Assembly: GCF_029233945.1 (NCBI RefSeq)
Contig: NZ_JARGOQ010000008.1
Location: 52,769-86,977 of the forward strand
Source: Sneathiella sp.
Lineage (GTDB): Bacteria > Pseudomonadota > Alphaproteobacteria > Sneathiellales > Sneathiellaceae
Direction: 5' to 3'
Length of the DNA: 34,209 nucleotides
Shown: positions 1 to 34,209 of the stretch, in pieces
Layout of the letters: every line of letters starts with the position of its first letter
Numbering within the stretch: position 1 is the stretch's first letter
The notes under the pieces: generated by a model
What the model saw: only the letters and a program-made list of their open reading frames with translations
Databases searched by the model: none
What the model was told of the DNA's origin: nothing
Position numbers and translations under genes: made by a program

Positions 1-365
1 TGAACCGAGACGCCGACCCCGCCGCCCATGACGATCCCGTCGATCAGCGCGATATAGGGCTTCGGGAAATGCTTGATCCGCGTATTCAGCAGATATTCAT
101 CGCGATAGAAATGATAGGGATAGTCGCCGCCGTCCTTCCCCTCGTTATAAAGCTTGACGATATCGCCGCCCGCGCAGAAGGCTTTCTCGCCCGCCCCTTC
201 GATCAGCACGGCGCGCACGCTGTCGTCCGTCTCCCATTTCTGCAGCTGTGCATTGAGGGCGAGGCACATCTCATGGGTGAGCGCGTTCAGCGCCTTCGGG
301 CGGTTGAGCGTGACAAGGCCGATCGCGCCCTTTACCTCAAACAGGATTTCCGCATCCTCACTCAT
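1..365 (-). CDS. 3-hydroxyisobutyryl-CoA hydrolase / enoyl-CoA hydratase family, 3' part cut by window edge
   Basis: The first 121 codons of a crotonase-fold protein are visible; the C-terminus lies outside the window. The N-terminal strand pattern (GLVTLNRPKALNALT) is followed by the first oxyanion-hole segment (KAFCAGGDI, about residues 61-69) and then by the IDGIVMGGGVGVS segment, which is characteristic of 3-hydroxyisobutyryl-CoA hydrolase rather than ordinary enoyl-CoA hydratase. The family hydrolyses 3-hydroxyisobutyryl-CoA to free 3-hydroxyisobutyrate in valine breakdown, in the cytoplasm. The ATG at 365 is three bases after the stop of the acyl-CoA dehydrogenase, with GGGGAGAA just upstream as ribosome site, so the two genes form an operon. 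The partner enzyme, which supplies the unsaturated substrate chain, supports the hydrolase reading over a general hydratase. Confidence 0.88.
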   Translation of the reverse strand, partial: MSEDAEILFEVKGAIGLVTLNRPKALNALTHEMCLALNAQLQKWETDDSVRAVLIEGAGEKAFCAGGDIVKLYNEGKDGGDYPYHFYRDEYLLNTRIKHFPKPYIALIDGIVMGGGVGVSV

Positions 366-368
366 AAC

Positions 369-1520
369 TCAACTTCTCCCCTGCCCTTCGCTCAGCTTGC
401 GCGAGATGACGACGCGCATAATCTCGTTGGTGCCTTCCAGTATCTGGTGCACGCGCGTATCGCGCACGAACCGCTCCAGTGGAAAGTCCCGCAAATAGCC
501 ATAGCCGCCATGCAGCTGCAACGCCTCGTTACAGACATTGAAGCCGGTATCGGTCGCGAATCTTTTCGCCATGGCGCAATAGAGCGTGGCTTCCGGGTCT
601 TTCGCGTCCAGTTTTGCCGCCGCCTGCCGGATCATAAGCCGCGCGGCCTCCAGCTCCGTCGCCATATCGGCGAGCCTGAATTGCAGCGCCTGAAACTCCC
701 CGATGGGCTTGCCGAACTGCTTGCGATCTGCGGTATAGCTTTGCGCCAGCTCAAGGCAGGCGCGCGCCGCGCCGATGGAACAGGCACCGATATTAAGCCG
801 CCCGCCATCAAGGCCCATCATCGCGATCTTGAAGCCGTCGCCCTCATTACCGACAAGATTTTCCACCGGTACGCGGCAGTCATCGAAGAGCACCTGCGCC
901 GTTGGCTGGGAGTTCCAGCCCATTTTCCGTTCCTGCGCGCCAAAGCTTATGCCCGGCGCCTCCTTCGGCACGGCGATACAGCTGATCCCTTTCGGGCTGT
1001 CATCGCCGGTGCGGACCATGGTGACATAGACATCCGACTTGCCACCGCCCGAGATAAAGGCCTTCGCGCCATTGATGACATAATGATCACCGTCACGCAC
1101 CGCCTTGGTGCGGAGCGCCGCCGCATCGGAGCCCGAGCCCGGCTCCGTCAGGCAATAGCTCGCGAAATGCTCCATCGTCGTGAGTTTGGGCAGGAATTTC
1201 TCCCGCACCTCACCGGAGCCGAACCGATCAATCATCCAGCTCGCCATGTTATGGATCGAGATAAAGGCCGCGGTTGACGCGCAGCCGGACGCCAGTTCTT
1301 CAAAAATGATCGCCGCGTCGAGGCGGGAGAGCGCGGAGCCGCCATGCTCCTCCCCCACATAGATGCCGGCAAAGCCAAGCTCGGCGGCCTTGCGCATTTC
1401 CATGACAGGGAATGTTTTTTCTTCGTCCCACTTTTCTGCGTTGGGCGCGAAGACCTCGGCGGCGAAGCTTCGCGCCATATCGCGAAAAGCCGACTGATCT
1501 TCCGATAGATTAAAGTCCAT
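369..1520 (-). CDS. acyl-CoA dehydrogenase, isobutyryl-CoA dehydrogenase type
   Basis: A 383-residue FAD-dependent acyl-CoA dehydrogenase of normal family length. It shows the CLTEPGSGSDAA flavin/substrate segment (residues 123-134), QLHGGYGY (335-342) and ILEGTNEIMR (360-369), where Glu362 is the expected catalytic base. The C-terminal block resembles isobutyryl-CoA dehydrogenase (ACAD8), which converts isobutyryl-CoA to methacrylyl-CoA in valine catabolism; the hydrolase three bases downstream fits that pathway. Start choice: the reading frame is open to Met codons at 1550 and 1580, but the predicted promoter -10 lies at 1552-1557 and AGAGG sits nine bases before the ATG at 1520, so 1520 is preferred. 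A specificity for another branched or short acyl-CoA is possible. Confidence 0.9.
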   Translation of the reverse strand: MDFNLSEDQSAFRDMARSFAAEVFAPNAEKWDEEKTFPVMEMRKAAELGFAGIYVGEEHGGSALSRLDAAIIFEELASGCASTAAFISIHNMASWMIDRFGSGEVREKFLPKLTTMEHFASYCLTEPGSGSDAAALRTKAVRDGDHYVINGAKAFISGGGKSDVYVTMVRTGDDSPKGISCIAVPKEAPGISFGAQERKMGWNSQPTAQVLFDDCRVPVENLVGNEGDGFKIAMMGLDGGRLNIGACSIGAARACLELAQSYTADRKQFGKPIGEFQALQFRLADMATELEAARLMIRQAAAKLDAKDPEATLYCAMAKRFATDTGFNVCNEALQLHGGYGYLRDFPLERFVRDTRVHQILEGTNEIMRVVISRKLSEGQGRS

Positions 1521-1551
1521 ATCTGTTGGCCTCTTTTGCTGCTTTCCCATG

Positions 1552-1580
1552 TTGATACGATCTTGCGCGATGACTGTCAA
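1552..1580 (-). promoter_or_regulatory. sigma70-type promoter of the acyl-CoA dehydrogenase operon
   Basis: Read on the minus strand, TTGACA (1580-1575) is a perfect -35 box, followed by a 17-base spacer and TATCAA (1557-1552) as -10. Transcription would start near 1545, giving a leader of about 25 bases that contains the AGAGG ribosome site of the ATG at 1520. The prediction rests on box match and spacing only. Confidence 0.6.
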
Positions 1581-1586
1581 TAAATT

Positions 1587-1604
1587 ACCAAACGGTCGTT
1601 AGGT
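1587..1604. promoter_or_regulatory. 18-bp palindromic operator, TetR-like, between acyl-CoA dehydrogenase and hemB
   Basis: ACCAAACGGTCGTTAGGT has dyad symmetry ACCnAACGnnCGTTnGGT. It ends seven bases upstream of the -35 box of the acyl-CoA dehydrogenase promoter and lies about 22 bases upstream of the hemB -35. A closely related site lies in the bioY promoter (23551-23568). Length and symmetry fit a TetR-family dimer; the regulator is not in this window. Confidence 0.55.
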
Positions 1605-1605
1605 A

Positions 1606-1621
1606 TAGGGTCAGGACCCTA
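1606..1621. repeat. 16-bp inverted repeat TAGGGTC-AG-GACCCTA
   Basis: Seven-base arms (1606-1612 and 1615-1621) form a perfect dyad around AG. The element sits two bases from the 18-bp operator and five bases upstream of the proposed hemB -35. It could be an operator, a small hairpin, or a short intergenic palindromic repeat. I saw no second copy in the window. Confidence 0.5.
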
Positions 1622-1626
1622 AACAT

Positions 1627-3444
<1,818 letters not shown>

Positions 3445-3445
<1 letters not shown>

Positions 3446-4602
3446 CAGATATTCCTCCCCGCCAGTGCCTGTTCGATATCCGCCACCAGATCATCCACGC
3501 TTTCAATCCCGATGGAAAGCCGCAAGAGATCTTTCGGGCAGGGCGTGCCCTCTCCCTCAATGCTGGCGCGATGCTCGACAAGGCTCTCGATCCCACCGAG
3601 GGACGTCGCCCGCTTGAAGACTTTGAGCCGCGCCGCGACCGCCATCGCGGCCTCCTCTCCGCCCTCGATACAAAGGCTGAGCATCCCGCTAAAGCCGCCG
3701 CTCATCTGCTTCGCCGCGATGTCATGTCCGGGATGGGAGTCAAGCCCCGGATAGAGGACGGCACGGATGCCTTTTGCGCCGTCGAAATGCCTGGCGATGG
3801 CCATGGCACTCGAACAGGCGCGTTCAACCCGCAAATGCAGGGTGCGCATCCCGCGCAACAAGAGCCACGCCTCAAACGGGCCCATCACCGTGCCGTTCGT
3901 CCTCCGGTTGGTGATAATCCTGTCCCAGAAGTCATCCTCTTCGGCGGTGATCAGCGCCCCCGCCAGCACATCGGAATGACCGTTGAGATATTTGGTTGCC
4001 GAATGCATGACGATATCCGCGCCGAGCTTCAAGGGGTTGGTGAGCAAGGGCGTTGCCACCGTGTTATCGACGGCGAGACGCGCGCCCGCGTTCTTGGCAA
4101 CCGCGGCCCAGGCGGCAATATCATCAATCTCCCAAGTGGGGTTGGCCGGTGTTTCCATCCAGAGAAGTTTCGTTTTTCCGGGCTTTACCGCCTGTTCCAG
4201 CGCCGCAAGATCGCCGTTGGGAACGGAGCTCACCTCGATCCCCCATGTCTTGCCGAAGGACAATATCCAGTCACGCAGGCCCCAATACATTACCGCAGGA
4301 ATAATCATGTGATCGCCGGGCTTGAGCGCCTGCACCACCGCGACCCCCGCCGACATGCCGGAGGAAAAAAGAAGCGCATCGCTCCCCCCTTCAAGCGTTT
4401 TCAGAAGCTGCTCCGGCTGCTCATAGTTCGGGTTATCCGGGCGGCTGTAGATGCGACCCGTGGGATAGCTGCCATCCCCCTCCCGCTCATAGGTGGTGGC
4501 GGGGTAAATGCCGGGCGCGAGAGATTTATGCACCGACTCCATCCAGCCCAGTCCCTGCGCCATCAGGGTTTCGCGGTTAAGCGGCTTATTTTCGTCCGTC
4601 AT
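3445..4602 (-). CDS. Cys/Met metabolism PLP-dependent enzyme (cystathionine gamma-synthase / beta-lyase family)
   Basis: A 385-residue fold-type I PLP enzyme of the trans-sulfuration family. The cofactor lysine is Lys204 in MHSATKYLNGHSDV, Asp179 (AVDNTVATP) should pair with the pyridine nitrogen, and Tyr106 (AVMYWGLRDW) aligns with the active-site tyrosine of the family. The substrate region YSRPDNPNYEQPEQ differs from the usual YSRYGNPT, and the cofactor loop reads LFSSGMSAG. It therefore belongs to a divergent branch, and gamma-synthase, beta-lyase or methionine gamma-lyase activity cannot be separated. GAGGAA lies eight bases before the ATG. It is the first gene of a coupled pair with the SDR and diverges from the CAP-domain gene. 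Confidence 0.85.
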
Positions 4603-4688
4603 GGCGGAATTTCCTCACAAAATGCCCGGTTGTCACGTTCTGGTAGTGATCATGCATATATTTGGTGTCGACAACAGGGGGATTTCCC

Positions 4689-5087
4689 ATGAGCCTGATT
4701 ACAGATGTCATCGACGGCCTGAACGCCGAACGCAAGGAAGCCAATCTGCCCCCGCTCACGGCGAATAACCTGCTGATGCAGACCGCGCAGCAGCATGCGG
4801 AATTCATGGAGCGAAAACAAGCCCTCTCCCATCTCGGTGCGGGCCGAACGACGTTCGATCAGCGCATTCACAGCGTCGGATATAACTTCTCCACCGCCGC
4901 CGAGAATGTCGCCCTCGGCGCGGTGAATGCGGCTGGCGTGGTCAAGATGTGGATGGACAGCCCGCCGCATCGCGCCAATATCCTGAACGACAAGGTTACC
5001 GATGTCGGCCTCGGCATCTCCCCGAGGACACCGGAAAAGCCGGAGGTCATGCGATACTGGTCCCTCTCCCTCGCCGCGCCGCGTTAG
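4689..5087 (+). CDS. CAP (SCP/PR1-like) domain protein without signal peptide
   Basis: A 132-residue protein that is essentially one CAP domain. Signature pieces are HAEFM (about residues 37-41), AENVALG (about 72-78) and the MDSPPHRANIL signature at about 90-100. The start is the ATG at 4689, preceded by AGGGGG eight bases upstream; an in-frame TTG at 4662 has no ribosome site and adds nothing recognisable. Most bacterial CAP proteins are exported or membrane-anchored, yet this one begins MSLITDVIDGLNAERKE, with no hydrophobic leader, so it is predicted cytoplasmic or exported by an unconventional route. A weak promoter (TTGTCA at 4630, TGCATA at 4653) precedes it. The function of bacterial CAP domains is largely unknown. 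Confidence 0.82.
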   Translation: MSLITDVIDGLNAERKEANLPPLTANNLLMQTAQQHAEFMERKQALSHLGAGRTTFDQRIHSVGYNFSTAAENVALGAVNAAGVVKMWMDSPPHRANILNDKVTDVGLGISPRTPEKPEVMRYWSLSLAAPR

Positions 5088-5100
5088 TCTCTTTGTTCAG

Positions 5101-5967
5101 CTAGCGAAGACGGCGGATCAGGCTGGACGTGTCCCAACGGCTGCCGCCCATAGTCTGCCCATCGCTGTAATATTGATCAACCAGCGCCGTGTTCGGCAGG
5201 CTCGCGCCGACCTGATCGCCGGTTTTGAGGCAAATCCCGAGATCCTTTCGCATCCAGTCAACCGCAAAGCCGAAATCAAAATCGTCGGCAATCATTGTCT
5301 TGTAGCGGTTTTCCATCTGCCAGCTTTGCGCCGCGCCCTTGGAAATCACCTCGATCACCTTTTCCGCGTCCAGCCCGGCCTTCTCGGCAAAGTGAATCCC
5401 CTCTGAGAGGCCCTGCACCACGCCCGCGATGCAAATCTGGTTGACCATTTTGGTGAGCTGCCCCGCCCCCACATCGCCGAGCAGCATACAGGCCCGCGCG
5501 TAAGAATCGATCGGTTTGCTGGCGCGGTCGAAATCTTCCTGCGCGCCGCCGCACATGACGGTGAGAACGCCGTTTTCCGCGCCCGCTTGCCCACCGGAGA
5601 CCGGCGCATCGACAAAACCAACGCCCTTCTCCTTGGCGAGGGCGCCAAGCTCGCGCGCGACCTCGGACGAGGCAGTGGTGTGATCAACAAAGATCGATCC
5701 CGCCTTCATGGTGGCGAGAATGCCGGCATCACCGAGGACCACGCTGCGCAGGTCGTCATCATTGCCGACGCAGACCATGACGAAATCCGCGCCCTCCGCC
5801 GCCTTGGCCGGGGTTTCCGCGAAAGACCCGCCATATTCCGCCGCCCATTTTTCCGCCTTGGTCGTCGTGCGGTTATAGACGGTCATTTCATAGCCGGCCT
5901 TTTGCAGGAACCCCGCCATCGGATATCCCATTACGCCAAGGCCAATAAATGCTGCTTTCTCTCCCAT
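5101..5967 (-). CDS. 3-hydroxyisobutyrate dehydrogenase-like NAD(P)-dependent beta-hydroxyacid dehydrogenase
   Basis: About 288 residues from the ATG at 5967; a GTG at 5973 is an alternative, and AGGAG lies upstream of both. The order is typical of the beta-hydroxyacid dehydrogenase family: Rossmann GLGVMGYPMA (residues 9-18), substrate loop DAPVSGGQAGAENG (121-134), catalytic Lys173 in GAGQLTKMVNQI, and the conserved KDLGI at 241-245. The family covers 3-hydroxyisobutyrate, tartronate semialdehyde and related hydroxyacids. The valine-catabolism pair at 369-1520 suggests 3-hydroxyisobutyrate, but GYPMA and the C-terminus are not closely MmsB-like, so another 3-hydroxyacid is possible. It may be co-transcribed with the flavin reductase upstream, 105 bases away. 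Confidence 0.85.
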   Translation of the reverse strand: MGEKAAFIGLGVMGYPMAGFLQKAGYEMTVYNRTTTKAEKWAAEYGGSFAETPAKAAEGADFVMVCVGNDDDLRSVVLGDAGILATMKAGSIFVDHTTASSEVARELGALAKEKGVGFVDAPVSGGQAGAENGVLTVMCGGAQEDFDRASKPIDSYARACMLLGDVGAGQLTKMVNQICIAGVVQGLSEGIHFAEKAGLDAEKVIEVISKGAAQSWQMENRYKTMIADDFDFGFAVDWMRKDLGICLKTGDQVGASLPNTALVDQYYSDGQTMGGSRWDTSSLIRRLR

Positions 5968-5978
5968 GTCCACCCGTC

Positions 5979-6005
5979 TCCTGATCCAGTTTTCCTGATC
6001 CAGTT
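5979..6005. repeat. short tandem repeat, two copies of TCCTGATCCAGTT
   Basis: The 13-base unit occurs at 5979-5991 and again at 5993-6005, period 14, just upstream of the hydroxyacid dehydrogenase start. It may be a replication-slippage duplication or a pair of binding sites; there is nothing else to choose between these. Confidence 0.6.
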
Positions 6006-6072
6006 GTAGCGGGTCATGGCTTTGGTTGAAAGTCCCGAGGGGGAATTTTTCGGTAGATGGAAAGATGAGCGC

Positions 6073-6546
6073 TTAAAGAGTGTGGTACTGGCCCTTATGG
6101 AAGAGAAGCGCCTCTTCCTGATCCGCCATGACGACATTCGTGACCCGGCAGATAAAGACCGCATGATCTCCGGCCTCATGCACCGCATGGGTTTCGCATT
6201 CGAAAACAGCAAGACTGCTCTCGAACACCGGGCTGCCATTCTCCCCGATGAGATGATCGACCCCTTCGAACCGGTTATCATGGTTCATGGAGAAACGGTC
6301 GGAAAGATGGCGCTGCTCGGGCGTGAGAATATTCACGGCGAACTTCCCGCTGGAAAGAAACTCCTGACAATGGCCGCCGACATGGGCAAGGCTGAACAGA
6401 ACCAGCGGCGGATCGAGGGAGACGGAACTGAAGGAATTCACCGTCACGCCAAGGGGCTCACCTGCCGCGCCTTGCGACGTGACAACCGTAATCCCTGTGG
6501 CAAAACAGCCCAATGCATTTCTAAATTCTCTGGCGTCAAAGCTCAT
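6073..6546 (-). CDS. flavin reductase family protein (FMN-binding split barrel)
   Basis: A 157-residue protein of the flavin reductase-like / HpaC family. It starts with the usual FRNALGCFATGITVVT segment (about residues 8-23), followed by GVTVNSFSSVSLDPPLVLFSL (33-53, flavin phosphate and isoalloxazine contacts) and KFAVNIL (68-74). Members reduce FMN or FAD with NAD(P)H, often for a separate monooxygenase, or act as flavin-dependent oxidoreductases; no monooxygenase gene is nearby. The ATG at 6546 is preferred over an in-frame TTG at 6552. A ribosome site is not obvious. It reads in the same direction as the hydroxyacid dehydrogenase and diverges from motA. Confidence 0.87.
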   Translation of the reverse strand: MSFDAREFRNALGCFATGITVVTSQGAAGEPLGVTVNSFSSVSLDPPLVLFSLAHVGGHCQEFLSSGKFAVNILTPEQRHLSDRFSMNHDNRFEGVDHLIGENGSPVFESSLAVFECETHAVHEAGDHAVFICRVTNVVMADQEEALLFHKGQYHTL

Positions 6547-6590
6547 GCGCAACCGATACCCGTATTATAATCCGCGCTTGATCTGCGAGT

Positions 6591-6602
6591 GATTTGCAAA
6601 TC
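6591..6602. promoter_or_regulatory. perfect 12-bp palindrome GATTTGCAAATC upstream of the flavin reductase gene
   Basis: The dyad is perfect and centred about 50 bases before the flavin reductase start, next to an AT-rich ATTATAAT stretch (6564-6571) that could supply a -10. It is a plausible operator for this gene; nothing identifies the regulator. Confidence 0.3.
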
Positions 6603-6702
6603 GGCGGCACTTTCCCATAAATGGCCACCAAAATCATCCCTTTTCTTACACGATCCGTTGGCTGCGAATATTGACCAACTCTTTGTCCATACAGGGCTAT
6701 CT

Positions 6703-6741
6703 TTAAAAACTTCCTAAAATTACACACGGTTTATTAACCAT
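6703..6741 (+). promoter_or_regulatory. possible CtrA-type half sites upstream of motA
   Basis: TTAA-N7-CTAA (6703-6717) and TTAACCAT (6734-6741) resemble the alphaproteobacterial CtrA recognition sequence TTAA-N7-TTAA. Both are imperfect. CtrA often controls motility genes in this class, which is the only functional support. Confidence 0.25.
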
Positions 6742-6803
6742 TCCCGGGGCAAAATCAGCGTCTAACTCCTTGGAAGCCATCGTGTAAGGACCTCTGTGTA
6801 AGA

Positions 6804-7661
6804 ATGTTTTGGATTATTGGTATCGTTGTGACATTCGGCTCCGTCGCCGGTGGTTATGCGCCGCACGGCAGTTTTGCCGTGCTGTTTCAGCCGCTTGAAT
6901 TCCTGATTATTCTGGGAGCGGCGGCCGGTGCCTTCCTGCAGGCAAACCCGAAATGGGTGATCTTCGGGTTTCTGAAATCATTCGGCAAGCTGATGAAGGG
7001 CGCGCCCTATGATAAAAAGGCTTATACCGAATTGCTGACCCTGCTCTACGCCTTGTTCAAGCTTTCCAAGACCAAAGGCATGATCGCGCTGGAGCCGCAT
7101 ATTGAAAATCCGCATGAAAGTGAGCTTTTTCAGCATTTTCCGGCCTTTTCCAAGAACCACCACGCGGTCGATTTTGTCTGCGACTATCTCCGGCTGATGA
7201 CCATGGGGACTGAAAATCCGCATGAACTGGAGGCCCTGATGGATCAGGATATCGAAACCCATCATAGTGAGGGACATGCCATTTCGGGCGCCGTTACCTC
7301 GCTGGGTGAGGCCCTGCCCGCTTTTGGTATCGTCGCCGCCGTTCTTGGCGTGATCGTGACCATGGGCTCCATCGCCGAGCCGCCGGAAGTTCTCGGCGGG
7401 CTGATCGCGGCGGCGCTTGTGGGGACCTTCTTCGGTATTTTCGTGGCCTATGGCCTGTTCTCCCCCATGGGCAAGAACCTTGAGCAATTCTCCGATGCGG
7501 ATGGTAAATATTTTGAATGCATCAAGCAGGGTTTGCTCGCCCATCTGCAGGGCTATGCCCCGGCTGTCTCGGTCGAGTTTGCCCGCAAGACCCTCTATAA
7601 TCATGAGCGCCCGTCCTTCATCGAGGTGGAAGAAGCCTGTAATGAAGCGCCCACCGTCTGA
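6804..7661 (+). CDS. motA: flagellar motor stator protein MotA
   Basis: A 285-residue inner-membrane protein of normal length. It begins with the family start FWIIGIVVTFGSVAGGY, has helices at about 2-18, 27-45, 170-190 and 197-220, and keeps the two mechanically important prolines, Pro172 (LPAFGIVAAVLG) and Pro221 (LFSPMGKNL), which match E. coli Pro173 and Pro222. The large cytoplasmic loop (about 60-165) carries the torque-generating region (KGMIALEPHIENP). With MotB it forms the ion-driven stator unit. motB starts 29 bases downstream in the same direction. No other flagellar gene is in the window. Confidence 0.96.
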   Translation: MFWIIGIVVTFGSVAGGYAPHGSFAVLFQPLEFLIILGAAAGAFLQANPKWVIFGFLKSFGKLMKGAPYDKKAYTELLTLLYALFKLSKTKGMIALEPHIENPHESELFQHFPAFSKNHHAVDFVCDYLRLMTMGTENPHELEALMDQDIETHHSEGHAISGAVTSLGEALPAFGIVAAVLGVIVTMGSIAEPPEVLGGLIAAALVGTFFGIFVAYGLFSPMGKNLEQFSDADGKYFECIKQGLLAHLQGYAPAVSVEFARKTLYNHERPSFIEVEEACNEAPTV

Positions 7662-7690
7662 TATGTCCCCCCAAAGCGTAAGGCTGTCCC

Positions 7691-8584
7691 ATGGCGGATG
7701 ATGTCGCCCCGATTATCGTCAAGAAAGTCAAGAAAGGCGGCCATGGACATCATGGCGGTGCCTGGAAGGTGGCCTATGCCGACTTCGTGACGGCGATGAT
7801 GGCGTTCTTCCTGCTGCTTTGGCTGTTGAACGTGACCACGACCGAGCAGAAAGAAGGCCTCGCCGATTATTTCGCGCCGACCGCCGCCAGCCTGAGCCAG
7901 TCCGGTGCGGGAGGTCTGATGGGCGGCACCAGCATGCAGACCGAAGGGGCACAGATTTCCAACCTCGGCGTCCCGTCCGCTGTGTCCAGCATCAGCCCGC
8001 CCGACAATGGCCGCAAGGGCGAGAGCGAGGACGCCCGCAAAACCCGCGAAATGGAGGAAGCGGAGCTTCTTGAAAAGCTGCGAAAGATCGAGGAAATGAG
8101 CTTCGAACAGGCGCGCGACCAGATCCGGCAAGCCATCAACAAGAATCCGGAGCTTTCCGGCCTCAAGGATCACGTCATCATCGATATGACGCCGGAGGGC
8201 CTGCGTATCCAGATCGTCGATCAGTTCAACGAGAGCATGTTTGAAAGCGGTAGCTCAAACATCACGCCGCGCATCCGGGCGCTGGTCGGACAGATTGCGC
8301 AATCGATCGAGGAACTGCCCAACAGCCTCTCCATCAGCGGCCATACGGACAGCGCCTCCTTCAACGGGGGCGACTATACGAACTGGGAGCTGTCGTCGGA
8401 TCGCGCCAATGCCAGCCGCCGCGCCCTTCTCGATGCCGGGCTTGCGCCGGATCGGATTGAAAAAGTCGCCGGGCGGGCGGATATGGATCCGCTGATCGCT
8501 GACGATCCCTCGAACCCGGGCAATCGCCGGATCAGCATTGTCCTCTTGCGTGAAACGCCGGTCCTGCCGCCTAACCTGAAATAG
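7691..8584 (+). CDS. motB: flagellar motor stator protein MotB
   Basis: A 297-residue protein with one transmembrane helix and a periplasmic OmpA/MotB peptidoglycan-binding domain. The helix WKVAYADFVTAMMAFFLLLW (residues 25-44) contains Asp31, the ion-carrying aspartate. A basic, His/Gly-rich N-terminus (KKVKKGGHGHHGG) precedes it. The plug/linker region at about 50-150 includes an acidic, coiled-coil-prone stretch, and the C-terminal domain (about 170-290) has SGHTDSASF and NRRISIVLL. TAAGG lies seven bases before the ATG. The Tyr/Ala-rich helix points to protons rather than sodium, but this is inference. Confidence 0.96.
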   Translation: MADDVAPIIVKKVKKGGHGHHGGAWKVAYADFVTAMMAFFLLLWLLNVTTTEQKEGLADYFAPTAASLSQSGAGGLMGGTSMQTEGAQISNLGVPSAVSSISPPDNGRKGESEDARKTREMEEAELLEKLRKIEEMSFEQARDQIRQAINKNPELSGLKDHVIIDMTPEGLRIQIVDQFNESMFESGSSNITPRIRALVGQIAQSIEELPNSLSISGHTDSASFNGGDYTNWELSSDRANASRRALLDAGLAPDRIEKVAGRADMDPLIADDPSNPGNRRISIVLLRETPVLPPNLK

Positions 8585-8585
8585 C

Positions 8586-9353
8586 CTACATCTTCCAGAT
8601 CAGAAGTTTCGTCTGACGCCGGTCATCCACCTTGACGGTCCGTTGAGGTTTACGGCCCGGCACCTCGAAACTGTTACTGATGAACAAACTGCCCGGTTTC
8701 ATCTCCGCCTTCGCCTTCTCGAACAGGGCCGGCATCGGCACCGGGGAGAGGAAGCAATAGACCACGTCAAACTTGCCAAGATCCTCTTTGAAGATATCCC
8801 GAAACCGGAAATCGAGATTCTTTGCACCGTTCAACCGCCCAAGCATCCAGGAAAGCGCGAAGGGCAGCGGTGCCGTCTCCAGCCCGGTAAATTGCGCCGC
8901 CGGCCGTTCCTTCGCAAGATGACGCAGCGTACCGCCAAGCCCACTGCCGAGATCGGCCATATGAAGCCCCTTTTTTTGGGGCAGCAGCTTGAGGAGCGCC
9001 GCAGACGTTGTACGGTTGGTCAGGAACAGGGGCACCCGCCCCACCGCCACATTCCAGAATACGAGCAGCAGCAGGATCAGGATAACCGGGAAAATCCAGC
9101 TCGGCAGGTCGAGGGCCAGCGCAAGCAACAACAAGGGCGGCGCGATCACCTGCCCGATCACCCAGGGGGCGGAAAATCCAAACCCCCGCGTGGCAATTCC
9201 GGCAATCAACCCCTGCGCCAGCACCAGCCAGAGCAGGGGGACGGGCCTGCCGATCGCCTCTTCCACCAGTGGCCGGAGCAGATAAAGCCCGCCGAAGACC
9301 ACCGCCTGAATGGCGAGGGCCGCGAAAACCGGGGAACGATCCTTTTTCCGCAA
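8586..9353 (-). CDS. membrane-anchored class I SAM-dependent methyltransferase, FAM173-like
   Basis: A 255-residue protein with an N-terminal membrane part (helices at about 9-27, 39-54, 63-81 and 85-103) and a C-terminal Rossmann methyltransferase domain. Motif I is ADLGSGLGG (133-141), followed by GLETAPLPFALSW and then VVYCFLSPVPMPALFEKAKAEM. The spacing of FLTNRT, DLGSGxG, GxExxP and the FxxPxxMPxL block resembles eukaryotic FAM173 proteins, which methylate a lysine of the ATP synthase c ring or adenine nucleotide translocase. The only sensible start is TTG at 9353, with GGAGG nine bases upstream. It follows the MFS gene by 15 bases, so it may be in its operon, and converges on motB with one base between stops. 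Confidence 0.72.
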   Translation of the reverse strand: MRKKDRSPVFAALAIQAVVFGGLYLLRPLVEEAIGRPVPLLWLVLAQGLIAGIATRGFGFSAPWVIGQVIAPPLLLLALALDLPSWIFPVILILLLLVFWNVAVGRVPLFLTNRTTSAALLKLLPQKKGLHMADLGSGLGGTLRHLAKERPAAQFTGLETAPLPFALSWMLGRLNGAKNLDFRFRDIFKEDLGKFDVVYCFLSPVPMPALFEKAKAEMKPGSLFISNSFEVPGRKPQRTVKVDDRRQTKLLIWKM

Positions 9354-9368
9354 CGCCCACCGCCTCCG

Positions 9369-10568
9369 TTAGCTGACCGCCGGAGCCGGACGCACGGCCA
9401 TCCCCTCACGGATCGGCCAATGGATCACGCCGGAGATAATGCCGAGCGCCACACTCATCCACCAGACAATATCGTAGGAACCGTAGAGATCAAACGCAAC
9501 GCCGCCGATCCACGCCCCGAGAAAGGCGCCGATCTGATGACCGAAAAAGACAAACCCAAAGAGGGTCGTCATATATTTCGGCCCGAACATGACCGCCACC
9601 AAACCGGAGGTGAGCGGCACGGTCGAGAGCCACAAAAGACCGAGCGCCCCCGCGAAGACAATAATCGTCAGCGGGCTGATCGGGATGAGGATAAAGGCGA
9701 CAAACAGCGCGGCGCGGAGGAAATAAAGCGCACTCAGCAGGTATTTCTTGGAATATTTACCGCCGAGATAACCGGACGCCAGCGAGCCGATCACATTGAA
9801 CAGCCCGACCACGGAAAGGGCAATCGCGCCATATTTCGGCGCAACATTCATATCCACGATATAGGCGGGCAGATGCACAGCCACAAAAGTCACATGGAAA
9901 CCGCAGACGAAAAAGCCGAAGAAGAGCAGCCAGTAGCTGCCATTGCCCGCCGCCTCCCGAATAGCGGAGGAGAGATTGGCCGCGCCGGCGGCGGCACTGT
10001 CTTCCGCCCTTCCCCTGACAAAGGCCGAAGCCGGGATCATCAGAAGCGCGCAACAGCCAATCAGTACCAGCGCCATCGACCAGCCATAATTCGCGAGGAA
10101 GGCCTGCCCCAGCGGGACCATCAAAAACTGGCCGAGGCTGCCCGACGCCCCGACAATCCCGAGCGCCATGGAGCGTTTTTCCTCCGGTACCGCCCGGCCG
10201 ACCGAGCCGATAACAACGCCAAAGCCGGTGCCGGAGAGGCCAAGGCCGATCATCAGCCCGGCGGAGAGATGCAACTCCGTCGCGCTGCCTGTCTGCGACA
10301 TCAGGAAGAGGCCCGCCGCATAGACAATGCCGGAGACCACAAGCGTACGGCCCGAGCCATATTTATCGGCAATGGCGGAGGCGAAGGGCTGGGACAAACC
10401 CCAAACGATATTCTGGATTGCAAGGGCAAGGCCGAACACCTCCCGCCCCCAGCCGAAATCTGAAGACACCGGTTCCAGAAACAGGCCAAAGGCCGCGCGG
10501 GACCCCATGGCGATCAGGCTGATCAATCCGCCTGCCAGAATAAGAATGAGTATGGGCCGTGACTGCAT
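9369..10568 (-). CDS. major facilitator superfamily (MFS) transporter
   Basis: A 399-residue polytopic membrane protein with about 12 hydrophobic helices. The loop between helices 2 and 3 reads FASAIADKYGSGRTLVVSG, the MFS signature position, and the N-terminal half contains SRAAFGLFLEPVSSDFGWGREVFGLALA, typical of the oxalate/formate or monocarboxylate-type MFS branch. A small organic anion is the likeliest substrate class, but specificity is not readable. AAGGA lies six bases before the ATG. The gene is followed 15 bases later by the membrane methyltransferase. Confidence 0.88.
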   Translation of the reverse strand: MQSRPILILILAGGLISLIAMGSRAAFGLFLEPVSSDFGWGREVFGLALAIQNIVWGLSQPFASAIADKYGSGRTLVVSGIVYAAGLFLMSQTGSATELHLSAGLMIGLGLSGTGFGVVIGSVGRAVPEEKRSMALGIVGASGSLGQFLMVPLGQAFLANYGWSMALVLIGCCALLMIPASAFVRGRAEDSAAAGAANLSSAIREAAGNGSYWLLFFGFFVCGFHVTFVAVHLPAYIVDMNVAPKYGAIALSVVGLFNVIGSLASGYLGGKYSKKYLLSALYFLRAALFVAFILIPISPLTIIVFAGALGLLWLSTVPLTSGLVAVMFGPKYMTTLFGFVFFGHQIGAFLGAWIGGVAFDLYGSYDIVWWMSVALGIISGVIHWPIREGMAVRPAPAVS

Positions 10569-10697
10569 GTTCTATCCTTCTCGTACCATCCTGCCGCGCC
10601 CGGAACAGCAATGGATCATTGCATTTCAGCCGACAAGTACCATTTACAAAAATAATACGATACCAATTGTTTTATGAACGGAAGGAATTCTCCTGTC

Positions 10698-11210
10698 ATG
10701 AAAAATCAGAACGGTCCGTTGATTGAACTCTCCGCGCTTGAGGAAAAGGGCCGTCAAGGCAGGACCGCAAGCAATACATTCAATCCCGATGATTATGAAT
10801 CGATCCGCCTCCGCCGTATCTTCGCCTATGCGATCGATGTGGTCTGCATCGCCGTTATTTCCGTCATCGCAACCTTCGCCGCGACCCTGATCGGGGTGAT
10901 TAGCTTTGGGGTGCTGACGCCGCTCCTCGTGCTTATCCTCGCGGCCATCCCGCTTGGTTATCACACCCTGCTCGTCGGCGGTCCGTGGAACGCGACCTTC
11001 GGCATGCGGTTTATGAATGTCCGGATGGAGCGCATAAACGGCGACGCGCCTGATTACCTGATTGCGCTCATCCATGCGGCGCTCTTCTATTTCACCGTTG
11101 CCGCGACATCATCGCTGATCCTGCTGGTCTCGCTCTTTAACCCGCGGGGCCGCATGCTCCATGACTATCTGGTCGACACAGTAATCCGGCGCGTGCCGAT
11201 CCGCTCATAA
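10698..11210 (+). CDS. RDD family membrane protein
   Basis: About 170 residues from the ATG at 10698, which has AAGGA 11 bases upstream; an in-frame ATG at 10674 lacks a ribosome site. The RDD features are the conserved arginines in RLRRIFAYAIDVV before helix 1, FGMRFMNVRME after helix 2, and RMLHDYLVDTVIRR at the end. Helices are at about 40-60, 65-85 and 120-145. The family role is poorly defined; some members act as ion antiporters. An RDD gene near bpt and hemB is a familiar alphaproteobacterial neighbourhood. Its stop overlaps the stop of the converging amine oxidase gene. Confidence 0.87.
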   Translation: MKNQNGPLIELSALEEKGRQGRTASNTFNPDDYESIRLRRIFAYAIDVVCIAVISVIATFAATLIGVISFGVLTPLLVLILAAIPLGYHTLLVGGPWNATFGMRFMNVRMERINGDAPDYLIALIHAALFYFTVAATSSLILLVSLFNPRGRMLHDYLVDTVIRRVPIRS

Positions 11211-12467
11211 CGCATCGCGCAGCTCGTAATAGAGCCGGGCGATGGAGAGAAGCGGTACGCGCAGCGCCGTTCCGCCCGGAAAGGCCTTATGCGGAATACG
11301 CGCGAACACATCGAAGCGTTCCGCATCCCCCCTGATCGCCTCTGCAATGACGCGCCCGGCAATGCCGGAAAGCGGTACCCCCTGCCCGGAATAGCCCTGG
11401 GCATAGTAGATATTCCCGTCCATGCGTCCGACATCGGGCAGGAGATTGCGGGTCACCGCGACCTTGCCGCCCCAGATATAATCGATTTTCACATCCTCCA
11501 GCTCCGGGAAGGTGGCGAGCATATTTTCACGCAATGCCGCCCCGGCGGTGGTCCGCTTGCTGATCAGCTTGTCCTGCCCGCCATAAAGCAGGCGATGATC
11601 TGCCGACATGCGGAAGTAATCGAGATTAAAGTTGGTGTCAGAGACGCAGATATCCGCCGGCATCAATGAGTGCGCCCGCTCTTCCCCGAGCGGTTCCGTC
11701 GCGACGATGCAGGCATCGACGGGGATAATTTTCGCCGCGAGAGAGTGATCCAGATCAGCGAGATAGGCATTTCCGGCCAGAACCACATAGCGCGCGGTGA
11801 CCGTGCCTTCCGCCGTGGTCACGACGGGCCGCTTTCCTTTCGTGAGTTCTTCCACACAGGAATCTTCAAAAATCCGGACCCCGGCGTCCTGCGCGGCCTT
11901 GCCGAGGCCGAGCGCGTAATTCAGCGGGTGCAGATGCCCGCCCGATGAATCGAGCAGCCCGCCGCAGAAGCGCTCGCTCCGGACGTAATCGCCGAGCTCG
12001 TCCTCTTCCAGCCATTTGTAATCATGATAGCCATAGTTTTTTTCGCAATGCTCCTGCTCTTCCAGCAGCCAGTCGCGATGGCGCGGCTTGATAGCGGCAT
12101 AAAGCTCGCCCTCTCTCAAATCGCAGGCAATCCCGTGACGCGCGATCCTCTCCTTCATCAGGTGGATTGCCTCCGCCGAGAGGTCCCAGAGACGCCGGGC
12201 ATCCTCCGGCCCGACCAGAGCCTCGGTATCGATCATCCCCGGGGGATAACCGGTCGCAATCTGGCCGCCATTCCGGCCTGATGCACCGAAGCCGATCCGC
12301 TCCGCCTCCAGCAGAATGACGGAGTATCCCGCCTCCGCGAGGTCCAGCGCCGTGCAAAGTCCGGTATAACCGGCGCCGACAATACATACATCTGCAGTTT
12401 GCGCACCCTTCAGTCGTGGATACCCGGCACGCGCCAACGCCGAGGCATCATAATATGAGATGTTCAT
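11205..12467 (-). CDS. FAD-dependent oxidoreductase, DAO family, PuuB-like (gamma-glutamylputrescine oxidase type)
   Basis: A 420-residue flavoenzyme. The dinucleotide-binding motif VCIVGAGYTGLCTA is at about residues 27-40, the second flavin contact LLEAERIGFGASGRNGGQ at about 52-69, and the C-terminal FAD motif is IYYAQGYSGQGVPLSGIAG. GASGRNGGQ and GYSGQGV are typical of the PuuB/OrdL group, which oxidises amino groups of gamma-glutamylputrescine or related secondary amines with oxygen, releasing peroxide. No polyamine genes flank it, so the substrate is uncertain; sarcosine- or proline-type amines remain possible. It stands alone on the minus strand between convergent RDD and divergent permease genes. 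Confidence 0.84.
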   Translation of the reverse strand: MNISYYDASALARAGYPRLKGAQTADVCIVGAGYTGLCTALDLAEAGYSVILLEAERIGFGASGRNGGQIATGYPPGMIDTEALVGPEDARRLWDLSAEAIHLMKERIARHGIACDLREGELYAAIKPRHRDWLLEEQEHCEKNYGYHDYKWLEEDELGDYVRSERFCGGLLDSSGGHLHPLNYALGLGKAAQDAGVRIFEDSCVEELTKGKRPVVTTAEGTVTARYVVLAGNAYLADLDHSLAAKIIPVDACIVATEPLGEERAHSLMPADICVSDTNFNLDYFRMSADHRLLYGGQDKLISKRTTAGAALRENMLATFPELEDVKIDYIWGGKVAVTRNLLPDVGRMDGNIYYAQGYSGQGVPLSGIAGRVIAEAIRGDAERFDVFARIPHKAFPGGTALRVPLLSIARLYYELRDAL

Positions 12468-12547
12468 CTTGGTTTTTCTTCAAAGGTTTATGGCCATTCG
12501 GCGATAACAACAGGCTTGCAAGATCAGAGACAATCCTCATGATGGAG

Positions 12548-12588
12548 ATGTCGGTATATCTGCTAACGCGACGCTTTTACTCCGACAT
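12548..12588. repeat. inverted repeat ATGTCGG ... CCGACAT between the amine oxidase and permease genes
   Basis: Seven-base arms at 12548-12554 and 12582-12588 are separated by 27 bases, in the 151-base divergent gap. It ends about 30 bases before the permease start. It could be two operator half sites or a weak RNA stem. Confidence 0.25.
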
Positions 12589-12618
12589 GTAAAAACAGCA
12601 AGGAAATTATTACGGCCG

Positions 12619-14475
12619 ATGGAAATAGTTGGGTCAGTGTATCATATCTGGGCGGTTTTCGCCCTTATTGCCGTTGCGATTTTCGCCTTTGCCAATGAGC
12701 AGGTCGAGCTGGAAATTTCCTCCATCGGGGTGATTGCGGCCCTTTTGCTGCTGTTTCATTTCTATCCGCTGGTCGACGAATCGGGCACGAACCTGCTGAC
12801 CCCGACCCAGATTCTCGCAGGCATCGCCGATCCGGCGCTGATTACGGTTCTTTCCCTGCTGGTTGTCGGGCAGGGCATTGTGCGTACCGGCGCGCTGGAA
12901 CAGCCGATCCGCCGCCTTGTCACCTTGCGCCGTCATCACCCGATCCTGGCCATCGCCGTGGTGCTCGCCGCCGTGCTGGTGATCAGCGCCTTTATGAACA
13001 ATACGCCGGTCGTGGTGATTTTCATTCCGCTGATGACCGCCCTCGCCGAGCGGATGCACCGCTCCACCTCCACCCTGATGATCCCCTTGAGCTATGCCTC
13101 CATCCTCGGCGGGATGACCACGCTGATCGGGTCTTCCACCAACCTGCTGGTGATGGCCGCGGCCACGCAAGCGGGCCAGCCGAAAATCGGCTTCTTTGAT
13201 TTCACCATCCCGGGCGCCGTACTTGCCTTTTTCGGATTGATCTACGCGCTCGTGGTGATCCCGCGCATCCTGCCCGACCGAACCTCGATGAAGGGGGAGG
13301 TTGTCGATATTTCCGGCAAGCAGTTCATCGTCCAGATGGAAGTTGCGCCGGACAGCCCGCTGGTTGGCGAAGAGGCCGTCGCCGGTCAGTTCCCGAGCCT
13401 TCGCAACATCACCATCCGGTTCATTCAACGGGGGGAGCATGTCCTCCTGCCGCCGTTTGACGGCATCACGCTGAAACCCGCCGATGCGGTCGTGTTCGCC
13501 GGCACCCGCAAGTCCATTACCGAGGCTTTTTCGGATAATCCGCAGATATTGCAGGGATTTCTGGAGCCGGACAGCCCGAATGCGGAAGCGGTTGAAGAAC
13601 TTGGCAATGTGCAGGAACAAACACTGGCCGAGGCCGTCGTCGCCCCGGCGTCCCGCATGATCGGGCGGGCGCTCTACCAGATCAGCTTCCATTATCGCAC
13701 CCGCTGCGTCGTGATCGGCATCCAGCGCCGTTCGCGCATGATCCGGACCAGCCGGATGACGGATATCCGCCTTGAGGCCGGGGACGTGCTGCTCATCCTC
13801 GGCAACCGGTCGGATATCATGCGGCTGCGCAAAAACCCGGATGTGCTGCTGATGGAATGGTCAACACGGGAGCTGCCCGCAACCGCCCTTGCCTGGCGGG
13901 CGCGGCTTATTTTCGGGGCTGTCGTCGTTTGCGCGGCGACCGGTTTGCTGCCCATCGTGGTGGCCGCCGTCTGCGGGGCGGTGGCAATGGTGGTGAGCGG
14001 CTGCCTCAACGTCTTTCAGGCGAGCCGGTCCATTGACCGCCGTATCCTGCTGCTCATCGGGGCGGCCCTTGGCCTCGGCGCGGCCATGCAGGCGACCGGC
14101 GGCGCGAGCTATCTCGCCCATGGGGTGTTGACCGTGATGATGGGCGCCGGACCGACGGTTATTCTCTCCGCCTTTTTCCTGCTGGTGGCGATTTTTACCA
14201 ATATTCTCAGCAACAACGCCACGGCCGTCCTGTTCACCCCCATCGGGATCAGCATCGCGCAGGAACTGGGCGTCGATCCAATGATCTTCGTCTTTGCTGT
14301 AATTTTTGCCGCGAACTGCTCCTTCGCCACGCCAATGGGCTATCAAACGAATCTTCTCGTGATGGGGCCCGGGCACTATAAATTTGCCGATTTTTTCAAG
14401 GCCGGCGCACCGCTTGTGTTGCTGCTTTGGATCATATTCTCGCTTTTCGCGCCATTTTATTATGGATTAATGTAG
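12619..14475 (+). CDS. SLC13-family anion permease with two central TrkA-C (RCK_C) domains
   Basis: A 618-residue membrane protein. The N-terminal half has helices from about 10 to 215 with the re-entrant motifs SAFMNNTPVV (123-132) and TLIGSSTNLLVM (168-179). Two soluble RCK_C domains follow (about 235-300 and 334-405), then the second half of the carrier, which contains NILSNNATAVLFTP. This arrangement occurs in sulfate/anion carriers of the DASS group found in bacteria and algae. The RCK_C pair probably senses a ligand in the cytoplasm. AAGGAA lies upstream of the ATG. The substrate (sulfate, dicarboxylate or other anion) is not determined. bpt follows 91 bases later. Confidence 0.85.
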   Translation: MEIVGSVYHIWAVFALIAVAIFAFANEQVELEISSIGVIAALLLLFHFYPLVDESGTNLLTPTQILAGIADPALITVLSLLVVGQGIVRTGALEQPIRRLVTLRRHHPILAIAVVLAAVLVISAFMNNTPVVVIFIPLMTALAERMHRSTSTLMIPLSYASILGGMTTLIGSSTNLLVMAAATQAGQPKIGFFDFTIPGAVLAFFGLIYALVVIPRILPDRTSMKGEVVDISGKQFIVQMEVAPDSPLVGEEAVAGQFPSLRNITIRFIQRGEHVLLPPFDGITLKPADAVVFAGTRKSITEAFSDNPQILQGFLEPDSPNAEAVEELGNVQEQTLAEAVVAPASRMIGRALYQISFHYRTRCVVIGIQRRSRMIRTSRMTDIRLEAGDVLLILGNRSDIMRLRKNPDVLLMEWSTRELPATALAWRARLIFGAVVVCAATGLLPIVVAAVCGAVAMVVSGCLNVFQASRSIDRRILLLIGAALGLGAAMQATGGASYLAHGVLTVMMGAGPTVILSAFFLLVAIFTNILSNNATAVLFTPIGISIAQELGVDPMIFVFAVIFAANCSFATPMGYQTNLLVMGPGHYKFADFFKAGAPLVLLLWIIFSLFAPFYYGLM

Positions 14476-14566
14476 ATTCGCGACATTTATTTATGCGCGC
14501 TATTTGCGAAGTCACTAATTCGCGTTACCTTTATATCATGGGAAAAAATACGAGACATATGGCAAG

Positions 14567-15286
14567 ATGAAACGCGTGGAAATCCCTTCGCGGTTTTTCT
14601 TCTCGACCCCGCCCGCCCCCTGCCCCTATCTTGAGGATCGGCTGGAGCGAAAGGTGGTGACCCTGCTTGCCGGGGATGATCCCGACGGATTGCATAACAC
14701 GCTCAGCCATGCCGGGTTCCGGCGCAGTCAGGATCTTGCCTACCGGCCCGCCTGTGATGGCTGCGATGCCTGTATCCCGATCCGCGTCCGGGCCGGGGAT
14801 TTCCGTCTGAAAAAGTCATTTCGGCGCATCTGGAAGGCGAATGAGGATATTACCGCCCGCCTCCTCCCGTCGGAGGCGACACGCGAACATTTCGAATTGT
14901 TCCACCGCTATCTGTCGTCCCGCCATTCAGAAGGCGGCATGGTGGATATGGATTACTCCGATTATCAGGCGATGGTGGAGGAAAGCCCTGTCCGCTCCCG
15001 ACTGTCGGAATTCAGGAAGCCCGATGGCAGCCTGTTCGCGGTCTGCCTGATCGACGAGATGGAGGATGGGCTGTCGCTGGTCTACAGCTTCTTCGATCCG
15101 GATGAGGATCATCGCAGCCCGGGCAGCTACTTAATTCTCTGGCATATTTTTGAGGCCGAGCGCCAGCAGCTGCCTTATGTCTATCTCGGCTACTGGATCG
15201 ACCAGAGCCCGAAGATGGCCTACAAAAAGCGCTTCTACCCGTCGGAGATATTAACCCGCGACGGCTGGAAACTACTGCCGAAATAG
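14567..15286 (+). CDS. bpt: aspartate/glutamate leucyltransferase (Bpt)
   Basis: A 239-residue aminoacyl-tRNA:protein transferase of the bacterial ATE1-like branch. It moves leucine from leucyl-tRNA to the N-terminus of proteins starting with Asp or Glu, marking them for the ClpS/ClpAP N-degron pathway in the cytoplasm. Family marks are CPYL (19-22), YRPACDGCDACIPIRV (59-74), FRRIWKAN, the HRYLSSRH segment (about 112-119) and YVYLGYWIDQSPKMAYK. The four cysteines (19, 63, 66, 69) resemble the ATE1 iron-sulfur ligands in general placement. No strong ribosome site is seen before the ATG. A bidirectional terminator follows. Confidence 0.94.
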   Translation: MKRVEIPSRFFFSTPPAPCPYLEDRLERKVVTLLAGDDPDGLHNTLSHAGFRRSQDLAYRPACDGCDACIPIRVRAGDFRLKKSFRRIWKANEDITARLLPSEATREHFELFHRYLSSRHSEGGMVDMDYSDYQAMVEESPVRSRLSEFRKPDGSLFAVCLIDEMEDGLSLVYSFFDPDEDHRSPGSYLILWHIFEAERQQLPYVYLGYWIDQSPKMAYKKRFYPSEILTRDGWKLLPK

Positions 15287-15331
15287 GGTCCGCACGACCG
15301 CCCCACCCTCCCGGATCGAACCATAAAAAAA

Positions 15332-15355
15332 GCGGCGGATTTTTCAACCCGCCGC
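15332..15355. terminator. bidirectional intrinsic terminator between bpt and the TRAP operon
   Basis: GCGGCGG (15332-15338) pairs with CCGCCGC (15349-15355) around a ten-base loop. On the minus strand the stem is followed by seven T, a strong terminator for the TRAP operon; on the plus strand TCTTTGTTT follows, adequate for bpt. Confidence 0.85.
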
Positions 15356-15386
15356 ATCTTTGTTTGGTCGCTCACCTCAACGGGCC

Positions 15387-18044
15387 CTAGAAGTAATGGG
15401 ACACGTCCCGGTGACTTGACTGGCAGCCCGCCACATAGACCGCCTGATCCTGATCCAGCTTGCGCTGTTCACGAATGCCCATGGTACCGCGGATCGTCCT
15501 CTCGTATTTCTCCAGCGTCGGCAGCAGATTGGTCCCGGCCTGATTGCGCCAGTCGATCTGCGCTTCATAGTCGGCCATGACCTTCTCCATCTCCTCTGAC
15601 GCTTTTTCAACATCAAGGGTCCGGTCCCGCAGATTGCGCCGGACTTTTGAAAGGCCGGAGGATATATCGCCCGCCCCTTCGATATCGTTAATACGGCTGG
15701 CCAGTTCCTCAACAGAGGCGAGCAGCGGTTCCGGGTCCGCCCCGGCGGCCAAATCATCCTGAATCTTCATCAGTTCAGGCTTGAGATCCATATAGGCTCC
15801 GTTGCTTTGCAGGACGGCGATCAGTTCCGCGACCGGTTTATAAGCCTCCCCGGCGGCGCGATTGTATTTGCTCCTGAGCAGGGATTCATCCTTCAACAGC
15901 TTATGAAAGTTGCCGTAGGTCTCTTTCCAGTCAGCCGGAATTTCCGCACCCAGCGTCTCCCGCTCCGCTTCCAGCGCGGCGACACGGTCCTCCAGCTTCT
16001 TCTTGGCATCCGCCAGATCGTCGGAATACATCCGGCCAATATCAATTTTGAGGTCCTTGATCCGCAGATCCAAATCGGCGATCTCGGCCTCGATCGCGCG
16101 GACAACCCGCTGGATCGTTGTATAATCATCGACCTTATCATTGATAACGTCATCCGCCTTCCAGGCGTCGGCCATCAGGGCCGGCGCACTCTCCGCGGCG
16201 TCAAAGCTCTTCTCAACACCGGATTTCAATCGTGTCGGCAGATAATCGAGATTAAGCTGGCGCGCCTCTGCAATCGAGGCATTGATCGCGGCGCCGTTGG
16301 TCAGGAACTGGTCGGCGATGTACCGGTCGACACAATAGTTCAGGCGCGGGTTCCGGGGCGGCGGTGCCGTCTCCGACGTCAAGGATGAGCGGTTCGGCAG
16401 ATAGTTCACCAACTGCGGATAGAGCCCGACGATCGCCAGCGCGATCAGCTGCAGGGTGATAAAGGCAATCACACCCTTATACATGTCCACGGTTTTGACA
16501 ATCGCCGGCGCCACACCGCGCAGGTAAAAGAGGGCAAAACCAAAGGGCGGCGTCAGGAAGGAGGTCTGGATATTCAGCCCGATCATCACGCCGAGCCAGA
16601 CCGCCGTGATATTCGCCGACGGATCGGCCAGCAGGATCGGCGCCACGATCGGCACGACCACCACGGCAATCTCGATAAAGTCGAGGAAGAAGCCGAGAAT
16701 GAAGATCACGGCCATCACGATGATGAATTTAGACCAGAAGCCACCGGGCATGCTGTTGAGGAAGTCACGGACGAGCTCCTCCCCGCCGAAGGCGCGGAAC
16801 GCCGCCGTCAGCATCGCCGCACCGAGCAGAATGATAAACACGAGAGAAGTCGTTTTCGCCGTCTCGATCATCACTTCCTGCAGGGTATTCTCGATCTTGA
16901 AGGCCCGCAGGCTGCTCCAGCCGATGGCGATAATCAGCCCCACGGTTCCGATCACGCCAAGCGCAATGCCGATGGCGTCCTTCGTCGTGTCAATGGCCTT
17001 GACGTTGGGCTCAAATACAAGCAACACGCCAAGAATGAGAACGAGCGATGCCAGGCCAAGCAGAACCGGCGCATAGGCCAGCTTCTCCCCGCTTTTCAGG
17101 CGGTATCCGGCCATCATGATGGCGCCCACCGCACCGATGGCGCCCGCCTGGTTCACCGTTGCGATACCGGCGAGGATCGATCCCAGAACAAGGAAGATCA
17201 GCCCAAGCGGCGGGAAAAGCGCGAGAGCCAGTTTGCTGAAAAACGCCCTGTCAAAAGTTCCGCCATGGACAGCCGGTGCCACTTTCGGATTGATCAGGGC
17301 GTAGATCAGGATGAACAGCATATAGATGGCGACAAGCAGCATGCCGGGCACGAAGGCCCCGAGGAACATTTCCCCGGCACTGGTGGACACCACGTCGAAG
17401 GACGAGGGCATCGACAGCTCCCCCGTCGCGGATTTATAGAGTGCCTTGCGCGCGGTTCCCGCCTGGTCCACCGCGCTCGCCAGCTGGTCGGCGAGGATGA
17501 TGAGAACAATCGACGGCGGGATAATCTGCCCCAATGTGCCCGACGCGGCAATCGTCCCCGTCGCCAGCGACTTCGAATAATTGTTGCGCAGCATCGCCGG
17601 CAGGGAGATCAGCCCCATGGCCACCACGGTTGCGCCGACAATCCCGGTTGTCGCCGCCAGAAGTGCGCCCACGAAGACAACGGAAATCCCGAGACCTCCC
17701 GGCACCGGACCGAACAGCTGCGCCATGGTCACCAGCAGATCCTCCGCGATTTTGGAGCGCTGCAACATGATGCCCATGAAGATAAACAGCGGGATCGCGA
17801 TCAGCGTGTCGCGTTCAACCTCCCAATAGACGCCGCGCAGGTTGGTCACCCCGGCACTCAGCCATTGCCAGGGGCCGCCATGCGAGAAATAGGCATCCGG
17901 GTTTCCGGTCGCGGCATAACCGACGATGGCGGCAAGAGCGACCGTCACAATGGCCGACCCGGGCAGCGCGAAGGCAACCGGATAGCCGGACCCGAGGGCC
18001 AGAGCCATCAGGAAGATAAGAAGAGCGAGAAAGACAAGTTCCAT
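15387..18044 (-). CDS. dctM: TRAP transporter large permease (M subunit) with long C-terminal coiled-coil extension
   Basis: An 885-residue protein. Residues 1-550 are a DctM-type permease: NxPxA-like start GYPVAFALPGS, FIFMGIMLQRS (88-97), the SGTLGQIIPPSIVLI segment (168-182), and near the end SFLTPPFGFALFYLRG (495-510). It also has extra helices at about 325-375, a long-M variant. Residues 551-885 are unusual: soluble, highly charged, with a coiled coil at about 640-705 (EIADLDLRIKDLKIDIG) and several further helical stretches, ending in a proline-poor tail. The extension matches no domain I recognise. With Q and the periplasmic binding protein it imports carboxylates on a sodium gradient. 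It starts ten bases after the Q gene. Confidence 0.9.
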   Translation of the reverse strand: MELVFLALLIFLMALALGSGYPVAFALPGSAIVTVALAAIVGYAATGNPDAYFSHGGPWQWLSAGVTNLRGVYWEVERDTLIAIPLFIFMGIMLQRSKIAEDLLVTMAQLFGPVPGGLGISVVFVGALLAATTGIVGATVVAMGLISLPAMLRNNYSKSLATGTIAASGTLGQIIPPSIVLIILADQLASAVDQAGTARKALYKSATGELSMPSSFDVVSTSAGEMFLGAFVPGMLLVAIYMLFILIYALINPKVAPAVHGGTFDRAFFSKLALALFPPLGLIFLVLGSILAGIATVNQAGAIGAVGAIMMAGYRLKSGEKLAYAPVLLGLASLVLILGVLLVFEPNVKAIDTTKDAIGIALGVIGTVGLIIAIGWSSLRAFKIENTLQEVMIETAKTTSLVFIILLGAAMLTAAFRAFGGEELVRDFLNSMPGGFWSKFIIVMAVIFILGFFLDFIEIAVVVVPIVAPILLADPSANITAVWLGVMIGLNIQTSFLTPPFGFALFYLRGVAPAIVKTVDMYKGVIAFITLQLIALAIVGLYPQLVNYLPNRSSLTSETAPPPRNPRLNYCVDRYIADQFLTNGAAINASIAEARQLNLDYLPTRLKSGVEKSFDAAESAPALMADAWKADDVINDKVDDYTTIQRVVRAIEAEIADLDLRIKDLKIDIGRMYSDDLADAKKKLEDRVAALEAERETLGAEIPADWKETYGNFHKLLKDESLLRSKYNRAAGEAYKPVAELIAVLQSNGAYMDLKPELMKIQDDLAAGADPEPLLASVEELASRINDIEGAGDISSGLSKVRRNLRDRTLDVEKASEEMEKVMADYEAQIDWRNQAGTNLLPTLEKYERTIRGTMGIREQRKLDQDQAVYVAGCQSSHRDVSHYF

Positions 18045-18054
18045 AATTTATACT

Positions 18055-19050
18055 CTATCCCGTCAATGACGCTTCATGGTCATGATGGCCCGGCTGGTCG
18101 AGATAATCGGCAACGGCCTCCATCAGGTAGCTGACGAACTGGATCAGCATGGTCACCGCGAACACGGCCAGAAATCCGGCCATGAGATATTTCACATGCA
18201 AGCCGAAACCGGACTGGCTCACTTCGAAATTGGAGAGCGGACTATAGATAATCGACGCCTTGCTTCCCATGCCGACAAACAGGATCGTCCAGCAGAGCGT
18301 AATCCCCATGAACAACGTGCCAACCGCATTGACAAAGCCCTTGGTCTTGTTGGTAAAGCCGGCATAGAAAACGTCAACGCGCACATGCCCCTCCTCCACC
18401 AGGGTGTAGGCACTCGCGAACAGGAACAGCGCGGCGTACCAGAAGCGGACCAGATCCCCCATGAACGCCTGTTCATAGGAGAAGATGAAGCGAGACAGAA
18501 CAATCGCCAGCTCGGCAAAGACAACCAGTAGCGCCAGCCACTGAAAGCCAAGCGTGCGGGAGCGAAGCGCGATCAGGAGCGACAGGACGATCAGGGGAAT
18601 ATGGATATAGGGTCCGCGAAAATGGGCGCGCCCCATCTCGACATTCAACTCATCCCCGATCAGATACGGTAACAACCCCTCAATCCGGAGAAAGGAAAGA
18701 GACATGTCGACGAGGCCGACCAGAAAGACCGCCCAGAACGCCGCGCGGACAAGATACGTATTAAAGCGGGTAATCATCGCCGCCTCGTCCCGCAAATGAC
18801 GGCCGGATGTCCGGCGGACCAGGACAATGGCAAAAACAAGCCCGAGAAAATATAGACTAAGCTGTATCCAGGAATCGGTTGAAACCTCGCCGCCGCCGAA
18901 AATCGGCGCAAGGCCAGGCCAACCCTGAACAAAAATCAGATAATTATTGAAAAAGTAGATTGGCAATCCAATTAACATGCACCAGCCAAAAACACGAACT
19001 GACCACTGCAGTCCGCGGTTTGATGCATAGACATCTCCCGCCATCGTCAT
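18055..19050 (-). CDS. dctQ: TRAP transporter small permease (Q subunit), enlarged to eight helices
   Basis: A 331-residue protein, about twice the usual 160-200 residues. Helix-like segments are seen at about residues 17-40, 60-80, 100-122, 150-166, 170-190, 203-218, 236-260 and 287-310. The DctQ signature EEGHVRVDVFYAGF (about 219-232) lies in the second half, so residues 165-320 are the normal four-helix Q domain and the first ~160 residues add four helices of unknown role. The start is ATG at 19050, with GGAGG five bases upstream; ATG at 19044 is equally in frame. It lies between the binding-protein and M genes, matching P-Q-M order. Confidence 0.86.
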   Translation of the reverse strand: MTMAGDVYASNRGLQWSVRVFGWCMLIGLPIYFFNNYLIFVQGWPGLAPIFGGGEVSTDSWIQLSLYFLGLVFAIVLVRRTSGRHLRDEAAMITRFNTYLVRAAFWAVFLVGLVDMSLSFLRIEGLLPYLIGDELNVEMGRAHFRGPYIHIPLIVLSLLIALRSRTLGFQWLALLVVFAELAIVLSRFIFSYEQAFMGDLVRFWYAALFLFASAYTLVEEGHVRVDVFYAGFTNKTKGFVNAVGTLFMGITLCWTILFVGMGSKASIIYSPLSNFEVSQSGFGLHVKYLMAGFLAVFAVTMLIQFVSYLMEAVADYLDQPGHHDHEASLTG

Positions 19051-19070
19051 CAGCGCCTCCCATAGTGGAA

Positions 19071-19094
19071 GGGGCGAGATTGTAATCCCGCCCC
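19071..19094. other. intercistronic stem-loop between binding-protein and Q genes
   Basis: GGGGCG-A-GATT (19071-19081) pairs with AATC-C-CGCCCC (19084-19094), a stem of about ten pairs with one A-C mismatch. It lies in the 63-base gap after the dctP stop and has no T-run on the minus strand, so it looks like an mRNA-stabilising or partial-termination element that lets the binding protein be made in excess of the membrane subunits. Confidence 0.6.
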
Positions 19095-19113
19095 CATCCG
19101 CAATAAATGCAAC

Positions 19114-20205
19114 TTATATACCCAGCACTCGGTTCCGCTGGTTAGAGAAGGCAACTTCCGCGATCTTCTGATAACCGCCGATTTCCCGGAGGTTCATCTG
19201 GAAGGAATCGTCGATCTTCGTTGCGAGCGCGCTATGGGCGCGTGTTTCTTCAAAGACCGCGGCGGCGGCTTCGGCGAAAGCATCATACACATCGTCATTG
19301 AATTCCTTCAGGACGACGCCATTTTCGGTGATCATCTTCTGCAGATACTCACCGTTAAGGGCCTGTGCTTCTTCATACTGCGCGGCATGTTCTTCCATGC
19401 AGCAGACCGTGATCAGGTCCTGATCAGACTTGGAGAGACCTTCCCACCATGATTTGTTCATGCCGAAGGCCAGTCCCCCACCCGGCTCATGCATGCCCGG
19501 ATAGTAGTAGTATTTGGCGGCTTCGTAGAACTTCAGGAAGTAGTCATTATACGGGCCAACCCATTCCGTTGCGTCAATCGCGCCGGAGACAAGGTTTTCA
19601 TAAATCTGACCGCCCGGAAGCGAAACAACAGACGCGCCAAGCTTGGCAATCACGTCGCCACCGAGACCCGGCATACGGAACTTGAGGCCCTTGAAGTCCT
19701 CGGCAGAGTTCACTTCCTTGTTGAACCAACCGCCCATCTGGGTACCGGTCGCGCCGCAAGGCAGTGCTTTCAGGCCGAATTCACCGGACATTTCGTCCCA
19801 CAGAGCCTGACCGCCCTTGAACTTGATCCAGGCATTCCATTCCACCGTCGTCATGCCGAGCGGCACAGAGGTGAAATAGGCGAAGCCCGGATGCTTGCCC
19901 TTCCAGTAATAGTCAGCGCCGATATAGGCCTGAGCGTTACCGGAGGCAACTTCGTCGAACGAGTCGAACGCGCCGACACGCTCACCGGCAGCGAAATAAT
20001 TCACCGTGATGCGGCCTTCGCTGACTTCCGTGATACGTGCGCAGAGACGCTGGGCGCTGATCCCGAGCCCCGGGAAATCCCGTGGCCAGGTTGAGACAAC
20101 CGTCATTTCCATGCGTTCCTGGGCAATGGCCGGTGCCGCAAACGGTGCGGCGGCAACCCCTGCGCCAGCAATCGCTGCGCCTGTTAAAAACTTGCGTCGT
20201 TCCAT
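19114..20205 (-). CDS. dctP: TRAP transporter substrate-binding protein, TakP-like, Tat-exported
   Basis: A 363-residue periplasmic protein. It starts MERRKFLTGAAIAGAG, a twin-arginine signal, with probable cleavage after AIA (residue 28). The mature part has the TakP-family core: TGTQMGGWFNKEVNSAEDF (153-171), GLKFRMPGLGG (173-183) with carboxylate-binding Arg177, and GAIDATEWVGPYND (208-221). The family, COG4663 or TakP type, binds alpha-keto acids such as pyruvate with sodium, or related carboxylates; the exact ligand is unknown here. The ATG at 20205 has GGGAGGAA six bases upstream; Met at 20268 would add an unlikely N-terminal extension. It is the first gene of the P-Q-M operon. Confidence 0.92.
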   Translation of the reverse strand: MERRKFLTGAAIAGAGVAAAPFAAPAIAQERMEMTVVSTWPRDFPGLGISAQRLCARITEVSEGRITVNYFAAGERVGAFDSFDEVASGNAQAYIGADYYWKGKHPGFAYFTSVPLGMTTVEWNAWIKFKGGQALWDEMSGEFGLKALPCGATGTQMGGWFNKEVNSAEDFKGLKFRMPGLGGDVIAKLGASVVSLPGGQIYENLVSGAIDATEWVGPYNDYFLKFYEAAKYYYYPGMHEPGGGLAFGMNKSWWEGLSKSDQDLITVCCMEEHAAQYEEAQALNGEYLQKMITENGVVLKEFNDDVYDAFAEAAAAVFEETRAHSALATKIDDSFQMNLREIGGYQKIAEVAFSNQRNRVLGI

Positions 20206-20758
20206 AAAATGTTCCTCCCATTTTAAAACTGAAGGACGGATCGAGCCGTCCCCCAAAATAGCATTCATGTAACAGATTATTCGCGGGATTTCGGTGACCT
20301 GCTTTGGCGCAGATTTCTTATTAGCCTGGCATCAAAAGCCAGTTGCTTGATTTCGCGAATTCTCCCTGTTGCAGGCATTTTGCAGGAAGATAGGCCAAAT
20401 ACAAGGCAAATTTTCATATTCTAAAAATTGCATATTATTGCCGTATTCTATGTTATAATCTTAGAAAAACAGTATAACTTATTGTTTTAAATAACTATAC
20501 TATCTGATTCAATGCTTTCACCAGTATAGATAATTTTGCCCCCGGCTTTTCATTAAAATGATTGGGAAAACAGCATGAATTCTGGTGGGTTATAGTAAAT
20601 TCCATCGCTATCGGGAGGCAATTGGTCGAATCCTGTAGATACAGGGCCGCGCGTGGCGGCGGAAAATCCATGCAGTTGCCAAATTCGGGCGGCTCGCCTA
20701 TAACGCGGTTAGTTCTGCTGGGCAGGGGCCAAGACCCTGTAATATGGAAGAAATCTGC
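20206..20758. other. 553-base divergent intergenic region between the two TRAP operons
   Basis: No supported gene. The stretch 20400-20560 is strikingly AT-rich against GC-rich surroundings. It holds TATAAT (20454-20459), three AGTATA/TATACT hexamers (20471-20476, 20496-20501, 20523-20528) and a repeated TTGCAGG (20369-20375 and 20380-20386, 11 bases apart), all candidates for promoter or activator sites of either operon. I could not assign a convincing -35/-10 pair. The last 140 bases are GC-richer and form the structured leader described separately. Confidence 0.6.
20617..20741 (+). ncRNA. candidate structured 5' leader of the Q-M TRAP operon with alternative pairings
   Basis: A possible three-way junction: P1 GGCAATTG (20617-20624) with CAGTTGCC (20673-20680), enclosing P2 CCTGTA/TACAGG (20632-20637, 20640-20645) and P3 GCCGC/GCGGC (20646-20650, 20656-20660). 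A later hairpin, CAGGG/CCCTG (20723-20727, 20735-20739), lies next to the ribosome site. TACAGGG (20640-20646) is also a perfect complement of CCCTGTA (20735-20741), so the two hairpins and the long-range pairing exclude each other. It resembles riboswitch or attenuator logic but matches no class I know. Read from the sequence by eye, without folding energies. Confidence 0.3.
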
Positions 20759-21274
20759 GTGACCCGCCTCACCTCACTTGCCGGATTACTCGAACAACTG
20801 AGCGCCGCCATCGGAAAATATGTTTCCTGGCTCGCGTTGTTCATGGTGCTGGTGCAGTTTTTCCTCGTCCTCGCCCGCTATGTTTTCGGTGTGGGTCTTA
20901 TCGCACTACAGGAAAGCGTGATCTACAGCTTCGCGCTTTTGTTCATGCTGGGCGCAGCCGACACCCTGCGCCGGGACGGCCATGTGCGCATCGATATCCT
21001 CTATGGCAAGCTCGAGAAAAGAGGCAAAGCGGTCATCGACCTGCTGGGCAGCCTGTTCCTGTTGATCCCGGTCTGCCTGGTGATCCTGATCATCAGCTGG
21101 CCCTATGTCGCCGGGTCCTGGACGATTATGGAAGGATCGCGCGAAAGCTCCGGCTTGCCCGTCCTTTTCCTTTTGAAATCCCTGCTGCTGGTCTTTCCCG
21201 TCCTGATGATCCTGCAGGGGATCGCGAGCGCCTGTCGCGCCGCAGCGCAGATTTTCACGAGGGAGACGTCATGA
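20759..21274 (+). CDS. dctQ: TRAP transporter small permease (Q subunit)
   Basis: About 171 residues, the usual Q length, with four helices (about 20-45, 50-70, 88-110 and 125-150) and the family signature RRDGHVRIDILYGKL between helices 2 and 3. The start is best placed at GTG 20759, because GGAAG lies eight bases upstream; an in-frame ATG at 20744 has no clear ribosome site. The stop overlaps the M start by four bases (ATGA), so translation is coupled. No binding-protein gene accompanies this pair; the only one nearby is the TakP-like gene reading away on the other strand. Confidence 0.87.
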   Translation: MTRLTSLAGLLEQLSAAIGKYVSWLALFMVLVQFFLVLARYVFGVGLIALQESVIYSFALLFMLGAADTLRRDGHVRIDILYGKLEKRGKAVIDLLGSLFLLIPVCLVILIISWPYVAGSWTIMEGSRESSGLPVLFLLKSLLLVFPVLMILQGIASACRAAAQIFTRETS

Positions 21275-22845
21275 CCCTCGCGGACACCCTCGCCCTCGCG
21301 CTCTTTGCCGTGACGATCCTCAGCCTGATGGCGGGCTATCCGGTGGCCTTCACGCTCGCAGGCAGCGCGCTGTTCATGGGCGGCATCGGGTGGTTGCTCG
21401 GCGTGTTCGATCTGTCGCTCCTGGGTGCGATCCCGTCGCGCATTTTCGGCGTCGCCATGTGGAACGAGACATTGCTTGCCGTCCCGCTCTTTATCTTTAT
21501 GGGGATCATGCTGCAAAAATCGCAGATCGCGGAAGAGCTGCTCGGTGCCATGGGGGCGCTGTTCGGGAATTTGCGCGGCGGCCTCGGCATTTCCGTGATC
21601 GTTGTCGGCGCCTTGCTCGCCGCCTCCACCGGGATCGTCGGCGCGGCCGTTGTCACCATGGGGCTGATGTCCCTGCCGACCATGCTGAAGAAGGGGTATG
21701 ATCCACGCCTTGCCGCCGGGTCGATCTGCGCGGCCGGCACCCTCGGGCAGATTATCCCGCCCTCCATCGTGTTGATTATCCTGGCGGAGCAAGTCTCCAA
21801 CGCCTATGTCGCCGCGCAGTCGCTGAAAGGCAACTGGTCGCCGGAGCCTGTCTCGGTTGGCGATCTTTTTGCCGGCGCCCTGATTCCCGGCCTGATTCTC
21901 GTCGGGCTTTATATTCTCTATCAGCTCGTGATCGCCTGGCTGAAGCCGGAAAGCTCCCCCGCTGTCCCGGTGGAAGAGGCGAGCGGTCCTGAGGGTAGCT
22001 TGCTTCCTCTCCTCCTCCGCTCGCTTTTACCGCCGGTTATTCTGATCATCGCGGTGCTGGGCTCGATCCTGCTTGGTATCGCCACCCCGACAGAGGCCGC
22101 GTCGGTCGGCGCGATCGGGGCAATCCTGCTCGCCGCCCTGCGTCAGGAGGGGCGCGGGACTTGGCTCCTCTATGCCGCCGGGATCAGCGTCGTGGCTTTG
22201 CTCCTTCTCGCCAATGTCACCGATCTCACCGGCATCGTCACGGAGGGGGTTGGCCTCGCCGCTGCGCTCGCCTTTCTCCTGCTCGCACTAATAATCGTGG
22301 GGCTCGCCCTTGCCCTTCTCCGGCTTTATCAGATGCACATCCTGAGGGAGGTATGCCAGTCAACCCTGGAAATGTCGGCGATGGTTTTCGTGATCCTGAT
22401 CGGCGCCACCATTTTCAGCCTCGTCTTCCGGGGCCTCGGCGGGGATGATCTCGTCTACCGCCTGCTGAGCGATCTGCCGGGCGGACGCTTCGGCGCGCTG
22501 CTCGTCGTGATGATCGTGATTTTCCTGCTGGGATTTTTCCTCGATTTCGTCGAGATCACCTTCGTCGTGGTGCCGGTCATCGCACCGGTGCTGCTATTGA
22601 TGGATATCAGCCCGATCTGGCTCGGCATCATGATCGCGATGAACCTGCAGACATCCTTCCTGACCCCGCCCTTTGGCTTTGCCCTCTTTTACCTCCGCGG
22701 TGTCGCCCCGCCGGAAGTGACGACAGGTGTTATCTATCGGGGGGCAATCCCCTTTGTATTCCTGCAGCTTGTGGCGCTTGGCCTGCTTGCCGCGTTCCCT
22801 GCGCTCGCGACCTGGTTGCCAGCCTTTTTAAACGGCGGGACATAA
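21271..22845 (+). CDS. dctM: TRAP transporter large permease (M subunit)
   Basis: A 524-residue membrane protein of the same long-M subgroup as the gene at 15387-18044. Shared blocks include GYPVAFTLAGSALF, FIFMGIMLQKSQ (about 75-86), AAGTLGQIIPPSIVLIILAEQ and SFLTPPFGFALFYLRGVAPPE. It also carries the extra helix pair at about 293-345, but has no soluble tail after the last helix: the protein ends about 20 residues after the final helix. It imports a carboxylate together with Q and a binding protein encoded elsewhere or shared. The start codon overlaps the Q stop. Confidence 0.92.
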   Translation: MTLADTLALALFAVTILSLMAGYPVAFTLAGSALFMGGIGWLLGVFDLSLLGAIPSRIFGVAMWNETLLAVPLFIFMGIMLQKSQIAEELLGAMGALFGNLRGGLGISVIVVGALLAASTGIVGAAVVTMGLMSLPTMLKKGYDPRLAAGSICAAGTLGQIIPPSIVLIILAEQVSNAYVAAQSLKGNWSPEPVSVGDLFAGALIPGLILVGLYILYQLVIAWLKPESSPAVPVEEASGPEGSLLPLLLRSLLPPVILIIAVLGSILLGIATPTEAASVGAIGAILLAALRQEGRGTWLLYAAGISVVALLLLANVTDLTGIVTEGVGLAAALAFLLLALIIVGLALALLRLYQMHILREVCQSTLEMSAMVFVILIGATIFSLVFRGLGGDDLVYRLLSDLPGGRFGALLVVMIVIFLLGFFLDFVEITFVVVPVIAPVLLLMDISPIWLGIMIAMNLQTSFLTPPFGFALFYLRGVAPPEVTTGVIYRGAIPFVFLQLVALGLLAAFPALATWLPAFLNGGT

Positions 22846-22850
22846 AAAAA

Positions 22851-22878
22851 CGGGCGGAAAGCCAGAACTCCCCGCCCG
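22851..22878. terminator. intrinsic terminator between the TRAP M gene and bioY
   Basis: CGGGCGG (22851-22857) pairs with CCGCCCG (22872-22878), loop 14 bases. On the minus strand it is followed by seven T, a good terminator for bioY. On the plus strand the downstream tract is weaker (GTTTGAAGTTTT). Confidence 0.8.
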
Positions 22879-22900
22879 CCTGTCGTTTGAAGTTTTGAGG

Positions 22901-23497
22901 CTATTTGCGGATTTTCCCGACCAGCTTCCACGCCATCGGCAGAACCGCAGCCGCCAGCGCAATCTTGACCACCGCGCCGACGAGGAACGGATACATCCCG
23001 ACGACCAGCGCCTTTTCAACACCGGTGAAGGTGGAGAGCCACGCAAGGCCACCCGCAAAGATCACCGCCGTGCCGATTGTCATGGCCAGGCTCGTCTTGA
23101 AAAGAGAGCGTCCCCACCCCTTCTCAACCAGTGCGCCAACGAGGGCGGCAGCGGCAACAAAGGCGAAGAGATAACCCGCCGTGGGCCCGGCGAGAGAGGC
23201 AAGGCTGCCACCGTTTGAAAAGACCGGCAGGCCCATGGCCCCTTCCGCGAGATAGAGCGCCACCGTGGCACCGCCAAGACGCCAGCCATAGGCCGCCCCG
23301 ATAAGGACAACGGCGAATGTCTGCATGGTCATGGGAACGGGCCACATGGGCACGGAAATCTGCGCGGAAATCGCAAGAAGCGCGGTTCCGGCGAACGCGA
23401 GAACAGCAATCCGGAAGAATTTTTCCAGACGGGACGCATCTACGTCCACGCTCCACAGAGCGCCAATCAGGGTTGAAGAAGTCTCAGATGACGACAT
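22901..23497 (-). CDS. bioY: biotin transporter BioY
   Basis: A 198-residue membrane protein, the substrate-binding subunit of biotin uptake. The family core is ISAQISVPMWPVPMTMQTFAV (about 43-63), followed by LAEGAMGLPVFSNGG and AGPTAGYLFAF; about six helices are present. No ATPase or EcfT gene is nearby; solitary BioY proteins are known to take up biotin on their own. The ATG at 23497 has AAGGA six bases upstream; Met at 23536 would place the start inside the leader. The promoter overlaps an 18-bp palindrome, so repression is likely. A terminator follows. Confidence 0.93.
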   Translation of the reverse strand: MSSSETSSTLIGALWSVDVDASRLEKFFRIAVLAFAGTALLAISAQISVPMWPVPMTMQTFAVVLIGAAYGWRLGGATVALYLAEGAMGLPVFSNGGSLASLAGPTAGYLFAFVAAAALVGALVEKGWGRSLFKTSLAMTIGTAVIFAGGLAWLSTFTGVEKALVVGMYPFLVGAVVKIALAAAVLPMAWKLVGKIRK

Positions 23498-23518
23498 TTT
23501 GGTTCCTTTCACGAACTC

Positions 23519-23530
23519 GCCCGAACGGGC
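23519..23530. repeat. 12-bp inverted repeat GCCCG-AA-CGGGC in the bioY leader
   Basis: Five-base arms form a perfect dyad around AA, between the bioY promoter and its ribosome site. As RNA it would make a small hairpin; as DNA it shares the CG-AA-CG centre of the adjacent 18-bp operator and may be a secondary binding site. Confidence 0.35.
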
Positions 23531-23545
23531 CGACAAGACAATGAA

Positions 23546-23574
23546 TGGTTACCAAACGAACGTTTGTTGTTCAA
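23546..23574 (-). promoter_or_regulatory. bioY promoter
   Basis: On the minus strand TTGAAC (23574-23569), a 17-base spacer and TAACCA (23551-23546) precede bioY; the -10 is a weak match. The spacer coincides with the 18-bp operator, so a bound repressor would block polymerase. Confidence 0.4.
23551..23568. promoter_or_regulatory. 18-bp palindromic operator in the bioY promoter
   Basis: ACCAAACGAACGTTTGTT contains the perfect dyad CAAACG-AA-CGTTTG. Its first ten bases after position one repeat the pattern of the site at 1587-1604 (ACCAAACGnnCGTT). It lies 53 bases upstream of the bioY start, between -35 and -10. The alphaproteobacterial BioR box (TTATAGATAA-like) is absent here. Confidence 0.55.
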
Positions 23575-23612
23575 CGTATAAATTGCGTCACCGCTTAATA
23601 TTATTCGAAATC

Positions 23613-25223
23613 CTATTTGGCTTTCTTCTTGAAGCTCCGGAAATCAACCGCCCCGGCCTTCTCGCGCGGATCGACATCGGCCCCGAAAATCTTCGTCTTC
23701 TGGATTTTCTGTGTGCCGGTGGTCGGCAAATCATCAAGAAACAGGATCCATCCCGGCGTCTTGAAATAGGCGAGGGCTTCGTTCGAATAGTCGAAAATCT
23801 CCCGCGCGGTCTCATCGGAGGGGGCAACGCCGTCCATCAGCACGATGCAGGCCATCACCTCCTCCTCACGAATCTCGTCCTTGACCGCGATCACCGCGAC
23901 CTTGGCGATAGCGTCATGGGTTTGCAGCACAGCCTCCACCTCGGCGGCGGCGATATTCTCACCGGATCGGCGGATGATGTTCTTTTTGCGATCCACGAAA
24001 TAGAGCATTCCGCTCTCGTTCTGACGCACGGTGTCACCGGTATGGAACCAGCCGCCTTGCCAGGCTTCCTCTGTTGCTTCTTCATTCTTGAGATAGCCCG
24101 AGAAAAAGCCACGCCGTGGATCATCGCCAGCGCAATTCACCAACAATTCGCCCTCAGTTCCGATGGCAACATCCTGTCCCTTCTCATCAACGACACGGGC
24201 CTGCATCTCGCCCGGCCGACCGAAGGCGCGGGTATGAATTTTCCGGGGCTCAATACAATCGGCGAAAACACGCCCCGTTTCCGTCATGCCCCACACCTCG
24301 ACCAGGGGAAAGCCAAAGCGCGTCTCGAACTTTTCATGCAGTTCCGGCTCGACGCCTGCGCCCAGACCGAAGCGCACATTATGGGCGGCTTCAAACTCGC
24401 TTTTTGGCTGGTTCAGCAAGAGCGGCGGCACCACGCCGAGATAATGGATTACCGTGGCGCGGGTCTCGGCGATTTCCTGCCACCAGGTAGAGGGATGGAA
24501 CCGGTCAGGGATGACCAGACAACCGCCCGAGAGAATCATACAAACGAATGAGACCGCGCCCGCGTTCATGTGAAAGAGCGGCAGGGGATTATAGACCCTC
24601 TCCTGCCCCTCCCGGATAGCGGCGACACCGCCCAGCTCCCTATAGGTCCGCCCGGCGGTCAGGAAATAATCATTGGTGAGGATGCAGCCCTTCGGCCGCC
24701 CGGTCGTGCCGGAGGTATAAAGAAGGCTGACCTCACTCATCAGATCCGGTGCTTTTCCACCATGCGGCGCGGGCCGGGGGCGCGGCATGGGTCCACCGAA
24801 CTTTTCGAACAGGACAACGGGAAGCGGTCGCGCCCGCTCCGACGCGGCGGCCTGCACATCCTTTGCCCGCGCCTCGATCGTGATGACGAGATCGACCTCG
24901 GAATGATCGAGCAGATAGGACATCTCGTCATGCAGATAGTCCGGGTTGACGGGCACGCAGGAAATACCGAGGGAATTCGCCGCCAGCAGATGCAGAAGAT
25001 AGTCGGGGCGGTTTTCCAGCAGATAGGCGACCCGGTTGCCGTGGGAAAAGCCATGATTCCGGTAAATGGACTTGAGCCGCTCAACCTCTTCTGCCGCTTC
25101 CGCATAGGTTATCTCGACACCATCGGGATGATAGCTCCGCTTCGCATAAGCCGGTACACAGAGAAATGGATTATCCGGATATTTCGTAAAAGTTGTGCGA
25201 AAAGCCTCATAAACAGTGCTCAT
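23613..25223 (-). CDS. AMP-forming acyl-CoA synthetase / ligase
   Basis: A 536-residue adenylate-forming enzyme. Motifs in order: LLYTSGTTGRPKG (167-179) phosphate loop, VEVWGMTETG adenine motif, GWFHTGDTV, the hinge FVDRKKNIIRRSGENIAAAE, and a late lysine in GTQKIQKTKI. The family activates a carboxylate with ATP and transfers it to CoA; the sequence resembles crotonobetaine/carnitine-CoA or medium-chain ligases, so the acid is uncertain. It starts 35 bases after the parC stop and may be transcribed with recO-parC, though a function shared with them is not expected. bioY lies downstream behind its own promoter. Confidence 0.9.
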   Translation of the reverse strand: MSTVYEAFRTTFTKYPDNPFLCVPAYAKRSYHPDGVEITYAEAAEEVERLKSIYRNHGFSHGNRVAYLLENRPDYLLHLLAANSLGISCVPVNPDYLHDEMSYLLDHSEVDLVITIEARAKDVQAAASERARPLPVVLFEKFGGPMPRPRPAPHGGKAPDLMSEVSLLYTSGTTGRPKGCILTNDYFLTAGRTYRELGGVAAIREGQERVYNPLPLFHMNAGAVSFVCMILSGGCLVIPDRFHPSTWWQEIAETRATVIHYLGVVPPLLLNQPKSEFEAAHNVRFGLGAGVEPELHEKFETRFGFPLVEVWGMTETGRVFADCIEPRKIHTRAFGRPGEMQARVVDEKGQDVAIGTEGELLVNCAGDDPRRGFFSGYLKNEEATEEAWQGGWFHTGDTVRQNESGMLYFVDRKKNIIRRSGENIAAAEVEAVLQTHDAIAKVAVIAVKDEIREEEVMACIVLMDGVAPSDETAREIFDYSNEALAYFKTPGWILFLDDLPTTGTQKIQKTKIFGADVDPREKAGAVDFRSFKKKAK

Positions 25224-25258
25224 TGTCCCCTCATTTCAATGACAATAATGAATATAAA

Positions 25259-27487
25259 CTAGCTGAACTTGTTGTTCTTGTTAAAGCCACGCGGCGGGAG
25301 GCGGCCGGCATTCCCGCGCCGGGTGTACCAGCCGGTCAGGTCCGTCTCGGTCCGGGTACGCTCGCCGGATTTCCAGGTAAGCCCGTCCTCCTTGGTGAAG
25401 GTCTTGATATCCGAGAGCCCGCCATCCTTATAGCGCTGCAAGGTGACGCCGCGCCCGCGGGCCATCTCGCCCAGTTCCTCCAGCGCGAAACAGTTGAGCC
25501 TGCGGTTTTCCCCAATCACCGCGACGCTGTCCCCCTCCACATCGATGCAGAAGGCCGCCTCGACATCGCCGGAGACATTGAGAACCTGTTTTCCGTTCCG
25601 GGTCTGGGCGATGACGCCATTTTCATCAACGACAAAGCCGCGCCCGTCACTGGAGGCAACGAGCAGTTTGCGGTCCGGCTTGTGAACAAAGAGCGAGACA
25701 ATCTCCTGATCATTGCCAAGATCGATCATCAGCCGCACCGGCTCTCCATGCCCGCGCCCGCGCGGAAGCTTGTCGCAACCGATGGTGTAGAAGCGACCGT
25801 TGGTCGCAAACAGCACCAGCTTGTCCGTCGTCTCCGCCGTGATCCAGAACCGGCCCCGGTCGCCGTCCTTGTATTTCTCGGCGCCATTTTCCTCGGTATG
25901 GCCTTTGAGCGCGCGGATCCAGCCCTTGTCGGAACAGATGACGGTGGTCGGTTCCTTCTCGATCATCGCTTCCAGCGGGATATCGGGCAGTTCCTGCGCC
26001 TCGCCGATGCGGGTCCGGCGCTCGGCGATTGCGGGTATTCCGGCAAGCGTCTTCTTCATCTCGCGAATCTCATCCGCGATCGCGCTCCGCTGCAACTCCT
26101 CACTGCCGACCAACGCCTCCAGCTCGGCCTTCTCCACGCTCAGGCTGTCATGCTCGGTGCGAAGCTCCATTTCCTCCAGCTTGCGCAAGGAGCGCAGCCG
26201 CATGTTCAGGATTGCTTCCGCCTGATTCTCTGTCAGCGTGAAGGTATCGATCAGGCTCTGCTTCGGATGATCCTCTTCGCGGATGATGCGGATCACTTCA
26301 TCGAGGTTGAGGAAGACAATGAGATAGCCTTCCAGAACCTCCAGCCGCGCCTCGATCTTGCCAAGACGGAATTTGGAGCGGCGGACCAGCACCTCAAACC
26401 GATGATCAAGGAAGGCGAGCAGCACATCTTTCAGGCTCATCACACCCGGCGTCTGGGTTGCATCCAGCACATTCATATTGAGCGAAAAGCGGTTTTCAAG
26501 ATCGGTGAGGCGGAACAGCCCCTGCATCAGCATCTCGGCCTCGACATTCTTGCTGCGCGGTTCCAGCACGAGGCGGATATCCTCCGCCGATTCATCGCGT
26601 ACATCGGCAAGAAACGGGAGTTTCCGTGTCTGGATCAGATCAGCGATCCGCTCAATCAGCTTGCTTTTCTGTACCTGATAGGGAATTTCGGTGACGACAA
26701 TCTGGTAGGTACCGCGCCCAAGATCCTCAATTTCCCAGGTGGCGCGCTGGCGGAAGCTGCCGCGCCCGGTGAGATAGGCCTCGCGGATATTTTCCGGCTT
26801 CTCCACCAGCTCCCCGCCAGTCGGGAAATCCGGCCCCGGAATAAACTCCATCAGCTTATCGATCCCGGCATTCGGGAACTTGATCAGATGCAGCAAAGCG
26901 TTCGCCAGCTCAGTCGCGTTATGCGGCGGGATGGAGGTCGCCATACCGACGGCAATACCCGCCGAGCCATTGGCGAGCAGGTTCGGAAAGGCCGCTGGCA
27001 GTACCATCGGCTCCTTGTCTTCGCCATCATACGTCGGGCGGAAATCGACCGTGTCCTGGTCGATATCGCGAAGCAGCATCTCGGCAATGACCGTCATCCG
27101 CGCTTCGGTGTAGCGCATGGCCGCCGCGTTATCGCCGTCGATATTGCCAAAATTCCCCTGCCCCTCGACGAGGGTGTAGCGCTGCGCGAATTCCTGCGCA
27201 AGGCGGACAAGCGCGTCATAGACCGACTGATCCCCATGCGGATGATATTTACCGATCACATCGCCGACAACGCGGGCGCATTTCTTGAAGCCCGACCCCG
27301 GATCGAGCTTCAGCATCCGCATCGCATAGAGCAGGCGCCGGTGAACCGGCTTCAGCCCGTCGCGCACATCGGGAAGGGAACGGGACATGATGGTGGACAT
27401 CGCATAGGCAAGATATCGCTCGCTTATGGCGTCTTTAAGCGAGGTCGGGACGATCTCGCCGGGAGAAATGGGGGAATGGTCACTCAT
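25259..27487 (-). CDS. parC: DNA topoisomerase IV subunit A
   Basis: A 742-residue type IIA topoisomerase A subunit that decatenates daughter chromosomes with ParE. The catalytic tyrosine is Tyr126 ([10 protein letters not shown]), and the helix-turn-helix region contains [19 protein letters not shown] (80-98). The position equivalent to the quinolone-contacting serine (E. coli ParC Ser80, GyrA Ser83) is Gln87, with the acidic partner kept as Asp91. The breakage-reunion, coiled-coil and exit-gate regions follow ([13 protein letters not shown]-like [14 protein letters not shown]), then a C-terminal beta-propeller part shorter than that of GyrA and lacking the GyrA box, which supports ParC. recO is 42 bases upstream. 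Confidence 0.95.
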
Positions 27488-27529
27488 GCCCCCTATATAC
27501 CACCAGTTTTTATTTTGAGGAGGGAAAAA

Positions 27530-28318
27530 TTAAGGCGCATCATTTTCCGATAAATTCACCCCGGATTGAGAGGCGTAACGGCGACGGAGAGCGCCCAGCA
27601 TCCGCTCCCGCGCGGAGAGATGCATCTTGGGGTGATGCTCTCCCATGAACTTGCCGATGAAATAGCCGGTAAGCTCCAGCCCGCCGAGCATATCTGCCGT
27701 TGTTGCCTCCTCCGCCGCCTCCGGATCAAAGGAACGAGTCCTTAGAAAAGCAGGGAGCAGGAGCAGCTTGTCGTGGTAAGGCTGGCCCGCCGCCGCACTT
27801 ACCGCACGGCCGGATTTGGGGGAAACATAGATCAGGTCCTGCGTCACGCCCGTCGCCGCGCAATGGGTCAGGTCGAGACCATATCCGATTTCGCTCAAAA
27901 GCCCCAGCTCCCAACGTGCCAGCAGCAGCGGCCAGATCTCCGGCTGGTCGGCCAGCGCATCGAACAATAGCAGGGTTGCATCGAAAAGCGCACCATGCGC
28001 CTCCCGTTCCGGGAGGACAATATCCAGAAGCGCCAGCGCGGAACTTGCGCCAGCCAGCGCGTCCGGCGCATCGAACAGGGCACTCGCACGGGATTTCCTG
28101 AGTTCTACCGTGAAGGCGCCGAGCTGCTCCGAGAGGCGGCTCCGCCAGGCAAGATCGACCTCATTGCCCGGCTGCAAGATGCCGCGCAAGCGGCGGCCGA
28201 CACCGCCGCGCACCAGCCCGGCAGAGCGCCCCTGTTCGCGGGTAAAGGCATGAATAATCACGCTGTTTTCCCCATGTTTCCGGACACTGAGGATAAGACC
28301 GCTATCTTTCCATTGCAT
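27530..28318 (-). CDS. recO: DNA repair protein RecO
   Basis: A 262-residue protein of normal length. The N-terminal OB fold begins MQWKDSGLILSVRKHGENSVIIHAFTREQG and continues to GGVGRRLRGILQPGNEV, and the helical C-terminal region contains YVSPKSGRAVS and LLLLPAFLR. RecO anneals SSB-coated DNA and helps RecR load RecA in gap repair. Only one cysteine is visible, so the C4 zinc finger of some RecO proteins is absent, as in many proteobacteria. It leads the recO-parC group and diverges from the 105-residue gene. Confidence 0.93.
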   Translation of the reverse strand: MQWKDSGLILSVRKHGENSVIIHAFTREQGRSAGLVRGGVGRRLRGILQPGNEVDLAWRSRLSEQLGAFTVELRKSRASALFDAPDALAGASSALALLDIVLPEREAHGALFDATLLLFDALADQPEIWPLLLARWELGLLSEIGYGLDLTHCAATGVTQDLIYVSPKSGRAVSAAAGQPYHDKLLLLPAFLRTRSFDPEAAEEATTADMLGGLELTGYFIGKFMGEHHPKMHLSARERMLGALRRRYASQSGVNLSENDAP

Positions 28319-28428
28319 TTATCGAACCTATCAGATCACGCGGTTATTCCGAACAGAATTCGCACCGCTTTTTTCTCACAAGGCGGAGCGGCAATGCGTC
28401 CCATGGAAGACAAAAAGAGGAAGGAAGA

Positions 28429-28746
28429 ATGCCCTTGGAAGCCCATATCGCCCTGATCAGCACCATCAACGATAAAAATCTGCACTATGAGGCGCTGGAG
28501 ACCGAGGGCGCCGAATGGCTCACTCCCCCGCCGGATACCCTCACCCCGTTCAAATATCATCGCTGCCGATGCAGCGGGCCAACGTCAGGCTATCAGGTCG
28601 CGCTGAAATATGACGGGTTGATCTGCCGCATCGATGTGACGGCCTGGGGTATTTCCTACCGCAAATCAACACCCACCTATCATGATATGGAAATTATCCA
28701 GATCACTGACAATGCCCCTTATCGGTTGGAGATTGTGATGATCTAG
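28429..28746 (+). CDS. hypothetical protein, 105 residues
   Basis: I do not recognise this protein. It has a very good ribosome site (GAGGAAGGA just before the ATG), a codon use like its neighbours, and no signal peptide or membrane segment. Visible features are an acidic N-terminal half, a CRCSGPTSGYQVALKYDG segment with two cysteines, and a C-terminal strand pattern (DMEIIQITDNAPYRLEIVMI) that suggests a small beta-rich domain. It diverges from recO with a 110-base gap and is followed by the FNR-box gene. Function unknown. Confidence 0.65.
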   Translation: MPLEAHIALISTINDKNLHYEALETEGAEWLTPPPDTLTPFKYHRCRCSGPTSGYQVALKYDGLICRIDVTAWGISYRKSTPTYHDMEIIQITDNAPYRLEIVMI

Positions 28747-28793
28747 CCATCCGCCGAAGAATGCTGCATTCGCGAGACACATCGAATAACCCG

Positions 28794-28834
28794 TTGATTT
28801 AAATCAATGCTGCGGATGCGAAATTACCTAGATT
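28794..28834 (+). promoter_or_regulatory. FNR/FixK-type box with suitably spaced -10, promoter of the 38-residue protein
   Basis: TTGATTTAAATCAA (28794-28807) is a perfect match to the FNR/Anr/FixK consensus TTGAT-N4-ATCAA. TAGATT (28829-28834) would be the -10 and puts the transcription start near 28841, so the box is centred at about -40.5, the classical activating position. The leader would be about 37 bases and carries AAGGA. Oxygen-limited induction of the downstream gene is the expected outcome. Confidence 0.75.
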
Positions 28835-28877
28835 TCGCCGATAATTGCATTTCGTTGAGTATTTTAAGGATCATTTC

Positions 28878-28994
28878 ATGTCCGCTCGCAAACCCAAATC
28901 CCGTGCCGAGCTGAGCACTAAACTGCGCGAGGCCGCCTATATCTTCACTTTCCCGGTGCTGATGCTGATCTGGGCTGTCCAATCCTACACGTAA
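28878..28994 (+). CDS. small single-helix membrane protein, 38 residues
   Basis: The frame begins with ATG seven bases after AAGGA and encodes a basic N-terminus (SARKPKSRAELSTKLR) followed by a hydrophobic helix (YIFTFPVLMLIWAVQSY, residues 21-37) and a stop. The positive-inside rule predicts a cytoplasmic N-terminus and a C-terminus at the outer face. The perfect FNR box, ribosome site and the long hairpin after the stop make a complete small gene. It does not look like CydX, CcoQ or a light-harvesting peptide (no histidine). A role as accessory subunit of an oxygen-limited respiratory or transport complex is guesswork. Confidence 0.7.
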   Translation: MSARKPKSRAELSTKLREAAYIFTFPVLMLIWAVQSYT

Positions 28995-29043
28995 GATAGA
29001 GAAAATGCGGTCGCCTGCACGACCACATCCTGTCTTTCTATCT
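28994..29043. terminator. long imperfect stem-loop between the 38-residue gene and gatB
   Basis: An outer stem AGATAGA/TCTATCT (28994-29000, 29037-29043) and an inner stem ATGCGGTCG/CGACCACAT (29005-29013, 29020-29028, one C-A mismatch) flank the loop CCTGCA. It starts at the last base of the stop codon of the small gene and ends seven bases before the gatB stop, so it probably terminates or protects transcripts from both sides. There is no clear T-run. Confidence 0.5.
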
Positions 29044-29050
29044 CATCGAA

Positions 29051-30505
29051 TTACCCGTCGAGCTTGGGCCGCATGATTTCGGTCACCACGCCGGGGTTCG
29101 CCTTCCCTTGCGTCGCTTTCATCACCTGCCCCATGAAGAAGCCGAAAAGCTTGTCCTTGCCACCACGATATTCCGCGACCTTGTCCGGGTTGGCGGCTAT
29201 CACGTCGTCAATCGCGGCCTCGATCGCGCCAGTATCAGAAACCTGTTTCAGGCCCTTTTCCTCGACAATGTCGCCTGCCGCCTTGCCGGTATCGAACATT
29301 TCCTCGAAGACCTCTTTCGCGATCCGGTTGGAGATCGTGCCGTCCTTGATCAGATCGATGAGTTCGCCGAGTGCCTTCGCCGCAACCGGGCTGTCCGAAA
29401 GATCTTTCCCCGTCCGGTTGAGATTGCCGAACAACTCGCCGATCACCCAGTTTGCCGCGAGCTTGGCATCGCGCCCCTCGGCCACCGCCTCGAAATAATC
29501 GGCCACCTCTTTTTCCGTGACCAGCACGCCCGCATCATAGGCAGAAAGGCCGAGTTCACTGATAAAGCGCGCTTTTTTATCGTCCGGCAGTTCGGGAAGT
29601 GTTTCACGAATGCGGGCAATAAAGGCCCCGTCGAATTCGAGCGGGAGCAAGTCCGGGTCGGGGAAATAACGGTAGTCATGCGCCTCTTCCTTGGAGCGCA
29701 GGGACCGGGTCTCCCCCTTATCCGGATCATAGAGCCGGGTTTCCTGATCGACCGTGCCGCCCGCCTCGATAATATCAACCTGGCGGTTGGCTTCATAGAT
29801 AATCGCCTGCTGCATGAAGCGCACGGAGTTGATGTTCTTCATCTCGCAGCGCGTACCAAACTCATCGCCCGGTTTGCGCACGGACACATTGACATCGGCG
29901 CGCATGGAGCCCTCGTCCATATTCCCGTCACATGTCCCAAGATAACGCACGATACTGCGTATTTTCTTCACATAGGCCGCCGCTTCCTCGGGCGAGCGCA
30001 TATCTGGCTCGGACACAATTTCCATCAACGGCACGCCGGAACGGTTAAGATCGACGAACGTCTGGCTCGGATGCTGATCATGCAGGCTTTTGCCCGCGTC
30101 CTGCTCCAGATGCAGGCGGGTAATGCCGATTTCCCGCGTCTCCCCGTCTTTCAGGTCAATGATGATCTTCCCCTCCCCGACGATCGGCTGCAAGAACTGG
30201 CTGATCTGGTAGCCCTGCGGAAGATCGGCGTAGAAATAGTTCTTGCGATCGAAGACAGAAAACTCGTTGATCTTGGCGTTAAGGCCGAGACCGGTGCGCA
30301 CCGCCTGCTCGACCGCCATCTCGTTGATCACGGGAAGCATGCCCGGCATCGCCGCATCAACGAAGGAGACCTGGCTGTTCGGCTCCGCGCCGTAAGCGGC
30401 GGACGCACCCGAAAAAAGCTTCGACTTGCTGGTCACCTGCGCATGGATTTCAAGGCCGATCACGACCTCCCAATCCCCGGTGGCACCCTGAATAATCATT
30501 CCCAT
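29051..30505 (-). CDS. gatB: aspartyl/glutamyl-tRNA amidotransferase subunit B
   Basis: About 484 residues from the ATG at 30505, two bases after the gatA stop; GGAGGGG lies about seven bases upstream. The kinase-like domain starts [12 protein letters not shown], with [16 protein letters not shown], the [18 protein letters not shown] segment and [13 protein letters not shown]. The C-terminal helical and YqeY-type tail (about 335-480) ends [19 protein letters not shown], the tRNA-binding region. With GatA and GatC it amidates Glu-tRNA(Gln) and/or Asp-tRNA(Asn), supplying Gln- or Asn-tRNA for translation. The presence of the full set suggests that one of the corresponding synthetases is missing or non-discriminating. 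Confidence 0.96.
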
Positions 30506-30507
30506 CG

Positions 30508-31986
30508 TTATCCCCTCCACCAGTCGGTCGGCGTCGCGGTAAAGGCGGCGGCTTCTTCCAGAACACCACCCACGCGGAACACGGTTTCCTCATCGAACGG
30601 ACGCCCGAGCAGTTGCAGACCAAGCGGCAGGCCGTCTTTCGAGAGGCCCGCCGGCACCGAAATGCCGGGAAGCCCGGCAAGGCTTGCCGGGACCGTGAAG
30701 ACGTCATTGAGATACATCGCCAGCGGATCATCCCCCTTCTCGCCAAAGCCAAAGGCGGCGGACGGCGCGGTCGGGGTCAGGATCGCATCAACGTTAAGAT
30801 AGGCCTGCTTGAAATCCTCGGCGATGCGCGCGCGGACTTTCTGCGCCTTCAGGTAATAGGCGTCGTAATATCCGGCGGACAGCGCATAGGTGCCGATCAG
30901 CAGGCGGCGCTTCACCTCGGCACCGAAGCCTTCGGCGCGGGTGCTGGCGTACATATCATTGAGGTCTTTCCCCTCGACCCGGAGGCCATAGCGCACCCCG
31001 TCATAGCGCGCGAGGTTGGAGGACGCCTCCGCCGGCGCAATGATATAATAGGCGGGCAGTGCGTATTTCGTATGTGGCAGACTGATATCGACAATCTCCG
31101 CCCCGGCGTCTTTCATCCAGTCGATACCCTGCTGCCAGAGCGAGCTGATTTCATCGCTCATGCCATCGATACGGTATTCCTTCGGGATACCGATTTTCAG
31201 GCCCTTGATATCGCCGGTCATGGCATCCTCGAAATTCGGGACCGGCATATTGACGCTGGTGCTGTCTTTCGCATCGAACCCGGCCATGGCTTCCAGCATG
31301 ATCGCGGTATCGCGTACGCTGCGGGCCATCGGCCCCGGCTGATCGAGGCTGGACGCAAAGGCCACCACGCCCCAGCGCGAACAGCGCCCATACGTCGGCT
31401 TCATGCCGACAATGCCGGTGAAGGAGGCGGGCTGACGGATCGATCCGCCGGTGTCCGTCCCCGTCGCGCCCATGGCGCTGAATGACGCGACCGCACTTGC
31501 CGAACCACCGGAGGAACCCCCCGGCACCAGGTCGCGGTTGTCGCCTTCGCGTCGCCAGGGATTGACCACATTGCCGTAATAGCTGGTCTCGTTGGAGGAC
31601 CCCATGGCGAATTCGTCGAGATTGGCCTTGCCGAGCATCACCGCGCCCTCATCCCAAAGATTAGACGTCACCGTGCTTTCATAATGCGGCGTGAAACCAT
31701 CGAGAATATGCGAGGCTGCGGTGGTCAGAACGCCCTTCGTGCAAAAAAGATCCTTGATGGCGAGCGGGATGCCCTCAAGCTTGCCCGCCTCCCCTTTTGC
31801 GCGGCGCGCATCGGACGCCGTCGCGGCATCGACCGCCTGATCCGGCGTTTCGGTGATAAAGGCGTTCAGCGGCTTGGAGGCCGTCATCGCCGTGATATGG
31901 GCGGCGGTCAGTTCGCGCGCCGAAAAATCCCCGGCGTCGAGGCCGTCGCGCGCCTCCGCGATTGTCATCCTGGTCAGGTCACTCAT
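30508..31986 (-). CDS. gatA: aspartyl/glutamyl-tRNA amidotransferase subunit A
   Basis: A 492-residue amidase-signature enzyme that releases ammonia from glutamine for GatB. The catalytic triad is Lys78 (IPLAIKDLF), the cis-serine Ser158 in VPGGSSGGS, and the nucleophile Ser182 in [10 protein letters not shown], spaced as in S. aureus GatA for the two serines. Downstream are [16 protein letters not shown] and the C-terminal [10 protein letters not shown]. Its ATG shares a base with the gatC stop (TAATG), and gatB starts two bases after its own stop, so the three subunits are translated together. Confidence 0.97.
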
Positions 31987-32273
31987 TATTCGATCACCTT
32001 CGGCACCGCGAAATATCCGTCTTCATGGTTCGGGCCGTTAGCGACGACATCCTCGGCATAGCCGCCGTCCGTCACCTCGTCCGCGCGCCAGCGCAGGCTC
32101 ATTTGCGCGACGGAGGTCATCGGCTCCACATCGTCCGTATTCACCTCGCCAAGCTGTTCAATCCAGCCCAGAATATTATTCAGTTCGGCCGCCATCGGTT
32201 CGAGGTCTTTTTCCTCGACCTTGATGCGGGCCAGATTGGCTACTTTAGCCACAGTGGCTTTATCAAGCGACAT
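31986..32273 (-). CDS. gatC: aspartyl/glutamyl-tRNA amidotransferase subunit C
   Basis: A 95-residue protein with the GatC pattern: [17 protein letters not shown] at 8-24, [22 protein letters not shown] at 31-52, and the extended C-terminal segment ending in [15 protein letters not shown]. It wraps around GatA and stabilises the A-B pair. It is the first gene of the gatCAB operon and diverges from ruvX across a 106-base gap. AAGGG lies six bases before the ATG. Confidence 0.95.
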
Positions 32274-32379
32274 CTGTCACCCTTTGCTATAAAAGAAGCT
32301 ATCCGGAGGGTCGGCCCGGACTGTTTCCAACTTAAAAAACGGACGCCAAGCCGACATTGGCTGCAAATTAGCGTAACCA

Positions 32380-32838
32380 ATGCTTCTCGACAACCCCACC
32401 CATTTGAAACATCTGTTGCCCCTCGACAAGCGGCTCCTCGGCATGGACCCGGGCACGAAAACCATCGGGCTCGCCATTTCCGATCCCGCCTTGAAAATAG
32501 GCACGCCCCTTATGACAATCAAGCGGACAAAGTTCAAGGCGGATGCGGAAGAAATTCGCAAAATCATCGAGAAATGGTCCATCGGCGGTTTCGTCATCGG
32601 CCTGCCGGTCAATATGGACGGAAGCGAGGGGCCGCGCTGCCAGTCGATTCGCCAGTTTCAGAAAAATCTTGAGGAATATTTCGACCTGCCCATGTGTTTC
32701 TGGGATGAGCGGCTCTCCACTGTCGCCGTCACCCGCAGTATGATTGATGCCGACGCATCCCGCGCAAAAAGGGCGAAAGCGGTCGATAAAATGGCCGCCG
32801 CCTACATCCTTCAGGGCGCGCTCGACGCGATGAGATAA
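32380..32838 (+). CDS. ruvX: Holliday junction resolvase-like protein RuvX (YqgF)
   Basis: A 152-residue RNase H-fold protein. The acidic residues are Asp23 ([13 protein letters not shown], 20-32), Glu110 (WDERLSTV) and Asp137 ([11 protein letters not shown]); between them is [16 protein letters not shown]. The family acts in 16S rRNA 5' maturation and/or Holliday-junction cleavage. The ruvX-pyrB order is common in alphaproteobacteria. The ribosome site before the ATG at 32380 is weak. Confidence 0.93.
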
Positions 32839-32854
32839 AAATATCAACTTGCGC

Positions 32855-32883
32855 TTGTCGCTTTTCGGGAAGGCCGCTATACA
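32855..32883 (+). promoter_or_regulatory. sigma70-type promoter of pyrB, predicting a nearly leaderless mRNA
   Basis: TTGTCG (32855-32860), a 17-base spacer and TATACA (32878-32883) lie just before pyrB. The expected start near 32890 leaves only about five bases before the ATG, and no ribosome site is visible, so the two observations agree. Confidence 0.55.
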
Positions 32884-32894
32884 GTTGGCTTTTA

Positions 32895-33842
32895 ATGACA
32901 AACACAGATCCCATACGATTTGCCCATCGGCATCTCCTCGATATCGCGCGGCTCAACGCCACCGATATCAATCAAATCCTTTCCTTGGCCGAACATTACG
33001 CGGAGATCGCCCGCACGCCGGACAAAAAGCGTGATCTCCTGCGCGGCAAGACCCAGATCAACCTCTTCTTTGAAAACTCCACCCGGACCCGCACCTCGTT
33101 TGAGCTTGCCGGGAAACGCCTCGGCGCGGATGTGATCAATATGTCGGTCGGCTCCAGCTCGGTGAAAAAGGGCGAAACCCTGATCGATACCGCGATGACG
33201 CTGAACGCCATGCACCCGGACGTGCTGGTGATCCGCCATGGCGATTCGGGCGCGCCACATCTGCTCGCGCAGAAAGTCGATTGCGCCGTCATCAACGGCG
33301 GGGACGGCAGCCATGAACATCCGACGCAGGCGCTGCTCGATGCGCTGACCATCCGCCGCCGCAAGGGACGTCTGGAAGGGCTGATCGTCGCCATCTGCGG
33401 CGATATCCAGCATAGCCGCGTCGCCCGCTCCAACATCGCGCTGCTCAACATCATGGGCGCGCGGGTGCGCATCGTCGGGCCGACGACCCTGATCCCGTCC
33501 AACGCCGCGAAGATGGGCGTGGAAGTTTATAACAAAATGTCCGAAGGGCTGAAGGATGCGGATATCGTCATGATGCTGCGATTGCAGACCGAACGGATGC
33601 AGGGCTCCTTCGTGCCGTCGATCCGCGAATATTTCCATTTCTTCGGCCTGAACAAGGAAAAGCTCTCTGTCGCCAAGCCGGACGCACTCATCATGCATCC
33701 GGGGCCGATGAACCGGGGCGTCGAGATCGACAGCGAGATTGCCGACGATTTGAATATCAGCGCCATATCGGAACAGGTGGAAATGGGCGTCGCCGTGCGC
33801 ATGGCCTGCCTTGATCTTCTTTCGCGGGGGACAGCGGCATGA
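32895..33842 (+). CDS. pyrB: aspartate carbamoyltransferase, catalytic subunit
   Basis: A 315-residue enzyme of pyrimidine synthesis that joins carbamoyl phosphate to aspartate. The carbamoyl-phosphate loop is [12 protein letters not shown] (62-73), the 80s loop is [10 protein letters not shown] (87-96), HPTQALLD is at 142-149, and [12 protein letters not shown] near the end matches the 230s/240s region. It begins HLLDIARLN twelve residues in, so the ATG at 32895 is right despite the missing ribosome site. The stop overlaps the pyrC start by four bases (ATGA). A pyrI regulatory subunit is not seen. Confidence 0.96.
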
Positions 33843-34209
33843 GCAAACCGATCCGCGCCCTTATCAACGCCCGCCTGCTGGACCCGGCAACAAATACGGA
33901 TGTTCAGGGCGGTGTCCTGATCGAGAAAGGCAAGATCCTCGACTGGGGTGCCCATATCAAGAAGGGGAATATTCCCGACGGCGCGAAGGTGGAGGATTGC
34001 AACGGTTACTGCCTCGCGCCCGGCCTTGTCGATGCCCATGCCTATCTTTGTGAGCCGGGCAAGGAACATCGCGAAACCATGATGACCGCGGGCATGGCCG
34101 CCGCTGCGGGCGGGGTCACCACCATCAATGCCTTCCCCGCCACCGAGCCCGTGATCGACGATCCGGCGATTGTGGAAATGGTCCGCCGCCGCGCCAAGAC
34201 GACCTGCGC
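33839..34209 (+). CDS. pyrC: dihydroorotase or dihydroorotase-like protein, 5' part, metal site altered
   Basis: The first 123 codons are visible. It is an amidohydrolase-superfamily protein of the pyrB-linked type, with [22 protein letters not shown] (59-80) and [10 protein letters not shown]. In active dihydroorotases this segment reads DxHxHxREPG; here the second histidine is Tyr69 and the arginine is Cys71, so a zinc ligand and a substrate contact are lost. This resembles the non-catalytic homologues that pair with PyrB in Pseudomonas and other bacteria. A separate active enzyme should then exist. It is translationally coupled to pyrB. Confidence 0.88.

Follow-up and report, generated by a model that had tools for sequence, protein, structure and literature searches.

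In our best explanation, a 38-codon frame of Sneathiella is a small membrane protein gene with a promoter of its own, and its product is a single-helix accessory protein of an inner-membrane partner, which would be activated by FNR, repressed most likely by PhaR, and used at low oxygen when polyhydroxybutyrate (PHB) is present. We put the probability of this reading at roughly one half. Comparison of related genomes supports the gene itself and coding selection on it, a conserved putative FNR box, a conserved second element directly behind that box, and a conserved face on the predicted helix.

Locus and gene parts

The window, that is, the whole stretch of 34,209 nucleotides that was analysed, is part of a 3.6-Mb Sneathiella assembly. 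The features relevant here are as follows.

27530-28318, minus strand, recO, left neighbour of the peptide gene
28429-28746, plus strand, a 105-aa frame, left neighbour of the peptide gene
28762..28775, plus strand, second element, upstream copy TGCTGCATTCGCGA, at a spacing of exactly 46 bp from the downstream one
28794..28807, plus strand, FNR/FixK box TTGATTTAAATCAA, read from the sequence, with an orthologous box in 20/20 intact loci
28808..28821, plus strand, second element, downstream copy TGCTGCGGATGCGA, immediately behind the FNR box, resembling a PhaR site whose spacer has 4 bp and not 3
28829..28834, plus strand, predicted -10 hexamer TAGATT, read from the sequence, with partial conservation at +35/+37/+40 from the box start
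28866..28870, plus strand, ribosome-binding site AAGGA, from the sequence and the comparison of loci
28878..28994, plus strand, 38-codon gene of the single-helix membrane peptide, ATG at 28878, stop codon ending at 28994
29002..29031, minus strand, hairpin resembling a terminator, in the gap where the peptide gene and gatB converge
29051-30520, minus strand, gatB, right neighbour, convergent to the peptide gene

A first-pass annotation, made from the letters of this DNA, had described a perfect FNR/FixK box, a -10 hexamer, a ribosome-binding site and a small frame; all of these are present in the sequence, the -10 at class II distance from the box. The layout of the gene suggests a transcript of its own. 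The encoded peptide is MSARKPKSRAELSTKLREAAYIFTFPVLMLIWAVQSYT. An upstream in-frame TTG, which would give 49 residues, was considered as the start and set aside in favour of the ATG, which has the better ribosome site and the better fit to the alignment. The 105-aa frame to the left is kept at the same place in many relatives, and has no match in Pfam or NCBIfam.

The small frame is a gene

The 38-codon frame is almost certainly a real coding gene. A single-protein query gave matches in 27 of 60 genomes at E<=1, its own genome included. With profile A1, whose 20 rows are the intact members, a homolog was detected in 21 of the 24 genomes of the genus set (E<=3.7e-7), 20 copies being intact and one truncated; among the same 24, G008 yielded no homolog, and G019 (E 0.17) and G022 (E 0.98) yielded noise only. 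The cultured strains S. chungangensis KCTC 32476 and S. chinensis LMG 23452 are among the carriers of a homolog. Stops or frameshifts in homologous loci had been named beforehand as evidence against the gene. The frame is open in 20 of the 21 copies, and the one departure is the truncated copy of G017, in a 56%-complete assembly, where the leader and the N-terminal part are gone and the FNR box and second element are still present.

All 20 intact copies share a neighbourhood. A convergent gatB lies within the fetched flank in 17 of them; in G013 the contig stops just past the peptide gene, with its two left neighbours, recO and the 105-aa frame, where expected; in G006 and G011 these two lie 2-4 kb upstream and gatB is absent from the fetched flank.

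The peptide gene is under strong purifying selection. Over a 22-codon core, pN is 0.27 against a pS of 0.74 (190 pairs, 20 intact copies), and dN/dS is below 1 in every one of the 91 computable pairs, with a median of 0.22, the other pairs being saturated. Residues P26, W32, A33 and S36 are invariant across the aligned copies. A functional RNA was weighed as the product and rejected: minor fractions by codon position are 0.24/0.15/0.47, and there is no Rfam match in 28300-29200, which together favour a protein.

Searches beyond the genus, which a distant homolog of 38 residues could escape, gave no convincing match. G024, from the one other genus of the order that was searched, gave a match at E 0.03 within a 378-aa frame, and 385 genomes of the class gave, besides five members of the genus, 11 genomes with matches at E 0.0198-0.0948, none of them convincing.

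FNR box and promoter geometry

The first-pass annotation had asked whether frame and FNR box are conserved together. They are: each of the 20 intact loci carries a box 66-91 bp upstream of the start, scoring 10/10 in 16 loci, 9/10 in three and 8/10 in one. If transcription starts 7 bp past the -10 hexamer, the box is centred at about -40.5/-41, in keeping with the position near -41.5 that is usual for FNR/FixK sites. From base composition, the exact form TTGATNNNNATCAA is expected about 0.01 times in the window. Allowing up to one mismatch to the box gives two window matches against 1.08 expected; since this is near expectation, only the exact match is informative. Genome-wide, TTGAYNNNNRTCAA occurs at 20 places in the Sneathiella assembly, compared with three for the reversed control. 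A generic sigma-70 scan found no promoter here, which is unsurprising if the place of the -35 is taken by an activator site. At box positions +35/+37/+40, T/A/T occur in 12, 13 and 14 of the 20 loci, respectively, which lends the -10 hexamer partial support.

Of the other 19 places in the same genome, those with neighbours checked against Pfam adjoin genes for a COX1-family oxidase, a HemN-type protein, an MFS transporter, SCP2, U32 and hemerythrin proteins, and also a PHA synthase (phaC) and two phasin-like genes, one of which falls below the curated cut-off. Six of the 19 lie well within frames and look like chance occurrences. Among the proteins of this genome is a Crp/Fnr regulator that has Cys at 39, 42, 50, 133 and 138 (numbering starts at the first in-frame Met) and ETVSR in its recognition helix, a combination that marks it as a predicted oxygen-sensing regulator. 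Control of the peptide gene by a Crp/FNR-type protein acting through the box is very probable, with FNR itself as the predicted ligand of the site. Two more Crp/Fnr proteins without the N-terminal Cys cluster of FNR are encoded at L180 and L182; one of these genes stands beside an NnrS-like frame (by eye), the other beside an MFS gene with FNR boxes.

A second element abuts the box

The promoter had previously been read as an oxygen box. That reading is partly supported; what it missed is a second, PhaR-like element directly behind the box. In 15 of the 20 intact loci, a sequence of the form TGYTGCnnnYGYGA follows the FNR box at a fixed offset. The 28-base composite of box and element, allowing up to one mismatch, is found once per genome in 16 of the 24 genomes, and its reversed control in none. 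Six of the 20 loci (G000, G001, G002, G003, G016 and G018) have an extra copy of the element 46 bp upstream.

The exact element is missing from five of the 20 loci, among which G006 differs by one base. In G010 and G020, the canonical PhaR 12-mer TGCRNYGCASMA stands, exact, beside the FNR box; its background is two occurrences in 130,005 bases, the phaC locus included, or about 0.002 per 134 bp. G007 and G013 carry neither the element nor a canonical PhaR site, G013 keeping a degenerate version as judged by eye. Within 60 bp of the box, the PhaR consensus (TGCRNYGCASMA or YGCRNYGCR) is absent from the window and from 18 of the 20 loci, being present in G010 and G020. The second element spaces its GC pairs by N4, compared with N3 in the PhaR consensus, that is, by one extra base, and this N4 element is found at none of the 19 other FNR boxes of the genome.

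Sites of the pattern YTGCANNTGCGAA are far more frequent across the genus than the control, 175 in the 24 genomes versus 24 for the reversed pattern, and are probably those of a global regulator. Of 21 such sites examined, in 20 regions of three genomes (G012, G018 and G003), some stand before genes for branched-chain permeases (in two genomes), for Cys/Met metabolism (also in two), for a Vut_1 protein and for a thiolase at the phaR locus; at least eight of the 21 lie within long frames. This spread weakens the PhaR reading, since genes other than those for PHB have the element too. Given the N4 spacing, another regulator for the second element is possible.

A probable link to PhaR and PHB

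Published PhaR sites, as given in the available parts of the cited papers, are TGCRNYGCASMA (PMC6201568), YGCRNYGCR (PMC12542648), and TG[N]TGC[N]3GCAA, with CTGC[N]3GCAG in Rhodobacter sphaeroides (PMC3206438); an exception to the N3 spacing is the 'long PhaR box' of 22 bases, which has been predicted for two promoters of Bradyrhizobium. The same partly available sources describe PhaR in other species as a repressor of granule proteins (PMC12542648, PMC6201568) that is off the DNA once PHB granules form (PMC12542648).

A phaR gene (PF07879 above cut-off) was detected in 22 of the 24 genus genomes, that of the window included. G019 and G022 have phaR and no detectable peptide gene; in the G008 assembly neither was detected. 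A PHA synthase gene was matched at E<=1e-150 in seven of the 24 genomes, and in all seven (L194-L200) an FNR box is followed by YGCRNYGCR at +17 upstream of that gene, the copy of the window's own genome lying on L127 near 17214. The +17 register is that of the TGC in the peptide element, the seven genomes being related and not independent. We regard the phaC site as a predicted composite operator for low oxygen and PHB. Furthermore, among the 19 genomes that have phaR and a complete listing of sites, seven (G005, G006, G009, G012, G015, G019 and G023) carry a YTGCANNTGCGAA site at a distance of about 1.6 kb from that gene, in G012 just upstream of the thiolase gene; these may be one inherited site.

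The G010 and G020 sites, the phaC composite and the phaR-proximal sites tie the second element to PhaR, and on balance we lean towards PhaR as its predicted regulator, which would then have to bind a longer-spaced site than the published ones. With this composite promoter, and with a similar composite at phaC, PHB and carbon storage are indicated as much as oxygen.

The peptide and its conserved face

Across the genus, the peptide follows the consensus K-E-A-A-x-I-F-x-F-P-x-x-M-L-I-W-A-V-x-S-Y. A basic N-terminus and one hydrophobic helix had been described from the single sequence. The former is confirmed, the N-terminal 18 residues carrying +6/-2 charges and residues 19-38 none; a helix is likewise predicted, AlphaFold2 on A1 giving a single one over residues 8-37 (pLDDT 81.5), but its hydrophobicity is marginal for a membrane span, with a top 19-residue Kyte-Doolittle mean of 1.54. 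By the positive-inside rule, the basic N-terminus makes an N-inside topology likely. As a kind, the peptide fits the small single-helix membrane proteins: it is shorter than 50 residues, is under coding selection and has a predicted helix, albeit one of marginal hydrophobicity.

The single-sequence description of the helix had not brought out that its conserved residues are confined to one face. The helical moment of conservation peaks at 100 degrees, with only 5 of 20000 shuffles giving one as large, and the conserved stripe runs along I22, F25/P26, M29, W32/A33 and S36/Y37. Such a pattern suggests a protein-protein interface, by which the helix would contact either a specific partner or another copy of itself. 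Tentatively, at slightly less than even odds, we assign the peptide the role of an accessory or tuning subunit; a terminal oxidase or a transporter, as suggested in the first-pass annotation, may be what it tunes.

It had been remarked that the protein resembles no known small subunit, and the searches agree: the peptide belongs to a family without a significant match in Pfam, NCBIfam or PDB. The window protein gave weak RecX_HTH1 and MBDa matches in Pfam and none in NCBIfam, and the PDB search returned no match. For the 20 members, neither Pfam nor NCBIfam gave a hit to the CydX, CcoQ, CcoS, PufX or NapE models at E up to 10, in searches whose HMMER filters discard most matches above about 0.1. 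PetN was matched by three of 20 members in Pfam (best E 0.027) and four of 20 in NCBIfam (best E 0.013), and S-Me-THD_C weakly by one, all at chance level. NapE, which has an FP motif, was weighed on that account and rejected, there being no match in the family models. The phasin families, too, were matched by none of the 20 members.

Proposed mechanism

We propose that FNR would bind the box at low oxygen and, with the geometry of a class II site, activate transcription. The abutting element and, in some species, also the copy 46 bp upstream would be occupied by another DNA-binding protein, for which PhaR is the likeliest candidate. Since the element lies between the box and the -10 hexamer, a repressor bound there would block the polymerase. 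PHB granules would draw PhaR off the DNA and lift the repression, so that the promoter would act as an AND gate: full expression of the gene would need both low oxygen and PHB.

The product would insert into the inner membrane, with the basic N-terminus presumably inside, and the face formed by I22, F25, P26, M29, W32, A33, S36 and Y37 would pack against another membrane helix. In this way, the peptide could join a membrane complex, in an accessory or tuning role, under oxygen-limited, carbon-storing conditions. PHB is a sink for carbon and electrons under oxygen shortage.

A bolder version of this proposal is speculative and, in our judgement, doubtful. There, the peptide would found a new family of single-helix regulators under an FNR-PhaR AND gate, its W-A-x-x-S-Y face would dock on an inner-membrane redox enzyme and direct electron flow between respiration and PHB, and the composite operator, with a 3-bp or 4-bp spacer, would be reused at phaC.

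Alternative explanations

It is possible, though we consider it unlikely, that oxygen alone is what the gene responds to. The peptide would then be a subunit of an FNR-regulated respiratory enzyme such as a cbb3 oxidase, and the element would either belong to an unrelated regulator or extend the FNR/RNA polymerase contact. The known oxidase small subunits are single helices, and one FNR box of the genome lies between genes of the HemN type and the COX1 family. The N4 spacing of the element also departs from that of PhaR in the available published descriptions. However, the N4 form of the element is at 0/19 of the other FNR boxes of the genome, and in G010 and G020 the box has a canonical PhaR site as its neighbour. 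The element moreover recurs away from FNR boxes, for instance before the thiolase gene at the phaR locus, and the peptide has no similarity to the CydX, CcoQ and CcoS families.

Alternatively, the peptide may belong to the PHB granule, its helix lying in the granule surface or tethering the granule to the inner membrane, as a minimal phasin-like factor. The promoter architecture of FNR and PhaR-like sites common to phaC speaks for this, as do the FNR boxes by two phasin-like genes and the repression of granule proteins by PhaR elsewhere, described in the available parts of PMC12542648 and PMC6201568. We nevertheless find it improbable. No phasin family matches any of the 20 members, a single conserved face with W, S and Y suggests a specific protein contact and not a polymer surface, and the peptide occurs in 21 of 24 genomes, compared with seven of 24 for an FNR-linked phaC.

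The box could also serve regulators of the NnrR/DNR type, which respond to nitric oxide or nitrate, in place of FNR. Other Crp/Fnr proteins of the genome lack the Cys cluster, one of them being encoded beside the NnrS-like frame mentioned above, and the NnrR consensus TTG-N8-CAAA, as it appears in the available part of PMC5596199, may overlap a FixK box. Against this stand the full TTGAT-N4-ATCAA, the FNR/FixK form, in 16 of 20 loci, and the FNR protein with its Cys cluster in the same genome; we hold the idea to be quite improbable. Finally, a hydrophobic peptide like the type I toxins, made at low oxygen, is very unlikely: toxins of this type are comparable in size and hydrophobicity, but the peptide gene is a single orthologous locus with its neighbourhood kept in 20/20 intact cases, is under strong purifying selection, and has no Rfam match in 28300-29200, a search that covers Rfam families and would pass over an antisense RNA outside them.

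Relation to known systems

The main reading, an FNR-activated and probably PhaR-repressed accessory peptide, has counterparts for its parts. CydX, CcoQ, CcoS and NapE are of similar size, with one helix each, and several are FNR-linked. The peptide differs from them in having no sequence similarity to them and in its neighbours, recO, the 105-aa frame and gatB, which form no respiratory operon. The weak matches of a few members to the single helix of PetN, a subunit of the cytochrome b6f complex, have chance-level scores; to our knowledge, b6f is not expected in the group of Sneathiella.

Promoters repressed by PhaR/AniA/PhbF, such as those of phaP1, phaP2, phaP4 and others in Sinorhizobium, Bradyrhizobium and Herbaspirillum (PMC12542648, PMC6201568, PMC3206438), have, in the portions of these papers that are available, TGC-rich sites near the core promoter, as here. 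Sometimes two copies bracket the -35, and the TG[N]TGC prefix of TG[N]TGC[N]3GCAA is common to the Sneathiella element. The predicted Sneathiella site differs in that it abuts an FNR box, mostly has a 4-bp spacer and ends in GCGA.

In Bradyrhizobium diazoefficiens, regulation by oxygen and by PHB meets in PhaR and FixK2 (PMC10888616, PMC6201568), and in Sinorhizobium an Fnr-type motif is tied to PHB mutants (PMC5596199); as far as the available text of these sources goes, the link runs via fixK2 expression or is indirect. In Sneathiella, by contrast, both sites appear to share one promoter. Among the literature listed by the searches there was no report of the peptide gene, and in the available parts PhaR and FixK/FNR were linked via fixK2 or indirectly, with no abutting sites.

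A promoter with both kinds of site side by side would offer a single-promoter test of the coupling between oxygen and granule sensing, with the peptide as a candidate membrane effector of that coupling. The peptide itself adds a family without a significant match in Pfam or NCBIfam.

Further observations at the locus

In some genomes a His/Pro/Tyr-rich frame of about 190-330 aa separates the peptide gene from gatB (L050, L053) or stands near gatB (G008, G020 and G022); its copies are at L050:6214-6849, L053:6210-6803, L130:35-796, L132:449-1444 and L133:3018-3587. Four copies, that of L133 left out, were scanned and gave no Pfam family above cut-off. As an obligate operon partner of the peptide gene the frame was rejected, there being no room for it at this place in the window and G008 and G022, which yielded no peptide gene, having it by gatB. 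G001 has, next to its intact locus, a partial extra copy of the peptide gene that is fused to a 59-codon piece of gatB (C12:859096-859306, L131), a relic of duplication or recombination.
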